Source: Exiguobacterium sp. Helios
Lineage (GTDB): Bacteria; Bacillota; Bacilli; Exiguobacteriales; Exiguobacteriaceae
Length of the DNA stretch: 64,000 bases
Direction of reading: 5' to 3'
NCBI RefSeq assembly: GCF_014524545.1
Contig: NZ_CP053557.1
Coordinates: forward strand, 1,575,501 to 1,639,500
Part shown: positions 1-64,000 of the stretch, piece after piece
Position numbering within the stretch: position 1 is the first letter of the stretch
Layout of the letters: every line of letters begins with the position of its first letter
Position numbers and translations under genes: made by a program
The notes under the pieces: model-generated
The model's database searches: none
Told to the model about the DNA's origin: nothing
Seen by the model: only the letters and a program-made list of their open reading frames with translations

Positions 1-237
1 AAGGTCGCAGAGACACGACGTTGTCGGACTTGTTCTCCCACAGCGCTAGAGACAGATTGGTTGTTGACGATTGATGCAGAAGTGATGCAACAAGTTACGG
101 ATGCCGAGTATCAAGAACGACTTCGTCAGTGTTCGACCTGTCCGTTTCATCAGGACGATACCTGTTTAAAGTGTGGATGTTATATCTCTTACCGAGCACG
201 TCTTGCAACGAAGCATTGTCCTATGAAGGTTTGGTGA
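1..237 (+). CDS. Cys-rich small zinc-ribbon-like protein, 3' part only
   Basis: An open frame enters the window from the left and ends at TGA 235-237, giving 78 residues of which the start is not visible. Eight or more cysteines fall in short pairs (CRTC, CSTC, CLKCGC) and the protein ends with a CP-x(3)-W motif after KH. This spacing is typical of small Bacillales zinc-binding proteins of unknown function (DUF6171-like). I infer metal binding from the Cys pairs only. It lies 15 bp upstream of galM on the same strand, so the two could share a transcript, but galM has its own RBS. Family assignment is tentative. Confidence 0.55.
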   Translation, partial: KVAETRRCRTCSPTALETDWLLTIDAEVMQQVTDAEYQERLRQCSTCPFHQDDTCLKCGCYISYRARLATKHCPMKVW

Positions 238-252
238 GAAAGGAGCAACAAT

Positions 253-1254
253 ATGGAACGACAGACAGAAGTAGTGGATCAGACGGCAATCATGCTTGAG
301 AATGAGACGTGTCGTTTGCGTATCTTGACATATGGAGCTACGCTTCAAGAATTTTCGATACAAGATGAAGGATGGAAAAATCTTATCCTGTCTTACGATA
401 CGTTGGAAGAGTATATGGCAGATACCTATTACTTAGGAGCGACCATCGGGCGCGTCGCAGGTCGAATCGAAAACGGCGCATTTGATCTAGAGAAAATGAC
501 GTATCAGTTACCGCAAAACGAAGGGAATCATCATTTACATGGTGGAGACGGTCTGCACTGTCAGTTTTGGAAAGTAGAAGACGTGTCAGCAGATTTCCTA
601 ACCCTTCGTTACGTAAGTCCTGATGGTGAGAATGGCTATAAAGGAATGCTTGATATTCGGGCTTCTTTTGAGTTACTTTCTGATGGTGTGAGGATTAGCT
701 ATGAGGCAACCAGTGATACTGATACGGTGTGTGATCTGACGAACCATACGTACTTTAATCTGAGTGCAGGTAAACGTGATATTTTACAACATGAATTGAC
801 ATTATCTGCTGATCGCTTTGCTGAGCTACGTGAGGATTTGATACCTACAGGAAAATTACTAGAGGTAGACCAAACACCATTCGACTTCCGATTAGGCCGA
901 ACCTTATCGGAAGGTTCTGCTTCGCATCATCCTCAAAACCAATTGGTCGGTGGTTATGATCATCCGTTTGTGTTCGCCGATCAACGAAAAGCGAAGCTCT
1001 ATGATCCTGAAAGCCAACGCACATTGACATTGTTTACATCTACTCCCGCACTCGTTTTGTACTCAGGAAATCAGATGAATGAGGAGACGATGTTACGTGA
1101 AGGACAATCAAGAAAACATTACGGTGTATGTTTAGAGCCGCAGCATCTTCCTGACGCGGTCCATCATGAAGAGTTCCCTTCTATCCTATTAGCAGCAGGA
1201 CAGACATATCGATGGGAAACGGTGTATCGAGTCGAGAAAGGAGTCAGTCGATGA
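253..1254 (+). CDS. galM: Aldose 1-epimerase (galactose mutarotase)
   Basis: 333-residue cytosolic protein that interconverts alpha and beta anomers of aldohexoses or pentoses. The GalM family landmarks are all present: GNHHLHGG near residue 95, NHTYFNLSAG near 165 (catalytic His), and CLEPQHLPDA near 295 (catalytic Glu). Length fits the family. The ATG at 253 has AGGAG eight bases upstream. The stop overlaps the next start as ATGA, so translation is coupled to araM. In this operon, with arabinan-cleaving GH43 enzymes downstream, the likely substrate is arabinose released from polysaccharide, although galactose cannot be excluded. Confidence 0.93.
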   Translation: MERQTEVVDQTAIMLENETCRLRILTYGATLQEFSIQDEGWKNLILSYDTLEEYMADTYYLGATIGRVAGRIENGAFDLEKMTYQLPQNEGNHHLHGGDGLHCQFWKVEDVSADFLTLRYVSPDGENGYKGMLDIRASFELLSDGVRISYEATSDTDTVCDLTNHTYFNLSAGKRDILQHELTLSADRFAELREDLIPTGKLLEVDQTPFDFRLGRTLSEGSASHHPQNQLVGGYDHPFVFADQRKAKLYDPESQRTLTLFTSTPALVLYSGNQMNEETMLREGQSRKHYGVCLEPQHLPDAVHHEEFPSILLAAGQTYRWETVYRVEKGVSR

Positions 1255-2420
1255 ACCTCGAACAGATTCAGGAACAGGTAGCCGCGTGCACATGTGGAAA
1301 TCCGCATCACACCATTACAATAGAACAGATTAGTGCTTCAGAAAATGTTTGGCAATCGTTAGCCGAGTTTGTACAGAAAAAAGAATGGCGGCACCTTCTC
1401 GTCATCGCAGATGCAAATACGCAGGCTGTCGGTTATTCTCCATTGAAAAAAGTATTAGAAGAAGCGGGCATCGACGTATCATTCGTCTCACTTTCCTTGA
1501 ACGAACAAGGGGATGTCTTAGCTGGTGAATTATCAGTTGTTCAAGTGTTGTTAGAGCAAGATGCGAGTGTAGATGCATTGATTGCACTAGGAACAGGTAC
1601 GATTCATGATGTGACACGATTCTGTGCTGCAAAAACAAAAGTGCCATTTCTCTCGGTGCCAACTGCTCCTTCAGTGGATGGTTTTACATCGAAAGGGGCA
1701 CCATTGATTGTAAGAGGTAAAAAGATCACCTATCAACTTGTTTCGCCGATTGCTGTATTTGTACCGAATGATATTATTCGCAACGCACCACAAGCTTTAG
1801 TGGCAGCAGGTGTAGGTGATATGCTCGGAAAATATACATCCTTATTGGATTGGCACTTTGGCGCTTTTGATGGAAATGAACCGTTTTGTCCTATTGTCGC
1901 TCGATTAACAGAACGAGCATTGTTTGCCTGTATGGAGGTTCTACCAGAGATCTACGAAGGAAAAGCGAAAGGTTTGGATCAACTCATGGACTCGCTACTC
2001 CTATCTGGAATTGCCATGTTGATCTTTGGTCATTCGCATCCCGCTTCTGGTGGGGAACATCACCTGTCTCATTACTGGGAGATGGATTTCATTACGCACC
2101 ATCGCCCGGCAGTCTTACATGGTACAAAGGTGGCTGTCGCCACAATGGAGCTCATTGATCTCTACAGAACAATGATCCAGGAACGTTCTGATACGCCAGT
2201 GAAGCTGAACGATTGGGCACAACATATGCCGACTCGACAGGAGATGGAGTATATCTTTGGTGCTTTAAAAGCACCTCTTCGACCGGAAGAAATTGGTGTC
2301 TCACCCCTTCTGCTAGCAAGTAGTAAACAAGAAGCTTACCGATTGCGAGAACGGCATACACTTTTAAAACAGATGAGCCTACAGTCTACTCATTCTGAGG
2401 CAGAGGAGAATTCTTTATGA
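1251..2420 (+). CDS. araM: Glycerol-1-phosphate dehydrogenase, AraM/EgsA family
   Basis: 389-residue NAD(P)-dependent, metal-dependent dehydrogenase of the iron-alcohol-dehydrogenase-like superfamily that reduces dihydroxyacetone phosphate to sn-glycerol-1-phosphate. The nucleotide-binding GTGTIHDVTR motif, the metal ligand region PTAPSVDGFTS and the His cluster HSHPASGGEHHLSH are visible. B. subtilis AraM sits in the arabinose operon, which matches the GH43 neighbours here. I chose ATG 1251 (protein starting MNLEQIQ) because AAAGGAG precedes it and it overlaps the galM stop as ATGA; an in-frame ATG at 1212 lies inside galM without an RBS. Its end overlaps the next start by 4 bp. Confidence 0.93.
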   Translation: MNLEQIQEQVAACTCGNPHHTITIEQISASENVWQSLAEFVQKKEWRHLLVIADANTQAVGYSPLKKVLEEAGIDVSFVSLSLNEQGDVLAGELSVVQVLLEQDASVDALIALGTGTIHDVTRFCAAKTKVPFLSVPTAPSVDGFTSKGAPLIVRGKKITYQLVSPIAVFVPNDIIRNAPQALVAAGVGDMLGKYTSLLDWHFGAFDGNEPFCPIVARLTERALFACMEVLPEIYEGKAKGLDQLMDSLLLSGIAMLIFGHSHPASGGEHHLSHYWEMDFITHHRPAVLHGTKVAVATMELIDLYRTMIQERSDTPVKLNDWAQHMPTRQEMEYIFGALKAPLRPEEIGVSPLLLASSKQEAYRLRERHTLLKQMSLQSTHSEAEENSL

Positions 2421-3364
2421 GAGAAGCAATTATAAACCCTATCGTTGAACAACGCGCAGATCCATGGATAATGCGTCACACAGACGGCTATTATTATTTC
2501 ACAGCTTCCTTACCTGATTTTAGTGGGATTCCCCTCCGTCGAGCTCAGACCATTAAAGAGTTAACAGAAGCAGAGGAACAAATCATATGGACGAAACGTC
2601 CGACAGGTATCATGAGTGCTAACATTTGGGCGCCTGAACTGCATCATATTCAAGGGAAATGGTATCTCTATTTCGCAGCAGCACGTGAGGATGCTATTTT
2701 TGATCATCGTATGTATGTTCTTGAAAATAGCGCAGCTAATCCTTTGGAAGGTGACTGGATAGAAAAAGGGCAGATCAAAACGTGGCGAGAATCGTTTGCA
2801 CTCGATGCGACAACGTTCGAACATGAAGGACATCTGTATTACATCTGGGCACAGAAAGATCCTGAAATTGAAGGGAACTCTAATCTGTACATTTCAGAAA
2901 TGAAAAATCCTTGGACTTTAATCGGACCACAAACGATGATTGCTAGTCCGGAGCATCCATGGGAAAAGATTGGTTTTCTTGTAAACGAGGGTCCGGCTGT
3001 TTTGAAGCGACACGGCCGTATATACGTAACATTTTCAGCAAGTGCGACCGATCATAATTACTGTATGGGTCTTCTTAGTATTGATGAGACGGAGAATGTT
3101 CTGGACGTAACCCGTTGGAAGAAGCATCCGAAGCCTGTTCTTACAACAAATGAAGCGATCAGCGAATACGGACCGGGTCACAATAGTTTTACGACGCTTA
3201 CAGATGGGACGGATATTTTGGTTTATCATGCCCGTAGCTATAAAGAAATCGATGGCGATCCACTATGGGATCCAAATCGTCATACGTATATACGACCGTT
3301 TACTTGGCAGGGAGAACTACCTGTATTCGAGAAGAGTTTAGCAAACGAGGAGGTAATACGATGA
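2417..3364 (+). CDS. GH43 family arabinosidase, copy 1
   Basis: 315 residues, no signal peptide, so intracellular. It has the five-bladed beta-propeller GH43 signature: RADPW near residue 14 (general base Asp), FALDATTF near 126 (pKa-modulating Asp) and NEGPAVLKR near 195 (catalytic Glu acid). The sequence most resembles exo-acting alpha-L-arabinofuranosidases that trim arabino-oligosaccharides after import; beta-xylosidase activity is the alternative. The start overlaps araM by ATGA and its stop overlaps the second GH43 gene in the same way. The downstream gene is a full-length paralogue, so this is a tandem duplication. Confidence 0.9.
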   Translation: MREAIINPIVEQRADPWIMRHTDGYYYFTASLPDFSGIPLRRAQTIKELTEAEEQIIWTKRPTGIMSANIWAPELHHIQGKWYLYFAAAREDAIFDHRMYVLENSAANPLEGDWIEKGQIKTWRESFALDATTFEHEGHLYYIWAQKDPEIEGNSNLYISEMKNPWTLIGPQTMIASPEHPWEKIGFLVNEGPAVLKRHGRIYVTFSASATDHNYCMGLLSIDETENVLDVTRWKKHPKPVLTTNEAISEYGPGHNSFTTLTDGTDILVYHARSYKEIDGDPLWDPNRHTYIRPFTWQGELPVFEKSLANEEVIR

Positions 3365-4308
3365 ATCAGACAGAGGATCAGCATCTTATAGTAGAGCAAC
3401 GAGCAGATCCGTGGGTGTATTTACATTCTGATAACTACTATTATTTCACGGCGTCCGTTCCTGAATATGACCGAATTGAATTACGTCGTGCCACATCGCT
3501 TCAAGAATTAAGTGATGCAACACCTGTAACAGCCTGGGTCAAACACGAAACAGGTCCGATGAGTGATTTGATTTGGGCTCCAGAGTTACATTATATTGAT
3601 GGGAAATGGTATATCTATTTCGCAGCTGCAAAATCACGTGAGATTGTGAATGGACTCTTTGATCATCGGATGTTCGTACTGGAAAGTAGTTCTACGAATC
3701 CTCTTGAAGGCGAGTGGGTAGAAAAAGGACAAATCGAAACGGAATGGGATTCATTTGCGCTTGATGCGACTGTATTTGAGCATCGAGATGTTCATTATTT
3801 AGTCTGGGCACAAAAAGATCCAGCTATTGAAGGAAATTCTAATCTCTATATTGCAGAGTTAGAAAATCCGTGGACCATCAAATTACCACAAATTATGCTT
3901 ACAAAACCCGAGTTAGAATGGGAAACAAAAGGGTTTCTCGTCAATGAAGGTGCGGCAGTATTAAAACGCGATGGTCAGATTTTTATAACGTACTCTGCTA
4001 GTGCAACAGATGAAAACTATTGCATAGGTATGTTAAGTGTTTCTGAAGAAGGAGATATACTCAATCCTTCCATATGGAAAAAAGTACTTAAGCCAGTATT
4101 TAAAACAAATATAGAGGCCGGCCAATATGGTCCTGGGCACAATAGTTTTACTGTGAACGAGTATGGTGAAGATGTCATTGTCTATCATGCCCGCACTTAT
4201 ACGAACATTGAGGGCGATCCATTGTATGATCCTAATAGGCATACGCGCGCACAAGTGTTTACATGGGATAGAGATATGCGACCCATCTTTGGTAAACCTT
4301 CTGAATAA
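3361..4308 (+). CDS. GH43 family arabinosidase, copy 2
   Basis: 315 residues, similar to the upstream GH43 protein along its whole length, with the same catalytic motifs: RADPW, FALDATVF and NEGAAVLKR. Also cytosolic. The start ATG 3361 is preceded by GAGGAGG and overlaps the upstream stop (ATGA). An in-frame ATG further upstream (3265) lies inside the first GH43 gene and has no RBS. Having two copies suggests division of labour on differently linked or substituted arabino-oligosaccharides, which is inference. It is the last gene of the operon and is followed directly by a long palindrome that can act as terminator. Confidence 0.9.
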   Translation: MNQTEDQHLIVEQRADPWVYLHSDNYYYFTASVPEYDRIELRRATSLQELSDATPVTAWVKHETGPMSDLIWAPELHYIDGKWYIYFAAAKSREIVNGLFDHRMFVLESSSTNPLEGEWVEKGQIETEWDSFALDATVFEHRDVHYLVWAQKDPAIEGNSNLYIAELENPWTIKLPQIMLTKPELEWETKGFLVNEGAAVLKRDGQIFITYSASATDENYCIGMLSVSEEGDILNPSIWKKVLKPVFKTNIEAGQYGPGHNSFTVNEYGEDVIVYHARTYTNIEGDPLYDPNRHTRAQVFTWDRDMRPIFGKPSE

Positions 4309-4313
4309 GTAAT

Positions 4314-4369
4314 AGAAATCATAAAAGGTATACATTTCGACGTCGAAATGTATACCTTTTATGATTTCT
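4314..4369. terminator. 56-bp perfect palindrome, bidirectional terminator
   Basis: Bases 4314-4341 are the exact reverse complement of 4342-4369, giving 28 pairs with no spacer (the centre must open to form a loop). It lies between the convergent GH43 copy 2 (+) and the DUF2975 gene (-). There is no clean T-run on either side, only the A/T-rich arms. I read it as a shared terminator. A perfect, zero-spacer palindrome of this length is unusual. Confidence 0.7.
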
Positions 4370-4430
4370 TGATTGTATAAGAAAGAGTAACACTGTTTTA
4401 TACTTAATTCCTCATACTAGTTTTTAATCT

Positions 4431-4892
4431 TTAAGAAAGAAAATGATCTTTAAGAATGTATTGAAAACATCTAAATATAGCGCTTACTGCTAACGGTACT
4501 ACAACAAGAATTATGCCCACTAGTACCAAACCTGGAGCATCGTCCATTTGCCCAATATAAAAAAATATCGGTAAAATACAAAGAGCTAAAAAGGCAATAA
4601 ATAAAAACGACTTTCTTATCATTTGAGCCGATAAAAAAATCAAATCGATTGATTTAGAGCTTTTTGATATGAATTGTAATATACGAAGGCCATGAAAAAT
4701 AGAGAATATTAAAGGTATTAAAGCCATATAAGCAACTAGCAATACTATATATCCGGGTTTTTCAAATATTAAAGAACTTGTTATTCCTTTCATCAGTGCA
4801 GAAACTCCATATCCTGCTAATCCAATTAAAAGAAGTAATAGTATGATAAGACATGTTTTTAAAAAAAGAATACTTTTTTGAGGTAACTCCAT
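4431..4892 (-). CDS. DUF2975-type four-helix membrane protein
   Basis: 153 residues with four hydrophobic segments (about 8-30, 45-70, 90-112, 120-143). Topology, length and the charged loop after helix 2 fit DUF2975 membrane proteins. Members of that family are normally followed by a small Cro/CI-type HTH gene, often translationally coupled; here nothing coding follows the stop, so the partner is absent. RBS GGAAAGGAG stands upstream of the ATG. The gene is AT-rich relative to the sugar operon, as is the whole 4.4-7 kb stretch. Function unknown. Confidence 0.7.
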   Translation of the reverse strand: MELPQKSILFLKTCLIILLLLLIGLAGYGVSALMKGITSSLIFEKPGYIVLLVAYMALIPLIFSIFHGLRILQFISKSSKSIDLIFLSAQMIRKSFLFIAFLALCILPIFFYIGQMDDAPGLVLVGIILVVVPLAVSAIFRCFQYILKDHFLS

Positions 4893-5198
4893 TTAATTTA
4901 CTCCTTTCCTTGTTAGAATAAGCCTTACCTTCAAATCAAACTATACAACTAAAGTATAAAAGTTACATTGCACTTAAGACTGACTTTCTCAAAATAGTTA
5001 ATGAAAATTACTGAGGGATTTTTTTCTACAAATGTCTATTTATTATGTTGAGTTTTTAAAAAATTTTTTTGTTATTCACTGTACTAATTCTTATTAAAAG
5101 AGTCGTAGAAAGTAAATAAATTATAAAATTAAAAATGGAGCAAAAAAGTATACTTTCTATTAAAGAAATAGATGAAATAAATAGAAAGCTCCATAATA
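4893..5198. other. AT-rich intergenic stretch
   Basis: About 300 bases with no convincing ORF. It would carry the promoter of the DUF2975 gene on the - strand. An inverted repeat of the form CTTTCTATT / AATAGAAAG lies near 5153-5189, next to the terminator hairpin of the following gene. Confidence 0.5.
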
Positions 5199-5245
5199 AA
5201 AACATCTTTTATTTGTGTAGATACTCCATAAATAAAAGATGTTTT
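5199..5245 (-). terminator. Stem-loop terminator of the GNAT-like gene
   Basis: Arms 5199-5214 and 5230-5245 pair perfectly (16 bp) around a 15-base loop. The right arm overlaps the stop codon of the - strand gene ending at 5244. There is no strong T-run, but position and stem argue for a terminator. Confidence 0.6.
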
Positions 5246-5768
5246 ATGATGATGTATAAATTAACTCATTATTATTCAACTTGAAACCGAAACGAGTGAA
5301 ACATTCAATAGATATTTTCCCCGAATCAGAGATGTGGTTGAAATTTCCATGAATGCTGAATTTGTCATATCGATTCTTGAAATCACAAATCAATGCTTCG
5401 AGCAAAAGTCCTCTCTCTCCGATTCCTTCTTTTCGAACATGAAGATCTAACAACTCAAACTCAGAAGAAGTAGAAGAATTTTCGATTCCTGTACTTATCA
5501 GCTGAACACTCATGCAAGACTGTGTATTTAATATAAAAGAGGGTTCAAGTGGGCCCTCGAGAAGAGTTATATAAAAAATGGATGCCGTGTATAAAGAATT
5601 TTTTGTGATTTGAACCAGTTGCTTTTCTTTATTAAAAGCCAGTCCAATCAACGTTTCGTGAGGAAGACAATTTAATTTTACCCTTCGGCTATCACATGTT
5701 TGTTGCCACTCGGATTGAGGGATCCAAGAATGTTCAAAGACAAGTAGACCTCTTCGAAAAAAACGCAA
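5244..5768 (-). CDS. Hypothetical protein, possible GNAT fold
   Basis: 174 residues. Around residues 110-130 there is a stretch LHVRKEGIGERGLLLEAL that resembles the acetyl-CoA-binding motif A of GNAT acetyltransferases, and a C-terminal CFTRFGF resembles motif B (residue-number-plus-GF). The N-terminal half is not recognisable. I chose the TTG at 5768 because GGAGG lies eight bases upstream; another TTG at 5783 lies too close to the RBS. The GNAT reading is inference from two weak motifs. The gene lies in AT-rich surroundings and has its own terminator. Confidence 0.5.
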   Translation of the reverse strand: MRFFRRGLLVFEHSWIPQSEWQQTCDSRRVKLNCLPHETLIGLAFNKEKQLVQITKNSLYTASIFYITLLEGPLEPSFILNTQSCMSVQLISTGIENSSTSSEFELLDLHVRKEGIGERGLLLEALICDFKNRYDKFSIHGNFNHISDSGKISIECFTRFGFKLNNNELIYTSS

Positions 5769-6284
5769 ATCAAGTACCTCCAATATTTGTACATGTGTAA
5801 ATTATACATGTTTATTAAAGTAATAAAAAGTAATTATTATATAAAATGTAGAAAAAAACTCATTTATAGAATGGTTGGTAGTAAAACAGTAGATAACTAG
5901 TTGACCGTGTATGGGTGGCTAACAATGATGTTGTAAACCGTATCTTAGGAAAATCTACTTTTCCACTGCGAGATTTTTAAATTACCTTCTCTACTCATGA
6001 TCTCATCCTCCTTTTTTAAATGAGAGCGCTCTATAAATAGGCATTTAAAATTTCCCTTCCTTTTTTTCGAATTAAACATCCTCGATATAAATTTTCAGAT
6101 AATACAAAAGGTACATGTGAACCTGTCTTTTAATAAAGGTTTAAGTAAGGTATAGGAATATGTAAATAAACATTTGAGTTTTTCTAATGAAAAATCGTAA
6201 GCGAGAATTATGAGCTGAAAACTGACTAATAGGGAAAAGAAATAAAAAGGAATAACATTTGCATACAACTAAGGAGGTATAGTA
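5769..6284. other. AT-rich gap with a strong RBS and a 17-codon ORF
   Basis: About 500 bases without a normal gene. On the - strand a consensus AAGGAGG (near 6008-6014) precedes ATG 5998 and a 17-codon ORF ending at 5945 (starting MSREGN). A 10-bp palindrome AGAGCGCTCT lies just upstream of that RBS. The ORF may be the stump of a deleted gene or a leader peptide. The rest shows nothing I can support, apart from the promoter area of the 6285 gene. Confidence 0.35.
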
Positions 6285-6419
6285 ATGCACAAAAAAACCT
6301 ACAAAAATTCGAAAAGAGAAAATATCTTTGAACGAATTTTCAAGGGAGAATTAAGTAAATTTTCAATTCTATTTGTTGCATGTCTAATAATTTTCTTTGT
6401 TTTAATCTCCTATTTTTAA
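6285..6419 (+). CDS. 44-residue single-pass membrane peptide
   Basis: ATG 6285 follows a near-perfect AAGGAGG (6271-6277) at ideal spacing. The product is 44 residues: a strongly basic N-terminal half (HKKTYKNSKR) and a hydrophobic helix at about 26-43 (FSILFVACLIIFFVLISYF). This is a typical positive-inside small membrane protein. No family recognised; it could be a regulator of a membrane complex or a type I toxin-like peptide, but I see no antisense RNA gene. Coding status rests on the RBS and the amphipathic-plus-hydrophobic layout. Confidence 0.55.
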   Translation: MHKKTYKNSKRENIFERIFKGELSKFSILFVACLIIFFVLISYF

Positions 6420-6607
6420 ACACCAAAAAGAACTGATTATTTTTTGGTATAAAAGTGAGTACACGTGCTCTCCGTGAGGCTAAAAATATCTTTCATATCG
6501 AATGTTTAAATACTTATCATTTGGGAAAATCAATACTATTCCATTTGATTAGATGACTTGTTTGGTACCGCATTATTAAATGAGCATCGGTATAATCAAT
6601 CTCCTTT

Positions 6608-6645
6608 AAAAACGAGTATCAGTTCTTGAACTGATACTCGTTTTT
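6608..6645. terminator. Bidirectional rho-independent terminator
   Basis: Arms 6608-6625 and 6628-6645 form an 18-bp perfect stem with a 2-base spacer, followed on the + side by a T-rich run. It lies between the + strand 44-residue gene and the - strand gene ending at 6654, and can serve both. Confidence 0.8.
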
Positions 6646-6653
6646 TATTTGTT

Positions 6654-6995
6654 TCATTGAGAGTGATTTTCGAAGAAGTGGTGAAGTAGGGTAACAATTT
6701 TTTCTATAGGTTCATATGATAGAAGAACGATTTGGTGTTTGCTCCCGTTCGAGAATTCTATATCAAAACGTTTTTCGAGTGTTGATAAATTTAGATAATA
6801 GTGTATTTCACCTACGACAGACCGTGAAATATCAAATTGTTGAAGATTAGTAGAATACAATGAAACCGGATGATTGGAATAGATTTTTATTTTTGCAACA
6901 TTAGCGGTACTGATAACTTCTTCAAAAACGAAATCTTGCGGAAAGTCTTGTTTTTCTAGATACTTTTTAAGTTGTTCTCCTTTGAGAAGTTTCAC
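6654..6995 (-). CDS. Hypothetical cytosolic protein, 113 residues
   Basis: 113 residues, no membrane helix or signal. The start is GTG at 6995 with GAGGAGG nine bases upstream. Mixed alpha/beta composition; the middle (residues 30-95) alternates charged and hydrophobic residues like a beta-sandwich, and the C-terminus is an amphipathic helix ending FFENHSQ. No family recognised. It is a monocistronic gene with terminators on both flanks. Confidence 0.6.
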   Translation of the reverse strand: MKLLKGEQLKKYLEKQDFPQDFVFEEVISTANVAKIKIYSNHPVSLYSTNLQQFDISRSVVGEIHYYLNLSTLEKRFDIEFSNGSKHQIVLLSYEPIEKIVTLLHHFFENHSQ

Positions 6996-7020
6996 AATTG
7001 TTTACCTCCTCACCGTAAGT

Positions 7021-7049
7021 AAAAGGACATTAATAAATAATGTCCTTTT
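7021..7049. terminator. Stem-loop between two - strand genes
   Basis: Arms 7021-7032 and 7038-7049 pair perfectly over 12 bp around a 5-base loop, with A/T runs on both sides. It follows the stop of the MscS-like gene (7087, - strand) and precedes the start of the 6654 gene. Confidence 0.7.
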
Positions 7050-7086
7050 TAGTTACAAAAAATTCTTCGAATTTTCACCTACAACT

Positions 7087-8928
7087 TTATAATTGATCGT
7101 AGTCTGATGGAGGATTGTTCAATTCACGACGAGTATTCGAACGATTAATGTTTGGACCGAGAGGATCATTCGGATCGATTGGATAATCGTCTTGTTGTGC
7201 TAAATCATTTTCAGGAAGTGCCCCTTTTGGTGTACCGTGTGTCGGGTTCACGTTCGTAGAAGATGATGGTTTAGAAGCTTTTGGTGCTTGATCTGGTGTG
7301 ACGTCATCTGCTGCTTTTGACGCGGCACCTTTTGCTGCTTCTTTTAAGCTTGGCTTCGTCGAAGCAGACGAGGTGTGGTTTGACGGCAGGTTCGATGTGT
7401 CGATATCTGCATTCTCTGCTTTTTTCTGGAGACGGTCGAGATAACGTGATGCATTATCACGGCCACCTAAGCCAAACGCGAGTCCGAAAGCAAGAGCAAC
7501 AGCACCGAGGATCAAGATGAACGCTGAGTTAACGATTGTAGCGGCAACACCAAGTTGATCAAGTGCCATGAAGACAGCAAGAGCAAGGATGGCATATTTC
7601 GCGACGCTTGAAAGAACTTTTAAATCCGAGTTAGCAAACAGGCTGTCCATCGTGCGTTTCACCAAGTTGCTGATGATGATACCGATGGCCAAGATGATGA
7701 TCGCTGTCAAGACGCTTGGAAGGAAAGCAAGAACCGCGCGACCGAGATCAACCATGAAGTTGAGACCGATCAGATTGAATGCTTCAACGACGAACAAGAC
7801 GACGATGACGATTTCAACGAGTGATCCAACGATGGATGATGGGGATGTCGAGGCATTGTTTGCATCCCAGTTACCGATTTTCAAGTGGCGTGTTAAGTTA
7901 TTGAAACCGAGGCGTGACAAGAGGTCTGCGACGAATTTCTTAACGAAACGACCGACATAAAGACCGACAAGGATCAAGACGACACCGATAATGATGTTCG
8001 GAATCATACCAAGAACATCATTTAACATGTTGATGGCTGGTCCTGTAATCCCTTTGATGTTGAGCTGGTCAAGTGCCGAAATCGTGATCGGGATTAAGAT
8101 CAGGATGAAGACGACTGTACCTAAGATGGAAGAAAGTGATTTTGTATCTTTTTGTTCGTTTGTACCGATGTTGAAGCGTGAAGCAAATTTGTCTGTACCG
8201 ACTGCATGCAGGAAGTTCGTGACGATATCGCGAACGATTTTCGCAACGAGGAATCCGACGAAGAAGATCGCTGCTGCAGCAATCAGACGTGGGATGAAAG
8301 CAAGGAACGACGAGAGTAATTGGCTGAACGGCTCAGAAACACTTTCAATGTTGAGCGCACCCAGTACACCCGGTAGGAACAATAACAAGACAAGATAGAA
8401 GACGATTTCGCCTGCAATCTTCGGATAGTTCGAAAGATCCGTTTGACCTTGAAGCATTTTGTTCGAACGGACTTTTTCGTTCGACATCAATTTCGTTCCG
8501 CCTTTGACGATAACCATGCGCAGTACGACCGCGATGACGTAAGCAAGAAGAAGAATCAATGCTGCTTTCAGGATGTTCGGGATCGCTGCGAGCAATGTGC
8601 TCATCGTATCCGCAAGCGGTCCTGCGATGATGTTCAAGTTCAAGATGTTAAAGACGAGGATGAGAACGAAAACCATCAAGACCCAGAAAATGACTGTCCC
8701 GATAATTTTTTCAGGCGTCCACTTTTTCTTTTGTGGTGGTGTACCTTCTTTTTGTGGTGACAATTTGTTGACGACACCCGATTTTTCCAATGCCTTTTGA
8801 ATACCGTTTGCGATCAGTTTCGCAATCAGCCATCCAATCAAGAAGACGATAAGTGCTCCTAAAATGTTTCCGAGAGTTCCTAGAATCCCGTTGACGTCAA
8901 ATGACGTCGTGTTCCAAAAGTTGTTCAT
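7087..8928 (-). CDS. MscS-like conserved TM-helix repeat protein
   Basis: 613 residues. At least five copies of the conserved TM-helix unit are visible (LPNILGAL-type starts, e.g. LGNILGALIVFLIGW, IPNILKAALILLLAY, IPRLIAAAAIFFVGF, IPNIIIGVVLILVGL, LPSVLTAIIILAIGI), each with a P or G at the helix start and a basic end. This is the family annotated as mechanosensitive ion channel with TM_helix repeats; I do not see the soluble MscS beta domain. The last 80 residues are rich in S, T, P, N and D and look disordered. Starts ATG 8931 and 8928 are possible; 8928 lies seven bases from GGAGG. Probably an osmotic-stress or envelope protein. Confidence 0.8.
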   Translation of the reverse strand: MNNFWNTTSFDVNGILGTLGNILGALIVFLIGWLIAKLIANGIQKALEKSGVVNKLSPQKEGTPPQKKKWTPEKIIGTVIFWVLMVFVLILVFNILNLNIIAGPLADTMSTLLAAIPNILKAALILLLAYVIAVVLRMVIVKGGTKLMSNEKVRSNKMLQGQTDLSNYPKIAGEIVFYLVLLLFLPGVLGALNIESVSEPFSQLLSSFLAFIPRLIAAAAIFFVGFLVAKIVRDIVTNFLHAVGTDKFASRFNIGTNEQKDTKSLSSILGTVVFILILIPITISALDQLNIKGITGPAINMLNDVLGMIPNIIIGVVLILVGLYVGRFVKKFVADLLSRLGFNNLTRHLKIGNWDANNASTSPSSIVGSLVEIVIVVLFVVEAFNLIGLNFMVDLGRAVLAFLPSVLTAIIILAIGIIISNLVKRTMDSLFANSDLKVLSSVAKYAILALAVFMALDQLGVAATIVNSAFILILGAVALAFGLAFGLGGRDNASRYLDRLQKKAENADIDTSNLPSNHTSSASTKPSLKEAAKGAASKAADDVTPDQAPKASKPSSSTNVNPTHGTPKGALPENDLAQQDDYPIDPNDPLGPNINRSNTRRELNNPPSDYDQL

Positions 8929-8931
8929 CAT

Positions 8932-9332
8932 TGCACCTCCATATAAGTTTAAGGTATCCAATACATACATGTTTATTTATTCCCTGTTTTAATCAAAAAT
9001 AGTATAAATATTTATATTTAAGTTCTACTATTTTTTCAATTGATATGATTAAGTAAAAAACGTTCTCTTTAGATTTTTTACTTCATCGATCTCTTAAGGA
9101 ATAAATATTTTTCTAAAGACTTTACGGATCATATATATTTTAAACTTTATAAATCTTAGATTGGTATATTGGAAGGACTTATAATTTTTTTAACCAAAGG
9201 TATGATTATCGCCATACAAAAAGGCTCCCTAATAGGAAAACAGATTTTTTATTTCATCTGTCTACAAATTTGGAAGCACATCATGATAAATGATTTTTTT
9301 ATTTTTCAGTCAGTCAGTATAGTTTATACAGT
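8932..9332. other. AT-rich gap upstream of the MscS-like gene
   Basis: About 400 bases. It must hold the promoter and leader of the - strand MscS-like gene near 8940-9060. A + strand open frame crosses its right part into the next gene, but it has no RBS and is antisense to a better-supported membrane gene. Nothing else seen. Confidence 0.5.
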
Positions 9333-9632
9333 TCAAGCCCATAAAGAACCAATTAAATCAACTGCTCCTGTTATGAATACAAAGGCTAAATTGATTATGA
9401 GAGTGATTAGAACTCCAATAGTTGCTTTTTTATCATTAAATGAACTGGTTTTTATGATTAGCATGATTGAACAAATACAAGTAATGAAACTAAACGCTAG
9501 ACAAAAATGTATAGGTTTTGTTGAAGAAAGAGAGAAAATAAATTTAAAAAAATCATAATTGAAAAAAGAATTGTAAATAAATAAAAATAATAAAAAAGTA
9601 ATAATATATAACAAGTATCTTATGTTTTTCAT
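9333..9632 (-). CDS. Small membrane protein, 99 residues
   Basis: 99 residues with three hydrophobic helices (about 5-25, 40-62, 72-95) separated by short Lys/Ser loops. The start ATG 9632 is preceded by AAAAAGGAG. The mRNA just upstream can fold: bases 9641-9666 form an inverted repeat (TTTTTGGA / TCCAAAAA) that would pair with the RBS region, which could modulate translation. No family recognised. AT-rich like the neighbourhood. Confidence 0.6.
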   Translation of the reverse strand: MKNIRYLLYIITFLLFLFIYNSFFNYDFFKFIFSLSSTKPIHFCLAFSFITCICSIMLIIKTSSFNDKKATIGVLITLIINLAFVFITGAVDLIGSLWA

Positions 9633-9916
9633 AAATTCTCCTTTTTGGAAAGATATCCAAAAAAGTACTGAAAAGGATATAGATGCATGTGTCAGATACA
9701 TCATCATATGTTGCTCTTCTACTACAATAATAATTAGAAAGGCGACTTCATAGTGCGTACCTCTATATTCCTATTTATTGCTCTATAAAACATGGAGCGC
9801 TTTAGAAATTTAGAAAAATTGATTTGAAATAGTTCAATAACCGTATTTTGTACAGTCTATTCGAGATATTCGATACGTCCATGGAAACGAAAGAGTTTCA
9901 GTAGAATGGGGTGCGC

Positions 9917-11812
9917 TTATAGTGGCATATGTTGAAGTTCACTGTAAAAAACATAGCTTCCTGTTTTGGTTTGTTTCGCATGATACATCGCGAGATCCGC
10001 GTGCTTCATCATTTCTAGCATAGTCAAAGCATCATTCGGGTGACAAGAAATTCCGATACTAGGTGGACAAGTGATGATATGATGATCGATTTGATAGGGT
10101 TCCTGTAATGCCGTCAACAATCGGTCTGCTAAATGAAGCAACTGTTCATACGTGGCAACATCTCTCAACAAAAGCGTGAACTCGTCGCCTCCCTGTCGCG
10201 CCATCATGTCGAAAAGATCTTCGAATGTTTTTAATCGTGTAGCAACGCCTTTGAGTAATTGATCTCCGACATCGTGTCCGAGTGTATCGTTGACATGTTT
10301 AAACTGATTTAAATCCATAAAAAACAAAGAAACGTTTGAGTCATTTTTCGAGGGGCGGTGTTTAATAAGTCCAGACAGACGCTCCTCGAAAGCAGGACGA
10401 TTGAAAAGTCCCGTAAGTGCATCGTGGTAAGCGAGGTAATGAATCTCTTGTTCAATTCGTCTCGCTTCGGTTACATCCTTACCGATGCCAAAAATTCCGA
10501 CCAATTCGTTTCGGACGATGATCGGGACGTTCGTGATGTTCACATGTAGTGCGGAGCCAGCCACGTTTTGGACGACCGTCTCATAACTACGGGGCATGCC
10601 ATTAAAGACTTCTTTTAATTCTTGCGATACACGCTTTCGGTGAGAGTCCTTGACGTACCGCAAACTGTTTTGGCCGATCAAATCAACCTTGGATATGCCG
10701 AGTAGATGAGTACACGCTGTATTGGCACTATCGAATTTCCCGCTGAGATCCGTGGAATAGACAGGGTCCGGATGGTATTCGAATAACGATTTATAGCGCT
10801 CCTCACTCATTTCGAGAATCTGAGCTTGATGATAATAACGCCGGACTAATTTGTGATTTTCGAAAATGATTAAAATTTGCCGGATGATGACCAATAAAAT
10901 CGAAAGACCAGAACCCATCGTCACGATATCAAAGTTTGTAGAGTGAAATCCCATGAAGACGAACAGGATCAACACGCCGCCATAAGGCGTCAGCATTTGA
11001 AACACGTTTAGTCTTTCGATTTCTTTAGGAAAATCTATATTTTTTTGGTCTAAGTTACTTTGAAGACCAGCGAAGCTTAAGAGAATCATTCCAACAATGA
11101 ACAAAGGATCAATCCAACTACCTGTAATATAAGTGTCTTGCGCGATTAAGTACAGATAGACGGAGTCGGCAATGGCTTGCAATGCCACCGCTACGATAAT
11201 GAGATACATTGAATGATTTTTGTCTTTAGTCGATAAATTGAAAAATAGAAAGGAAACAGCGACCAGCATGCCTAGGTCTCCAATCGGATAGATCAAAGAA
11301 ACGACTAAAGCCTCCATAGAAGCAACACTTGTAGTCAGGATAGGTGCAATCAAAAAGTGCCATGAGAACGTACTGGCCACGACTAGAATAATCATGACAT
11401 CAAACAAAAAAGAAATCCGTTGTTGGATAGCTGCTTCCTTTAAAATTTTATGGATCAAAGCATAGAGGAGGCAAAGAGCCTGTAAAATGTAAAAAATATC
11501 TGGTGATCCTGGAAATGACACGTCTTCGTTTAAGACACTCTCTGAAAAAAACCAAATCAATTCAGCGATTAAATAAAAAAAGGTTCCGAGTCCGATGAAG
11601 GACCAAAACTTACGGTCTTTGGAATTCGCTTGACTGACGGCTAATTTTAGATAGAAGAGCGCAATCAAGAGTCCGACGATCGAAAAGAGACTTCCTCCTA
11701 CTATTTGTAGAGAGGCTGAATCAGGGAAGGTGAATATCCAGCCGTAATATCCTAAAACATATAGGAGAATGATCAGGATAAAAATCTTAGGTCGTTTAGA
11801 CATGCTATTCAT
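9917..11812 (-). CDS. Membrane PAS-GGDEF diguanylate cyclase
   Basis: 631 residues. Residues 1-320 contain about eight to nine membrane helices; 335-445 form a PAS domain (YKSLFEYHPDPVYSTD to GIGKDVTEARR); 455-625 form a GGDEF domain with intact RQGGDEFTLLL at 541-545. The allosteric I-site RxxD five residues upstream is not conserved (DLFD instead), so product inhibition may be weak. The predicted reaction is 2 GTP to cyclic-di-GMP at the inner face of the membrane. The upstream gene on the same strand is a GGDEF-EAL protein with a related membrane domain, so the two may form an opposing pair. AAAAGGAG precedes the start closely. Confidence 0.9.
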   Translation of the reverse strand: MNSMSKRPKIFILIILLYVLGYYGWIFTFPDSASLQIVGGSLFSIVGLLIALFYLKLAVSQANSKDRKFWSFIGLGTFFYLIAELIWFFSESVLNEDVSFPGSPDIFYILQALCLLYALIHKILKEAAIQQRISFLFDVMIILVVASTFSWHFLIAPILTTSVASMEALVVSLIYPIGDLGMLVAVSFLFFNLSTKDKNHSMYLIIVAVALQAIADSVYLYLIAQDTYITGSWIDPLFIVGMILLSFAGLQSNLDQKNIDFPKEIERLNVFQMLTPYGGVLILFVFMGFHSTNFDIVTMGSGLSILLVIIRQILIIFENHKLVRRYYHQAQILEMSEERYKSLFEYHPDPVYSTDLSGKFDSANTACTHLLGISKVDLIGQNSLRYVKDSHRKRVSQELKEVFNGMPRSYETVVQNVAGSALHVNITNVPIIVRNELVGIFGIGKDVTEARRIEQEIHYLAYHDALTGLFNRPAFEERLSGLIKHRPSKNDSNVSLFFMDLNQFKHVNDTLGHDVGDQLLKGVATRLKTFEDLFDMMARQGGDEFTLLLRDVATYEQLLHLADRLLTALQEPYQIDHHIITCPPSIGISCHPNDALTMLEMMKHADLAMYHAKQTKTGSYVFYSELQHMPL

Positions 11813-11961
11813 ATACTCCTTTTAATCATATTTTCTAAGTATACAATGAGTTCTTCTTTCATAAAATATGGTTTATAAAACAGGTCTATGATTTTATAAA
11901 GTGAACTCTAGGTATTCCTGTCATATAACTGAATTCATCATACGATTAACAAATCATGAAA

Positions 11962-12000
11962 TGCATGATAGAGACAGTCAAGCATCGTCTCCATCATGCA
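11962..12000 (-). terminator. Stem-loop after the GGDEF-EAL gene
   Basis: Arms 11962-11975 and 11987-12000 pair with one mismatch (13 of 14). The position, directly after the stop of the - strand gene ending at 12009, fits a terminator, which would separate it from the cyclase gene downstream. Confidence 0.6.
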
Positions 12001-12008
12001 CTTCAATT

Positions 12009-14273
12009 TCAATAGGACATTTCTTTAGGAATAGGATGATTTTGTAGTAGATGAATGAACGAGTCAAAATCGATGGGCCGAGAAAATAGATAGCCTTGGC
12101 CAATCATACATCCATAGGATTCCAGCTGCGATTTTTGCTCAATCGTTTCGATTCCTTCCGCTACGACGGTTAAATTGAGATTTAATCCAAGATCGATAAT
12201 CGTTTTCACCATGGGGGAAGACGTATTTTGAGTCAAGCGGTCGATGAATGACTTATCAATTTTCAACGTATCAATGGGTAATTGTTCTAATACATTCAAA
12301 GAGGAATATCCCGTCCCAAAATCATCGATGGATGTCTTGATGTTTAAAGACCTCAGTTGTTGCAAGATGGAGACACTTTCCTGAATGTTTTGAACGATAC
12401 TCTCTGTAATCTCCAGTTCAAGCCATTGAGGATCTAACTGTGTTTCTTGAATGATCTGATGGATCATTTTGCAGAAGTACGGATTTTGGAATTGAAGTGC
12501 CGATACGTTCACAGACAGGAGTAACGGATCAAATCCAATCAGTTGGAGTTGCTTACTTTGATAGGCCGCAGTTCGAATCACCCATTCGCCGATTTCGTTA
12601 ATCAAACCAGATTCTTCAGCGATTGGAATAAATTCTATAGGCGATATCCATCCATGTTTTGGATGATACCAACGGAGTAGAGCTTCCATTCCGACAATCC
12701 GTCCCGACTTCAAATCAATTTTAGATTGATAGTAGACAGTCAATTGATTTTGGCTGATGGCATGACGTAAATGAGATTCCATTTCGAGTTTACGCACAAC
12801 GTTTGATTTTAGTTCGGAATCATAAAATACGAAAGAATGATTTCCATGTTGTTTCGCTTGAGATAGAGCTTCCGCTGTTTGTAACTGCACTTCCTCAATG
12901 GTTTGACTTTGATCAGGGAATGTCGTGATGCCACCGTGCGCGATGATATTTAATTCAAAGTCCTTTAATTTAAATGAATCTTCTAAAGACATCAGGATAT
13001 GTTCCTTTACTTTTCCAATAGCTGATTTCGAACTATTCTTGAGAACAAGTAAAAACTCATCTTCACTGAAACGATAGATCGTAACCTTCATCGTATCTAA
13101 CTCTTTCAGTCGTGAAGAAACTTCCTGAATGAGTTGTTCGCCGACCTGATGACCAAAGGCGTCGTTGAATATCTTTATCCGGTCAATTTGTAACAATATG
13201 AAAGAAAGAGATCGTTCTTTATTGTTGAACAAGGATGCTGTTTCTTGTTTAAACGCAGAACGATTACCTAGTCCTGTCAATACATCTATATAAGCAGTCT
13301 TTTTTAATTCAAGTAACAACGTATTATTTTTAAGGACAGTAAAAGCTTGTCTGACTATGACGAGAAGAAAAATGATGATCCAACCGGCACTCAATGCATT
13401 TAAATTCCATTCGTAACTCTGCATCATCAAGATAGAGAGAATAAGGATGCTCGTGTAAGGAAAGATAAATTCTTTTTTTAAGTAAGGTCCTGTCGCAGGA
13501 GGAACATCTCTCTCATTCTGTTCATCTTTGTAAAAAAGAGCAGTGAATCCAATGAAGAGCAATGCGATTGTCCAAATGAAATCCACAATCCCGCCGGTTT
13601 TATAACCGCTCTCCATATTCATCTGTGCAAAAAGAACATCGCCTAGAACTTGAAGGGATAATCCAGTAACAAGAAAGAGGAGTGAATGGTTTTTTTTATT
13701 GAATTGAATCAGATAAAAAAGTGTGATGACAAAAAATAAAATGCCTAAATCGGCAAGTTGAAAAAGAAATGTGAAGGCTATATTCCATATCGAATGTTGC
13801 TCGATCCGATAAAGCGGATAAAGTAGATAGTAATAACTGATTGAGCTGGCTGTAATCATATAGATCATGGTATTAAAAAGGTAGGTGGCGTTCGATACTC
13901 CAAGCGAGCTTTTTTTTAGTCTGTTTAAAAGTGCTGCAAAATAAAAGAGATAGGACCCTGTCCATGCAAGATAGGATGTAGTAGGGAAACTCATCGTCTG
14001 TTCGAAATAAAGTAAAATGATCCATATGAAGGTACCTGTAGCGGACATGCTAGTTGCTAGGCTCAAAAAAAGCCAAAATTGCTTGAGTGATGGATGAGAG
14101 CGATAGTAAGCTCTTGCAATCCAAAAAGTGCTTAATAGACCAACTAGAAACTGAATAATATTTAGTAAAACCAATTCATTCCATTGAGATGCTTCAAAAA
14201 AGTTGTTACCATACCAAAATAACAAACCAATTCCAGTGGTTAAAAGAAAAGGATAACTTTTATTTTTGGGCAA
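12009..14273 (-). CDS. Membrane GGDEF-EAL cyclic-di-GMP phosphodiesterase
   Basis: 754 residues. About 330 N-terminal residues carry eight or nine membrane helices related in pattern to those of the neighbouring cyclase. The GGDEF domain is degenerate (SEDEF near residue 410 in place of GGDEF), so cyclase activity is unlikely. The EAL domain keeps the catalytic set: EALLRW, NVSALQF, LEITES, DDFGTGYSS, LKIDKSF, AEGIE and GQGYLFSRP, so hydrolysis of cyclic-di-GMP to pGpG is expected, perhaps regulated by GTP on the degenerate GGDEF. The start is TTG at 14273 with AGGAGAGGA upstream. Confidence 0.9.
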   Translation of the reverse strand: MPKNKSYPFLLTTGIGLLFWYGNNFFEASQWNELVLLNIIQFLVGLLSTFWIARAYYRSHPSLKQFWLFLSLATSMSATGTFIWIILLYFEQTMSFPTTSYLAWTGSYLFYFAALLNRLKKSSLGVSNATYLFNTMIYMITASSISYYYLLYPLYRIEQHSIWNIAFTFLFQLADLGILFFVITLFYLIQFNKKNHSLLFLVTGLSLQVLGDVLFAQMNMESGYKTGGIVDFIWTIALLFIGFTALFYKDEQNERDVPPATGPYLKKEFIFPYTSILILSILMMQSYEWNLNALSAGWIIIFLLVIVRQAFTVLKNNTLLLELKKTAYIDVLTGLGNRSAFKQETASLFNNKERSLSFILLQIDRIKIFNDAFGHQVGEQLIQEVSSRLKELDTMKVTIYRFSEDEFLLVLKNSSKSAIGKVKEHILMSLEDSFKLKDFELNIIAHGGITTFPDQSQTIEEVQLQTAEALSQAKQHGNHSFVFYDSELKSNVVRKLEMESHLRHAISQNQLTVYYQSKIDLKSGRIVGMEALLRWYHPKHGWISPIEFIPIAEESGLINEIGEWVIRTAAYQSKQLQLIGFDPLLLSVNVSALQFQNPYFCKMIHQIIQETQLDPQWLELEITESIVQNIQESVSILQQLRSLNIKTSIDDFGTGYSSLNVLEQLPIDTLKIDKSFIDRLTQNTSSPMVKTIIDLGLNLNLTVVAEGIETIEQKSQLESYGCMIGQGYLFSRPIDFDSFIHLLQNHPIPKEMSY

Positions 14274-14449
14274 AATAGTTCCTCTCCTTTTAAAAATAAG
14301 TAAAGTATGTCTTAAAGTAATATCGGATATTTTAGATTGATTTTTAATAGAAAAATGATTTTTATAAAATATTGTTGATAATCTAAATTTCTATGTAGAT
14401 AAAGGTGAACAAGATAGACGAACTGTTCTAGGGTAGATTTGAAAGAAAA

Positions 14450-14481
14450 AAAGTCCACATCTGAGGAATGATGTGGACTTC
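14450..14481 (-). terminator. Stem-loop after the decayed toxin-antitoxin locus
   Basis: Arms 14451-14461 and 14470-14480 form a perfect 11-bp stem around an 8-base loop, with A-runs and T-runs outside. It lies just past the end of the RelE-like remnant on the - strand. Confidence 0.7.
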
Positions 14482-14538
14482 TTTCTATAGTAACTATGCT
14501 GTTTGCTAGGTTAATTATTTAATTATTCTTCACAACAA

Positions 14539-14786
14539 TCATTTATAAACATCACGACGATGCCCGATATCGAGAATCAAGATGACGAATTTTGTAAGCG
14601 ATCAAACGATAGTCCGATGCGATACCGCCATTCACCCGAACGATTCGAAACAAGTCCCTTTCCATGACAACGCGAATCATCCGTCCTGACCATATTCTTC
14701 TTGATCCAGGACATGATGATCCGCGGATCTATCTTGTTAAGAGACTTTTGAGCTCCGCGCTCAAACTATACCGTGTATACTGTCAT
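14539..14786 (-). pseudogene. RelE/ParE-type toxin, decayed
   Basis: From ATG 14786 the - strand reads MTVYTV, a TAG stop at codon 7 (14766-14768), then FERGAQKSLNKIDPRI, SWIKKNMV, HGKGL and SNRSGEWRYRIG in one frame, which is a classic RelE/YafQ-type toxin layout. The continuation DYRLIAY is in a second frame and VILILDIGHRRDVYK in a third, ending at TGA 14539-14541. So at least one nonsense codon and two frameshifts have destroyed it. Its start overlaps the antitoxin stop (ATGA), the usual coupling of relBE pairs. It has certainly lost activity as read here. Confidence 0.85.
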
Positions 14787-15007
14787 TCTAAAACAAGTTC
14801 CTTCATCATATCGTCAAATGAGATTGCTTTTGATTTTTTGCGGTGTGCTGCCATGGAATCATGATAGAGTTGTAAATCGATCTCATCTTCAATACGATCG
14901 AGGACGGCATCGCGAACAAGTGTAGAAATCGTGATGTTTTTCGCTTTCGCATATTCTTTGATCAATTGTGCATCCTGATCATCGAGTCAGACAGAAATTG
15001 TACTCAT
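14783..15007 (-). pseudogene. RelB/DinJ-type antitoxin with in-frame stop
   Basis: The natural start is ATG 15007, with AAAGGAGATG upstream. It reads MSTISV, then TGA (14987-14989) at codon 7, then LDDQDAQLIKEYAKAK in the same frame to the end at 14783. The missing residue is almost surely Arg (CGA to TGA), since MSTISVRLDD is the common ribbon-helix-helix opening of such antitoxins. A downstream TTG at 14965 could restart a 60-residue product without the DNA-binding ribbon. Because the toxin is also broken, this is a dead locus rather than an unbalanced one. Confidence 0.85.
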
Positions 15008-15080
15008 ACTTATCATCTCCTTTGCAATACATTGTAATACGTATTTAGATGTATAGACACAAGATCTATTCGTTCTTCCT

Positions 15081-15518
15081 TCAATCTACTTTGATTAAGA
15101 AAGCAAACTGACCGTCACCATTCTCCGACCATCCTGCTTGAAGTTCATAGGCATATGTGCCGGCTTTTTTCGGTGTTACGAGTTGATTATTTTTTAACGT
15201 AACCGGGTTACCGGTCTCCTTATTAAATCGAAGGATTTTGATTGTATCAGGTTCCGGATCGAAGGAAATCTGGATTTTCTCGTTCGGCATGACGGTGACC
15301 GGTTTACTTTTTTCAGTCATGTGTAAACCGTCTACATAGATTTTGTCTACGCATTGGCCGCTAAACAGGCCACTCCAGCAAAATGTCCCTTGGACCGTCG
15401 GAATACTTTTTCCCTGTATCTCGACACGGGGATCGGGTGGTTCATCACGGAAGGGTTTGAAATGAACAAAAAAAGCAATGATGATAATCACGGAGCCGAT
15501 TAATAAAAATTTCCGCAT
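15081..15518 (-). CDS. Membrane-anchored hypothetical protein
   Basis: 145 residues. The N-terminus MRKFLLIGSVIIIIAFFVHF is an uncleaved signal anchor; the rest is extracytoplasmic, with two Cys (CWSGLF, GQCVDK) that may pair, and a C-terminal beta-rich part ending GQFAFLIKVD. Start ATG 15518 is preceded by AAAGGAGGA; an upstream in-frame ATG lacks an RBS. It follows a DUF2268 lipoprotein gene on the same strand after 50 bp, so both are likely co-transcribed surface proteins. Function unknown. Confidence 0.7.
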   Translation of the reverse strand: MRKFLLIGSVIIIIAFFVHFKPFRDEPPDPRVEIQGKSIPTVQGTFCWSGLFSGQCVDKIYVDGLHMTEKSKPVTVMPNEKIQISFDPEPDTIKILRFNKETGNPVTLKNNQLVTPKKAGTYAYELQAGWSENGDGQFAFLIKVD

Positions 15519-15568
15519 CTGAAACTGTCCTCCTTTGAAAGTGGCATTCTTCTGTGTCACAAATCTTT

Positions 15569-16540
15569 TCATTCAATGAGCTTTTGATACTTATATCCTT
15601 CCAAAACAGCGTGATTCTCTTCATACGTCCATTTTTTGATGGAAAGATCAGGATTGGCTTTCGAATGATGGCTTAAGATATCACGTCCCAGAGAATATCT
15701 GCTCCAAATCGGGATATCTTTTTGTTCGTTCCCGATGGCAACATCCTGATAATCGGCTTCACCATTCCCAATCAGACGCGCCACATGTTTTTTTGTTGTA
15801 TCATTCATCGGTATATTCCAAGGAGGCGAGACGTCCGTGACGATCTGATCGGCAAAGGCATCTGCTTTTCCTTCGAAGATGACCGAATCAAGAGATGTGT
15901 CAATTCTGCTTAACTCGGGGGTATCATTTAAAACCAGGTGATGATATTCATGCGCGATTGTATAGGCCAAAACTTCTTTATCGAAGTTTGGATTTAGTTG
16001 AATGATAATCGAGTCTTGAAAAGCTGCTCCTGACACTCCGGCCAAAGGATCCGTCATTGACCAAAATTCCGGGTTGGACGGTGCGATGAAAATCGTAGCT
16101 TTCTTTTTAGGCAGCGCTTCATAGGAAGCGATATAGTTTTTTGTAATGATATCTTTGATTTCGTCATGCTGTTTCATCAATTCATTCGTTTGGTTCAGTA
16201 GATCCTGCTCGTAAGCTGTCGCCTTCAACATGAAGAAAGTCTCTAGGGTGGTCGGATCAAAGTTTTCCTTCTCTCCAATCTTATCTATGTAACGAAGGAC
16301 GTATTCTGCGTAATTTTTTGTATCCGTTTCTGAAGTATCTGCTTTAAGCGATGCTTTCAAATAAGTTTGATAGGGCGCATAAAGTGGGACGATGTTTAAT
16401 TCACCACCCTCGCCGATTTTCACAGTTTCTAGTTTAAATTCTTTACTTTCGGAGTGCGTCACTGTTTTTTCTGTTTCGTCTGTACAGGCTGCTAACAGCA
16501 GGAACGGGATGCAGAGTAAAGGAGCAATTGCTTTTTTCAA
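15569..16540 (-). CDS. DUF2268-type lipoprotein, putative zinc protease
   Basis: 323 residues. The N-terminus has a lipoprotein signal with lipobox LLAAC at 16-20, so it is anchored to the outer face of the membrane. HEYHH near residue 200 is a zincin HExxH motif, and EGKADAFAD about 30 residues later supplies the downstream Glu expected for DUF2268 metallopeptidases. Start is TTG 16540 with GGAGG nine bases upstream. The next gene downstream encodes a second surface protein. Substrate unknown. Confidence 0.8.
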   Translation of the reverse strand: MKKAIAPLLCIPFLLLAACTDETEKTVTHSESKEFKLETVKIGEGGELNIVPLYAPYQTYLKASLKADTSETDTKNYAEYVLRYIDKIGEKENFDPTTLETFFMLKATAYEQDLLNQTNELMKQHDEIKDIITKNYIASYEALPKKKATIFIAPSNPEFWSMTDPLAGVSGAAFQDSIIIQLNPNFDKEVLAYTIAHEYHHLVLNDTPELSRIDTSLDSVIFEGKADAFADQIVTDVSPPWNIPMNDTTKKHVARLIGNGEADYQDVAIGNEQKDIPIWSRYSLGRDILSHHSKANPDLSIKKWTYEENHAVLEGYKYQKLIE

Positions 16541-16697
16541 CAGAAATGACCTCCATTTCGAATTCGTTAGGCTGATGAACGTTCTCGTTGATTGATGAGC
16601 AGGAAGTTCAGAACTTCATATGTAAAATTATACCATGAAAATTAAAGGGTTTAATGCCTGAATTATTCATATGATTATTAAGTTAGGAGATACTGAC

Positions 16698-16997
16698 ATG
16701 ACAACTATTCAAATCGATGAAGTAATAAAAAAACTGGAACAGGTCCTGGAAAAACAGCTGACACGAGAGGAAGTATCCGAGTGGGCATATGAACGAATGG
16801 CGGATTTGGAGTGGATGGAAGAGAAAGAAGGCAGGTCGTTGACGAAGAAGGAATTGGCTGTTTTTCGTTGTCTGACGACAGTCTGTGGAATGGATTTGCA
16901 AAATAGTCCGGACGAGTATTTTCATGTAGACGACGATTTTCGGGATTGGATCAAAGCATTTCAGGAAGTGGAGAGAAGCTTTAAAGCTAGAGGATGA
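16698..16997 (+). CDS. Small acidic hypothetical protein, 99 residues
   Basis: 99 residues, helical and acidic, no membrane segment. The pattern LTREEVSEWAYERM then DWIKAFQEVE is shared by many small Bacillales proteins of unknown role that often lie near immunity-type genes. ATG 16698 has GGAG eight bases upstream; an ATG at 16671 has no RBS. Monocistronic or first of a short run with the zinc-ribbon gene downstream. Confidence 0.65.
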   Translation: MTTIQIDEVIKKLEQVLEKQLTREEVSEWAYERMADLEWMEEKEGRSLTKKELAVFRCLTTVCGMDLQNSPDEYFHVDDDFRDWIKAFQEVERSFKARG

Positions 16998-17091
16998 GCC
17001 CGTTTCGCTAATTGAATTTTCTCAACCAATTATCATATTCATGAAACCTTTGTTTAAAAAAACAGGTAAAAAGAGGAAAGGGGATGATGAG

Positions 17092-17310
17092 ATGGTACGA
17101 TGCACGAATTGTGATTATAAGTGGAAGACGAAGGATGTGCTTGCTGTCACTATTGCAAACCACGGCAAAACATGTCCGAACTGCGGGAAGAAGCAATATC
17201 TTTCAAAAGATACCCAACATTATCTGTCACTCGGATACATCAGTCTGTTTTTTCTGTTGATCATGCCGTTTGTCATCAAGCTGAGTGACCGGGAAGAACA
17301 CATCTGGTAA
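17092..17310 (+). CDS. CxxC-20-CxxC family membrane protein
   Basis: 72 residues. CTNC and CPNC are separated by exactly 20 residues, the signature of the cxxc_20_cxxc family (TIGR04104), and a hydrophobic helix follows at about 46-62. The Cys pairs should bind one zinc on the cytosolic side. Start ATG 17092 is preceded by AAAGGGG. An upstream ATG at 17041 is in frame but has no RBS. Known members have no assigned function. Confidence 0.8.
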   Translation: MVRCTNCDYKWKTKDVLAVTIANHGKTCPNCGKKQYLSKDTQHYLSLGYISLFFLLIMPFVIKLSDREEHIW

Positions 17311-17382
17311 GCGAGTTGACGTGTGTTCAAAAAAGATGGCGCTTTTTCAGCGATGTATACTGATGATAAAGGGGGAATGAAA

Positions 17383-17862
17383 ATGAATACATCGCTCTAC
17401 GAAATCGAGGTACAGGACGCAACCGGTCAGACGGTTTCACTTAACGACTACGCCGGAAAGGTTCTTGTCATCGTCAATACAGCAAGTAAGTGCGGGCTCG
17501 TCAAGCAACTCGGAGACTTACAGCGGCTACACGACAAGTATGCGGATCAAGGCGTCAAAGTGCTCGGATTCCCGTGTGACCAATTCAACAATCAGGAGTT
17601 TGCCGATCAGCAGGAAACGATGCAGTTTTGTCAGTTGAATTACGGTGTGACATTCCCGATGTTTCAGAAGATTGACGTCAATGGACCGACGGAACACCAG
17701 TTGTATACGTACTTGAAACAGCAACAGGGAGGACTGCTGTCGTCAAACATCAAGTGGAATTTCACGAAGTTTCTTGTTGATCGTCAAGGGCAGGTCGTCA
17801 AACGATTTGCCCCGGTCGACTCGATTCAGACGATTGAAAAAACACTGGCGAGGTATGTATAA
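17383..17862 (+). CDS. Glutathione peroxidase family thiol peroxidase
   Basis: 160-residue cytosolic peroxidase of the thioredoxin fold. Visible catalytic set: Cys37 in NTASKCGL, Gln in FPCDQFNNQE, and Trp-Asn in IKWNFTKFL. Bacterial Cys-type members usually reduce hydroperoxides with thioredoxin or bacillithiol rather than glutathione. Homologue of B. subtilis BsaA. Start: ATG 17383 is six bases from GGGGGA; ATG 17377 would abut the RBS. A clear terminator follows, so it is likely monocistronic. Confidence 0.92.
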   Translation: MNTSLYEIEVQDATGQTVSLNDYAGKVLVIVNTASKCGLVKQLGDLQRLHDKYADQGVKVLGFPCDQFNNQEFADQQETMQFCQLNYGVTFPMFQKIDVNGPTEHQLYTYLKQQQGGLLSSNIKWNFTKFLVDRQGQVVKRFAPVDSIQTIEKTLARYV

Positions 17863-17870
17863 TGAAACTA

Positions 17871-17942
17871 CGTCCCGTCCGGCGCAAGCCGTCGGGCGGG
17901 ACGAGTCGCATCATCCTACCTTTGGCGAGGTAGGACTTTTTT
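17871..17942 (+). terminator. Two hairpins, second a rho-independent terminator
   Basis: A GC-rich stem (17871-17877 with 17897-17903, inner pairs CCGG/CCGG-like) is followed by a perfect 8-bp stem (17914-17921 with 17928-17935) and a run of T at 17937-17942. The second is a textbook terminator for the peroxidase gene; the first is extra. Confidence 0.85.
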
Positions 17943-17945
17943 ATG

Positions 17946-18410
17946 TCAATTCTCTTTCGGCAGATTAAAAGAATGTCTGACGATAAAATCACTCATCTTA
18001 TGACCAAGATCCGTAAAGACCGGCGGGCGCGGAGACAGGACATGAAAATCCTGCTCGAATGCCCGGATGGCATAGTGCGTCCAGTCGCGCGACGAATCCC
18101 GCTTCAAGCTCATCCAGGCCGTCGCAAAAGTCAGAAGTGCCGAATCCTGATACAAGGCGAGCGGAACCGTACTGAATTCCAGCCCGTCATCCAGTTCATG
18201 CAAATCCGACGAGCGGAGCAGGACGCAATCTGCTTCAAACAACAGTTCAAAATAATTGCAGGAATAGTCGCCGATGAGCACCATGACTTCGTCCGTATGA
18301 CCGCGAAAATAGAGTGCCAGCCGATTGCCGTTTTCCTCGTCCATGACAATGTGATCGAGTTTAATCTGATAGTCTTCCCGGTACAACAGTTTCTCGAATG
18401 TGATATGCAT
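17946..18410 (-). CDS. Hypothetical cytosolic protein, 154 residues
   Basis: 154 residues, no membrane helix. Start ATG 18410 (MHITFEKLL) has AAGGAGGG nine bases upstream. Beta-rich, with a central DYSCNYFELLFE segment. It ends in HSFNLPKEN. It lies 14 bp after the exporter gene on the same strand and is likely co-transcribed with it. I do not recognise the family. Confidence 0.65.
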   Translation of the reverse strand: MHITFEKLLYREDYQIKLDHIVMDEENGNRLALYFRGHTDEVMVLIGDYSCNYFELLFEADCVLLRSSDLHELDDGLEFSTVPLALYQDSALLTFATAWMSLKRDSSRDWTHYAIRAFEQDFHVLSPRPPVFTDLGHKMSDFIVRHSFNLPKEN

Positions 18411-18424
18411 GACTGATGCCCTCC

Positions 18425-19330
18425 TTAAGAGTGTTTTTCCTTGGCGAGTTCGAGGATGTCCGGCTGTCGTGTCGAACGCGACAACCAGACGAGCAGACCG
18501 ATGCCGAAAAATAAAAGCGAAATGCCGACCCACGATAACAGGCTGAGCGTTTCCCCGAGGACCAAAACGCCGAGCAAGGCAGCGGTCAACGGTTCACCAA
18601 GAGAGAGTGTGACGGCTGTCGAAGACGAGACGTGCGCAAGACCTCGTGCGAACAACAGATAGGCAACACCTGTTGCGAGAACACCAAGATGGAGACTGAT
18701 GCCGGCGCCGCGCAGACTGAAGACCCATGACAGATCAAACAGGAATAAGAGTGGTGATAACAAGAGAGCGCTGAGTGTAAAGACGACCGCGACGACGGAT
18801 AGCGGAGGGTGTGTTTTCACTAAGTCCCGGCTGACAAACGTGTAGACGGCAAAGGACATTCCGGCACCGAGTGCGAGCACGATCCCGAACGGATCGACTG
18901 AAACGGATGCCTGATTCATGACCAACAGTAAACAACCGGCAATCGAAAACAATGTCGACAGCCACCAAATGGTACCCGGTCGATTTCTTAAGACAAGCCA
19001 TTCAATCACTCCGGAAAAAATCGGCGCACTGCCGATCGCGACGACGGTTCCGACGGCGACTCCGGTCATAAGGACAGCGGAAAAGAACAATGGCTGATAG
19101 GCGGCCATGCTGAGGGCAGCGAGGAAAATCGTAGGTAGCGGCCAATCTTTTAAGGTCAGCTTGCCGGTCAATAAGACGAGACTGAGTAAAAAGAAGCCGC
19201 CGACCGCCAAACGAACGGCGCCGATCGCAATTGGGTGGGCCGTTTCCGGCGCAAAGGCTTGCGACGTTCCGGTTGTTCCCCAAAGCATTGCTGCCAGTAA
19301 AATCAGCAGCATCGAAGACTGTTTGTGCAT
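18425..19330 (-). CDS. EamA/DMT superfamily transporter
   Basis: 301 residues with ten hydrophobic helices in two EamA repeats. The first repeat begins AAMLWGTTGTSQAFA, the second LGAGMSFAVYTFVSRDL; both carry the conserved small-residue packing and the glutamate near helix 9 (SLGEPLTAALLGVL). Predicted inner-membrane exporter of metabolites or amino acids; substrate not predictable. GGAGG precedes ATG 19330. The unknown 154-residue gene follows. Confidence 0.88.
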   Translation of the reverse strand: MHKQSSMLLILLAAMLWGTTGTSQAFAPETAHPIAIGAVRLAVGGFFLLSLVLLTGKLTLKDWPLPTIFLAALSMAAYQPLFFSAVLMTGVAVGTVVAIGSAPIFSGVIEWLVLRNRPGTIWWLSTLFSIAGCLLLVMNQASVSVDPFGIVLALGAGMSFAVYTFVSRDLVKTHPPLSVVAVVFTLSALLLSPLLFLFDLSWVFSLRGAGISLHLGVLATGVAYLLFARGLAHVSSSTAVTLSLGEPLTAALLGVLVLGETLSLLSWVGISLLFFGIGLLVWLSRSTRQPDILELAKEKHS

Positions 19331-19501
19331 GGTTCACCTCCGGATTAATAGACATAGATGCTGTTTAAAGATCATTTTTGATTAGAAAAAGAATACCACA
19401 GAAAGAGGAAGTTGAGTTCACCCAAATTATTGGTAAAATGGTAGACTAAAGGAAGATGAGGCCAGGTGGCTCATACATAGAAAAATAAGAGGGTGGATCC
19501 A

Positions 19502-20452
19502 ATGAATCAAATCGCAGCAGTACTCGGTGGGCTTCAGCAGAAAATCAGTCATGGTTCAACGTTCATTCAACGGAAGTACAATGAAATCGGTCAGGCGAAA
19601 TTTAATCTCCCGGAACCGGTGACGGCAGCATCGCTTGCGGCATTCGAAGCCGAATTCAATCAAAAATTACCGATTGAATACCAAACGTTCTTTGAACTGC
19701 ATGACGGAGCGGATCTGTTTATTCTTGATGATGGTTTGGGGCTGGTATTGCATTCCTTGGAGCGGGTGATTGAAGCGACGAATGAGGCAATCGAATATGA
19801 ATTGATTCATGAGGACTTCGATCATTACTGGGTGATTGGGGAAATCAATGAGGGTTATCTGTTGATTAACCGTGAGTTTGCAAAAACGGAGGATACACCA
19901 TATATGTATTGGGTGTTCCATGAATTATCGACCGAGGACGCCGATCCAATCGGTCAAAATTTCGGAACGTTCCTTGAGTATTCAATCATTGCCCAAGGAG
20001 ACGTGTTTTGGGAGTTCAAGGACTTCAGTATTGAAAAGGATAATTATTTCATCGACGAAGAGACTCTGGAAGAGAAGGTTAAGCCGCCAATCTCGATCCG
20101 GTTTGTCGATTCGGTTCGCGTCGAAATTGAATACCCGATTTCGAAAACCAATTCATATTTCACGATTTCGATTTATGAGGGCAAGTTTGAACAGGAGAAA
20201 CTAGGGATGCGTTATAACGAAGGCCGGGGTTTTGAGAAGGTCATCCAATCCCTCCGTGATCATTTGTCTTATGAACAATATCATTTTTCGTCAATTCAAG
20301 TGTTCCAAAGAGAACATTTGTTACAGACGAACGAAGATCAATCAGGAGACCCTTTAGTCCGAAACGAAAACCTACAACGACAAGGATTCAGATACGACGG
20401 CTACCGGGCCTTTGCGGACCAATTACCGCGTCCGTTACCGGGCTGGGAATAA
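19502..20452 (+). CDS. SUKH-1 (SMI1/KNR4) protein
   Basis: 316 residues. Residues 25-145 show the SUKH-1 pattern: LAAFEAEFNQKLPIEYQTFF then LHDGADLF, and a late YWVF. The C-terminal half (about 160-316) is a separate unrecognised domain. SUKH proteins are commonly immunity proteins for contact or secreted nuclease toxins. Start ATG 19502 lies after GAGGGTGG; a GTG at 19493 sits inside that RBS. No toxin is adjacent. It is the first of several SUKH genes in the window. Confidence 0.8.
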   Translation: MNQIAAVLGGLQQKISHGSTFIQRKYNEIGQAKFNLPEPVTAASLAAFEAEFNQKLPIEYQTFFELHDGADLFILDDGLGLVLHSLERVIEATNEAIEYELIHEDFDHYWVIGEINEGYLLINREFAKTEDTPYMYWVFHELSTEDADPIGQNFGTFLEYSIIAQGDVFWEFKDFSIEKDNYFIDEETLEEKVKPPISIRFVDSVRVEIEYPISKTNSYFTISIYEGKFEQEKLGMRYNEGRGFEKVIQSLRDHLSYEQYHFSSIQVFQREHLLQTNEDQSGDPLVRNENLQRQGFRYDGYRAFADQLPRPLPGWE

Positions 20453-20527
20453 GCCAAGCATTACATTCAAGGAGCACCTTCATTTCTTAGACTCTTTTGT
20501 AACGAATGATCGAAAGGAGAAATGGAA

Positions 20528-20944
20528 ATGCAAAAACTGCTGATTATCCCATTGTTATTCAGTTTAGCCGGGTGTATGTCCCTCGACATGAAACCGAGTA
20601 GTCAGTCGGTCGAAACGGGTTATACAGGAAGTGTCAAAGACGGGTTTGTATTTGAATACAAACTGACCAATACCGGCGATTATCCGGTAAAAGTCGCCTC
20701 CCGGGCCGGTCATCTGCTCAACGTTAAGGTCCGCAAACATGGTTCTCAAAAAGTCGTCTATGATTCGTACGAAGAGGTGGAGCCGAAACGGTTGTCGAAA
20801 GAAGTACAACCGCATACCACGGTGACGCTGAAGAAAACAGTCAAAGCCGGTGTCATTCCAGCGGGTGTGTTTGACATTGACTATATCGTCCGTGACGATA
20901 CAGGTGAAAGCGCAGGTGGCGATAAAGAAATCAAATTAAACTAA
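20528..20944 (+). CDS. BsuPI-domain lipoprotein
   Basis: 138 residues. Lipoprotein signal with lipobox SLAGC at 13-17. The mature part has the BsuPI (intracellular proteinase inhibitor-type) beta-sandwich pattern: FEYKLTNTGDYPVKV early and a late FDIDYIVRDD. Anchored on the outer membrane face. ATG 20528 is eight bases from GGAG; ATG 20522 is too near. Followed by two small membrane genes, with which it may form an operon closed by the terminator at 21488. Confidence 0.75.
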   Translation: MQKLLIIPLLFSLAGCMSLDMKPSSQSVETGYTGSVKDGFVFEYKLTNTGDYPVKVASRAGHLLNVKVRKHGSQKVVYDSYEEVEPKRLSKEVQPHTTVTLKKTVKAGVIPAGVFDIDYIVRDDTGESAGGDKEIKLN

Positions 20945-20965
20945 TTCAATCCAGGAGGAATAAAA

Positions 20966-21232
20966 ATGTGGAAGAATCCAAGTTACCGTTACGGAATATG
21001 GTCATTGATTGTCAGCTTTTTCTTATTCTTAATCGTTCAAATGTATAGTGCTTATATCGAACTGTCACCCAAGTTTGATGGAGGGGCACTCGAAGAATAT
21101 CATTTGATTTACTTCCCGGTTATCGCATTGATTGTGGGATGTACGTTCCTGATTGGCGGTTGGTGGAATGAGGACTTCAAACAGGAAGCACAAAAACGAG
21201 CAGCACTAGAAGCTGAAAAGCCGACAGAGTGA
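20966..21232 (+). CDS. Small two-helix membrane protein
   Basis: 88 residues with two hydrophobic segments (about 11-30 and 48-66), a short loop between and a charged Lys/Glu tail. AGGAGGA precedes the ATG at good spacing. It sits 21 bp after the BsuPI lipoprotein gene. No family recognised. Confidence 0.65.
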   Translation: MWKNPSYRYGIWSLIVSFFLFLIVQMYSAYIELSPKFDGGALEEYHLIYFPVIALIVGCTFLIGGWWNEDFKQEAQKRAALEAEKPTE

Positions 21233-21259
21233 AGATGGCTTTTAAAGGAGTGAAACAAA

Positions 21260-21460
21260 ATGATTAAGAATTTTCCTGCTTTACTGATGCTGACAGTGGC
21301 GGGCATCGTCTTCATGCGTTTCTTATCGGATACGGAAATGGTGCCATTTTTGAAGATTATTTTAACGCTCGTCGGACTCGTCATGATATTATCGGGAATC
21401 ATCGGAATGATGTTACACGGCTGGGTCATAGGTTATGAGCGAAACCGAAAACGGATGTAA
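21260..21460 (+). CDS. Small two-helix membrane protein
   Basis: 66 residues with two hydrophobic helices (about 5-22 and 34-54) and a basic C-terminus (YERNRKRM). AAAGGAG precedes the ATG. Last gene of the presumed BsuPI operon, directly before a strong terminator. Function unknown. Confidence 0.65.
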   Translation: MIKNFPALLMLTVAGIVFMRFLSDTEMVPFLKIILTLVGLVMILSGIIGMMLHGWVIGYERNRKRM

Positions 21461-21487
21461 ACAGGATCTATGCTTTGAAACCAACTG

Positions 21488-21538
21488 ACGTGAACTCTTC
21501 CCGACGCTAAATACAGCGTCGGGAAGAGTTCACGTTTT
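21488..21538 (+). terminator. Strong rho-independent terminator
   Basis: Arms 21488-21508 and 21515-21535 form a perfect 21-bp stem around a 6-base loop, followed by TTT. It closes the + strand run and lies between convergent genes, so it may also serve the - strand regulator gene ending at 21576. Confidence 0.85.
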
Positions 21539-21575
21539 GTAATGTAAGAAGAAAAAAGCAAAAGCTAGACGTATG

Positions 21576-22415
21576 TTAAGTGTTGGCGATTAAACGTTTT
21601 AACTTTTGTTCCGTCGTCGTGCCCTCCATCGGTGTATAGATACTGCATCTTAAATCAATCTCTCCCTGAACTTGTAGCGAGGTCAGATCAAACAGCATCT
21701 TTCCGGCTTTTGCATGCCGAAATTCAATCATGATTTCGGGTGCTTTGCTGACCTGGCTTTGAGTCCATAGTTCCAGGAAATCGGGATATGTGCGACTCAT
21801 CTCCTCGATAAAGGCGGTATACCATTCGTCTCCGGAATATTGACCGTAATAGGTGCGGAAAATGGACAGAAAACCTTTTGCGAAATGTTCCCAGTTAACA
21901 GCCAGCACCTTAAATTCCTTTTGGGAAAAAACAAGCCGGATTAAATTTCGTTGAGATTCCGGGATGTTTGCAAAATCTACGAATACGTGGGCCGCTGCCG
22001 TATTCCAACCGACAATCTGACAATAGCGGTCCGTGACAATCGTCGGACAATAAGTCAGGTCCGATAAAATTTTTTTGAGCGATGAACTGATCGGGGACGG
22101 ATCTTTTTTTAAGGGTGGAGTGACGGAGTTCGCATCAATCGTTAAATCGTACAGGTACTCCCGCTCATCCTTGTTCAAACACAATGCCTGCGCTACACAA
22201 TCCAGTACACTTCTCGAGACTTTGATGTCTCTTCCTTGCTCGAGCCAGGTATACCATGTCGTGCTGACGCCTGCTAATTGTGCGACTTCTTCCCGGCGTA
22301 ACCCCGGGGTGCGTCTTCTTGTGCCGGACGGGAAGCCGAGGGATTCCGGTTTAAGCTCAGCTCTTTTGGTTTTTAAAAACGTCGAAAGGGCGTCGAGTCT
22401 GTTTTTATCATTCAT
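21576..22415 (-). CDS. MmyB-like XRE transcriptional regulator
   Basis: 279 residues. Residues 10-75 are an XRE helix-turn-helix with the subfamily mark GLRREEVAQLAGVSTTWYTW. The rest is the MmyB-type ligand-binding domain, PAS-like, with WNTAAAHVFVDF and RFHAKAG-type ending (FRHAKAGKMLF). In the one structure I recall for this class the pocket held a fatty acid. Start ATG 22415 follows TGGAGGA. It is transcribed away from a fabF-like gene, and a 15-bp palindrome lies between them. Confidence 0.85.
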   Translation of the reverse strand: MNDKNRLDALSTFLKTKRAELKPESLGFPSGTRRRTPGLRREEVAQLAGVSTTWYTWLEQGRDIKVSRSVLDCVAQALCLNKDEREYLYDLTIDANSVTPPLKKDPSPISSSLKKILSDLTYCPTIVTDRYCQIVGWNTAAAHVFVDFANIPESQRNLIRLVFSQKEFKVLAVNWEHFAKGFLSIFRTYYGQYSGDEWYTAFIEEMSRTYPDFLELWTQSQVSKAPEIMIEFRHAKAGKMLFDLTSLQVQGEIDLRCSIYTPMEGTTTEQKLKRLIANT

Positions 22416-22445
22416 ATCTTGTCCTCCAATCGAAATCACCATCCA

Positions 22446-22460
22446 AGTATAATTTATACT
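22446..22460. promoter_or_regulatory. 15-bp palindrome between regulator and fabF
   Basis: AGTATAA-T-TTATACT is a perfect inverted repeat with a single central base. It overlaps a TATAAT-like element in the divergent promoter region. This is the expected site of autoregulation by the MmyB-like regulator and possible control of fabF. Operator function is inference. Confidence 0.45.
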
Positions 22461-22533
22461 AGGATAAACAGCCACTTGTAATAGGATAGTAAACGGATAT
22501 GATTACCTTATACGATAACGAGGAGTGAGGAAT

Positions 22534-23772
22534 TTGGAGCGAGTGGTTATTACAGGTGTTGGTGTGATTTCTCCTATTGGAAATGATGTCGATACATTTT
22601 GGAAGCATTTAATTGGAGGAAAGTCTGGTATTTCAATGATTGATACGTTTGATACATCGCAGCATAAAGCAAAGATTGCTGGGATCGTCCGGGATTTTGA
22701 TGCGGAACAGGTCATTGGGAAAAAAGAGGCACAGCGACTGGATCGGTTCACACAGTTTGCACTCGCAGCAGCAACCCAAGCCTGGGAAGATGCGGAATTA
22801 GAAGGCGTTCCCATCGATCTAGAGAAGACGGGTGTGTACGTCGGTTCAGGAATAGGCGGAATCGAGACCCTGATTCAGAACGTGGATGTCCTGGATAAGC
22901 GGGGACCGAGAAGAGTAAGTCCGAGTTTAGTACCGTCCATCATGTCAAATGCGGCTGCGGCTCATATCAGCATCAAATGGAAAACTATGGGCCCGACGAT
23001 GTCGCCTGTATCGGCATGTGCCATTGGAAATACGGCAATCGGAGAAGCATTCCGGCTGATTCGTATGGGAGAAGCGGATGTCATGTTTGCAGGAGGGACG
23101 GAAGCCGCAATCACGGATTTATCTTTAGCAAGTTTCGGAAACGCGACTGCCTTATCTACACGAAACGATGCCCCCACTCAAGCCAGCCGTCCGTTTGATG
23201 CAGGACGGGACGGGTTTGTGATGGCCGAGGGGGCGAGCATCTTAATAGTCGAATCACTGACACATGCTTTAGCAAGAGAGGCAAAAATTTATGCTGAGAT
23301 TGCAGGATATGGCGCGAGTTCTGATGCGTATCATATCGTGGCCACTCACCCGGAAGGTCAGGGCGCATACCTGGCCATGAAAAAGGCATTGCAGAGTGCT
23401 GGAATCGAAGCCGGTCAAATTGACGTGATTAGTGCGCATGCAACCAGTACCTTGGTGGGCGACCAGTCAGAAACGCTGGCGATTAAAAAACTGTTTCAGG
23501 AACATGCCTACACGATTCCCGTTACAGCAAACAAGTCTATGCTTGGCCATATGCTCGGAGCGGCAGGAGGAGCGGAAGCGATCGCCTTGGCGAAGAGTTT
23601 ACAGGAGGGGGTCATCCCGCCGACAATCAATCTCGAAACGGCAGATCCTGTATGTGATTTGGATTATGTTCCAGGAGTGGCCCGAACCGCAGATATGATA
23701 TTCGGATTATCCAATTCCTTTGGGTTTGGCGGTCATAACGCGGCGATTGTCTTAAAAAAATACGAAGGCTAA
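22534..23772 (+). CDS. fabF: 3-oxoacyl-ACP synthase II (FabF family)
   Basis: 412-residue condensing enzyme that elongates acyl-ACP with malonyl-ACP. The Cys-His-His triad is present: Cys in VSACAIGNTAIG, His in SAHATSTLVGD, His in NKSMLGHMLGAAGG. The start is TTG 22534 (reading MERVVITGVG), eight bases from AGGAG; a GTG at 22525 lies inside the RBS. No fatty-acid gene lies beside it, so this may be a second FabF rather than the main biosynthetic copy. The divergent regulator is of a class with a fatty-acid-binding-like domain, which suggests lipid-responsive control. Confidence 0.88.
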   Translation: MERVVITGVGVISPIGNDVDTFWKHLIGGKSGISMIDTFDTSQHKAKIAGIVRDFDAEQVIGKKEAQRLDRFTQFALAAATQAWEDAELEGVPIDLEKTGVYVGSGIGGIETLIQNVDVLDKRGPRRVSPSLVPSIMSNAAAAHISIKWKTMGPTMSPVSACAIGNTAIGEAFRLIRMGEADVMFAGGTEAAITDLSLASFGNATALSTRNDAPTQASRPFDAGRDGFVMAEGASILIVESLTHALAREAKIYAEIAGYGASSDAYHIVATHPEGQGAYLAMKKALQSAGIEAGQIDVISAHATSTLVGDQSETLAIKKLFQEHAYTIPVTANKSMLGHMLGAAGGAEAIALAKSLQEGVIPPTINLETADPVCDLDYVPGVARTADMIFGLSNSFGFGGHNAAIVLKKYEG

Positions 23773-23921
23773 CGGATTGATTTCTTAAATGAGATGGACG
23801 CAACGGAAAGCAATTCGTCATAATGACTTTACAAATGATTCAGCGAACCATCGAAGAGCAGGCGGGAGACAAGATAATGATGCACTGAAAAGTGAGAAAT
23901 CAAAACAGCCGAATTGAAATG

Positions 23922-24563
23922 TCATTGTTCTTCAGTTAGAAAGCCTTCTGATTGATCCAGTCTATATTTTTCATTTAGATATTGAAATGTGTTTTCCTCA
24001 TTGAGTAGAATAAAACAACCCCGGTCGTCAAAAATATACAGGATGATGTCTTTGTCCGGGTTCACAAAATAAATCACGGGATAGTACGTCTGTCTTGATT
24101 TAAAGCGGGGATACAACTCAGGAAAGTCCTGATTACAGATTGCTTGAAGCAATTTTTTATAACGAAGGGACTTTCTGCTCGGCAATAAGCGGGCATATTG
24201 GTAAATGATTTCTTCCTCATCGCGAACATCCTTTTTTTCAAACTCAAGCGCGTATCGATTCTTTTTATTTTTGAGATAGCGCTCAAAGATCTCCGTACTT
24301 TTCGCCGGAGGAGAATGGAGTTCTTTTCGGACACGTACAATGAGGTACAAACGGTCGTTTTCATGAAACAGATCTTCAAACAAAGTGAGTGATTTTTGAT
24401 AGACCTTATCGAAATATGCCATATTCAGTTCGTCGGAATCCGATTGAATCTGATAAAGTTCCTTTTGCAAGTCGAGACTGAGTGTCAGCGGACGCTCCGC
24501 AAAAGATTCTTCCAAAATATCTGGATTGTCAAAGTGAGTGCGGAAATAATCTTTTAGTTTCAT
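23922..24563 (-). CDS. DUF3885 domain protein
   Basis: 213 residues, cytosolic, acidic. The C-terminal part contains YIFDDRGCFILL, the hallmark YDDRG motif of DUF3885, and the N-terminal part has the family LKDYFRTHF and RLYLIVRV patterns. DUF3885 proteins are common in Bacillales and often occur among polymorphic-toxin immunity genes. AAGGAG precedes the ATG. Stands alone. Role in immunity is inference. Confidence 0.75.
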   Translation of the reverse strand: MKLKDYFRTHFDNPDILEESFAERPLTLSLDLQKELYQIQSDSDELNMAYFDKVYQKSLTLFEDLFHENDRLYLIVRVRKELHSPPAKSTEIFERYLKNKKNRYALEFEKKDVRDEEEIIYQYARLLPSRKSLRYKKLLQAICNQDFPELYPRFKSRQTYYPVIYFVNPDKDIILYIFDDRGCFILLNEENTFQYLNEKYRLDQSEGFLTEEQ

Positions 24564-24701
24564 AAAGTGCTCCTTCCTTGATGATTGTTATGTACTTTCC
24601 TAATGGGTTCAAGAGCGTCTCCGGATGAATGAAGATTTCCGGTTAAGGGTATCGAATATAGAAACAAACTAAAACGATCCACTTAAAAAGGAAGTGAACG
24701 C

Positions 24702-24923
24702 ATGGCGAATCAGCATGTTACACCACATCTGGATGGCGGCTATCAGGTCATTGCGGAAGGGGCATCGAGAGCAACGAAGCGATTTCCGACACAAAAAGAA
24801 GCTATCGCAGCCGGACGGGAAATTGCGAAAAAGCAACAGGTCGAGCTGATCATTCATAATAAGGAAGGTCAGATCCGCGATAAAGATTCATACGGCAATG
24901 ATCCGTTCCCGCCGCGCGGATAA
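24702..24923 (+). CDS. DUF2188 protein
   Basis: 73 residues. The DUF2188 pattern is complete: HVTPHLDGGYQVIAEG, RFPTQKEAIAAGR, ELIIHNKEGQIRDK and a final YGNDPFPPRG. Small cytosolic beta-alpha protein found widely; function unknown, probably stress-related. AGGAAG precedes the ATG. A bidirectional terminator begins 5 bp after its stop. Confidence 0.9.
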   Translation: MANQHVTPHLDGGYQVIAEGASRATKRFPTQKEAIAAGREIAKKQQVELIIHNKEGQIRDKDSYGNDPFPPRG

Positions 24924-24927
24924 ACGC

Positions 24928-24960
24928 AAAAACACGTCGCTCTTATAAGAACGTGTTTTT
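24928..24960. terminator. Bidirectional terminator
   Basis: Arms 24928-24937 and 24951-24960 pair perfectly (10 bp) with A-run and T-run outside. The stop codon of the - strand acetyltransferase gene (24943) lies within the loop, so the hairpin is shared by the convergent genes. Confidence 0.75.
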
Positions 24961-25530
24961 ATTATGGACTGAGCCGTCCTGCCATTCCGTCTTCAACAAG
25001 GAATACATATACAGATCATCGAACTGTCCGCGTGTCTTCTCGTATTGACGCAACAGTCCTTCCCGCTGGAAACCAAGCCGTTCGAGCAACCGTTGAGAGG
25101 CTGTGTTGTCCGGCAGAACAAGCGCTTCGATCCGGTTTAAGTCCCATTCATTAAAACCATGTGCAAGTACGGCCCGAACGGCTTCTTGTGCCAGTCCTTT
25201 GCCCCAGTGACCAGGACTCAGTTCAAAGCCGAGTTCCGCCCGCTGATGCCGGGAAGAACGGTTCAGGAAACCGCAACTGCCAATGATATCAGGAGTTGCA
25301 TGTTCGGTGATGCCCCAGCGGAGACCGGTCTGTTCTGTTCGGATGGAGTGATACCAGTTGATTTCGTCCAACGCATCGGCTTCCGTTTGGAACGGATCGA
25401 GTCCCATTTGTGTGACGACCTGTTCGTCAGCGAGATACGTCAGCAGACTCGGAGCGTCAAGCGGCGTGACTTCGCGTAAGGTCAGCCTTTTTGTTGTGAG
25501 TACAGGAAATGCAAGTGTCGTCAAAGTCAT
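24943..25530 (-). CDS. GNAT acetyltransferase, RimJ/RimL type
   Basis: 195 residues. RimJ/RimL-type layout: opening LTTKRLTLREVTPLDAPSLL, motif A ELSPGHWGKGLAQEAVRAVL, and motif B DNTASQRLLERLGFQREG. Such enzymes acetylate N-terminal or small-molecule amines using acetyl-CoA. The RBS (GAAGG) sits very near ATG 25530; the following TTG (codon 3) is an alternative start. Next gene upstream is 17 bp away on the same strand. Confidence 0.88.
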   Translation of the reverse strand: MTLTTLAFPVLTTKRLTLREVTPLDAPSLLTYLADEQVVTQMGLDPFQTEADALDEINWYHSIRTEQTGLRWGITEHATPDIIGSCGFLNRSSRHQRAELGFELSPGHWGKGLAQEAVRAVLAHGFNEWDLNRIEALVLPDNTASQRLLERLGFQREGLLRQYEKTRGQFDDLYMYSLLKTEWQDGSVHNKNTFL

Positions 25531-25547
25531 CCCTTCTTTCTAAACAT

Positions 25548-25895
25548 TTAATAGAGTCCGGTCATCGTCAGTTTCAACAGCATCGAGATGATGTAGGTTT
25601 TTGCCGTTCGCGTATCTGTAAACTGTTGCTCGTCAAACGTTTTCCCCCGTTCACGGAAGAATGTATGCCATACACCCTGTTCCTGGTAGTAATAGAATCC
25701 GTCCGCCAGCCGGTCGCCTGAGGGTGAATCTGGAAAACCGTGTTTTTCGGTATAAGCGAAGACATCTGCTTCGGTGACGGTAAACACATCCAAATAGGAA
25801 TGATTCCGCATGTCAGAGACATTCAGTGTGTCGCAGGCAAACTGATACGGATTGCCGTACAGGAGAACTCTGATTTGTGTATCGTGGTCAATCAT
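25548..25895 (-). CDS. Hypothetical cytosolic protein, 115 residues
   Basis: 115 residues, no membrane segment, central aromatic stretch DGFYYYQEQGVWHTFF. AGGAG precedes the ATG. Likely co-transcribed with the GNAT gene downstream (17 bp). Looks like a small immunity-type or accessory protein but I recognise no family. Confidence 0.6.
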   Translation of the reverse strand: MIDHDTQIRVLLYGNPYQFACDTLNVSDMRNHSYLDVFTVTEADVFAYTEKHGFPDSPSGDRLADGFYYYQEQGVWHTFFRERGKTFDEQQFTDTRTAKTYIISMLLKLTMTGLY

Positions 25896-26098
25896 ATCCT
25901 TCGACTCCTGTCCTTGAAAAATGGTGATATCGACGTTCGAAATGTATTTCCATCATTTTAACATTTGGATTATTGTAAAACCAGATGATGGTAAAATAGA
26001 AGGAGAAAGTTGGCATTCGTTCAGAAGCTTCAAGGTTGTTATAGCACCGTCTCTGGATAGGTTATGTACGATATAAAATGGAAAGCAGGAACAAAATA

Positions 26099-26554
26099 AT
26101 GAACTATATCATGGAACTCCGAAAATTTGTCGGTACACGTCCGCTCGTCGTACCCGGCGCTTGTGTCATCGTCCTGAATGAACAAAAGGAAGTGTTATTA
26201 CAACTGCGCCGCGATAATCACTGTTGGGGACTTGCCGGCGGAGCACTCGATCCGGGTGAAACGCTGGAGCAGGCAGCGGCCCGTGAACTGTTTGAAGAAA
26301 CCGGACTGACGGCAAATCGGCTTGAGTTATTCAACGTCTACTCCGGCAACGACTTTTACTATAAATATCCGCACGGGGATGAGGTCTACAATGTCATCTC
26401 GGCCTATATCTGCCGCGACTATCAGGGGACATTGGTACAGGACGATAAAGAAGTCGCGGACTTACGGTTCTTCCGTTTAGACGACTTACCGGACAAAATC
26501 AATCCGCCGGAACATCCGATTTTGCTCGAGTTCATTGCAACGTATCAATCATAA
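26099..26554 (+). CDS. NUDIX hydrolase
   Basis: 151 residues. The Nudix box is complete (GGALDPGETLEQAAAREL followed by FEETGL), with the metal-binding REL-x-EE core, so it should hydrolyse a nucleoside-diphosphate-linked substrate with Mg. The opening MNYIMELRKFVGTRPL is the common start of a Bacillales Nudix subgroup, which is why I place the start at ATG 26099 rather than 26078. Substrate unknown. Confidence 0.9.
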   Translation: MNYIMELRKFVGTRPLVVPGACVIVLNEQKEVLLQLRRDNHCWGLAGGALDPGETLEQAAARELFEETGLTANRLELFNVYSGNDFYYKYPHGDEVYNVISAYICRDYQGTLVQDDKEVADLRFFRLDDLPDKINPPEHPILLEFIATYQS

Positions 26555-26626
26555 AGCGGCAACGCGACACGAGACACGTTCACAAGTTCTGTCTCTGTAA
26601 AGAAAGTAGCCGGAAGGAGAGAGCTC

Positions 26627-26923
26627 ATGAAGAGCATTGAAATAGTCGTCACCACGGTTCAATCAGCAGGCGAACTGCATCGTCTCTTAAAACAGAAACT
26701 GGACTTTCCGGCATATTACGGTGAGAACTGGGATGCATTTTGGGATCTTATCAGCGATCCGGAGGATTACGGTTTACCGGACGAAATCATATGGATTGGT
26801 TTTGCAGCACTCCAACGAAAGCTGCCGAAAGAAGCAGGGCAATTATTAGCGTGTCTGGATGATTATCATCAGGAAATGGAACTTCAGCCATGTATGTCGA
26901 CTTTCTTGGAAAATACGGATTGA
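26627..26923 (+). CDS. Barstar-family ribonuclease inhibitor, orphan
   Basis: 98 residues. Barstar pattern: LHRLLKQKLDFPAYYGENWD followed by AFWDLISD, the helix-2 region that plugs the barnase active site. GGAAGGAG precedes the ATG. No barnase-like RNase is visible nearby, so it is an orphan inhibitor, either protecting against toxins from other strains or against a distant cognate. Confidence 0.88.
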   Translation: MKSIEIVVTTVQSAGELHRLLKQKLDFPAYYGENWDAFWDLISDPEDYGLPDEIIWIGFAALQRKLPKEAGQLLACLDDYHQEMELQPCMSTFLENTD

Positions 26924-27015
26924 GGTCGATTACCCGTAATAGGGGGTTGCTCTGGGATGCGTTTCAGAATCTATACTGAAGATGAACAGTACATTATCCC
27001 GTGAGGAGGAACACC

Positions 27016-27909
27016 ATGCGCTTATTTGCCATTGATTTAGACGGCACCTTGTTACACTCAACTCATATGATTTCAGAACGAAATGTCACAGCCGTCAAGC
27101 GATGTCAGGAGAACGGAGATATCGTCGTGATCGCGACAGGGCGAGCGGCGTTTGATGCAGCGCATTTGTTACGGCTCCACCGGTTGGATTGTCCAATTAT
27201 CGGTTCAAACGGAGCAGAAATCCGGGCAGAATGCGAAGGGATAACGATACGGAAAAATACTTATGTCCCCTCTGATGAGAGTGAAGCCATCTTGAACTGC
27301 TTGCTGAAGAAGAACGTTTATCTTCAAATTTACTTGGAAGACGAAATTCTGTTGACGTTTGATGCGACGGATCGACTGATGAAACAAATCAATGACGAAC
27401 AGAGGATTAATCCATCGTTTCAAGCTGACGCATTTCTTCAATCCGTGCAACCACAATTGAAACAATACGGTGTCCGGGAAGTAACGGGTTTCTTAAATGT
27501 CGATTTCGCGAAAGTCATGAAATATATGGTCGTCAGTCCGAACGCAACCGTACTGAAACAAATTCAAAACGACTTATCATCGCAAAACTGTACCGTTACC
27601 AGTTCCGGCCCATTTAACCTCGAGGTAACGGCGAACGGAAGAGATAAAGGCATGGCATTGCAACAATTTGCTGAACGGTTGGGGATTTCACTGACAGCAA
27701 CGATAGCGATTGGCGATCATCACAATGACCTGCCGATGTTTCGGGTCGCCGGGACAAGTATTGCAATGGGGAATGCGGAAGACATCGTTAAACGACTGGC
27801 GACTTACAAGACAGGACATCATGATGAAGACGGGGTTGCCATGGCGTTGGAAATGTTTTGTTCGATTCCGTTCGATTTGGGAGGAGGACAGGATGGCAAA
27901 TATTACTGA
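27016..27909 (+). CDS. Cof-type HAD phosphatase
   Basis: 297 residues. HAD motif I FAIDLDGTLLHST (Asp nucleophile), motif II VIATGRA, motif III lysine region TANGRDKGMALQQFAER, and motif IV GDHHNDLPMFRVAG. The large C2-type cap places it with Cof/sugar-phosphatases acting on phosphosugars. ATG 27016 is preceded by GAGGAGG. Its 3' end overlaps the LacI-type regulator start by 17 bp, so the two are translationally linked; the regulator may respond to a related sugar. Confidence 0.9.
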   Translation: MRLFAIDLDGTLLHSTHMISERNVTAVKRCQENGDIVVIATGRAAFDAAHLLRLHRLDCPIIGSNGAEIRAECEGITIRKNTYVPSDESEAILNCLLKKNVYLQIYLEDEILLTFDATDRLMKQINDEQRINPSFQADAFLQSVQPQLKQYGVREVTGFLNVDFAKVMKYMVVSPNATVLKQIQNDLSSQNCTVTSSGPFNLEVTANGRDKGMALQQFAERLGISLTATIAIGDHHNDLPMFRVAGTSIAMGNAEDIVKRLATYKTGHHDEDGVAMALEMFCSIPFDLGGGQDGKYY

Positions 27910-28864
27910 AATTGCAAAAACCGCCGGCGTTTCCCGCTCGACGGTTTCCCGTGTATTGAACAATCAACCGTATGTCGTCGCGGAAAAGCGTGCGGCGGTT
28001 CTCCGGGCGATGGAGCAACTGGATTACCGGCCGAACCAAAACGCGGTTCATTTATCGCGTGGCAAAACAAATGTCATCGGTGTGATGGTCCCGCAAATCA
28101 ATCATCCGTTTTTTAGTCAACTGATCGAGGGCATCGGTATTGCCTGTGCCGAACAGAACATTTCGATGCTGATCCATCAAACGTTTAATGACAGGCAACA
28201 GGAACAGCTGTCGTTTACACAACTGAGGCGTAAACAAATCGACGGACTGATCATCGGCTCGTCGGTCAGTCCGCCTGACGTGCTCGAGCGTGTCCGACGC
28301 GATGGTCCGGTCGTAATCTGCGAACAGCGGGAAGAAAGTCTCGCGCAGGTCGCTGTTGATCATCAAAGTGGAGTCTTAGCAGTGTTATCTCATTTAGTGG
28401 AACGGGGACATTCTTCTCTTGGACTGTGTCTCGGAAATCCGGCGAGCGGTGTTGGACTAATTCGTCGCAACACCTTCGATGCGTTCGTTCAAGAACACGA
28501 TATATCCGTTTCGCCGGACTGGTATTTTGAGGAGAACTATTCCTTTGTGGATGGACAGGACGTGATGAAACGCTTGCTGAAACTGACGGACAGACCAACT
28601 GCCATCATCGTCGGGAATGATTACGTTGCTGCCGGCATCATTCATCAGGCGAAACAAGGAGGGATTAACATTCCGGAGATGCTTGCTGTGACCGGTTTTG
28701 ACAATCATCCGATTGCTGAAGCGATGGGGATGACGACCGTTGCTCAACCGATTGAACGTCTCGGGAAAGAAGCAGTCCAACTGCTCGATCGATTGGCTGC
28801 GGGAAAAGAGCTTCCCATCTGTCAGCCGATTCCACTCGAGCTGATTGTGCGTGAAACGACATGA
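27893..28864 (+). CDS. LacI/GalR family transcriptional regulator
   Basis: 323 residues. N-terminal HTH and hinge helix: NITEIAKTAGVSRSTVSRVL, then LDYRPNQNAVHLSRGKT. Residues 60-323 are a periplasmic-binding-type effector domain, with the usual TAIIVGNDYVAAGI and LAVTGFDNHPIAEAM. Start ATG 27893 follows GGAGGAGGA and lies within the HAD gene end. Effector and targets unknown; the partner phosphatase suggests a sugar phosphate. Confidence 0.92.
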   Translation: MANITEIAKTAGVSRSTVSRVLNNQPYVVAEKRAAVLRAMEQLDYRPNQNAVHLSRGKTNVIGVMVPQINHPFFSQLIEGIGIACAEQNISMLIHQTFNDRQQEQLSFTQLRRKQIDGLIIGSSVSPPDVLERVRRDGPVVICEQREESLAQVAVDHQSGVLAVLSHLVERGHSSLGLCLGNPASGVGLIRRNTFDAFVQEHDISVSPDWYFEENYSFVDGQDVMKRLLKLTDRPTAIIVGNDYVAAGIIHQAKQGGINIPEMLAVTGFDNHPIAEAMGMTTVAQPIERLGKEAVQLLDRLAAGKELPICQPIPLELIVRETT

Positions 28865-28935
28865 TACTTGAAAGTTGTAAAGCTTGTAAACGTAGCGGTT
28901 TATCTTCGCAAAGCGGTTGGTCAGGAGAGGATTAT

Positions 28936-29295
28936 ATGGAAATCTATCAATTTAAAAAAGAAGTGGGTAAGAAAATTACAAAGTTCGACTCAGATTTTGT
29001 GATGTCACGTATTACACAGACAGACAAAGTAGCACATATAGGATGTGTGCATTTAGATGAGGATGGGTTAATTGGTTATCATCCAGCTGTTGTTCCTCAA
29101 CTTCTTTTAGTTGTAAGCGGAGAAGGCTGGGTCAGAGGTGAAACGGATGAATACATCAAAGTTCATAGTGGGGAAGCAGTGTTCTGGGATAAAGATGAAT
29201 GGCATGAAACCAAAACAGATACGGGATTGACTGCAATCGTTATAGAAAGCGAAGAGCTGACCACTTCATCATTAATATCTTTGGAAAAATTTTAA
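28936..29295 (+). CDS. Cupin-fold protein
   Basis: 119 residues with cupin pattern: IGYHPAVVPQLLLVVSGEG (motif 1 His, here with Pro instead of second His) and VHSGEAVFWDKDEWHETKT (motif 2). Probably a small metal or ligand-binding beta-barrel. ATG 28936 is preceded by AGGAGAGG. It follows the LacI gene by 70 bp on the same strand. Function unknown. Confidence 0.75.
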   Translation: MEIYQFKKEVGKKITKFDSDFVMSRITQTDKVAHIGCVHLDEDGLIGYHPAVVPQLLLVVSGEGWVRGETDEYIKVHSGEAVFWDKDEWHETKTDTGLTAIVIESEELTTSSLISLEKF

Positions 29296-29435
29296 GTGTT
29301 AATACATATGAGAAACTAAAAAAATATCCTAATTAAGCTGCCGTTACAGCTTATTCATTCGGTGCAATAATTGTAAAGAGGATTTCTTTGTCTTGCCAGA
29401 TTTGATATAGATAGCCTGCTTTCAGGTGCGAACGA

Positions 29436-29484
29436 AAAAACGCAGATGCTCTGTTCTTCCGTGAACAGGAGGATCTGCGTTTTT
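29436..29484 (-). terminator. Branched stem-loop terminator
   Basis: Outer arms 29436-29447 and 29473-29484 (12 bp) and inner arms 29451-29456 and 29463-29468 (6 bp) pair perfectly, with A and T runs outside. It overlaps the stop of the - strand gene at 29484. Confidence 0.75.
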
Positions 29485-29705
29485 CACATGAAAGTCTTTC
29501 GTTTGTACATTTTCTCTTCGATTCGATTCCAAATACGTGTTGCGATATAAATATTACATACTGAAACGATAGCTGCGATGACAATCATACTGATACCGGT
29601 ATCATCTGCTAAAACAAGCGGTTTAAAGATCGTGAACACGATAGACAGAAGAATCGGAATGGTAATGCCGATCCATACAGAAAAGAATAATAGTGCTTTC
29701 CACAT
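29484..29705 (-). CDS. Small two-helix membrane protein
   Basis: 73 residues, two helices (about 3-27 and 41-57), basic C-terminus (EEKMYKRKTFM). The start ATG 29705 is nine bases from AAAGGA; the ATG at 29714 would overlap the RBS. No family recognised. Confidence 0.6.
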   Translation of the reverse strand: MWKALLFFSVWIGITIPILLSIVFTIFKPLVLADDTGISMIVIAAIVSVCNIYIATRIWNRIEEKMYKRKTFM

Positions 29706-29843
29706 CAAGCTCATCCTTTCAAGGTGAATCTATAATGTAGTATATCAAACAATAGACTTTATATTAGAAAAAATGGAAAACTTAGACATATTCCGTTATT
29801 CTTTATAGGTAGCACAACATTATTTTCCGGTAAGGAGCATAAA

Positions 29844-30518
29844 ATGACAGAAGTCCTGATTATAGAAGAACCTGTTACCACAAAGTTCATAGAAGATTTA
29901 GTGCATCCCCATCGGTTTGACGGAGGTTTACCTGTTGTGCATCGTTTAAGCGGAGAAGGACACGTCGAAGAAGGTCGAGAATTTTTAATGGCATTCTTAA
30001 CACATCAAGCGGTCTTCCCGTTGTATGTGCATTTTGTCGACGAGTATGAACTGTCTGAAGACTTTACGACCTTTTTTCAACAACATCAGATTGACTATAC
30101 GGTTGACGACTGTGGCGGCAACTTGAAATCTTACGGGTATAAACGGTACAACTATTATTCTTGTATTACGGCAAAAATCCAAAATATTGCTGACTTGCGG
30201 CTTGTATTAAACAAAACGTACTGGCTCGCATCTGAAAATGTATTCTACTGCATCAGTCATTCAGATTCTTTAACGTTTGAATGGGGAGAGTTCTTAGAAT
30301 GGGGAGTCAAAAGAAGACGATCCATCGCTGTATTTGATTTTAATGCTTCAAAGACCTACATCACCACTGATTATGACGGGTTAGGATTTTGTATCCTCAG
30401 CCGGGATACGCAGTATGCTTCTCTTGCTGGCATGATCGCCAGTTTGCCGGACCAGATGGTCGTTACGCAAATTAATGATGAAGTCATAGAGGAAGACGAT
30501 GACTTCTCTCTTCTATAA
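29844..30518 (+). CDS. Immunity-like family protein (TYW family), member A
   Basis: 224 residues, acidic, cytosolic. Core: a FPLYVHF strand near 57, a Tyr-rich YYSCITAKI strand near 105, the L-x-LVLNKTYWLASENVFYCIS segment near 120-140 and an acidic tail. The same order recurs at 36553, 42998, 43651 and 44251, which I call the TYW family after this TYW segment. No known domain recognised. AAGGAG precedes the ATG. It opens the long + strand accessory region. Confidence 0.7.
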   Translation: MTEVLIIEEPVTTKFIEDLVHPHRFDGGLPVVHRLSGEGHVEEGREFLMAFLTHQAVFPLYVHFVDEYELSEDFTTFFQQHQIDYTVDDCGGNLKSYGYKRYNYYSCITAKIQNIADLRLVLNKTYWLASENVFYCISHSDSLTFEWGEFLEWGVKRRRSIAVFDFNASKTYITTDYDGLGFCILSRDTQYASLAGMIASLPDQMVVTQINDEVIEEDDDFSLL

Positions 30519-30571
30519 TACTTATGATGTTTGCTGCGTTAGGACCGTTGTGATGAATGATTAAAAAATAC

Positions 30572-31480
30572 TTAATCGTACGATGCAATAGCTTCTCGTA
30601 AAAATTCCAAGTAGTTGTCTATGAAATGTTGTGGACTTAGAATTTTAACCATGTTTCCCAAACCGGCTAAGAACTGATAGGAAAACGGGCTCTCAGGTAA
30701 TTCAATGTTCGCCAAATAGTGATGGATCGTCACTTCCGTAACAGATTTTTTTCCATATCTCTCGATGAATTGATCTCGTACGCGAGCATCAATTAATAGT
30801 TGCACCGTGACCATATCTAATTTTGCTGCCTTGTCATGGCTTTTTATTAGGTCTTCTTCAGATCTTGGTTTAAAAAAACCTGCTTTTTGAATGTCTAACA
30901 TTCTTGTCAACTTAAACGTACGGTAGTCGTTTCGTTCCCGGCTGTAACCAACCAGATACCAATGCCTCTCGATGAATTGCAGTTTATATGGTTCTACGAT
31001 CCGACACGTTCTTTGTCCAACCTGATCGATATAGTCAAACTTCAACAACCAATGCTGTTCGATTGCCTGATTGATGAATGCAATGTCTTCTTTGATTTCT
31101 TCTCTTCCCGACCAATCATAGAAGGACAGGTCAAGCTTTGATGGGATATGTGTTTTAGACATGGCTTTGATTTTTTGAATCGTCATCTGAATGTTGGGAT
31201 TCGTTATTAATTGATCGTATCCGGCCAACGAAATCAGGATATTTTCTAAATCATTGTGATTTACTAACCGTTTATCGAACTTGTATTCGTCCATCAATGC
31301 ATATCCACCTTCAGCACCATGTTGCGCATAGATAGGGATGTTTGCATAACTCAATGCCTCCATGTCTCGTTGAATCGTCCGTTTCGAGACATTGAATAGC
31401 CGGCTGAATTCTGAAGCGGAGATTATTTCTTTTTGCAGTAGAATCATTACGATGGAGATAAGTCGTTCAATTTTTTTCAT
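30572..31480 (-). CDS. YafY-type HTH-WYL transcriptional regulator
   Basis: 302 residues. N-terminal winged helix (EFSRLFNVSKRTIQRDMEAL), then a WYL domain with LQFIERHWYLVGYSRER (the WYL core) and a C-terminal WCX part. WYL regulators sense nucleic acids or small ligands and are often linked to DNA-damage or defence loci. GGAGGA precedes the ATG. It is transcribed away from a PhnB-like VOC gene, a pairing common in Bacillales; a palindrome lies between them. Confidence 0.9.
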   Translation of the reverse strand: MKKIERLISIVMILLQKEIISASEFSRLFNVSKRTIQRDMEALSYANIPIYAQHGAEGGYALMDEYKFDKRLVNHNDLENILISLAGYDQLITNPNIQMTIQKIKAMSKTHIPSKLDLSFYDWSGREEIKEDIAFINQAIEQHWLLKFDYIDQVGQRTCRIVEPYKLQFIERHWYLVGYSRERNDYRTFKLTRMLDIQKAGFFKPRSEEDLIKSHDKAAKLDMVTVQLLIDARVRDQFIERYGKKSVTEVTIHHYLANIELPESPFSYQFLAGLGNMVKILSPQHFIDNYLEFLREAIASYD

Positions 31481-31497
31481 GGAGTCCTCCTATATAC

Positions 31498-31511
31498 GAC
31501 ACCTAGTTGTC
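31498..31511. promoter_or_regulatory. Operator-like palindrome between WYL regulator and VOC gene
   Basis: GACACCTAGTTGTC is a 14-bp inverted repeat with 12 of 14 bases symmetric. It lies at the WYL gene start and about 45 bp before the VOC gene, so it is a natural site for autoregulation and control of the neighbour. Inference only. Confidence 0.45.
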
Positions 31512-31557
31512 ACCTATAGCCTATTATACTTGGATTAAACAAAGGAGGAGATAAAAA

Positions 31558-32013
31558 ATGAAAACGGTAGCTTATTTACAATTCGATGGTCAAGCAGAAG
31601 AAGCATTGACGTTCTATGAAAAAGCGTTACAGGCAACAGATGTTAAGAAAGTACGATTCAATGCTTTAGGAGAGAACCCTAATATGCCGCTTGGAAAAGA
31701 GGATCAAGAGTTAATCATGGAGTCACGTATTGAATTTGCGGGGAATACCTTAATGCTTTCAGATGTTCCTTCTGCAATGCAAACGGTGACAGGAGGAATT
31801 CATAAAGGGAATTCTCTTCTGATCAGTATTGTCGATGCGACACCGGAAGTGAATTCCTCTCTTTTTAACGGTCTCTCTGAAGGAGGCACTGTCATCATGC
31901 CTTTATCAAACACCCCTTGGTCGGCCAGTTTCGGAATGCTGATTGATCAATTTGGTGTGACATGGAAATTTAACAGTGAAGCGAGTAAGTTTCTTGAGAG
32001 CTTTACAAAGTAA
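31558..32013 (+). CDS. PhnB-like VOC superfamily protein
   Basis: 151 residues. PhnB/3-demethylubiquinone-methyltransferase-like VOC protein: opening YLQFDGQAEEALTFYEKAL, central MESRIEFAGNTLMLSD, ending PLSNTPWSASFGMLIDQFG. Family members are glyoxalase-fold enzymes or binding proteins of unknown reaction. GGAGGAG precedes the ATG. Divergent WYL regulator probably controls it. Confidence 0.88.
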   Translation: MKTVAYLQFDGQAEEALTFYEKALQATDVKKVRFNALGENPNMPLGKEDQELIMESRIEFAGNTLMLSDVPSAMQTVTGGIHKGNSLLISIVDATPEVNSSLFNGLSEGGTVIMPLSNTPWSASFGMLIDQFGVTWKFNSEASKFLESFTK

Positions 32014-32052
32014 AAATGAGAAGAGTCATCAAAAAAGGAATGTATGACATGC

Positions 32053-32093
32053 AAAGAGCTGGTTCTCCAGATTTATGGAGGCTGGCTTTTTCT
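32053..32093 (+). terminator. Probable terminator after the VOC gene
   Basis: Arms near 32053-32067 and 32076-32093 pair with several G-T pairs, followed by a T-run. It lies 40 bp after the VOC stop. Confidence 0.55.
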
Positions 32094-32190
32094 ATATTCA
32101 CAAATTAATGACGACCGGTTGTTTGAAGGCGAAACCGATTAACCTCAATTTACGTAAAAGAGATATCGAACGGAAGATGGAGGAATGCAA

Positions 32191-32505
32191 GTGGAACTTG
32201 TTTTATATAATTTGTGTCTGATTGCCTGTATCGGAACAGTCACGGCACTTCTGTTTAATCGGTTGCAACCGGGTAGTCGTATTCGGACGATCAGTGTCAG
32301 TGTGACCGTCTTGTTGCTGGTTTTGGTCAGTGTAACCGCGTTGCTTGGATGGAATGCTGCAGAGGAAAAGCTGTACCGATCATTTTATTTATTAGTCATG
32401 AATATCTTTTCGCTCTGGTCTGTACGAATTGAAGGAAACAATAGGAAAACCATTGTCTGGTCGCTGACGCTGGCCTTGGTCGTATTGGTGTTCGGACAAT
32501 TTTAG
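32191..32505 (+). CDS. Four-helix membrane protein
   Basis: 104 residues, about four hydrophobic helices with short loops. The GTG at 32191 lies seven bases from GGAGG; ATG 32185 would sit on the RBS. No family recognised. Confidence 0.6.
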   Translation: MELVLYNLCLIACIGTVTALLFNRLQPGSRIRTISVSVTVLLLVLVSVTALLGWNAAEEKLYRSFYLLVMNIFSLWSVRIEGNNRKTIVWSLTLALVVLVFGQF

Positions 32506-32556
32506 GATGACATATGATAGAAATCGTACATAGATGTTAAAAAAGAGCTGTTCATA

Positions 32557-32802
32557 TTGAAGAAAAAAATATTGAGTATCTCCATTTTGCTGATGATAGG
32601 CGGTGTATTTGGAAACATACTTTTTACCCGCCTCGGTTATTTTCCGAATGCAGACTTTCGGATTATGAGTATTCCGTTAGCAGCGGGAGCGCATTACTTT
32701 AATCTAGGACTGGTGTTATTCCCATGGTTTCTGGAGAAAAAACAATTTTCGAAAACGTTGCTGGCACTTATACTAATTATTTGGTTGCCTGAAGCCGTCT
32801 AA
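32557..32802 (+). CDS. Small membrane protein, 81 residues
   Basis: 81 residues with two or three hydrophobic segments (about 5-25, 42-58, 66-80). The likely start is TTG 32557, with only a weak RBS (AAAGAG) upstream, so the start is uncertain. It ends 26 bp before a SUKH gene. Confidence 0.5.
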   Translation: MKKKILSISILLMIGGVFGNILFTRLGYFPNADFRIMSIPLAAGAHYFNLGLVLFPWFLEKKQFSKTLLALILIIWLPEAV

Positions 32803-32828
32803 ACAACATGGACAGGAGCGAAGATGTC

Positions 32829-33698
32829 GTGAGTAAACTCATTAAACGTCTACACCCCGATTCAAGGGTGCCCGGGGCATCAGCTGTTGACCTGAAAAAA
32901 GCAGAACGTGCCTTAGGTGTTTTGTTTCCGGATGAATACAAAGACCTTTTTTTACAGACGAATGGTGCACAGTTTGGCGAATGGAGCCTGTATCCTGTAC
33001 CAACGAGACAAGAAGTCTTACAGGATATCGTTCGTCACAATGAGAAGCGTCCGGCTAGCTTGCCCGATGACTTGATTTGTATCGGTGAAAATCTAACGGG
33101 TGACAAGCTGTGTTACCGGATCCGGAAACGTTTCCTGCAAGAGCTCGTCTTTAGATGGAACGAAAAAACGGGAATCGCAAAATATCCGTCGTCTTCTTTG
33201 GAACAGTTCGTCGATTGGCATGTCCCGAAACGAAAAACGAATCAGGCCTACCGACTTGGCCGTTTCATGGTAGAGGGCAACGAACTAATCGTGACGGATC
33301 CTTACTATGGACTAGAGGAAGAAACAGATCTACAGCTGATTTTGTCGAATGTGAAATCAGGCAGCTGGACCGCAGCTATCATTTACACGGAAGACGAATG
33401 GGTTAAGCAATTACTTGTTTTTGAAGGGGGCAAAAAGCGGAGCGGCAAATGGCACCGGCAGGATCAACCAATCGGCGTGGACTCGGCACTGGCTGGCATT
33501 TTTGATGGGACAGCTTATCGTCAGCATCAAGCGATGGAGTTCGAGACTGTTGTTTCTGCCGACGATCAAGCCGGTATCGTCTCATTTGGTGCCGTCTCAA
33601 CGTCGGGTTTCGGAGACGGACTGTACGATGTGGACGTACAGTATGATGTCTCGAGGCAAATCGTCGGCGTACGGGTCAACTTCGCAGATGATGAATGA
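32829..33698 (+). CDS. SUKH-1 protein with DUF4241-like C-terminus
   Basis: 289 residues. Residues 1-130: SUKH-1 (LKKAERALGVLFPDEYKDLF, then TNGAQFGEW). Residues 145-289: a second domain with VTDPYYG, TAAIIYTEDEW and FGDGLYDVDVQYD, matching the calcium-like GDG turn of DUF4241-type proteins and similar to the protein at 40267. Two immunity-type domains in one chain. Start taken as GTG 32829, ten bases from AGGAG; ATG 32808 is the alternative. The next gene starts 13 bp later. Confidence 0.75.
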   Translation: MSKLIKRLHPDSRVPGASAVDLKKAERALGVLFPDEYKDLFLQTNGAQFGEWSLYPVPTRQEVLQDIVRHNEKRPASLPDDLICIGENLTGDKLCYRIRKRFLQELVFRWNEKTGIAKYPSSSLEQFVDWHVPKRKTNQAYRLGRFMVEGNELIVTDPYYGLEEETDLQLILSNVKSGSWTAAIIYTEDEWVKQLLVFEGGKKRSGKWHRQDQPIGVDSALAGIFDGTAYRQHQAMEFETVVSADDQAGIVSFGAVSTSGFGDGLYDVDVQYDVSRQIVGVRVNFADDE

Positions 33699-33711
33699 AG
33701 GAGTTGGGATA

Positions 33712-34299
33712 ATGGAGTTGGATGGTATGTTGGTCGGTGAAGGAACTGCTTTTATCTTTCCATCCGAGGACAAAGGAAAAGTTCGTTTTCACTGTCATGA
33801 GGATGATGAAGAATACGCAGATGTTGATATGGATCAGTTGTTGAAAGAGTCGTGGCAGGAAGGGATGGATCTTTACAGCAAGAACATTCAAGAATTTTTA
33901 CTTGAATTGGGCCACTATCCTTTGTACGTCCATAGTATGAGTGGTTCGGACAAAATCAATCTTTCACCTGACGCTGACAGCAGAACAAGATTTGACCGGT
34001 GGAATATCTATCATCGATTGACCATCACTTCAGAAGAAGCATTTCTTCATTATTTTCCTAAAGTCTATCAAGATGCATACAATAACGAGAGTATATTGTT
34101 TTCAAGCGAGAAGACGGTTAAAATCGATGAAACAAAAAATGACTTTTATTTTAAAAAGTTCATGTTGAACTTCTCGGATGATGAGCGGAATTGTTTCTTC
34201 CTATGGTTAAATCATGACGGCAATGGATTTGACTTTATTTCAAATTTTTCAAATCATCCGTATCAACACGAAACGATTGAAATCGAGGACGCTGAATGA
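33712..34299 (+). CDS. Hypothetical acidic protein, distant TYW-family member
   Basis: 195 residues, acidic. It has LGHYPLYVHSMSG near 65, YHRLTITSEEAFLHYFP near 100 and FFLWLNHDGNGF near 175, which follow the order of the TYW family (PLYVHF strand, Tyr-rich strand, C-terminal GF/L motif) but with low similarity. ATG 33712 is preceded by AAGGAG. 13 bp after the SUKH gene, so probably one transcript with it. Confidence 0.6.
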   Translation: MELDGMLVGEGTAFIFPSEDKGKVRFHCHEDDEEYADVDMDQLLKESWQEGMDLYSKNIQEFLLELGHYPLYVHSMSGSDKINLSPDADSRTRFDRWNIYHRLTITSEEAFLHYFPKVYQDAYNNESILFSSEKTVKIDETKNDFYFKKFMLNFSDDERNCFFLWLNHDGNGFDFISNFSNHPYQHETIEIEDAE

Positions 34300-34310
34300 G
34301 CGGATATGGT

Positions 34311-34359
34311 AAAAGGAGTGCAACCAGGCGATGGAAACAGATCCGGTTACACTCTTTTT
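34311..34359. terminator. Bidirectional stem-loop terminator
   Basis: Arms 34311-34325 and 34345-34359 pair over 15 positions with two G-T pairs and end in a T-run. It lies between the convergent genes ending at 34299 (+) and 34361 (-). Confidence 0.75.
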
Positions 34360-34360
34360 G

Positions 34361-34888
34361 TTATTCTTTCACTTCTGCAATTGTCTCGAAGATTCGTGAA
34401 TAGACATCTTTGACATTTTTATCGTTCTTTTGATTGTTATTGATTCCGTATTCCCAGTAGCGATAGCTGTCCTTTTTCTCTAGCAGATAACCGGATGCAT
34501 AAGCATCATTTACCTCGCTCGCATTGTCATACGTCAAGTTTTCAAAAACAAAGGGAAGGAACCCTTTTGTCGTCTCTAAGAAGAAAATCGGAACATCGAG
34601 TTTCCGGTACACCTTGATGTACTTCTCTTCATCTGCCTGTTTTAGAATATCTTTTGTGATGAACACTGCATCAAATTTTGAGGAAACGCGGTTCGTGTCC
34701 TCTAATTCTTCAAATGAGAGTGTCATGAACTTTACATTGTTCTCATGGAGATCAGGCTGTTCTCCGATCACACCGATGTTTAAGTATGTTCCATCATAGG
34801 AAGAAGCTTTTACTTCTTTTGATATGTCTGAACCACAACCAGCTAGTGCAGTAGCGACAATGAGTGAACCAAATAACAATTTTTTCAT
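34361..34888 (-). CDS. Lipoprotein, ABC-type binding-like or hypothetical
   Basis: 175 residues. Lipobox ALAGC at 15-19. The mature part has a Rossmann-like alternation (TYLNIGVIGEQPDL, DAVFITKDILKQ, VPIFFLETTK), reminiscent of a truncated substrate-binding lobe, but I recognise no family. AAAGGAG precedes the ATG 34888. It is the only - strand gene between 31.5 and 45 kb. Confidence 0.65.
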   Translation of the reverse strand: MKKLLFGSLIVATALAGCGSDISKEVKASSYDGTYLNIGVIGEQPDLHENNVKFMTLSFEELEDTNRVSSKFDAVFITKDILKQADEEKYIKVYRKLDVPIFFLETTKGFLPFVFENLTYDNASEVNDAYASGYLLEKKDSYRYWEYGINNNQKNDKNVKDVYSRIFETIAEVKE

Positions 34889-35255
34889 GTACAAACTCCT
34901 TTCACATTCATTTAATAATGATGTTATCATACCAGTAATTTGGAAAATATAGCTGAGGTGAAGATAGAAAAACAGAAGTTAACAATTAAAAATAAAAATT
35001 CCCAATAATGTTATCTGATTATATAATATGAAGTGTAAATGGAAATTCATTTAGACATTGTTTAGACGGTGAAGAAAGAAAATGAAAATTACATATGAAT
35101 TATATTGTGAATTTGTAAAAATAACGTAGTGATTACTTCAGAAAATAAACGACATGCTCGACAGGAACTGATGGTTTCGGTCAAGAAGCTGAAAACGATT
35201 ATTTCAAAGAAATATACGCGCAATCATACGTTGCTGAAGAGAGGGAGAAAGCAAC
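34889..35255. other. Gap with promoter and possible gene fragment
   Basis: About 370 bases. The left part is AT-rich and should hold the divergent promoters. In the right part a + strand frame of about 35 codons (from a TAA near 35142 to the TAG that overlaps ATG 35256) reads like coding sequence (GTDGFGQEAEND, then KEIYAQSYV) but has no start or RBS. It may be the tail of a lost gene. Confidence 0.35.
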
Positions 35256-35828
35256 ATGCTAGTCGATTACTACAAACAGGTTGATTATTTAAAAGTCAAT
35301 CTACCGAAAGATGAACGTTTTCAGCAGTATGAACATCTCAATATTTATTTTGAATGGGGATTTGCAATCAACCAATCAACTGAAACAGTTGCCAGTGAGG
35401 ATGCAGTGTGGTTACTTGGACAAACGAATACGTTCCCGATTTACATGGTCTTTGATGTGTTTGATTTTTCTATGGAGGAAACGATTGCGGTTCTAACATC
35501 CTTCGACATACCGTATCAGACGTCAAGCAATAACGGAACAGAGCTCGTTGATGGAGGAGAATCTTCACATGAGATCAGCATACGGCTCATCGTTAATCAG
35601 GAAAAAACGTTACGGGAAATGATTCCATTTCTATACGCGTGTGGATGTCACGGTCAGAAAAATTATCTCTATTCCGTAATGACTGATGGAGAGGATGCAT
35701 TATTAGCCACAGAAGATTTTCCGGCAATCGATGTCTCGTACGCCGTCGTTGCGGTCGGACCGGATGGAGAAGGTGTAGATGTCATCGGACCGAGAGAACG
35801 GATCATTCCCCTGTATGGGCAAGTCTGA
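35256..35828 (+). CDS. Hypothetical protein, distant TYW-family member
   Basis: 190 residues, acidic. NTFPIYMVFDVFDFSMEET near 65 and EISIRLIVNQEKTLREMIPF near 110 match the order of the FPLYVHF strand, helix and Tyr/Ile strand in the TYW family, but the C-terminal part diverges. AGAGGGAG precedes the ATG. Probably soluble. Assignment by pattern only. Confidence 0.6.
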   Translation: MLVDYYKQVDYLKVNLPKDERFQQYEHLNIYFEWGFAINQSTETVASEDAVWLLGQTNTFPIYMVFDVFDFSMEETIAVLTSFDIPYQTSSNNGTELVDGGESSHEISIRLIVNQEKTLREMIPFLYACGCHGQKNYLYSVMTDGEDALLATEDFPAIDVSYAVVAVGPDGEGVDVIGPRERIIPLYGQV

Positions 35829-35982
35829 AACAGGTAGATGCAGGACGGATCATGATCCTTGCCAATTTTATTATGATCGACGAAAGGTCAGGTCAAGAAG
35901 ATTGATTGAGGGAATACAGGATTCAAAACAGAAAAATCTCACTTCTAAGAAATAGAGCGAACGTGAAGGAGAGGGCGACAGG

Positions 35983-36516
35983 ATGCAAGTCATTCGAACG
36001 AAAGATGGTCGTGATCATTACTGGATGTATGTTAAGGATGGCCGGACGCTGTACACGTTACAGGGCATCGTCGGAGAGATAATGGAAGAACCGGAAAGTG
36101 AACAGAAATTCTCCCGTTTTTTCAACATGGATGGCTATATCCGGGAGCTGGTGGAGGCAAAGGTTGCAGACGGCTACCGGTTAATCCATGAACAGGACTT
36201 TAAGGAAGTCGTCGTTCAGCTGACCTGCAACGAGGAACAGTATGATGCCGTTTGGAAGAGTCGTACGAAAATCGAGGAAGATCTCGAAGAATTTCTTGGA
36301 GTAACCGGGAACGGTTATTTCTTAGAAGATGACTATGGAGCGGAAGCAATCGAATTCGTCCTCCATGTCCTCGACCCGTCTCATATCGTCGAGGCAGTCG
36401 TTGAATATTTTAAGGAACAATATGACGTAACTCAGATCCGGATGGGTCAAGCAAAAGTTCATTACGGCAGGCACTTGATTGGACTTTATCCTGCAGGAAA
36501 GAACTTTAATCGGTAA
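35983..36516 (+). CDS. WGR-like domain protein, soluble
   Basis: 177 residues. Residues 1-75 (MYVKDGRTLYTLQGIVGE and VEAKVADGYRLI) share the pattern W/Y-x(4)-DGRTLY ... K-x-x-DGY with the N-terminal parts of the proteins at 38271, 48082 and 48698. It resembles a WGR domain, in which a W/Y-G-R strand and a late K-x-GY are the conserved points. Residues 80-177 are a separate domain with no membrane helix, unlike the other three. AAGGAG precedes the ATG. Confidence 0.6.
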   Translation: MQVIRTKDGRDHYWMYVKDGRTLYTLQGIVGEIMEEPESEQKFSRFFNMDGYIRELVEAKVADGYRLIHEQDFKEVVVQLTCNEEQYDAVWKSRTKIEEDLEEFLGVTGNGYFLEDDYGAEAIEFVLHVLDPSHIVEAVVEYFKEQYDVTQIRMGQAKVHYGRHLIGLYPAGKNFNR

Positions 36517-36552
36517 AATTGAGAAGTGACGAATCTAAAGGGAGTAAAAGGC

Positions 36553-37209
36553 ATGAATGAGCTGACAATCTTCGAAATCCCTTTTCAGAAACAAAGTATC
36601 CAGCGGACATTTCAGGAGTATGAGATCAACGTGATTGGTCAAACGCAAACCGTATATGAAGTCATGTGTTATGACCATGCAGTAGACAGCTACATGAGTG
36701 AACTGACAGAAAAAGTGTTATGTGACGTGCTAGTGCGTTATGATCGTTTTCCCTTATACATTACGACCAGTTTTAATGAATTGAGAGAAGATGATCTGCA
36801 TATTCTGGATCGTTTAAAGCTGCGACCACTAAATTGTCACGAACATCCACGATATGAAGACAATCAGCGTCGCACGGATTTTTATTGTTGTATCGAGGTG
36901 TTGAATGCGAATGATTTACATTTCGTGTTAGCCGAGACATTTTTTCGAGCCGCTTGGAGTGAAACGTTTATCATCACATTTACGCGACCCATGTATCAAT
37001 TAAAGATCTCTGGAAAATGGATTTTCAAAGAAGCGGAATATACGCATGTACTCGATGCACGTGATGGGTTGCCGTTCATTCTTACTTCGCATGACGCGCT
37101 TGGTTTCATGTGGTTCGCAAACGGAGATTCTTTCAGGACAGTAGATCAGCTAAATACGATATTACCGGAAAATTATAAGGTGGATCATATGATTGATATA
37201 GAGACGTAA
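36553..37209 (+). CDS. Immunity-like family protein (TYW family), member B
   Basis: 218 residues. Shares with 29844 the DRFPLYITTSFNEL strand, a YCCIEVLNANDLHFVLAETF segment, a KWIFKEAEYTHVLDAR segment and the final LPENYKVDHM. Here TYW is TFF. Soluble. ATG 36553 has GGAG eight bases upstream. Function unknown. Confidence 0.7.
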   Translation: MNELTIFEIPFQKQSIQRTFQEYEINVIGQTQTVYEVMCYDHAVDSYMSELTEKVLCDVLVRYDRFPLYITTSFNELREDDLHILDRLKLRPLNCHEHPRYEDNQRRTDFYCCIEVLNANDLHFVLAETFFRAAWSETFIITFTRPMYQLKISGKWIFKEAEYTHVLDARDGLPFILTSHDALGFMWFANGDSFRTVDQLNTILPENYKVDHMIDIET

Positions 37210-37247
37210 ATGGAAGAAACGAATTTGTACATAAAGGAGTAGTGAAA

Positions 37248-37970
37248 ATGGAACATCAGATCGGATTACCGGGCATTACTGAAGAACGGTTGCAGGAAGT
37301 CGAGGCCGAACTCAGGTTTTCGCTGCCTGCTGAGTTGCGGGCGTACTATAAAAAAGAAAACAAGTTCGAAGCCGGTGAGTGGCAATTTCATCCGATCAAG
37401 GACGAAAAGCATATCAAGCGGACGTGGGAAGACATTGTCCGTGTTAACTCGACAGATGTGGAAGACTATCCGAGTAGTTTCTTCCGAATTGCCACGGACG
37501 GTTCCGGGGATGAGCTTGGTTACTTATTGCCGGATACAAAAACGATTGTTTTGTGGAACCATGAGGAAGAGGAAGTATTTCCGGTCGCCCTGACCCTTAG
37601 AGCATTCATGAAACAAGAACAACAAATTGATGAGAGTGCCATGCGGTCGGAAGACTTTATTCAGACGGTACTCGAGACAGGATCTGTCTACGGATTATCG
37701 AAACTAAAACAGTCGGGTTGGGCCTATTGTCCGTCAAACCAAGATGAATCGGATGTGTTATTGTTCTTCTCGACGGAAGAAGGAGCGCGTGCCTGCCAGA
37801 CAGACGGATGGGAGAACTATCACTTGATTCGCCTCGATCTCGATGTCTTTAGAGACGGCTGGTTGCCGAACATGATTCAGGATGGTTTGTATTGCGGACT
37901 GAACTGGGATGCTAGTCTGCAAGGACTCGAACTGGATCCGGAGAATATTCTGGAGGAACTCGAAGGGTAA
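37248..37970 (+). CDS. SUKH-1 / DUF2750 fusion protein
   Basis: 240 residues. Residues 8-120 are SUKH-1 (RLQEVEAELRFSLPAELRAY, EAGEWQFHPI, GSGDELGYLL). Residues 145-240 match DUF2750: VYGLSKLKQSGWAYCPSNQD, DVLLFFSTEEGA, FRDGWLPNMIQDGLYCGLNW. Both modules are known as separate immunity-type proteins in other bacteria; the fusion suggests a two-headed inhibitor. ATG 37248 is eight bases from GGAG. Acidic, cytosolic. Confidence 0.88.
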   Translation: MEHQIGLPGITEERLQEVEAELRFSLPAELRAYYKKENKFEAGEWQFHPIKDEKHIKRTWEDIVRVNSTDVEDYPSSFFRIATDGSGDELGYLLPDTKTIVLWNHEEEEVFPVALTLRAFMKQEQQIDESAMRSEDFIQTVLETGSVYGLSKLKQSGWAYCPSNQDESDVLLFFSTEEGARACQTDGWENYHLIRLDLDVFRDGWLPNMIQDGLYCGLNWDASLQGLELDPENILEELEG

Positions 37971-37978
37971 CGATAGAG

Positions 37979-38190
37979 TAAGCACCACTTTTCCTCCGGA
38001 CGAGCGGTATACGTTACGGTTTTACCGTTCGAGCGGCGGGGCGACGACGGGATTTGCGATGCTCGGCATCATGAAAGATCAAAAAACTAAAGAACAGCGG
38101 CGCATCTACTGGGAATATCCGTGTAGAGAGGTAAGTGTGAAATGGCGACGGGACGTTGTCATTATTAATGACACCCGCTTAAACATCTAG
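37979..38190 (+). pseudogene. DUF5412 fragment
   Basis: Reading from VSTTFPPDERYTLRFY through SGGATTGFAMLGI, YWEYPCREVSVKWRRD to NDTRLNI, this 70-residue stretch matches the C-terminal part of DUF5412 proteins. The usual N-terminal membrane helix and start codon are missing; the frame runs back into the end of the preceding gene, where only an ATG without RBS (37909) is available. I read it as a 5'-truncated remnant. Confidence 0.65.
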
Positions 38191-38270
38191 ACTGAGGTGT
38201 ATGATTTCAGATTGGATCAACCGGTTTATCCCGCAAAATAGAGTTCCTGAAGGGAAGAGGAAATATCCTG

Positions 38271-38837
38271 ATGATCATACTTAGAAAGCAAATCGGCAGC
38301 TTGATGTATTCCTGGACCATTTATCGCGATGGCCGGGCGGTTCAGGCATCTTTTGGAGCCGATGAACCATGGATGCTGGATGAAGATATTGATGAAAAAA
38401 CAGAAGAACGGTTTACGTTTCGTTTTCAAGCCCGACGTCGCGTGAAGGAACTGATTGCCGAGAAGCAGGCAGACGGGTATCAACAGGAAATCACACCGGA
38501 TCCGCTGCCGAGTCAAGAAGAACAGTTGACGTTTCACAAGAGGGCGACATGGTTTGCATATGTACTTTTCGGAGTGGGATTGATTCCGCTTATAACACCC
38601 TGGTCTTTATCTCCGTACGTGATGGTCATCCTTGCAGTACCCTTCCTCATCATGTCGACGAGCGGAAAAATGCTGCCGTTTTGGGTCAAGTCGATGTGCT
38701 TTATCAGTTATTTCCTGATTAACATCAGTTACAGACAGGTACCGGACATAAAATATCTGGACGCCGGTCTGTTACTCATAACGGGCGTGTTCCTGTGGAG
38801 CTACATGACTAAAAGCAGACAACGTTTTAACGCGTAA
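38271..38837 (+). CDS. WGR-like domain protein with membrane helices
   Basis: 188 residues. Residues 1-80: WTIYRDGRAVQASFG then KELIAEKQADGYQQEI, the same WGR-like pattern as 35983. Residues 95-180: four hydrophobic helices. So a cytosolic N-terminal domain is tied to the membrane. ATG 38271 is preceded by AGGAAATA. One of three copies of this architecture in the window (also 48082, 48698). Confidence 0.65.
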   Translation: MIILRKQIGSLMYSWTIYRDGRAVQASFGADEPWMLDEDIDEKTEERFTFRFQARRRVKELIAEKQADGYQQEITPDPLPSQEEQLTFHKRATWFAYVLFGVGLIPLITPWSLSPYVMVILAVPFLIMSTSGKMLPFWVKSMCFISYFLINISYRQVPDIKYLDAGLLLITGVFLWSYMTKSRQRFNA

Positions 38838-38863
38838 GCTGACAAGGAACAGGAGGGTCAGGT

Positions 38864-39550
38864 ATGCCGACAACATTTTTAAAGCAGTTGTTGCAAGAGG
38901 GTAACCGTTCGGATTTCGCATCATTACGTTCCGCTTATCTTGCGAAACAACAGGGATTGCGAAACGTGTTTTTACAGCAGATGAACAAATTCATAGCGGA
39001 AGCACTCGTATGGGACATTCAGCAACAACGGCAGTTCACGGACTGGTTGCTGACCGCATGTGAACGAGAAGAAGATGTGCATGAACTGCTGATTCATCCC
39101 TTGAATGAGCGGTTATTGAAACCTGTCCTCAAGCAGTGGATGAATGATCTGCCGGAAGACGTACGACCGTATCGGTGGTTTGGGATTTTCTTTTTTGAAG
39201 AAGACAACAGACTTGAATATCTGCAGACGGCGATTGACCGCGGCGGTCGGCAGGAACAACTGGCAATCGAGACGATGATTCGTCATCTGTTGAATTGGCT
39301 TTGGTACGCCTTCCATCATCTCAATGAAGATTTGTATTTAAGTGAGACGGAGGACGATGCGGAGACGCTGCAGGAAACCCGTTTGTTGATTGATCAACTC
39401 GATGATTCCGTTCAAAAGACCGAGTTCATGGAGGAATGGCAGGAACACGTCCGGACGTATGAACTTTGGCTGCGCTTTTTAGAAGAGAAGACGGAAGGGT
39501 TCATGGAGTGGCGGGAGCGACAAGAAAAGCGGGGAGAGGATAAACAATGA
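38864..39550 (+). CDS. Helical hypothetical protein, 228 residues
   Basis: 228 residues, almost entirely helical and acidic, rich in Glu, Gln and Trp (e.g. ALVWDIQQQRQFTDWLL, WFGIFFFEEDNRLEY). AGGAGGG precedes the ATG. Its stop overlaps the next start (ATGA), so it is coupled to the 56-residue gene. No family recognised. Confidence 0.7.
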   Translation: MPTTFLKQLLQEGNRSDFASLRSAYLAKQQGLRNVFLQQMNKFIAEALVWDIQQQRQFTDWLLTACEREEDVHELLIHPLNERLLKPVLKQWMNDLPEDVRPYRWFGIFFFEEDNRLEYLQTAIDRGGRQEQLAIETMIRHLLNWLWYAFHHLNEDLYLSETEDDAETLQETRLLIDQLDDSVQKTEFMEEWQEHVRTYELWLRFLEEKTEGFMEWRERQEKRGEDKQ

Positions 39551-39717
39551 ATACCCCATACGATCGATACAAGAATACGGAACTGTGGAACGTGGTTTCG
39601 GAAGCGATTGACGAATTGGTTGAAAACGATGACTTGGAGGAAAGGACGACCCATGATCATATCGTCGGATACCTCTGTCAAAAAGTATCGTCTAGCCTAA
39701 CAGAGAAGGAAAACTGA
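39547..39717 (+). CDS. Small conserved protein, 56 residues
   Basis: 56 residues, ATG overlapping the preceding stop as ATGA. The pattern KNTELWNVVSEAIDELVEND followed by THDHIVGYLC is shared by a family of tiny proteins I associate with immunity-type clusters in other bacteria. The RBS is GGGGAGAGGA inside the previous gene. Function unknown. The next gene starts 4 bp after its stop. Confidence 0.7.
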   Translation: MNTPYDRYKNTELWNVVSEAIDELVENDDLEERTTHDHIVGYLCQKVSSSLTEKEN

Positions 39718-39721
39718 GGAA

Positions 39722-40198
39722 ATGGGAATCGTGCCGGTAGGAAATCGAAAGATGATGACTCAAGCTATTAAAAAAATTATTGTCCCTGAATTGAGGAAAC
39801 AAGGATTTAAAGGGAGCTATCCACATTTCAGACGGAAACAAGATACCCATCAGGAACTCTTGATGTTTTATATTACAAAGTACAGTGAAAATTTTTATAT
39901 CGAGACAGGAGTCATCCCGTTAATCGGTTATCTTAACTCTGAAGGAGACCTCATTCCTCCAAATAAAGTGACAGTCTTTTCTTTAAAAGGTAATGAACGA
40001 TTTATAGTCGGGTCAGACGTTGTAGCCAATCATGATGGAATGTATTTTTTAATGAAAGGACTATCTTCTGAAGAAGAACACGAACAACTGGCTGAAGAAG
40101 CTTTTACATATCTAAAAACGAGTGAACCTGACTGGATAGCCCGTTGCTCCGAATGGAATAAGAAATTGTATGAATCGTTTGATGAGGAAGACGCGTAA
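39722..40198 (+). CDS. DUF4304 domain protein
   Basis: 158 residues. MTQAIKKIIVPELRKQGFKG then FRRKQDTHQELLMFYITKYS and ENFYIETGVIP match DUF4304, an immunity-type family in toxin-immunity surveys. The start is either ATG 39722 or the ATG pair near 39752; neither has a perfect RBS. Acidic, soluble. Confidence 0.75.
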   Translation: MGIVPVGNRKMMTQAIKKIIVPELRKQGFKGSYPHFRRKQDTHQELLMFYITKYSENFYIETGVIPLIGYLNSEGDLIPPNKVTVFSLKGNERFIVGSDVVANHDGMYFLMKGLSSEEEHEQLAEEAFTYLKTSEPDWIARCSEWNKKLYESFDEEDA

Positions 40199-40266
40199 AA
40201 AGAAAACAGCTATGTTTAATTCTAAGTAGAAAAATCAATTTATTGAATAATGAGGAGTGACATACG

Positions 40267-40791
40267 ATGAAAAAACTAGGTACTTTTCATAATCAACAAG
40301 GCGATATGATCGTTTCGGACCCAGCTTTTCTTGAACCGGATCCGGAATTTAACATCACGATTCCGGTTGCACCTGATTCGACATGGACTGTCTGGTATAA
40401 CGAGGACGACCAGCCGGAAATTAATTTAGTGTACTTGACGATTGATGATCACGCAGATATTGCAGCGGATGACTTTGACATTCTTGAAGGTTATGCAGTG
40501 GTGGATTCCTCACAGCTCGTCGTCATGAATACAGCAGATTACGGAAAACGCGAGGCCATTGATTGGGAGATTCGGAACACGCTTGAGTTCGACGATGAGA
40601 TCGATCCATTTTATGTCGCCATCTCAGATGAGATGATGGAGGAGGAAATCTTTCTGTTTCCGTTTGGCGTTGCCGTCCAGTTGATGGGAGACGGCCACTA
40701 CAAGGTTCGCGTACGACGAGATGCGGATCAGGTCACCGGTATTTTGCTGGTCATCGGGGAACATGAAGATTTTGAAGAGGACTTCGAATAA
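40267..40791 (+). CDS. DUF4241-like protein
   Basis: 174 residues, strongly acidic. VSDPAFLEPDPEFN at 18-31 and the late FGVAVQLMGDGHYKVRVRRD correspond to the DPxY and GDGxYxV marks of the second domain of the SUKH protein at 32829, so it is a stand-alone version of that domain. GAGGAGTG precedes the ATG. Followed by a terminator. Confidence 0.65.
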   Translation: MKKLGTFHNQQGDMIVSDPAFLEPDPEFNITIPVAPDSTWTVWYNEDDQPEINLVYLTIDDHADIAADDFDILEGYAVVDSSQLVVMNTADYGKREAIDWEIRNTLEFDDEIDPFYVAISDEMMEEEIFLFPFGVAVQLMGDGHYKVRVRRDADQVTGILLVIGEHEDFEEDFE

Positions 40792-40812
40792 TTCAATACC
40801 AGCGATTGAAAG

Positions 40813-40866
40813 CATCTCACCTAAACTTGTTGAAGTAGCAATTCAAGTAGAAGGTGAGATGTTTTA
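40813..40866 (+). terminator. Stem-loop terminator
   Basis: Arms 40813-40822 and 40852-40861 pair perfectly (10 bp), with an inner pair ACTTG/CAAGT (40825-40829, 40844-40848), followed by TTTTA. It closes the 38.2-40.8 kb run. Confidence 0.75.
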
Positions 40867-40944
40867 GTATCCATATCCAAAAACTTGATCACAGGATGTT
40901 AAAGAGCATTTAAAAGACGAGCTGATGAAAGGAGGACTATTTCC

Positions 40945-41424
40945 ATGAAGACAACGTATTCCCGGGCAGAGCTTCTAAAAATCGACGACCCGTTTGAATA
41001 TGAATTTGGTCTCCCGTTGAAGATCAACGACCTGCCCTCATCCGTGATGGAAGAGGATATCCCGGACAGTAAAACGAAACTACTTGAGAAGCTGGCGGAA
41101 GGTTACTCCTTAATCATTCAAAAACCGCGGATTCCAAACGAAAAGGTGTTTTCCGCGTTTCAACTGTTGGATGAAAATGAGTTCATGAAACTGTATGCGG
41201 TAAACGAAACGACCTTTACTGAAGCATTGTGGAATCTTTTGTATGAGAGTGAATACAATCTTCACTGGTCATTCTTTTTACTAAAAGAGATGAAAGGTGT
41301 CGTTTTCGAATTGCCCTATACGGGTGGAGGGACTCGTTCTCTGACTCTCTCAGGTTTGAACGCAAATACCCTGATTCATCTACGGCTTGAAGTAGACGAG
41401 AGCGTGACCTGTCGGTGGGATTAA
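40945..41424 (+). CDS. Hypothetical acidic protein, 159 residues
   Basis: 159 residues, soluble and acidic. EYEFGLPLKINDLPSSVMEE near the start and a Gly-rich YTGGGTRSLTLSGLNANTL near the end are visible, but I recognise no family. AAGGAGGA precedes the ATG. It has the size and charge of its neighbours. Confidence 0.6.
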   Translation: MKTTYSRAELLKIDDPFEYEFGLPLKINDLPSSVMEEDIPDSKTKLLEKLAEGYSLIIQKPRIPNEKVFSAFQLLDENEFMKLYAVNETTFTEALWNLLYESEYNLHWSFFLLKEMKGVVFELPYTGGGTRSLTLSGLNANTLIHLRLEVDESVTCRWD

Positions 41425-41566
41425 ATAGATGGAAAAATCACAACGATCATCCAAGGAAGAACTTAACGGTATGACCTGAGTAGTCGAACGATGCGATTGG
41501 TGAATGGGGTTTTGGATTTGCAACGTACTAAGGAATGAGGTAAGCCAAGGTTTAGGAGGAGCAAAA

Positions 41567-42337
41567 GTGGAATTTCAGAGTGGTGAATGGGTTGATGTCT
41601 ACCGGGAGCTGTTACCGCATGACGATTGGCAAGAGCTCGTCCGAATTCAAGTGACTCAGCATAGCTATCCTTTTGAAGTCAAGTTGTTGGAACATCCGGT
41701 GAAACAGAACCGCAATACTTATGATTTATCGGACTGGACGGTCTTATCGCATGTCATTATGACAGAAACGTCGCAACTAAAGACATTTCTAGATCGACTC
41801 GAAATCGAACAGATAGGGATGTCAGCCGAGCCGAAGACGATTCTCAGCATTCGGAAACACGGGCAGGAAATCGTTCGCGTTACTAACGATAGTGTCTCGA
41901 TGTATGGTGTCTTCTATGAGGAACTAAGCGAGTCGGGTACGGAGTACGAAAACTTTTTTGATGCTGTCTTACCGTATGCGACGTTCCCGGTTGAGGTCGT
42001 CTTTTGCGGCCGTGGCGTTTTAAATGATGAGGACTCGATCCATGCGATGACATTAACCGATATGAATTGGCAAGCGGTCTTCGAAGATCGTTTGTTGCAT
42101 TTGCTGAACCGAAAAGAAATCACTTCTGGATTCCTGCCAACGAATTACTCAGAGCCCTCTCGACGAACGCTCGAGAACTTCATGACAGAGTTCATGTTGT
42201 GCATGCCGTATAACTTCATTGTGACACGTGATGCAAATGGACGGTTTGGTATGTTCGATCATTTTTGTACCAATGAAAAGATTGCGCATTTTGGAAGTAT
42301 AGATGATGAAGAGACAAATCCAGGTCAACACAGATAA
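41567..42337 (+). CDS. Hypothetical protein with two similar halves
   Basis: 256 residues. A YPFEVKLLEHP strand near 35 and a FPVEVVFCGRG strand near 145 look like two copies of the FPxYVxF strand of the TYW family. The GTG start at 41567 is preceded by TAGGAGGAG; further upstream in-frame codons lack an RBS. Acidic, soluble. No known family. Confidence 0.55.
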   Translation: MEFQSGEWVDVYRELLPHDDWQELVRIQVTQHSYPFEVKLLEHPVKQNRNTYDLSDWTVLSHVIMTETSQLKTFLDRLEIEQIGMSAEPKTILSIRKHGQEIVRVTNDSVSMYGVFYEELSESGTEYENFFDAVLPYATFPVEVVFCGRGVLNDEDSIHAMTLTDMNWQAVFEDRLLHLLNRKEITSGFLPTNYSEPSRRTLENFMTEFMLCMPYNFIVTRDANGRFGMFDHFCTNEKIAHFGSIDDEETNPGQHR

Positions 42338-42360
42338 AAAAGAAGAAGGAGGAAAAAGCG

Positions 42361-42795
42361 ATGAGCTTAGCTTCGTATATTTGTATGGATAGGCAGATAC
42401 CTGATAAGTATCTAGATTTGGATGACGAAGATGAAACACTTCCATTTTATATAGGGCGGTGTTTTGCAGATGAAAATTGTCTATACAATGTTAAAACTTC
42501 ACAGTTTCATAAATGGTATGTGTATGAGATTTCAAGTCACTGGGGCATCGAAATCGTAGAACCTTTCGATTCCGTTGTTTCAGTGAAGTCAAAAGAAAAA
42601 TTGCATTATTTATTTACGCTCATGAACGAGTTCTTAGACGAGGGGGAATCCTTTGAACTATATACATGTTGGCTTGGAGAAGAGTCCTATCCAAAAGAAA
42701 AAAGTATGACAGTCTCTTTAGAACTTGAACAGCTGGAGGATATTCAGATTCCTGAAAGAACTCATATCTTAATCACAAAAACTCGTGGGAACTAA
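42361..42795 (+). CDS. Hypothetical acidic protein, 144 residues
   Basis: 144 residues, acidic, soluble. LYNVKTSQFHKWYVYEISSH near 45 is aromatic-rich. AAGGAGGA precedes the ATG. 23 bp after the previous gene, likely the same transcript. No family recognised. Confidence 0.6.
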   Translation: MSLASYICMDRQIPDKYLDLDDEDETLPFYIGRCFADENCLYNVKTSQFHKWYVYEISSHWGIEIVEPFDSVVSVKSKEKLHYLFTLMNEFLDEGESFELYTCWLGEESYPKEKSMTVSLELEQLEDIQIPERTHILITKTRGN

Positions 42796-42997
42796 AACTG
42801 CTGATTAACAGAGATGATGATTCAAGTGATTCGCTTTCCCGTAAAGACGATGTTTGTAATGGGATGGGATGGATTGTCTCATCGTAGCTACTTCTTAAAC
42901 GAAATAGATATGTCTCACTGTCAAACATAAGTGAAATTTATAGATGTAGTCCCCATCACCGTTTAGCAAACAATCCAGCGAAAGTTAGAGAAGCAAC

Positions 42998-43615
42998 ATG
43001 CAAATCTATATCGAAGAAAAACCGGATCACGCGAAAACGATCAAAGAGTACCATATAGTGATGAAAGGACAGGACCGATTGAAAACCATTTTTTCAGTCG
43101 AGTATTATAACGAGGACTCGAATGAAGATGAAATCATCACGGATGAGGAAGTTTTAACGCAATTATTCACGCGTTTGAATCGTTTTCCCGTCTATCTATC
43201 CTTTGGGTTGCATGAACTGACTGATTCAGGAATAGAAGATGTGATATCTACGGTTAAGCAAAGAAAGTTACTTTATACGCAGACTTCGATTAATAAACGT
43301 GAGACTTATATGATGATTGAAGTAAATCAACCAGAAGACTTGCTTCAAGTGCTAGAGAAGTCACTTTCATTGGCTAGTTACAATGGCTACTATTTGATTT
43401 CTTTGACGAAGCTATTGAAATTTGAAACGCGGAGTACAAGACGGTGGTTCGTCAAAAAAGAAAGACTCGTACCAGTGGTCGATATGACGGAACCGACGAC
43501 GTTTTTGAAAATCGGATTTGATTTCGAGAATGTCCTGATCTTCTCAAACGAAGCATGGTTCGATGCATTAGAAAAGATAGAAGCATTCTTTCCTGAAGAT
43601 GAAATCGAACAGTAG
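42998..43615 (+). CDS. Immunity-like family protein (TYW family), member C
   Basis: 205 residues, acidic. It opens with MQIYIEEKPDHAKTIKEYH, contains RFPVYLSFGLHEL near 65 and WFVKKERLVPVVDMTEP near 150, and ends PEDEIEQ. Same length as member E (44251). Only a weak RBS (AGAGAAG) precedes the ATG. It is the first of three adjacent paralogues. Confidence 0.7.
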   Translation: MQIYIEEKPDHAKTIKEYHIVMKGQDRLKTIFSVEYYNEDSNEDEIITDEEVLTQLFTRLNRFPVYLSFGLHELTDSGIEDVISTVKQRKLLYTQTSINKRETYMMIEVNQPEDLLQVLEKSLSLASYNGYYLISLTKLLKFETRSTRRWFVKKERLVPVVDMTEPTTFLKIGFDFENVLIFSNEAWFDALEKIEAFFPEDEIEQ

Positions 43616-43650
43616 GCAGATGGATTGATTGAGAAAGAGGAGGAAAAATC

Positions 43651-44157
43651 ATGCTGAATGTCTATTTTGAGAAACATATAGATCACACAAAAGTCATCAA
43701 AGACAGATACTTGTACATCGATCAACCAGAGCGTATCGACTTCATCTATTCGATGGACGGTATTCCGGATGAGGAGGTCGAACCGTTTTTTCAAAAGAAC
43801 AACTTATCGTATACAAAGTTTCGACCAAACAAGCACCCTTATTATAGCGTTCAAGTGAATCATGCTAGAGAGCTTGAGCTTTTGCTAGACGAGACCTATT
43901 GGTATGCGGCTGCGAACGATTTTTACTTCCTATCCTTTACGCATCTCCTGACGTTTGAGCAGAGAATGATAAAAGAGTGGTTTTTCAAAAAAGAACGCAT
44001 CGTTCCTGTCATTCATACAACGGAAGAGATGTCCTTCATCACGATCGCTCATGATTTCTCGGGTTATTACCTATTTACGAATGAAGACTGCTTTGATACC
44101 GAGGAAAAGGTAAAATCGGTCTTTCCTGACGACGGTACCATTGAATTCTATATCTGA
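43651..44157 (+). CDS. TYW family, member D, internally deleted
   Basis: 168 residues. It matches member E at both ends (DHTKVIKDRYL; DETYWYAAANDFYFLSFTHL; EEMSFITIAHDF) but lacks about 36 residues after SMDGIPDEE, the part that holds the FPVFLTF strand in the paralogues. The frame is kept. In member E the missing stretch is flanked by GATGAG copies, which suggests deletion between short repeats. RBS AAGAGGAGG is strong. May be partly functional or decaying. Confidence 0.7.
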   Translation: MLNVYFEKHIDHTKVIKDRYLYIDQPERIDFIYSMDGIPDEEVEPFFQKNNLSYTKFRPNKHPYYSVQVNHARELELLLDETYWYAAANDFYFLSFTHLLTFEQRMIKEWFFKKERIVPVIHTTEEMSFITIAHDFSGYYLFTNEDCFDTEEKVKSVFPDDGTIEFYI

Positions 44158-44250
44158 AAAAGTAGCAACTGTATTCATAATTAGACCATGATTCATAGGG
44201 AAGTTTCGTTTAGTGAATGTGGCACAAGTAGGATACGTGGAGGGAGACTT

Positions 44251-44868
44251 ATGCTATATATCTATCTCGAGGAGCATACCAATCATACGAAAGTGATCAA
44301 GGACCGCTATCTAGATATTGAGGAACCAGATCGCATCAAGTCGATCTATTCGATGGGGTGCATCCCGAATGATGAGAAAAGAGATTACCAAGGTGACTCG
44401 AACACTGTATTGAAGCACTTTTTGATGCGCTTGAATAGTTATCCAGTCTTCTTGACGTTTGGTGGCGGGTTTACAGATGAGGATGTAGAGGCGTTCTTTC
44501 AGCAGGAGAAGTTGTCTTACACGAAGTTTCAACCGCATAAGCGCAGACCTTATTACAGCGTTCAAGTGAACGATGCAGGCGAACTGGAACGTCTGTTGGA
44601 CGAAACGTACTGGTATGCCGCTGCTAACAATTTTTACTTCCTTTCGTTTAAGAATCTCCTGACTTTTGAATCGAGGATGATCAGACGATGGTTCTTTAAA
44701 AGGGAAATGATTGTTCCTGTTGTTAATACGACGGAAGAGATGTCCTTCATTACGATTGAGCATGATTTCATGGGCTATTATCTGTTTTCGAATGAAGCCT
44801 GTTTTGATACAGAGGACAAGGTGAAAGCGTTTCTGCCTGAAGGTGACGGCATCGATTACTATGAGTAA
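44251..44868 (+). CDS. Immunity-like family protein (TYW family), member E
   Basis: 205 residues, acidic. Opening YIYLEEHTNHTKVIKDRYLD; RLNSYPVFLTFGGGFTDE near 60; LLDETYWYAAANNFYFLSFK near 115; IVPVVNTTEEMSFITIEHDF near 155. Very close to member D, so the pair is a recent tandem duplication. ATG 44251 follows GGAGGGAG; an in-frame ATG at 44188 lacks an RBS. Followed by the 44914 gene. Confidence 0.75.
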   Translation: MLYIYLEEHTNHTKVIKDRYLDIEEPDRIKSIYSMGCIPNDEKRDYQGDSNTVLKHFLMRLNSYPVFLTFGGGFTDEDVEAFFQQEKLSYTKFQPHKRRPYYSVQVNDAGELERLLDETYWYAAANNFYFLSFKNLLTFESRMIRRWFFKREMIVPVVNTTEEMSFITIEHDFMGYYLFSNEACFDTEDKVKAFLPEGDGIDYYE

Positions 44869-44913
44869 GAGAAAGCAAAGCCGGAAAACCTTAAAGAAAG
44901 GAGAGACGAAAAT

Positions 44914-45309
44914 ATGTTTGGTATCAGTACGAGCTTAAAAGAAGTTCCGGAAGAAGAAAAGGATATTCTCCGTTACCCGATTCGCGTCCACATTTTTTTG
45001 ATTCAAGACTTCTCCAGCGTTTCTGATTGTTGTGATTTACTGATTCATTTGGATTCCTATTCTGATAAATTGTTTTTAGCAAGAGAAGTAAACGAGCTGA
45101 TTGGAATTTGTGAACTACTTATTCAACGGTATTGTACGCCGAAGGAAGCATGGTTAGTGAATCAGGCACATTATTATCCAAACGAACCTTGGATGATCCA
45201 TCAATCAAATGAGTTAATAATGGAGCTACATCAATTTTTAGAATTGCTTAAGCGAATGTGCATCGAGTCTGTATACCAGAACGCGTTGATTTGTTTTTGG
45301 GGTGACTGA
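44914..45309 (+). CDS. Hypothetical protein, half of a convergent paralogue pair
   Basis: 131 residues, helical. DILRYPIRVHIFLIQDFSSV, then LLIHLDSYSDKLF, ELIGICELL and LKRMCIESVYQNALI. The - strand gene at 45354 has the same series (HLQIFLYRD, LLIQLDEYEDKLF, ELLGICEVL, LKGMCIQAVYQDRLI), so the two are paralogues placed tail to tail. AAAGGAGAG precedes the ATG. No known family. Confidence 0.65.
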   Translation: MFGISTSLKEVPEEEKDILRYPIRVHIFLIQDFSSVSDCCDLLIHLDSYSDKLFLAREVNELIGICELLIQRYCTPKEAWLVNQAHYYPNEPWMIHQSNELIMELHQFLELLKRMCIESVYQNALICFWGD

Positions 45310-45353
45310 TTCACTAAATTGTAATCCGTTAATTTATTGCTTAAAAATCACTC

Positions 45354-45710
45354 TCAGGATAATCCTAGGAATAAAATCAGTCGATCTTGATAAACAGCCT
45401 GTATACACATACCTTTTAATTTTTGCAAAAAATAATGCAAATCTTGAATGAGAGGGTCTGCTGACTTCAACCTCCATGGTTCATGAGGGAAACAATGTCG
45501 ATGAGAAAGAACCTCACAAATACCAAGGAGTTCAAGGACTTCAGTTGGCTTGAATAATTTATCTTCGTATTCATCCAGTTGGATGAGTAAAGCACAGCGG
45601 TGTTTAATGACCTCAGCATCCCGATATAAAAAAATCTGTAGGTGATCAGGATAAATTAACGTCTCCTCTTGATCTGAAATATCGATTAAATCGTTTCTAA
45701 TCAAAAACAT
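45354..45710 (-). CDS. Hypothetical protein, other half of the convergent pair
   Basis: 118 residues, paralogue of the protein at 44914 on the opposite strand; stops lie about 45 bp apart. Conserved LLIQLDEYEDKLF and GMCIQAVYQDRLILFLG. The start is ATG 45710, eight bases from GGAGG; the TTG at 45716 is too near. Probably a product of an inverted duplication. Next - strand gene upstream is 21 bp away, so both may be one operon. Confidence 0.65.
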   Translation of the reverse strand: MFLIRNDLIDISDQEETLIYPDHLQIFLYRDAEVIKHRCALLIQLDEYEDKLFKPTEVLELLGICEVLSHRHCFPHEPWRLKSADPLIQDLHYFLQKLKGMCIQAVYQDRLILFLGLS

Positions 45711-45731
45711 CTGCAAATCCTCCTTCGTATT

Positions 45732-46154
45732 TTAGTTATATGTAGGTTTCAATAGTAAATAACGAGGTGGTGCCCCAAATGATTGTTCTGCCTCGAAGTA
45801 AGCCAGTTCACCAGGGATGCAGGAAATGATGGAGGAAAAGCCAAATCCGACGGCATGTTCAAGTGCTTCTTTCAAAGATAATTCTTTTCCATTAATCCAT
45901 TCATTCTCTGACAAACAGTAACAGGTATCTGGTGCACCATGTTGTTTTAATAAGTCATAAATATCTTCATGCCACGAATTGGGTGGGGGGATTTCAATCA
46001 AGTAGTCATTTTTGAGCATATTTTTATACAAGTGGTCCAGTCGATAAAGAGCTTGATCTCGTTTTTTAGGCGAAAACAGTTCATGGAGTACACGTTCTTG
46101 CACCCGTTTGACGAAGAATGATTTAACGATAATCGTTTCCTGTTCTTTATTCAT
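45732..46154 (-). CDS. Hypothetical protein, 140 residues
   Basis: 140 residues. The C-terminal half ELSLKEALEHAVGFGFSSII then SCIPGELAYFEAE is a pattern I have seen in unassigned Bacillales proteins; the N-terminus is helical and basic. AGAAAGGAAATC precedes the ATG. Likely co-transcribed with 45354. Function unknown. Confidence 0.65.
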   Translation of the reverse strand: MNKEQETIIVKSFFVKRVQERVLHELFSPKKRDQALYRLDHLYKNMLKNDYLIEIPPPNSWHEDIYDLLKQHGAPDTCYCLSENEWINGKELSLKEALEHAVGFGFSSIISCIPGELAYFEAEQSFGAPPRYLLLKPTYN

Positions 46155-46258
46155 GTGATGATTTCCTTTCTATTCAAACACTTCAGCATGAAGATTCATT
46201 AAAAGTTCAAATACTTTGTGAGTATCATAGTAATCTCGTATGAGAAGGAGACGAAAAT

Positions 46259-46936
46259 TTGAATTACATATCAGCAGGATATTTTCTTGTTATGCCAACA
46301 CCCCGTAAAGATTATATGGATGAAAAGGTTGTTCCCGAAACCGTGCTATCAGTGAGTGATTGTCTCTGTAATCAATATCCTAATACCAGTATCTTATGGG
46401 GGAATTCTGAAGTGAATAGAGAACGCTAAATGGATCAACTTGGTCTTTCGCTTAACAACTTTCAGTTATTCGAACATTGGATAGAAGAACATAGGAATAC
46501 TGGTGATGTTTTGTTTCCTCAAGTCTTTTCTGATTTACATACTGCGGAAGAATTTTTAAAGCGTTTTTTGATTCATCTACCTGGTATACGCATCATCAGC
46601 ATCGGATTACCTGAACAGTATATAGTAGATTTTCTTAAAGATGTAGAATTATTCAGCAGTAAAAATCCTGAACCATATGGAGTGGAAAAAATGTTGTCAC
46701 AGCACCACCCACCTGGGATAGAGGGAGCAAAAAAAGTAGGATACGAAGTTTTGGGATTTGACTCTGGCTCGTTTCATTCCTATTTATGTAATGGATTAGA
46801 GCGTGATTTGCATCAGCATTTTAATTTTTCACTAAATCGTTATGGGTTGATTGATTCGATAGAAGAAGCTGATCGTTATTCAGATTATTGTAATGCATTG
46901 GGTGAGGACACAGAATCCGTACTATGGTCTCCGTGA
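46259..46936 (+). pseudogene. Hypothetical gene split by an in-frame TAA
   Basis: TTG 46259, eight bases from AAGGAG, opens a 56-codon frame (NYISAGYFLVMPTPRKDY) that stops at TAA 46427-46429. The very next codon, in the same frame, is ATG 46430, and the frame continues for 168 residues (MDQLGLSLNNFQLF to VLWSP). There is no RBS before 46430. The simplest reading is one gene of about 225 codons broken by a single nonsense codon; two coupled genes are the alternative. No family recognised. Confidence 0.6.
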
Positions 46937-47003
46937 GCTATTTTTGAATACAAGAAAAGAAGAGCAAATAAGAATTAACGATTGATATAACTAAGGAGAT
47001 AAT

Positions 47004-47288
47004 ATGAATCAGTCAATATTAATTAGATATTTCATCGCAGCATTTGTGATTAACATAAGTTTGTGGGTTATGATAAGATTTTCAATCGATGAGTTAGTTT
47101 CTGATAAACGTATTTTATCTGCTTTTTTTATGATTACCATTTGGTCAATATTTTTCTTGCCGATCAAGAGACTGGATGTTTATAAGAACCAAACGATACC
47201 TTATTGGACGTTTAACCTATTTATGACGCTTGGGATGATTTTAATCACCATTATCTGTTTTTCTGTACTTATAGTCGTATTCCCGTGA
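47004..47288 (+). CDS. Three-helix membrane protein, 94 residues
   Basis: 94 residues with three helices (about 7-27, 36-55, 68-93). TAAGGAGATA precedes the ATG. AT-rich. No family recognised; like other small membrane genes of the area it is alone. Confidence 0.6.
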   Translation: MNQSILIRYFIAAFVINISLWVMIRFSIDELVSDKRILSAFFMITIWSIFFLPIKRLDVYKNQTIPYWTFNLFMTLGMILITIICFSVLIVVFP

Positions 47289-47298
47289 AAATATTTAA

Positions 47299-47400
47299 AT
47301 TCGAAAAAAATATATCGAACAGCATCGAGCGAATCAATTCGAAAATCTATTATTCGACACGGATGAATTAGTAGACTTCAATCGTAAGCCTTTCGTGTAA
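47299..47400 (+). pseudogene. C-terminal gene remnant
   Basis: After a TAA at 47296 the frame RKKYIEQHRANQFENLLFDT followed by DELVDFNRKPFV runs to TAA 47398-47400, with charged, protein-like composition but no start codon or RBS. I take it for the last 34 codons of a deleted gene. The rest of 47289-47715 holds only a terminator-like hairpin and the promoter of the next gene. Confidence 0.35.
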
Positions 47401-47479
47401 GAGGCTTTAAAATTTCATAATTAATTGTTGCGATCAAGAGAAGTACGGTCAATCCATTAAAACTCACGATAATCAAACG

Positions 47480-47512
47480 AAGCCTACATATAATCAGCGA
47501 TGTCGGCTTTTT
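47480..47512 (+). terminator. Stem-loop terminator
   Basis: Arms 47480-47489 and 47500-47509 pair at 9 of 10 positions and are followed by T-rich sequence. Confidence 0.6.
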
Positions 47513-47715
47513 CTGTATGTAGTATTCCTAAGCATCTTGTCGATAACCGACTGGGAGAATCACGTTCCTTGAATACGATCTCTAAATATTTAATTTGGGA
47601 TTTTTTTCATGAGTGAAACTTAATAAAGGAAAATATCGTATTTAGTATATAATATCTTTATCAAAATAAACTTGCTATCTAATGAAAATGAATACATATC
47701 TTGGAGGAACCGCTC

Positions 47716-47973
47716 GTGATCTTACCATTCATCGGTCTTGCCGCCGGACTCTTTTTGTTGATGTTAGGAACGTACTTCATCCGATGTAAGCATGCGAACA
47801 AAACGCCGCTATCCGGGCATGGAGACGGGGTCGATCATGTCGATTCGTTTTTGCTCAGTCTTCTCTTATCAATTGGTGTCATCCTCTTTAGTTCATTATC
47901 CGTCAGACAATACGGTTATTTCTGTTTAGCAGGAGGGGTACTTTTACTGTATGGTGTCAACGAAGTTTGGTAA
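47716..47973 (+). CDS. Three-helix membrane protein, 85 residues
   Basis: 85 residues with three helices (about 3-22, 42-58, 64-80). The GTG start at 47716 is nine bases from GGAGG. Unrecognised. Small loop contains SGHGDGVDHVD, acidic and His-bearing, which might bind metal but nothing else supports that. Confidence 0.6.
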   Translation: MILPFIGLAAGLFLLMLGTYFIRCKHANKTPLSGHGDGVDHVDSFLLSLLLSIGVILFSSLSVRQYGYFCLAGGVLLLYGVNEVW

Positions 47974-48081
47974 GGAAAAGAGAAGAAATAATAGGCGGGC
48001 ATCATTCATCACACACGACTGAAGGTGTAGGATGCAGTCTTAAAAAATTATATATACAGCAATGTAAAGGGAGCTACCAGC

Positions 48082-48708
48082 ATGGTGCAATTATTGAAGC
48101 AAATTGACGATGAAGTCTATCATGTCGTCTATCACCAAGAAGGACGCACGTTATTCGTCAGGGAAGGTGTTGCCCGGAAAGAACCGGCCCTGAATAGTGA
48201 GGACATGATTGAAATTAACGAGGAGACGGCGACTGTTCGAATTCCTTTTAAAAATACATTTGCCGCCTATCGTCAGAAAAAAGAATGGATGCGTCAAAAG
48301 ATGGAGGAGGGGTACTTGAAAGCACCTTTTTCTCAATCTGAGGCGATGAACTACCGCGCAGATCGGCGCAACATCAAATTACGTCTCCTGAGTGCTCTCT
48401 TGCTCATGCTGTGCGGATTATCGACATTGACCGGTCTGTTACCGATCCCGGGATATATTCCGCTTGTGTTCTTATCTTTCTTTTATCCGATCTATATTGA
48501 AGGGAAAACAGCCCGTGCCCGTTTTTATCGTTGGTCGGGAGGCGTATTCTTTTTTGTATTGGCCGGTTCATCAAAAGATTATTTAGAACCATTTAATCTT
48601 TCTGCCAACGGAACCGTCTGCCTTATCGCAGGATTCATCCTCTTGCTGTACACGACTCAACAATTAAAGGAACTTACGACGAAGGAGATCACACCGCATG
48701 AAGGATAA
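48082..48708 (+). CDS. WGR-like domain protein with membrane helices
   Basis: 208 residues. Residues 1-90: VYHVVYHQEGRTLFVREGV then KKEWMRQKMEEGYLKAPF, the WGR-like pattern. Residues 100-195: four helices. AAAGGGAG precedes the ATG. Its end overlaps the next gene of the same architecture by 11 bp, so the two are coupled and may form a hetero-oligomer. Confidence 0.65.
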   Translation: MVQLLKQIDDEVYHVVYHQEGRTLFVREGVARKEPALNSEDMIEINEETATVRIPFKNTFAAYRQKKEWMRQKMEEGYLKAPFSQSEAMNYRADRRNIKLRLLSALLLMLCGLSTLTGLLPIPGYIPLVFLSFFYPIYIEGKTARARFYRWSGGVFFFVLAGSSKDYLEPFNLSANGTVCLIAGFILLLYTTQQLKELTTKEITPHEG

Positions 48709-49381
48709 ACAAGAATCACTGATTCAATTAAAACGAGAGATCAGTCAAACCGTCGATTACTGGGTCTGTTACCGGGTGGGGCGGACGCTTTATCAGGTCT
48801 CCGTCCAAGAGCAGGCCAATGGTCAAACGAACGAAGGGGAGGTCACGACAGAGCGGTTCCCGTTCTATTTTGGCATGAAACAGCGGATGCGTCAGTTGGC
48901 CGAAGAAAAAGAAGCACTCGGCTTTCGACCGCTGACAGAGGCAGAACAGGCAGCGCACGTCATTGATGAACCGGAAGAACCACCTCTTGATCCTGGCTTT
49001 TTTGAGCCGGCCATTCGTTTGGCGTGGCTGCTCCTTGGACTCGGGATTCTCTTGTTCGTCCTTCCTTACGAGAGGCTTAATAATTTTGCATTCGGTTTAG
49101 GACTTTACGTCTGGTATGAGACATTTGGTCAGGTTGGTCTGCCGAAATTTTTCCGGCGGTATTTTCACGGAATGTTTGGTGCATTGATGGTATTGCAAGT
49201 CTTGTCCGCTTTTGAACTGGAGCGGGAAGTACAGCCATACTACGCCAGTTTATCTGTTTTGTCCGCGGTCATGTTGGTGTTACTTGTCGTGCAGTACCAT
49301 TTGAAAGAAACGGATCAAATCGGACAAGATAAACGTGTCAGTAGACGCAAAATTACAGAGTATCCGGATTTCGATGAGTGA
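48698..49381 (+). CDS. WGR-like domain protein with membrane helices
   Basis: 227 residues. Residues 14-95: VDYWVCYRVGRTLYQVSVQE then RQLAEEKEALGFRPLTEAEQ. An acidic Pro-rich linker follows (EPEEPPLDPGF), then three or four helices (about 115-205) and a basic tail. AAGGAG precedes ATG 48698, inside the end of the 48082 gene. Third membrane copy of this architecture. Confidence 0.65.
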   Translation: MKDKQESLIQLKREISQTVDYWVCYRVGRTLYQVSVQEQANGQTNEGEVTTERFPFYFGMKQRMRQLAEEKEALGFRPLTEAEQAAHVIDEPEEPPLDPGFFEPAIRLAWLLLGLGILLFVLPYERLNNFAFGLGLYVWYETFGQVGLPKFFRRYFHGMFGALMVLQVLSAFELEREVQPYYASLSVLSAVMLVLLVVQYHLKETDQIGQDKRVSRRKITEYPDFDE

Positions 49382-49508
49382 AACTGAAAATCCCATGCAC
49401 TCAACTTTCGGAAGACTGGTGGATGGAACAATCCTGTAAAATATAGGTAGCACATTAATATGCACGATTCATGAACTGAATCAGTCTATCGAAAAAGGGA
49501 GTGATGTC

Positions 49509-49817
49509 ATGGACGTACAACGGAATTCTGATTTTATCTTTGAGCTTTTGTTGGTCATCTGGGTAATAGGAGCGATCGTTGTCATCACTAGTCAAGCTCG
49601 GAACACGAAAACCTTAAAAGAAAGTCTGTTCAGAGGAACACTTGTCAACTTTATCTATACACTGATTATCTCCCTAATCTGGTTTTTTGAAGTCGCGATT
49701 GATGGAGTCAGTCAGGTTCTGGTCGTTTATTTCTTCGTTGGTATCTTTCTGATTCTTGAGGCGTTTCTCCTGATTGTTCTCTTGCTGGTTAAACGTAAAA
49801 AACTAACGAACTTTTAA
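49509..49817 (+). CDS. Three-helix membrane protein, 102 residues
   Basis: 102 residues, three helices (about 8-27, 44-64, 72-94) and a basic end (KRKKLTNF). GGGAG precedes ATG 49509. No family recognised. Confidence 0.6.
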   Translation: MDVQRNSDFIFELLLVIWVIGAIVVITSQARNTKTLKESLFRGTLVNFIYTLIISLIWFFEVAIDGVSQVLVVYFFVGIFLILEAFLLIVLLLVKRKKLTNF

Positions 49818-49835
49818 CACATAATGGAGTTAAGC

Positions 49836-50043
49836 GTGAATCGATATACCTGGGTCACCCATAATGCTACACAACTGTCCATGCTCGATATGAGACGACG
49901 GGCGATTTCATTATTAGTGAAACACATCGTGCGTCTGGAAGAACCGAGAGCAAAATCGAGTATGTTGCTCCATATCGGTATGTTGTATCTTGTCGGGACA
50001 GTCAAGAGGCTCTAGTTCAGATGGAAACGTTTATTGATCCGAC
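49836..50043 (+). pseudogene. Frameshifted hypothetical gene
   Basis: GTG 49836 is preceded by GGAGTTAAGC and reads MNRYTWVTHNATQLSML, then the better coding frame jumps by one near 49886: RYETTGDFIISETHRASGRT, IEYVAPYRYVVSCRDSQEAL, ending near a strong hairpin at 50041. The second frame has no start of its own and would run into the hairpin. Read together it is one gene of about 70 codons with a frameshift. No family recognised. Confidence 0.5.
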
Positions 50044-50096
50044 GTATAGAAAAAGAAGAAAACGAGTAAAATCGTTTTCTTCTTTTTCTATACGTC
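50041..50096 (+). terminator. 25-bp perfect stem terminator
   Basis: Arms 50041-50065 and 50072-50096 are perfect complements over 25 bp with a 6-base loop. It separates the broken gene upstream from the ankyrin gene, whose RBS begins about 30 bp later. Confidence 0.8.
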
Positions 50097-50140
50097 ACGA
50101 TATCATTCGCTTTGACGACAGTCGAAAAAGGAGAGACGAC

Positions 50141-50917
50141 ATGACTAAAAAATCCATTCAAGATTATGCTTTTTTCGGAAATATCAAAAAGGTGAAGACC
50201 TGTATCGAGCGCGGAGATGATTTGAATACGCTCGATGAAGAAGGATCTTCCGCACTGCACTGGGCAGTCGAGGAAGGGTATGACGAAATCGTCACGCTGT
50301 TGCTTAATAATGGGGCGGATATCAACCAACGCGATAAGGATGGTCTGACACCGTTGCATCTCGCCTTGTATGAAAAGCAGGGTGAAATCGCAATCCAACT
50401 GATTGACCGCGGTGCTGCCCTTGATTTTGACGGGGACGGCTTTACGGCACTGCATTTTATCGCTGCCCGTTCCGGGAATAAACGGGTTCTCCGGCGATTA
50501 CTGGAAGACCGGACACATGTGGATTGGCAGACAGATAGTGGAGAAGGGCATACGCCGCTGCATTATGCGGCTCAAGAAGGAAAGACAAAGAAAATTCGTA
50601 TGCTGGTGGAAGCGGGAGCCGATGTCAACCGGATGGAAATGAACGGCTTTGCACCACTCCATTTGGCGACCGGGGAGGGGCATGTCAAAGCGCTACAGGC
50701 ATTACTGGCAGCAGGAGCCGACATGGAAATCGAAAATCCGTTAAATGAGAACAATACCCCGTTGATGCTGGCGAGTCAGTACGGCTTAACCGAAATCACC
50801 AAATTATTGTTGGAGCATGGTGCAGATCGACAGCATCCAGACGCGGAAGGAAGAACGGCACTCGACTTTGCCGTCAAACACCGTTATCCGGAAATCGTAG
50901 CTTTATTACAAACTTAA
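50141..50917 (+). CDS. Ankyrin repeat protein
   Basis: 258 residues, soluble. Seven consecutive ankyrin repeats of about 33 residues start near 32 and end at the C-terminus, each with the TPLHLA-type opening (SALHWAVEEG, TPLHLALYEK, TALHFIAARS, TPLHYAAQEG, APLHLATGEG, TPLMLASQYG, TALDFAVKHR) and GAD turns. ATG 50141 has AAAGGAG upstream. Ankyrin proteins act by binding partners; in Gram-positive bacteria stand-alone ones are sometimes immunity proteins. A membrane gene follows 16 bp later. Confidence 0.92.
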   Translation: MTKKSIQDYAFFGNIKKVKTCIERGDDLNTLDEEGSSALHWAVEEGYDEIVTLLLNNGADINQRDKDGLTPLHLALYEKQGEIAIQLIDRGAALDFDGDGFTALHFIAARSGNKRVLRRLLEDRTHVDWQTDSGEGHTPLHYAAQEGKTKKIRMLVEAGADVNRMEMNGFAPLHLATGEGHVKALQALLAAGADMEIENPLNENNTPLMLASQYGLTEITKLLLEHGADRQHPDAEGRTALDFAVKHRYPEIVALLQT

Positions 50918-50933
50918 GCAGGAGGAAATCGAT

Positions 50934-51167
50934 GTGAAGAAATGGATTGGGGTCTTGATTATCGTCCAGACGGTTTTGTTTAGTATGCTGATCATCCAGC
51001 TCAATAAAATGACGGAGACGATTGCGGCTGTGGGATCAATGATTGCTACGAAAGAAGGGGATCTTGCCTGGGGAGGGGGATTACCGGTAACGGATTATAT
51101 CCTATTCGGAATCTTGATTTGCTTAGGTATTTTTCTTCTTATACCGGAAGAGAAAATAAAGCGGTAA
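50934..51167 (+). CDS. Small two-helix membrane protein
   Basis: 77 residues with helices at about 5-22 and 53-70 and a Gly-rich loop (AWGGGLPVTD). GTG start at 50934, eight bases from AGGAGG. Probably coupled to the ankyrin gene. Unrecognised. Confidence 0.65.
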   Translation: MKKWIGVLIIVQTVLFSMLIIQLNKMTETIAAVGSMIATKEGDLAWGGGLPVTDYILFGILICLGIFLLIPEEKIKR

Positions 51168-51293
51168 TCCACATGAATTCTGTTCAACAACGGCATCCGG
51201 ACGTGATAAACTGAAGGCATGGAATATATTTACTTATTTCCTTGGGATAAAAAATGACTGAAGCATAATCCACATAAAAAAGGACGTGAACGT

Positions 51294-52145
51294 ATGAAAA
51301 AGGTAACGGTTCGAAAAGCGATGGCGAGTACGCTTGTAACGGCTCTTGTATTGACGGGAGTCGGAGTTAACAGCAATGTAGCGGACGCGGCGACCAAGAC
51401 AACCCAAGTCGCCAAGAAAAAATTCGACTACAAAAAGTATCGCGCCAAACAAACGAAAGTTGTGGCATCGTACGGCAGCACACTCTTCCATATGGGGAAT
51501 CTGGGCGGAATCAAAGTACCGGACTACATCACGGATTCTGTGTACCGCACCAAATTGGAAGCGTATAACAAAAAATCAATACAGTATATGACGGATCGGA
51601 AGAAGGCACGAAAAGAAGCGGAAGCCTTGAAAAAGCTGATTAAAGAAGTGAACACTCAGAAGGAAAGAAAGGCTGCGGACAAACGAATTGCGGCGTTGAA
51701 AAAAGAAACCATTCGTTTGACGAAGGCGGAAAAGGTGTTGACCAAAGAAGGACAGGCGCTGTACAAAGTGATCGTTGACTACGAAAATAAGCAAATCAAG
51801 TTATTTGAAGGTCAGTACGGATCCATTACAAAAGCCTTAACGGTTCTCGACTATAAGGACTACGCCAATCGTTTGAAAGCTTACCTGGATGCCAATAACT
51901 TCAGTGCAGACGAGAAAATCGAAATCATGGATCAAGTATATGATCGATTACTTTACGCACGGGAAGACGCATCGGAAATCGTCGGAGACAAACGCGGTGC
52001 AATCAGACTGCTGGTTTACGCCGGGAAATTTGAAGAAGCGAATCAACTGTTTGTGAATACAAAAGAAACAATCCTGGTACAAGAGAATGCCCGATTGGAT
52101 GCGTTATACACAAAAATCATTGAAGTCTACATGACGAAAAAGTAA
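51294..52145 (+). CDS. Secreted Lys-rich helical protein
   Basis: 283 residues. A Sec signal peptide (KKVTVRKAMAS then LVTALVLTGVG) with cleavage likely after VADA near 33. The mature protein is highly charged and helical (RKKARKEAEALKKLIKEVNT, KTIRLTKAEKVL) and should form coiled coils, probably attached to the cell wall by charge. I recognise no domain; SbsC-like S-layer proteins are one comparison. AAAGGA precedes the ATG. A terminator follows. Confidence 0.75.
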   Translation: MKKVTVRKAMASTLVTALVLTGVGVNSNVADAATKTTQVAKKKFDYKKYRAKQTKVVASYGSTLFHMGNLGGIKVPDYITDSVYRTKLEAYNKKSIQYMTDRKKARKEAEALKKLIKEVNTQKERKAADKRIAALKKETIRLTKAEKVLTKEGQALYKVIVDYENKQIKLFEGQYGSITKALTVLDYKDYANRLKAYLDANNFSADEKIEIMDQVYDRLLYAREDASEIVGDKRGAIRLLVYAGKFEEANQLFVNTKETILVQENARLDALYTKIIEVYMTKK

Positions 52146-52166
52146 AAAAAAGTCTGACTTTACAAC

Positions 52167-52197
52167 AAAAAGCATCTTTTTGGGATGCTTTTTTTAT
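52167..52197 (+). terminator. Rho-independent terminator
   Basis: Arms 52167-52176 and 52184-52193 form a perfect 10-bp stem followed by a T-run. Confidence 0.85.
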
Positions 52198-52327
52198 TTA
52201 TTTTCATTGAGACGATTTATCGTAAAAAAGGAAGGTGCGTTTTTTGAAATTGGTCAGTCCATTTTTATTACTTATCAAGCGATTTCGTGAAAATTATAAG
52301 AAAAAACAGGCCTCTAATTTCTTATTT

Positions 52328-52343
52328 ATGCAATCGATTGCAT
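52328..52343. promoter_or_regulatory. 16-bp perfect palindrome upstream of sstT
   Basis: ATGCAATCGATTGCAT is fully self-complementary and lies about 215 bp before the sstT start, in a 400-bp gap (52146-52556) that otherwise holds the terminator above and AT-rich promoter sequence. Possible operator. A 34-codon TTG ORF (52244) with a weak RBS crosses it, but I do not call it a gene. Confidence 0.4.
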
Positions 52344-52556
52344 CTTGAAATTTTTAACACCTAGTCTTAAACGAATCAGGTTTCTTGCAAAAAACTAGTT
52401 TTTATTTCACCGGATTTATGTAAAAATAGAACACAACAAACTGAAAGAATTTTTAGAAAAGTAAACGAGTAAACTATCTGTCTTTTGGATAGGAGAGAGA
52501 ATCGTTATTTTTCAAATTCTAAATAACTTATTCGTTTTGAACCTGGAGGGGAACGT

Positions 52557-53828
52557 ATGAAAGTTTTGAAGATGTGGAACCAAATCAGTTTAGTGAAACA
52601 AATTGCAGTCGGTTTGATTATTGGTATTATTTTAGCTGTATCGATTCCTGAAGCTGCCCAGTCCATCACTATCTTTGGAACACTGTTTGTTTCCGCGCTG
52701 AAGGCCGTCGCGCCGGTTTTAGTATTTTTCCTGGTCATGGCAGCGATCGTCCAGCATAAAAAAGGACAACAGACGAACATGAAGTCGATTGTCTTCCTGT
52801 ATCTCCTCGGGACATTCTTGGCGGGAGCCGTTGCAGTTGTATTCAGTTTCCTGTTCCCTGTCAGCATAACGCTGACGGAAAGTACGGAGAAATTAGCTGC
52901 GCCGGGTAATGCGATTGAAGTCATCCGGACACTTGTCTTGAATATGGTGGACAATCCGGTCAATGCGTTAGTCCAAGGCAATTACATTGGGATCTTAACG
53001 TGGGCCATCGTGTTAGGGTTGGCACTGAAAAATGCTTCCGATTCAACGAAAACGTTCATTTCAAATTTTTCGGATGCGATCGCGAAGATGGTCGGGTGGA
53101 TCATTAAACTCGCACCACTCGGAATCATGGGGATTGTCATTGAGTCGATTACGAAAAACGGTCTCGGATCCCTTCTCAACTATGGTCAACTGCTTGTGCT
53201 GTTGATCGGGACGATGTTGTTTGTTGCGCTTGTCGTCAATCCACTGATCGTCTTCATCAACGTTCGTCAAAATCCTTATCCGCTCGTTTTCAAATGTATC
53301 CGTGAGAGCGGAATTACAGCCTTCTTCACACGGAGTTCGGCTGCCAATATTCCGGTTAACATGGAGCTGTGTAAAAAACTGGGTCTCGATAAAGAGACGT
53401 ATGCAATTTCGATTCCGCTCGGTGCGACCGTCAACATGGCGGGGGCGGCCGTAACGATTTCCGTCCTGACACTTGCTGCGGTCAATACGCTTAACATCCC
53501 GGTCGATCTTCCGACAGCTATCATCTTAAGTGTCCTGGCTGCTGTCTGTGCCTGTGGTGCTTCCGGTGTTGCGGGCGGATCACTCCTGTTGATTCCGCTT
53601 GCCTGCAGCCTATTCGGAATTCCGAATGAGATTGCGATGCAAGTCATCGCTGTCGGATTCATCATCAGTGTCTTACAAGATTCGTTTGAAACAGGACTCA
53701 ACTCTTCGACCGATGTTCTGTTTACAGCGACAGCTGAATTCAAAAAACGGTTAAAAGACGGCGAACAACTGTCAATCAATCGACCGATCATGGTTGAAGA
53801 ACCAACTGAACAAGTCGTCAACAGCTGA
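52557..53828 (+). CDS. sstT: Serine/threonine:sodium symporter SstT
   Basis: 423-residue inner-membrane DAACS family transporter that imports L-serine and L-threonine with sodium. Eight helices plus two hairpins; characteristic marks are [20 protein letters not shown] (hairpin 1), [15 protein letters not shown] (helix 7) and [14 protein letters not shown] (hairpin 2). The RSSAANIP and NMAG motifs separate SstT from GltP-type glutamate carriers. GGAGGGGA precedes the ATG. Confidence 0.93.
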
Positions 53829-53853
53829 TTTGCGTTGATGCTGTCAAAAAAGA

Positions 53854-53896
53854 GATGAAAGACATCCGGTAAGAAGAGATGTCTTTCATCTTTTTT
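53854..53896 (+). terminator. Rho-independent terminator after sstT
   Basis: Arms 53854-53866 and 53878-53890 form a perfect 13-bp stem followed by TTTTTT. Convergent with the TerC gene. Confidence 0.85.
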
Positions 53897-53956
53897 GTCG
53901 TCATGGATGGAACGGAAAACAAGGAGAGAATCATGTGATTCCCTCCTTGCCTGAAG

Positions 53957-54862
53957 TTACTTTTGTTTTTTTGTCTTTTTAAAGCTATAAATGACACTGA
54001 TCAGGATGACAAGGACGATTGTTCCGAGTGACATCCAGATTGGCATTTTGTAGACATCGCTGAAAATCATCTTCGCTCCGATGAAGACGAGCATGAAGCT
54101 GAGACCGTGTTTCAGGTAGTAGAAGCGGTCAATCAGGTTTGCGAGGACGAAGTAGAGACTCCGGAGTCCAAGGATTGCCATGATGTTCGCATAGAAGATG
54201 ATGAACGGATCACGCGAGTACGCGAAGCTGGCTGCGACCGAGTCGACGGCGAAGACGATATCCGAAATCTCGATGAAGATCAACGCGATTAACAGTGGTG
54301 TAAAGAACAATTTACCGTTGATCCGTTGCGTAAATTTACCGGACGAGATGTCTTGTGTGATCGGCAAGCGCTTCTCAAGCCAACGTATCGTTTTGTTTTC
54401 TTCAAGCGACGTTTCCTGACCGATGTTCTTGAACATCATGTAACCCGTGTAGACGAGGAATGCCCCGAAGATGTAGTACACCCATGCGAAGTTCTCAAGA
54501 AGCGATACCCCTGCGACGATGAAGATGACACGGAAGAGAATGGCACCGAGAATTCCCCAGAACAGGACTTTGTGCTGGTACTTCAACGGAATCGCAAAGT
54601 ACGCAAAGACGAGTGAGAAGACGAAGACGTTGTCAATCGCGAGTGCCTTCTCGATGAAATACACGCTCGTGTATTCAATTGCAGCGTCGCTGCCTTGCGC
54701 ATAGAATAACCAACCGCCAAAGGCGACGGCGAGTCCGATCCAGACGAACGTCCACGTCCAGGCTTCGCGAAGCGAGACCTCATGGGCTTTCCTGTGAAAT
54801 ACGCCAAGGTCCAGTGCGAGCATGATGAAGACGATCGCTAAAAATACAATCAATAGTGTCAA
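53957..54862 (-). CDS. TerC/Alx family membrane protein
   Basis: 301 residues, about nine helices. The TerC marks LALDLGVFHRKAHEV, EKALAIDNVFVF and FIEISDIVFAVDSVAA are present, the acidic residues forming a probable metal path. TerC members are now linked to manganese export and metalation of exported proteins. Start TTG 54862, eight bases from AAGGAGG. I looked for a yybP-ykoY manganese riboswitch upstream and did not see one. Confidence 0.92.
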   Translation of the reverse strand: MTLLIVFLAIVFIMLALDLGVFHRKAHEVSLREAWTWTFVWIGLAVAFGGWLFYAQGSDAAIEYTSVYFIEKALAIDNVFVFSLVFAYFAIPLKYQHKVLFWGILGAILFRVIFIVAGVSLLENFAWVYYIFGAFLVYTGYMMFKNIGQETSLEENKTIRWLEKRLPITQDISSGKFTQRINGKLFFTPLLIALIFIEISDIVFAVDSVAASFAYSRDPFIIFYANIMAILGLRSLYFVLANLIDRFYYLKHGLSFMLVFIGAKMIFSDVYKMPIWMSLGTIVLVILISVIYSFKKTKKQK

Positions 54863-55019
54863 CAGCGCTTCCTCCTTTTAAGTTGTGTTCGGTTTATATT
54901 TTGATTATAAGTTCATAAGAACTCAAAGTAAAGGGGCGAGTATGCTGTTTATTTACAAAAACGGAATCAGACACTTTTTCGACTTAAAATCAAAATGAAG
55001 GGTAAAAGGAGGTAATTGT

Positions 55020-55763
55020 ATGGAAAAATCAAGTGCCATCAACAAAACCGCTTGGGAATACCGGGCCTATGAATTTTGGAATCAACGCGACGGGGCGCCG
55101 GCGGACAAGGCAAAAGATATTATGTTAAATCCGATGGCTAGTCTCAAGAAACATCAGAACTATTTTGAAGAAGTTGTCGGAAAACGAATTGCCAATCTCT
55201 GTGGATCGAACGGACGGAAGGCGGTTCCACTGGCGTTGCTTGGAGCAGACGTCACCGTCTTTGATATCTCGGAAGAAAACCGGCGCTATGCCCTTGAGCT
55301 TGCCGCCTGTGCCGGGACGCAGATTGACTATATCGTCGGTGATATTTAGGACATCGATTTGCATACCTATCAGCACCAATTCGATGTCCTGTATCTTGAA
55401 GGCGGGATATTGCATTATTTTCATGACCTGGAGGCATTCACGGCGATTTTGTTTGCCTTGCTCAAGCCGGGCGGGAAACTGATTTTGAGTGATTATCATC
55501 CGATCAAACATTGTATTCATGAAGACAAGTACATCCCGCGTTATTTTGATCAGGATACATATGAAGCTGATATTGCCCATCAAAATCATTTTGATCCGGT
55601 CGAGCAAACGGATTTTCCGAAGGTGCTGTTGCGGCACTATACGATGAGTGAAATTGTGAACACCGTCATCCGGAGCGGCTTTACCCTCTTGCAACTGGAC
55701 GAACATCCGGGGTGGAAGGGCGAAAACATCCCCTGGGAGTTCACGCTTGTCGCGATGAACTAA
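55020..55763 (+). pseudogene. SAM-dependent methyltransferase with in-frame TAG
   Basis: Starting at ATG 55020 (RBS AAAGGAGG) the frame reads KTAWEYRAYEFWNQRDGAPA, IANLCGSNGRKAVPLALLGA, FDISEENRRYALELA to VGDI, then TAG at 55347-55349, and continues in the same frame: DIDLHTYQHQFDVLYLEGGI, LLKPGGKLILSDYHP, to VAMN at 55763. The two parts make one class I methyltransferase of 247 codons. The stop lies between strand 4 and its helix, where relatives usually have Tyr or Trp, so the enzyme should be inactive unless TAG is read through. Confidence 0.85.
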
Positions 55764-55793
55764 AACCCAGCGTCCATGAGGACGCTGGGTTTG
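55764..55793 (+). terminator. Terminator after the methyltransferase
   Basis: Arms 55764-55776 and 55781-55793 form a perfect 13-bp stem with a 4-base loop, followed by T-rich sequence. Confidence 0.8.
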
Positions 55794-55817
55794 TTGTTCG
55801 ATTACTCGAAAGATTGG

Positions 55818-56054
55818 TTATAAACTTTCACCGGTTGGCGTCAGCTGGTAAATGCTTGACGACCGTTCGATGACTCCGCGTTGTTCGAGTTTTGCGAGAC
55901 AAACGGTCAAATCACGTGGTGAAGGATACAGTCGGATCGATAACATTTGGTCGAATGAACAAGGCGTTTGTAACAAGACACTAATGACTTGCATCTCGAA
56001 CACCATTCCGAGTATCCGGACGGTGTAGTCAAGTGCACGCAGATCCGTCGTCAA
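55818..56054 (-). CDS. Winged-helix-like small protein, start uncertain
   Basis: About 78 residues from TTG 56054 (two bases after the MFS stop), or 62 from ATG 56003. FEMQVISVLLQTPCSFDQML then PRDLTVCLAKLEQRGVIERS and YQLTPTGESL look like the last part of a MarR/PadR-type winged helix (recognition helix plus wing). No good RBS is visible at either start. It may be a regulator fragment coupled to the exporter gene. Confidence 0.5.
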   Translation of the reverse strand: MTTDLRALDYTVRILGMVFEMQVISVLLQTPCSFDQMLSIRLYPSPRDLTVCLAKLEQRGVIERSSSIYQLTPTGESL

Positions 56055-56056
56055 GA

Positions 56057-57259
56057 TTATAGACGTTCCAGACGACGGGAAACGGCAGTCAGGATGACGG
56101 CTAAGATGACCATGATGCCTCCGACCCACGGTGTGTGGACGAGCCCGATCGTGTCGGCAACAATTCCGCCGATCGTTGCACCGAGGGCAATTCCGATATT
56201 AAAAGCAGAGATGTTTAACGCCGAAGCGACATCAACGGCTGCCGGGACATATTTTTCCGCCAGTTGGACGATATAGAGTTGAAGCCCCGGGACATTCATG
56301 AAGGCGAGTAAGCCCGTCAGGATGATGCCGATGATACCGGCGACTTTAAATGGAATCATGAACGACAGGGCAATCATGATGATCGCATGCAGAATGAACA
56401 TATAGAATAACGCTTTGATTGGATTACCGTTGGCGAGCTTTCCGCCGACTGCGTTACCGATGGCGACAGCAATTCCGTAGACGAGCAGGATGATACTGAT
56501 CAGGCTCGGGCTGATTTTCGTGACGTCCTGCATGATCGGTGTCAGGTAGGTGAAGGCGACGAACGTTCCGCCGTAACCGAGCGCTGTAATCAGGAATCCG
56601 AGAATCAAGCGTCCATTCGTCAACAGTTTAAACATGTCGGAAAATTTCGCCGGTGGAGATTGTTTTAAGTCTTTTGGAATCAGGAAGAAACTGGCGATGA
56701 TCGAGACAAGACCAAGTGCCGCGACGGCGAAGAATGTCGCGCGCCAGCCGAATGCTTGACCGATGAATGTGCCGAGCGGAACTCCGGTCACGGTTGCAAC
56801 CGTCAGTCCGGTAAACATCAAAGCGATGGCACTGGCTTTTTTATCGGCCGGTACGAGCTGGACGGCAATCGTTGCGCCGATCGAGAAGAAGACGCCGTGC
56901 GAGAACGCCGTGATGAAGCGGGCGACGATCAACAGTTCAAAACTCGGAGCGACGGCAGAGACGAGATTACCGGCGATAAAGACGACCATCAACGACATGA
57001 GAAGCGTTTTCCGGTTCATCCGGTTCGTCAGAGCGGTTAAGATCGGCGCACCGACGGCGACGCCGATCGCATATCCGGAAATAATCAGTCCGGCCAGAGT
57101 GATACCGATATTTAAATCACCGGCAATCGCTGCGAGCAAGCCGACGGGGACAAATTCGGTTGTTCCGATTCCAAAGGCGCTGATGGCAAGTGCGAGCAGG
57201 GCAAGGCGGCCGTTTTGCGGGACCTGTTCCTGTTCGGCACGCGGGTTTAATTGATTCAT
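56057..57259 (-). CDS. MFS exporter, AraJ/YdhP type (DHA1)
   Basis: 400 residues, twelve helices. Family marks: ALAISAFGIGTTEFVPVGLL at the start, NRMNRKTLLMSLMVVF (motif A region), and GVPLGTFIGQAFGWRATFF (motif C). Such proteins export sugars, purine ribosides or drugs. ATG 57259 follows CAGGAGGA. Divergent from an HxlR regulator, with duplicated operator-like repeats between, so it is the probable target of that regulator. Confidence 0.9.
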   Translation of the reverse strand: MNQLNPRAEQEQVPQNGRLALLALAISAFGIGTTEFVPVGLLAAIAGDLNIGITLAGLIISGYAIGVAVGAPILTALTNRMNRKTLLMSLMVVFIAGNLVSAVAPSFELLIVARFITAFSHGVFFSIGATIAVQLVPADKKASAIALMFTGLTVATVTGVPLGTFIGQAFGWRATFFAVAALGLVSIIASFFLIPKDLKQSPPAKFSDMFKLLTNGRLILGFLITALGYGGTFVAFTYLTPIMQDVTKISPSLISIILLVYGIAVAIGNAVGGKLANGNPIKALFYMFILHAIIMIALSFMIPFKVAGIIGIILTGLLAFMNVPGLQLYIVQLAEKYVPAAVDVASALNISAFNIGIALGATIGGIVADTIGLVHTPWVGGIMVILAVILTAVSRRLERL

Positions 57260-57396
57260 GATGATTCCTCCTGAATTAGTGAAATAGATAATAGTAGACA
57301 ACGCAACGGCTGCTCTGAACGACCGGGCCCCGATCGTTTGGATGAAGGGAGAACACTTCTGCGTGATCCCATCATAGAGCGGCGTTGCTTTTCATG

Positions 57397-57438
57397 GAAG
57401 TACGCACTTTCAAGTACCATAGGCACTAAAAAGTACCT
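57397..57438. repeat. Operator-like direct repeat, copy 1
   Basis: 42-bp unit beginning GAAGTACGCACTTTCAAGT and ending AAAAAGTACCT. Within it GTAC occurs three times, giving inverted half-sites (AGTAC/GTACT). Copy 2 lies 127 bp to the right. Located between the divergent MFS exporter and HxlR genes. Confidence 0.75.
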
Positions 57439-57523
57439 TACCCTCGAAGATCGAAGTAACAGACGAAGGTGGCTTGTACTTTCTATTGACAGTTGTTATC
57501 ATAAACCCATCAAATCTACCTGA

Positions 57524-57565
57524 GAAGTACGCACTTTCAAGTGCGATAGGCACTAAAAAGTACCT
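57524..57565. repeat. Operator-like direct repeat, copy 2
   Basis: Same 42-bp unit as copy 1 with two differences (TACCA versus TGCGA in the middle). It ends 36 bp before the HxlR start. HxlR regulators bind such short inverted half-sites as dimers, so autoregulation is likely. Confidence 0.75.
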
Positions 57566-57601
57566 GTCCCCGTACTTCGGGAAACGAAAGGAAGAATCAG
57601 C

Positions 57602-57931
57602 ATGGCCTATAACATTCCGGTCGAAGCAACCCTGCAAGTCATCGGAGGCAAATGGAAAGTCGTCATCATGTGTCACCTCATCAAAGGCGAACGCCGGACG
57701 AGCGAATTGAAAAAGCTGATGCCGAACATTACACAGAAAATGTTGACGCAGCAACTGCGGGAACTCGAACAGGACGGTGTCATCATCCGGACGGTCTACG
57801 AACAGGTTCCGCCGAAAGTCATCTATTCCTTGTCGGATTACGGTTGGTCATTGCGCCCAATCTTAGACGCCATGTGTGCCTGGGGCGAAGGGCATATCGA
57901 TCTGACGGGCGAGGAAGTCGTGTCTTCTTAA
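57602..57931 (+). CDS. HxlR family winged-helix regulator
   Basis: 109 residues. LQVIGGKWKVVIMCHLIKGE, TSELKKLMPNITQKMLTQQL, and REYEQ-like RELEQDGVIIRTVY, then VIYSLSDYGWSL: a complete HxlR wing-helix. Cys at 23 is near the helix used for redox sensing in some members, but one Cys proves nothing. GGAAG precedes the ATG. Probably represses or activates the divergent MFS exporter. Confidence 0.9.
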   Translation: MAYNIPVEATLQVIGGKWKVVIMCHLIKGERRTSELKKLMPNITQKMLTQQLRELEQDGVIIRTVYEQVPPKVIYSLSDYGWSLRPILDAMCAWGEGHIDLTGEEVVSS

Positions 57932-57958
57932 ATCGTAACAATCGAATAGCACAGCAAA

Positions 57959-57988
57959 ACGACCGCCTGTCATCAGGACGGTCGTCTT
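57959..57988. terminator. Stem-loop between HxlR and LysR genes
   Basis: Outer arms 57959-57965 and 57979-57985 pair perfectly; an inner CCTG/CAGG pair extends the stem. Followed by CTTTC on the + side. Shared by convergent genes. Confidence 0.7.
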
Positions 57989-57999
57989 TCGTGTATTCA

Positions 58000-58875
58000 T
58001 TATTTAACGAAGGAAGCGGCTTCGCGGAGGAAGAATTGTTTGATGGCATCGTAAACAGTCTGCTGTTCTTCGGTCAGGCCACGGCTTAAGCGTGACAGAT
58101 AGATTTTTGAGACAATCGTCAGGTTAGCCTTGGAGACGTACGGAAGCTGCAGTTCACGGCAGACGGAGACGGGAACGAAACTGAAATACCGTTGCTGGCG
58201 CAAAGCAATTTGTAACGAGACGTCATCGATGTAACGAATCGAGTCGGCGTACAGACTGAATTCCGTCATCTTTAATTTAATGAAGTTGTTGTAATCCTTA
58301 TTGTGTGAAGGGAACAGGAAAGATTTTGTCGTCTCGCTGTCATAGAGCACACGCAGGACGTCCTGTTCCGTGCAGTGGCCGGGATACGTCAGGACAATGT
58401 CTTCTTCAATGACGGGTTCACTCGTGATCTCCGGATGTTTGATTTCCATGAAACTGATTGAGAAATGGACTTCGTCCGACAAAAGTTGCGACAGAATTTC
58501 GCGGTTTGACAGGATTTCCGTATTAAACAAAGTGGATGACGGATTCATTAAAAATTCCGCAAGCAGCAGCTGGATGAATCGACCGTGCGAACTGGCGAGG
58601 CTGATCGTTACGTCCTGTTGCGGATTCGCCAGCCGTTCTTTGACCAGTTCCAATTCAGTCTCAATTTTTTCGACGGACCGCAGTAAAATCAATCCTTGAT
58701 TCGTCAAAGTAATCGTCCGCCCATTGCGGTGAAACAGTTCCGTCTGTAACTCGCGTTCGAGTTTTTTAATCGTCATGCTGAGTGCCGGTTGACTGATGAA
58801 CAGACGTTTCGCAGCATGGGTGAAGTTCAAATCTTCCGCGACGGTTCGAAAGTATTTTAAATGCAACAGTTCCAT
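58000..58875 (-). CDS. LysR family transcriptional regulator
   Basis: 291 residues. N-terminal HTH MELLHLKYFRTVAEDLNFTH, AAKRLFISQPALSMTIKKLE; then the effector-binding domain. GGAGGAT precedes the ATG. It is divergent from the reductase/decarboxylase gene pair, the usual arrangement for a LysR regulator and its target, with an AT-rich 100-bp promoter region between. Confidence 0.92.
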   Translation of the reverse strand: MELLHLKYFRTVAEDLNFTHAAKRLFISQPALSMTIKKLERELQTELFHRNGRTITLTNQGLILLRSVEKIETELELVKERLANPQQDVTISLASSHGRFIQLLLAEFLMNPSSTLFNTEILSNREILSQLLSDEVHFSISFMEIKHPEITSEPVIEEDIVLTYPGHCTEQDVLRVLYDSETTKSFLFPSHNKDYNNFIKLKMTEFSLYADSIRYIDDVSLQIALRQQRYFSFVPVSVCRELQLPYVSKANLTIVSKIYLSRLSRGLTEEQQTVYDAIKQFFLREAASFVK

Positions 58876-58978
58876 GTCTTAAATCCTCCTATATAACTAA
58901 TGGTTTATAGTAGTATATATCATTATATATTTTCGTTTATGTAAAAACAGGTATATGCTCATAACAGAGGTGATGGAA

Positions 58979-60001
58979 ATGAATATCGCAATATATGGAG
59001 CAGGATCGCTCGGTACCATCATGGGTGCGTATTTGAGTGAAACATATCCTGTCGTTGACTTGATTGATACGAACTTAGAACACGTAACGGCACTGAACAC
59101 GAAAGGGGCACGCGTTGTCGGACCGGAGTTCACGCAACCCGTGACGGCGATGCTGCCGCAAGAAATTGATAAAACGTACGATGTCGTGCTGCTGCTGACG
59201 AAACAGCTCTACAATCCGCAAGTCTTACCGGCCGTCAAAGCCATTTTAAAAGAAGACGGCATCCTCGTTTCCTTGCAAAACGGAGTGCCGGAAGAAATCA
59301 TCCGTCAGCATATTCCGAGCGAACGGATTATCGCCGGGTCCGTGGAGTTCGGGGCGACATATGTCGGACCGGGACAATCCCGTCTGACAACAGACTACGC
59401 GTTCTTTAAAAAATATGCCTTACAAATCGGTGAACTCGACGGGGCGACGACAGACCGGATTGTTCAGTTAAAAGAAGTCCTGGATACGATCGGCGGAACG
59501 GAGATTTCCGATAACCTGCCGGGCACGAAATGGTCGAAACTGATTATTAACAGTGCGTTCAGCGGATTGTCTGCTGCGTGTAACGGGACGTATGGCGACG
59601 TGCTTGACCATCCGGTCCTGTTGCGGGCCGCGATTCACGCGATGAAGGAAGTCCTTGATGTCGGTCATGCGCATGGAATCGAATTTGCGCGGATGGGGGA
59701 AGCGGATTTGACGGTGTACAGCGAGCTCGATGATATTGATCAAAAGATGATCGAACTGCCGCAGCTGATGAACAGCTCGCGAAATCTTGAAGCGAGCATG
59801 TTGCAGGATTTACGGAAACACCAGCCGACCGAAATCGACTACATTAACGGTGTCGTCACGATGTACGGGGAAACTTACGGCATTCCGACACCGGTCAACT
59901 CCATGATTCAGGCACTCGTCCGAAATGCACAGGACAAACAGGAAGTAACCGACTTTGAACAGAGTGTCGAGCAGTTCAAGACACTTCTCGAAGTTAAATA
60001 A
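58979..60001 (+). CDS. Ketopantoate reductase family (ApbA/PanE-like)
   Basis: 340 residues. NADP-binding start MNIAIYGAGSLGTIMGAYLS, NGVPEE and later the catalytic Lys region GTKWSKLIINSAFSGLSAAC. This is the 2-dehydropantoate 2-reductase fold, but no pantothenate gene is near and the neighbour is an acetoacetate decarboxylase, so it may reduce another 2-oxo acid. ATG 58979 follows AGAGGTG; ATG 58955 lacks a good RBS. Next gene 13 bp later. Confidence 0.88.
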   Translation: MNIAIYGAGSLGTIMGAYLSETYPVVDLIDTNLEHVTALNTKGARVVGPEFTQPVTAMLPQEIDKTYDVVLLLTKQLYNPQVLPAVKAILKEDGILVSLQNGVPEEIIRQHIPSERIIAGSVEFGATYVGPGQSRLTTDYAFFKKYALQIGELDGATTDRIVQLKEVLDTIGGTEISDNLPGTKWSKLIINSAFSGLSAACNGTYGDVLDHPVLLRAAIHAMKEVLDVGHAHGIEFARMGEADLTVYSELDDIDQKMIELPQLMNSSRNLEASMLQDLRKHQPTEIDYINGVVTMYGETYGIPTPVNSMIQALVRNAQDKQEVTDFEQSVEQFKTLLEVK

Positions 60002-60014
60002 GGGGGATGATCAG

Positions 60015-60749
60015 ATGAAAAAAGAGGATGTCCAAAATATCGTCGCGACACCAGTTAACGCGCCGGTCTTTCCAGCGGTCGATATTTTCTTCCGGAACCG
60101 GGAATACTTGAATATCGTCTATGAAACGGACCTGGAACAATTGCGAGCCGTCGTACCGGAACCGCTTGAGCTGATCGGTAACCAAATCAAGTTCGAAGTC
60201 ATCAATATGCCGGACAGTACGGGACTCGGATCGTATCTGGAATGCGGACATGTCATCCCGGTGCGGTATAACGGAGAAATCGGGGAGTTCTACCTGTCGA
60301 TGTATGTCAACAATCAGGCGGCGATCGCTTCCGGACGGGAAGTCGCCTCGTTCCCGAAAAAATATGGTTCACCGAAGCTATTTTTAGACAACGACGTTCT
60401 CGTTGGAACACTCGATTATCATTCGCTTCGTGTCGCCCAGGCGACGATGGGTTATAAGTACTATCCGATCAAGGAAGAAGAGGCGAAAGCCATCATCGGG
60501 ACGCCGCAATTCATGCTGAAGCAACACCGCGGCTACGAAGGGGAGCTGATCATTTCTGAATTGACGCGCAGTCAAATCACGGATATTCAGGTGAAGGAAG
60601 CCTATCGTGGCCCGGCCCGCCTGGAATTGTTCCATCATGTCGTGGCACCACTGGCCGACTTCCCGGTCGGAAAAATCATGGATGCGCAACACATTATCGC
60701 CGATTTACGACTCGGCGGTCCGAAGAAGATGTTTGATTATATGAAGTAA
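60015..60749 (+). CDS. Acetoacetate decarboxylase family protein
   Basis: 244 residues. ASGREVASFPKKYGSPKL contains the Schiff-base Lys and the preceding Lys that lowers its pKa, as in clostridial Adc. Predicted to decarboxylate acetoacetate or a related 3-oxo acid; some family members act as aldolases or lyases instead. ATG 60015 follows AGGGGGA. Forms an operon with the reductase, likely under the divergent LysR regulator. A strong terminator follows. Confidence 0.9.
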   Translation: MKKEDVQNIVATPVNAPVFPAVDIFFRNREYLNIVYETDLEQLRAVVPEPLELIGNQIKFEVINMPDSTGLGSYLECGHVIPVRYNGEIGEFYLSMYVNNQAAIASGREVASFPKKYGSPKLFLDNDVLVGTLDYHSLRVAQATMGYKYYPIKEEEAKAIIGTPQFMLKQHRGYEGELIISELTRSQITDIQVKEAYRGPARLELFHHVVAPLADFPVGKIMDAQHIIADLRLGGPKKMFDYMK

Positions 60750-60788
60750 GAAATGTTTGAAATCATCTTCATTTTACGATTAAACGAG

Positions 60789-60838
60789 AGCCCATCCGTC
60801 ATGTCCTTCCAGGACCGTGATGAATGGGCTTTTTTTTT
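60789..60838. terminator. Bidirectional terminator
   Basis: Arms 60789-60795 and 60824-60830 pair perfectly with further inner pairing, followed by an eight-T run. It serves the decarboxylase operon; the - strand gene stop (60837) abuts it. Confidence 0.85.
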
Positions 60839-61352
60839 ACGGACTCACCGAACGGATGATGTCTTTCTTTTCAATAACGAGTATGTGATCAAAGCTTTCT
60901 TCCGGTTCGTCATCAAATTCATCGAAAGTGCACCGTTCGTATGAACGAATATGATACTGCTCGAGGTCAGCGATATCCTGTAGATAGGCTGGAAGTGGTT
61001 CAGGATTTTTCGTTAAGGTCGGGAGTACGAACGGGAAATTGTTTCCGTTCGGATTGTTCGTATGAACAAAAACGGCGTCCGCCCCTGCGTCCAACCGTGA
61101 CAGTTCAATCCACAGCTGATAAGAGTGTCCCCATGCCTTAAGAGCGTCATCAAGCTCATTCATCAGCTGAAATAGTCCCTGAACATGCGCTTTTCGGACT
61201 TTAAGATGACCATTTCCGCGTCCGTGAAAATCAAGATGAACGTGCCAAAAATCAAACCAGCTGTCGGGACTGAAATCTAGATGGTGAGCCGTCAGGTGCT
61301 GCTCAGCTTGAAGTTGTCGGAAGTAGCGGCGTTTGCCGCGGAATTTTTTCAT
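60837..61352 (-). CDS. Conserved hypothetical protein, 171 residues
   Basis: 171 residues, basic N-terminus (KKFRGKRRYFRQL), then WFDFWHVHLDFHGRGNGHL and LDAGADAVFVHTNNPNGNNF, and an acidic C-terminus (FDEFDDEPEES). Soluble. I have seen this pattern in Bacillales proteins without a named function. AAAAGGAG precedes the ATG. Monocistronic. Confidence 0.75.
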   Translation of the reverse strand: MKKFRGKRRYFRQLQAEQHLTAHHLDFSPDSWFDFWHVHLDFHGRGNGHLKVRKAHVQGLFQLMNELDDALKAWGHSYQLWIELSRLDAGADAVFVHTNNPNGNNFPFVLPTLTKNPEPLPAYLQDIADLEQYHIRSYERCTFDEFDDEPEESFDHILVIEKKDIIRSVSP

Positions 61353-61572
61353 GCAATGATTGTCTCCTTTTTAGATGTGACGATGTATTAATTGTACCGG
61401 AATTCCTATCTTTAGTCTTAAAGAGAAAAGATGATTAAAGAAACTTTGTTTCAAAATGTTTACGCTTTCAAATAAAATATTGTTTCTGATTGTTAGGCTT
61501 GTTATACTAACAGTGAACACGGGGAAGCAACAGCAATCAGACAGGGGTCAAAACAAAAGGGGAGCTGAGCAT

Positions 61573-63513
61573 ATGGGACAGAAACTCAACTGGACGGCGA
61601 CACTCGGATTGACGACGGCGTTACTTGCCGCGTCTCTGCCGGTGCAACCGGTCGCGGCTGAAACGTCATCTTCCGTCACGCAACAGGTCGACGCGCAACT
61701 GGAACAGATGACACTTGAACAAAAAATCGGTCAAATGATTATGCCGGATTTCCGGTTATGGGACGGGGTCAATCATACGCAACTGGCACCGGAAGTCGGA
61801 CGGGTCATCGACCGGTTTGATTTAGGCGGTGTCATCCTGTTTGCGGAAAACGTCAGCGAGACGGAACAGACGACGAAACTCGTCCATGATCTGCAGGAAG
61901 TCGTCGAGCAGGATCCAAGCAACGACATTCCGTTGTTCGTAACAATCGACCAGGAAGGCGGAATCGTGACGCGACTCGGAACGGGAACGAACTTACCGGG
62001 CAACATGGCACTCGGGGCGACCCGCAGTCCGGCTTATGCGGAAGCTGCAGGCGGAATTATCGGTTCCGAACTGCATGCGCTCGGCATCAACGTCAACTTT
62101 GGTCCGGTCCTGGACGTCAACAACAATCCGGGCAATCCCGTCATCGGGGTCCGCTCATTTTCCAGTGATCCGAACCTGGTTGGGGAACTGGGTTCGGCCA
62201 TGACGCGCGGTATCCAGGAACAAGGGGTCGTTGCGACGGCGAAACACTTCCCGGGACACGGCGATACGGCGGTCGATTCGCATTACGGTCTGCCGGTCGT
62301 CGATAAATCACTGGCGGAACTGAAACAGCTCGAACTGATTCCGTTCAAGCGGGCAGTGGTGGAAGGAATCGACATGGTCATGACAGGACACATCGGGATG
62401 CCGCAGATCGAGGATGAGGTCGTCGAGTCTAAACAAGGAACATTCCCGTTACCGGCGACATTGTCGGATGACGTCATTACCGGTGTCTTACGGGAAGAGC
62501 TCGGGTATCAGGGACTTGTCGTCACCGATGCGTTGAACATGCAGGCGATTGCCGACAATTTCACGGAGTCGGAAGCCGTCATCAAAACGTTTAAAGCCGG
62601 TGTCGATATCGCGTTGATGCCGACGATCCTCCGGTCCGTGAACGATGTGACGAAACTGGAGTCGATTTTTGACGACGTAATCGAAGCGGTTGAAATCGGG
62701 GAGCTTTCGGAAGCGGACATTGATCGTTCGGTCGAACGGATTCTGACACTCAAAGCGAAACGCGGTATTTGGAGTGAAGCAACTTCGAATGTGACGCTTG
62801 AGGAAAAACTGGTCGAGGCGAAGTCGATCGTCGGCAGTCCTGAGCACAGGACGCTTGAGCGGCAGATGACGGAAGCGGCAGTCACGCTCGTCAAAAATGA
62901 CCGGAAGACATTGCCGTTCAAACTGAAAAAAGGGCAGACGGTCCTTGTCCTGTCACCAACAAAAGATCAGACGGACAGCATGGTCAAGACGATCCGGTCG
63001 CTTGAGAAAAATGCCGGGAACCTGAAGCAGGTCAACGTGCTGACGGAAAATTATGGAGCCTCGACGCCGCATCTCGATCAAAATCCGGCGCTTCAGGAGA
63101 AAATTAGTCAAGCAGACTATCTGATTGTCGGCTCGAACGTCAATAACAGTGCGAAGCTCGGAACATTTTCCGCAGATCATTATGTGCCGGCTGAAGTATT
63201 CCGTCAGGCAAACCGAACGGGTAAAAAATCCGTCCTGCTCAGTCTGCGGAATCCGTATGACGTCGCCGTCCAACCGGATGCTGACGCCCAATTACTCGTT
63301 TACGGCTTCAAAGGTGATCCGAACGGACCGGATTCGGAAGCGGGAAACACAAAATCAGCCGGACCGAATTTACCGGCAGGAATCCGCGCCATTTTTGGTG
63401 AATTCGTACCACAAGGGAAATTACCGGTTGATGTACCGAAGTTTAAGGACGGTACGTTCCAAACCGGCTTGTACCGCGAGTTCGGGGACGGATTCCGCAA
63501 CTGGAATAAATAA
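61573..63513 (+). CDS. nagZ: Secreted beta-N-acetylglucosaminidase NagZ (GH3)
   Basis: 646 residues. Sec signal (ATLGLTTALLAASLPVQPVA, cleavage near AAE). GH3 N-terminal barrel with VTIDQEGGIVTRLG, KHFPGHGDTAVDSHYGLP (the Asp-His acid/base pair of NagZ) and VVTDALNMQAIADNF (nucleophile Asp); then the C-terminal GH3 domain as in B. subtilis NagZ. Removes GlcNAc from cell-wall muropeptides outside the cell. ATG 61573 has GGGGAG eight bases upstream. Gene order nagZ-murQ as in B. subtilis. Confidence 0.93.
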   Translation: MGQKLNWTATLGLTTALLAASLPVQPVAAETSSSVTQQVDAQLEQMTLEQKIGQMIMPDFRLWDGVNHTQLAPEVGRVIDRFDLGGVILFAENVSETEQTTKLVHDLQEVVEQDPSNDIPLFVTIDQEGGIVTRLGTGTNLPGNMALGATRSPAYAEAAGGIIGSELHALGINVNFGPVLDVNNNPGNPVIGVRSFSSDPNLVGELGSAMTRGIQEQGVVATAKHFPGHGDTAVDSHYGLPVVDKSLAELKQLELIPFKRAVVEGIDMVMTGHIGMPQIEDEVVESKQGTFPLPATLSDDVITGVLREELGYQGLVVTDALNMQAIADNFTESEAVIKTFKAGVDIALMPTILRSVNDVTKLESIFDDVIEAVEIGELSEADIDRSVERILTLKAKRGIWSEATSNVTLEEKLVEAKSIVGSPEHRTLERQMTEAAVTLVKNDRKTLPFKLKKGQTVLVLSPTKDQTDSMVKTIRSLEKNAGNLKQVNVLTENYGASTPHLDQNPALQEKISQADYLIVGSNVNNSAKLGTFSADHYVPAEVFRQANRTGKKSVLLSLRNPYDVAVQPDADAQLLVYGFKGDPNGPDSEAGNTKSAGPNLPAGIRAIFGEFVPQGKLPVDVPKFKDGTFQTGLYREFGDGFRNWNK

Positions 63514-63525
63514 CAGGCTCGTTTG

Positions 63526-63556
63526 AGGGAGTCCAATCGACTCGATTGGGCTTTCC
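63526..63556 (+). terminator. Stem-loop between nagZ and murQ
   Basis: Arms 63531-63539 and 63543-63551 pair over nine positions with one G-T pair, followed by CTTTCC. Weak T-run; may attenuate rather than fully stop transcription into murQ. Confidence 0.5.
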
Positions 63557-63661
63557 CTATTGACTTCTTCTGAAATTTTATTTCTAATATATAAATTTAT
63601 TTTTGGATTAATGTTTCGTTATGATCAGGAAAAAAGGAGCTGTTGAGAGAGGATGAAAGTT

Positions 63662-64000
63662 ATGTTAGAGAAATTGGCGACAGAACGCCGCAATGAACGA
63701 ACGATGAGTCTAGACGATATGTCAGTCGAAGACATCCTGACGGTCATGAACGAGGAAGATCAGACGGTCGCGAGTGTCATCCGGCAGGAAATTCCGGTCA
63801 TCAAACAAGTCGTCGATCGAGTCGTTCAATCGTTTCAATCAGGTGGACGGCTGATTTATATCGGAGCCGGCACGAGCGGACGACTGGGTGTGCTCGATGC
63901 GGCAGAATGTGTGCCGACGTTCGGGGTCTCACCGGACATGGTCGTCGGACTGATTGCCGGGGGCGAAAGGGCACTGATCAAAGCCGTCGAAGGGGCGGAG
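63662..64000 (+). CDS. murQ: N-acetylmuramic acid 6-phosphate etherase, partial
   Basis: The first 113 residues of MurQ, open to the window edge. LEKLATERRNERTMSLDDMS and the SIS-type sugar-phosphate site GRLIYIGAGTSGRLGVLDAA, with AECVPTFG, identify it. MurQ cleaves the lactyl ether of MurNAc-6-phosphate in the cytosol. ATG 63662 is nine bases from GAGAGG; ATG 63653 is the alternative. Completes the recycling pathway begun by NagZ upstream. Confidence 0.92.
   Translation, partial: MLEKLATERRNERTMSLDDMSVEDILTVMNEEDQTVASVIRQEIPVIKQVVDRVVQSFQSGGRLIYIGAGTSGRLGVLDAAECVPTFGVSPDMVVGLIAGGERALIKAVEGAE

Follow-up and report, generated by a model that had tools for sequence, protein, structure and literature searches.

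A probable young nonsense pseudogene of a methyltransferase in Exiguobacterium sp. Helios, with different lesions of the same gene in its sister genomes

Examination of a 64,000-nucleotide stretch of the Exiguobacterium sp. Helios genome (NZ_CP053557.1, 1,575,501 to 1,639,500; hereafter the window) reveals a gene for a predicted class I SAM-dependent methyltransferase that is broken by one in-frame TAG. It is most probably a real and young nonsense pseudogene, lying in a clade for which the enzyme has ceased to be necessary and in which four genomes each carry a lesion of their own. Given that one gene shows four lesions in four sister genomes and is intact in 14 of the other 15 examined, these observations suggest that the requirement for the enzyme changed in this one clade, and they make the gene a small, datable instance of parallel loss.

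The frame (55020-55763, forward strand) opens with an ATG, meets the TAG as codon 110 after 109 codons, continues for 137 sense codons and ends on a TAA, giving 247 codons in all (Table 1). The preliminary description of this DNA had read it as a methyltransferase gene with a single internal TAG, and this reading is borne out by the frame itself, by intact homologues and by Pfam matches. Translated with an X at the stop, it scores above the Pfam cut-offs of Methyltransf_11 (43 versus 21.2 bits), Methyltransf_25 (42.2 versus 27 bits) and Methyltransf_31. Homologues that run unbroken through codon 110 are found in E. antarcticum (85% identity), E. undae (85%) and Exiguobacterium sp. KRL4 (83%), as well as in two Jeotgalibacillus species (63 and 64%). 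Since these homologues are unbroken across codon 110 and the read-through translation exceeds the Pfam cut-offs, the open frame downstream of the stop is not a product of chance, and the coding character that had been ascribed to it stands. The further claim that everything else in the gene is intact holds for the ribosome-binding site, the downstream frame and the terminator-like hairpin, but not for two residues, altered here (Y187H and R230P), at which all 15 other Exiguobacterium copies in the alignment agree; as other taxa carry 0-2 changes each at such invariant residues, the two changes are by themselves no evidence of decay. A DNA search finds one match place for the gene in its own genome, and in a protein search of the same genome the TAG is present inside that one copy.

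Table 1. Positions, within the window, of the interrupted gene, its signals and its neighbours
Feature	Coordinates	Strand	Remarks
Ribosome-binding site AAGGAGG	55006..55012	+	7 nt 5' of the ATG; read directly
Pseudogene 5' part, 109 codons + TAG	55020..55349	+	N-terminal helices and strands 1-3; predicted from E. antarcticum homologue
In-frame TAG, codon 110	55347..55349	+	Tyr in 12, His in 2 of 14 intact Exiguobacterium orthologs
Pseudogene 3' part, 137 sense codons + TAA, coding-like	55350..55763	+	
Candidate restart: AGGA (55348-55351), 7 nt before in-frame TTG (55359-55361), overlapping the TAG	55348..55361	+	Read directly
Intrinsic-terminator-like hairpin 3' of gene	55764..55800	+	T-rich tail; -23.1 kcal/mol, z -6.65
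Left neighbour, TerC family	53957..54862	-	Same syntenic neighbour in G014, G009, G005, G004
Right neighbour, MFS transporter	56057..57301	-	Same syntenic neighbour in G014, G009, G005 (two pieces), G004

When modelled with AlphaFold (mean pLDDT 86.1, 6 sequences), the intact homologue from E. antarcticum takes on a class I methyltransferase fold, in which codon 110 lies between predicted strand 3 (103-106) and predicted strand 4 (121-127). Both the profile matches and this predicted fold liken the product to the class I SAM-dependent methyltransferases of the Methyltransf_11/25 type. None of the NCBIfam equivalog cut-offs is reached, with UbiG (31.7 bits versus a cut-off of 102.95), BioC, CmoM and TehB all far below. 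The 50 PDB matches listed, at 13-22% identity, comprise methyltransferases acting on small molecules or peptides as well as uncharacterised ones, the best PDB sequence match being a phosphomethylethanolamine N-methyltransferase (E 3.1e-7). All the named matches (UbiG, phosphoethanolamine methyltransferase, CypM and NTMT1) are too distant from this enzyme to assign it a substrate, and the wider interest of the case is accordingly modest. In the genome of a more distant species (G016) the intact ortholog adjoins a release-factor-like gene on the same strand (L016:1479-3413). A function deduced from this adjacency was considered and dropped, as the gene in the window has other neighbours; a release-factor methyltransferase is also absent among the NCBIfam matches listed up to E 0.01.

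Orthologs were compared across 19 Exiguobacterium genomes, of which a DNA search matched 17. The genome of the window is denoted G000 and its sister, Exiguobacterium sp. RIT594, G014. The frame is intact in 14 of the 19 (G001, G002, G003, G004, G007, G008, G010, G011, G012, G013, G015, G016, G017 and G018), and five lack an intact ortholog (G000, G014, G009, G005 and G006). Among the 16 full-length copies that could be aligned (the 14 intact ones, G000 and G014), a stop at codon 110 occurs in G000 alone. The gene is thus intact in relatives and carries its TAG well inside the frame, as expected of a nonsense pseudogene. In a gyrB tree G000, G014, G009 and G005 group together as a clade with a bootstrap of 97, within which G000 and G014 are sisters (84) and G009 branches next (76); the clade rests on this one gene. 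G006, which has no ortholog, sits on a long, deep branch of the same tree.

An intact copy is present in none of the four clade genomes, and each has lost it differently. Besides the TAG of G000, the gene of G014 has a 1-base deletion at codon 39 that brings in a stop as codon 42 of the shifted frame, together with a D108N change. In G009 the same TerC and MFS genes flank what a large deletion has spared, namely the ribosome-binding site and some 29 codons from the C-terminal end, and in G005 the gene is completely absent, with these neighbours about 320 bp apart and no recognisable remnant between them. A protein search for a substitute copy in G005, G006 and G009 returned only matches of 24-25% identity, plus the G009 remnant. 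As a separate observation on G005, its MFS neighbour is matched in two pieces (L144, G005:C1:1339500-1344500), with open frames of 355 and 95 aa, and may be frameshifted too.

Different lesions are therefore seen in sister lineages that form a clade, as judged by gyrB and one genome per species. A random draw of four losses among 18 tips of equal weight, with G006 excluded, would hit precisely these four genomes in one of 3,060 possible draws; by this hand calculation, which takes no account of branch lengths or of relatives being correlated, chance is an unlikely source of the pattern. Individual members of the set carry their own caveats, in that the frameshift of G014 may be an artefact of assembly, and the large lesions of G009 and G005 need not share a common cause with the TAG.

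The age of the stop was addressed with a branch codon model on seven taxa, using an unrooted gene tree with G000 and G014 at its base. On the branch leading to the window omega is 0.227 versus 0.152 in the background, a relaxation that is not significant (LRT 1.17), and omega = 1 is rejected (LRT 16.2). The G014 branch behaves similarly, with an omega of 0.246 versus about 0.152, no significant relaxation (LRT 1.23) and neutrality rejected (LRT 9.5). When the gene is divided at the stop, omega on the window branch is 0.166 for the part before it and 0.306 for the part after it, the latter value not differing significantly from the 0.158 with which it was compared (LRT 1.84). Under a model of selection followed by neutrality, the best neutral share of the window branch is about 0.1; a share of zero is not rejected, and the approximate 95% upper bound, taken at a 1.92-unit drop, is 0.34. 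The pairwise dN/dS of the gene between G000 and G014 is 0.183. For 33 neighbouring ORF pairs of the same two genomes the median omega is 0.12, with six pairs above 0.183 and a further two that match it to three decimals; this control set came from a mechanical ORF list of 40 pairs, of which seven with dS <= 0.05 were dropped. The value of the gene is higher than the median of its neighbourhood and is not extreme.

Furthermore, a tract of 166 nt (55375-55540) is identical between G000 and G014, while 80 differences lie elsewhere in the gene. None of 2000 random placements, which ignore codon constraint, reaches such a run, and the tract suggests recombination between the two lineages. Its omission leaves the selection result unchanged, the window-branch omega then being 0.202 with an LRT of 19.0 against omega = 1. 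A joint test of the G000 and G014 branches rejects omega = 1 (LRT 38.2, or 39.6 without the identical tract) and neither genome carries the other's lesion, so an ancient inactivation shared by the two was rejected. Because purifying selection acted along most of the window branch, the stop appears to be young: it is recent relative to the split of G000 and G014 and independent of the G014 lesion. Of the three explanations offered in the preliminary description, namely a mutation of very recent date, an error in sequencing, and readthrough, the first is the one that the branch model supports, with purifying selection dominating the branch and a neutral share between zero and about a third.

In light of these results, we propose that the gene would have been under purifying selection until recently, and that the enzyme would have become dispensable in the clade, to be lost by nonsense mutation, frameshift, large deletion and complete absence in its several members. 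In G000, ribosomes would start at 55020 and halt at the TAG after 109 residues, releasing a fragment whose Rossmann-like fold ends after strand 3, with the N-terminal helices and first three strands present and the second half missing. Judged by the part of the modelled fold that is missing, this fragment should be inactive. We presume the TAG to be fixed in this species, although it may instead be a rare polymorphism, as each species is represented by one genome.

Parallel inactivation of this kind is a known phenomenon, of which the present case is a new and modest example. As reported by Giles et al. 2009 (PMC2720952), the aaxB/aaxC gene cluster of Chlamydia trachomatis was independently inactivated by nonsense, missense and frameshift mutations, and the inactive Chlamydia aax genes lack a dN/dS sign of relaxed selection, the inactivations being recent. 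The two cases share different lesions in close relatives and no significant relaxation. They differ in that the Chlamydia genes belong to an obligate parasite and their inactivity was proved by experiment, whereas the Exiguobacterium case is known from sequence alone, includes deletions among its lesions and affects all four genomes of the clade. In the listed titles and abstract openings of the Exiguobacterium literature on pseudogenes and gene loss, there is no account of the loss of this methyltransferase.

The alternative that fares best is an error of sequencing or assembly, such that the gene is really intact in the isolate. In its favour, the damage is confined to one codon, the sequence keeps its coding character and the branch omega is not significantly relaxed. 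The assembly is nevertheless in two contigs and 100% complete, and none of the three nearest genomes has an intact copy, two of them through deletions beyond any base-calling error, so that with loss repeated in the nearest relatives a real loss is to be expected in G000. When the window was compared mechanically with three sister regions, one other interrupted gene that looked real emerged (46259-46963), and the remaining flagged rows were taken, without individual checks, as antisense ORFs, paralogs or genes differing in where they start or end; this is a weak sign that the region is not full of errors. Weighing these points, we regard an error as improbable.

Functional readthrough, in which an amino acid is inserted at the TAG and low amounts of full-length enzyme are made, appears less probable still. 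Both before and after the stop dN/dS is far lower than 1, as readthrough would have it, but such values can date from before the stop arose, and the stop itself is not conserved, being confined to one of the 16 aligned copies. When a stop is young, low dN/dS lends no support to readthrough. The tRNA search, in which 150 of 180 candidates were scored, gave 65 genes; ARAGORN, applied to the window and to the sequence surrounding these 65 matches, found no TAG-reading (CUA) tRNA among them, and all anticodons were ordinary. The gene for release factor 1 (prfA) is present in the genome above cut-off, and TAG is in use as a terminal stop, ending 11 of 302 ORFs of at least 150 aa in a 400-kb sample of G000, one of 54 window ORFs and 11 of 168 ORFs in the sister regions. 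A reassignment of the stop had briefly been suggested by 37 window genes (the 40 ORF pairs less three left out), which end in TAA (27), TGA (10) and never TAG; it was rejected on account of the 11 in 302 and the presence of release factor 1. TAG is merely rare and is an ordinary stop. A recoding structure after the stop was likewise rejected, as the 81 nt fold with a z of -1.30, a stability equalled by 15 of 200 shuffled sequences. With no TAG-reading tRNA found, release factor 1 present and TAG an ordinary stop, recoding is unlikely, and the readthrough that had been entertained earlier finds no support.

This outcome bears on how in-frame stops are read more generally. Belinky et al. 2021 (PMC7918605) propose readthrough for many bacterial in-frame stops on the basis of low dN/dS, consider many such events short-lived and likely deleterious over longer times, and assume that the vast majority are without functional recoding. 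Their cases resemble the present one in having one in-frame stop and a gene dN/dS below 1, and differ in that the stop found here occurs in no relative examined and that lesions of other kinds have removed the gene from the sister genomes. Coding character after a young stop is thus no evidence of readthrough, and sister species provide the quickest test.

The least probable of the alternatives is a split gene, in which translation halts at codon 110 and restarts at 55359 on the TTG (an ORF of 134 aa, 55359-55763, in the mechanical ORF call), so that the two halves form an active enzyme. The TAG and the following GA do spell an AGGA 7 nt before that TTG, and the break falls, in the predicted fold, outside the strands, between strands 3 and 4; proteins split outside strands can sometimes reassemble. 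Against such a reading, any TAG followed by GA forms an AGGA, which makes its presence a likely coincidence; R230P alters a residue that all 15 other aligned copies share, the sister genomes have lost the gene, and TTG is a weak start codon. It is improbable that the stop-making substitution, in also completing a Shine-Dalgarno-like AGGA, placed the gene at the first step of a fission whose translationally coupled halves might reassemble.

Several other features of the window deserve mention beside the young pseudogene. A second interrupted gene lies at 46259-46963 on the forward strand, with a TAA at 46427 (codon 57) and a TGA at 46934 (codon 226); its G018 homologue (L079) reads on, to 236 codons in total, and in the window an ATG stands directly 3' of the TAA. 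The ORF at 46430-46936 has no Pfam match. At 42998-44868 three adjacent ORFs all have one and the same sister gene as their match, with values of about 36%, 57% and 80%, and appear from these matches to be a local array of diverged paralogs. Finally, two segments, 25549-30496 and 46973-49415, are 98.4% and 97.2% identical to G014, versus 79-94% in the other listed blocks, and are probably segments recently held in common or exchanged with that genome.
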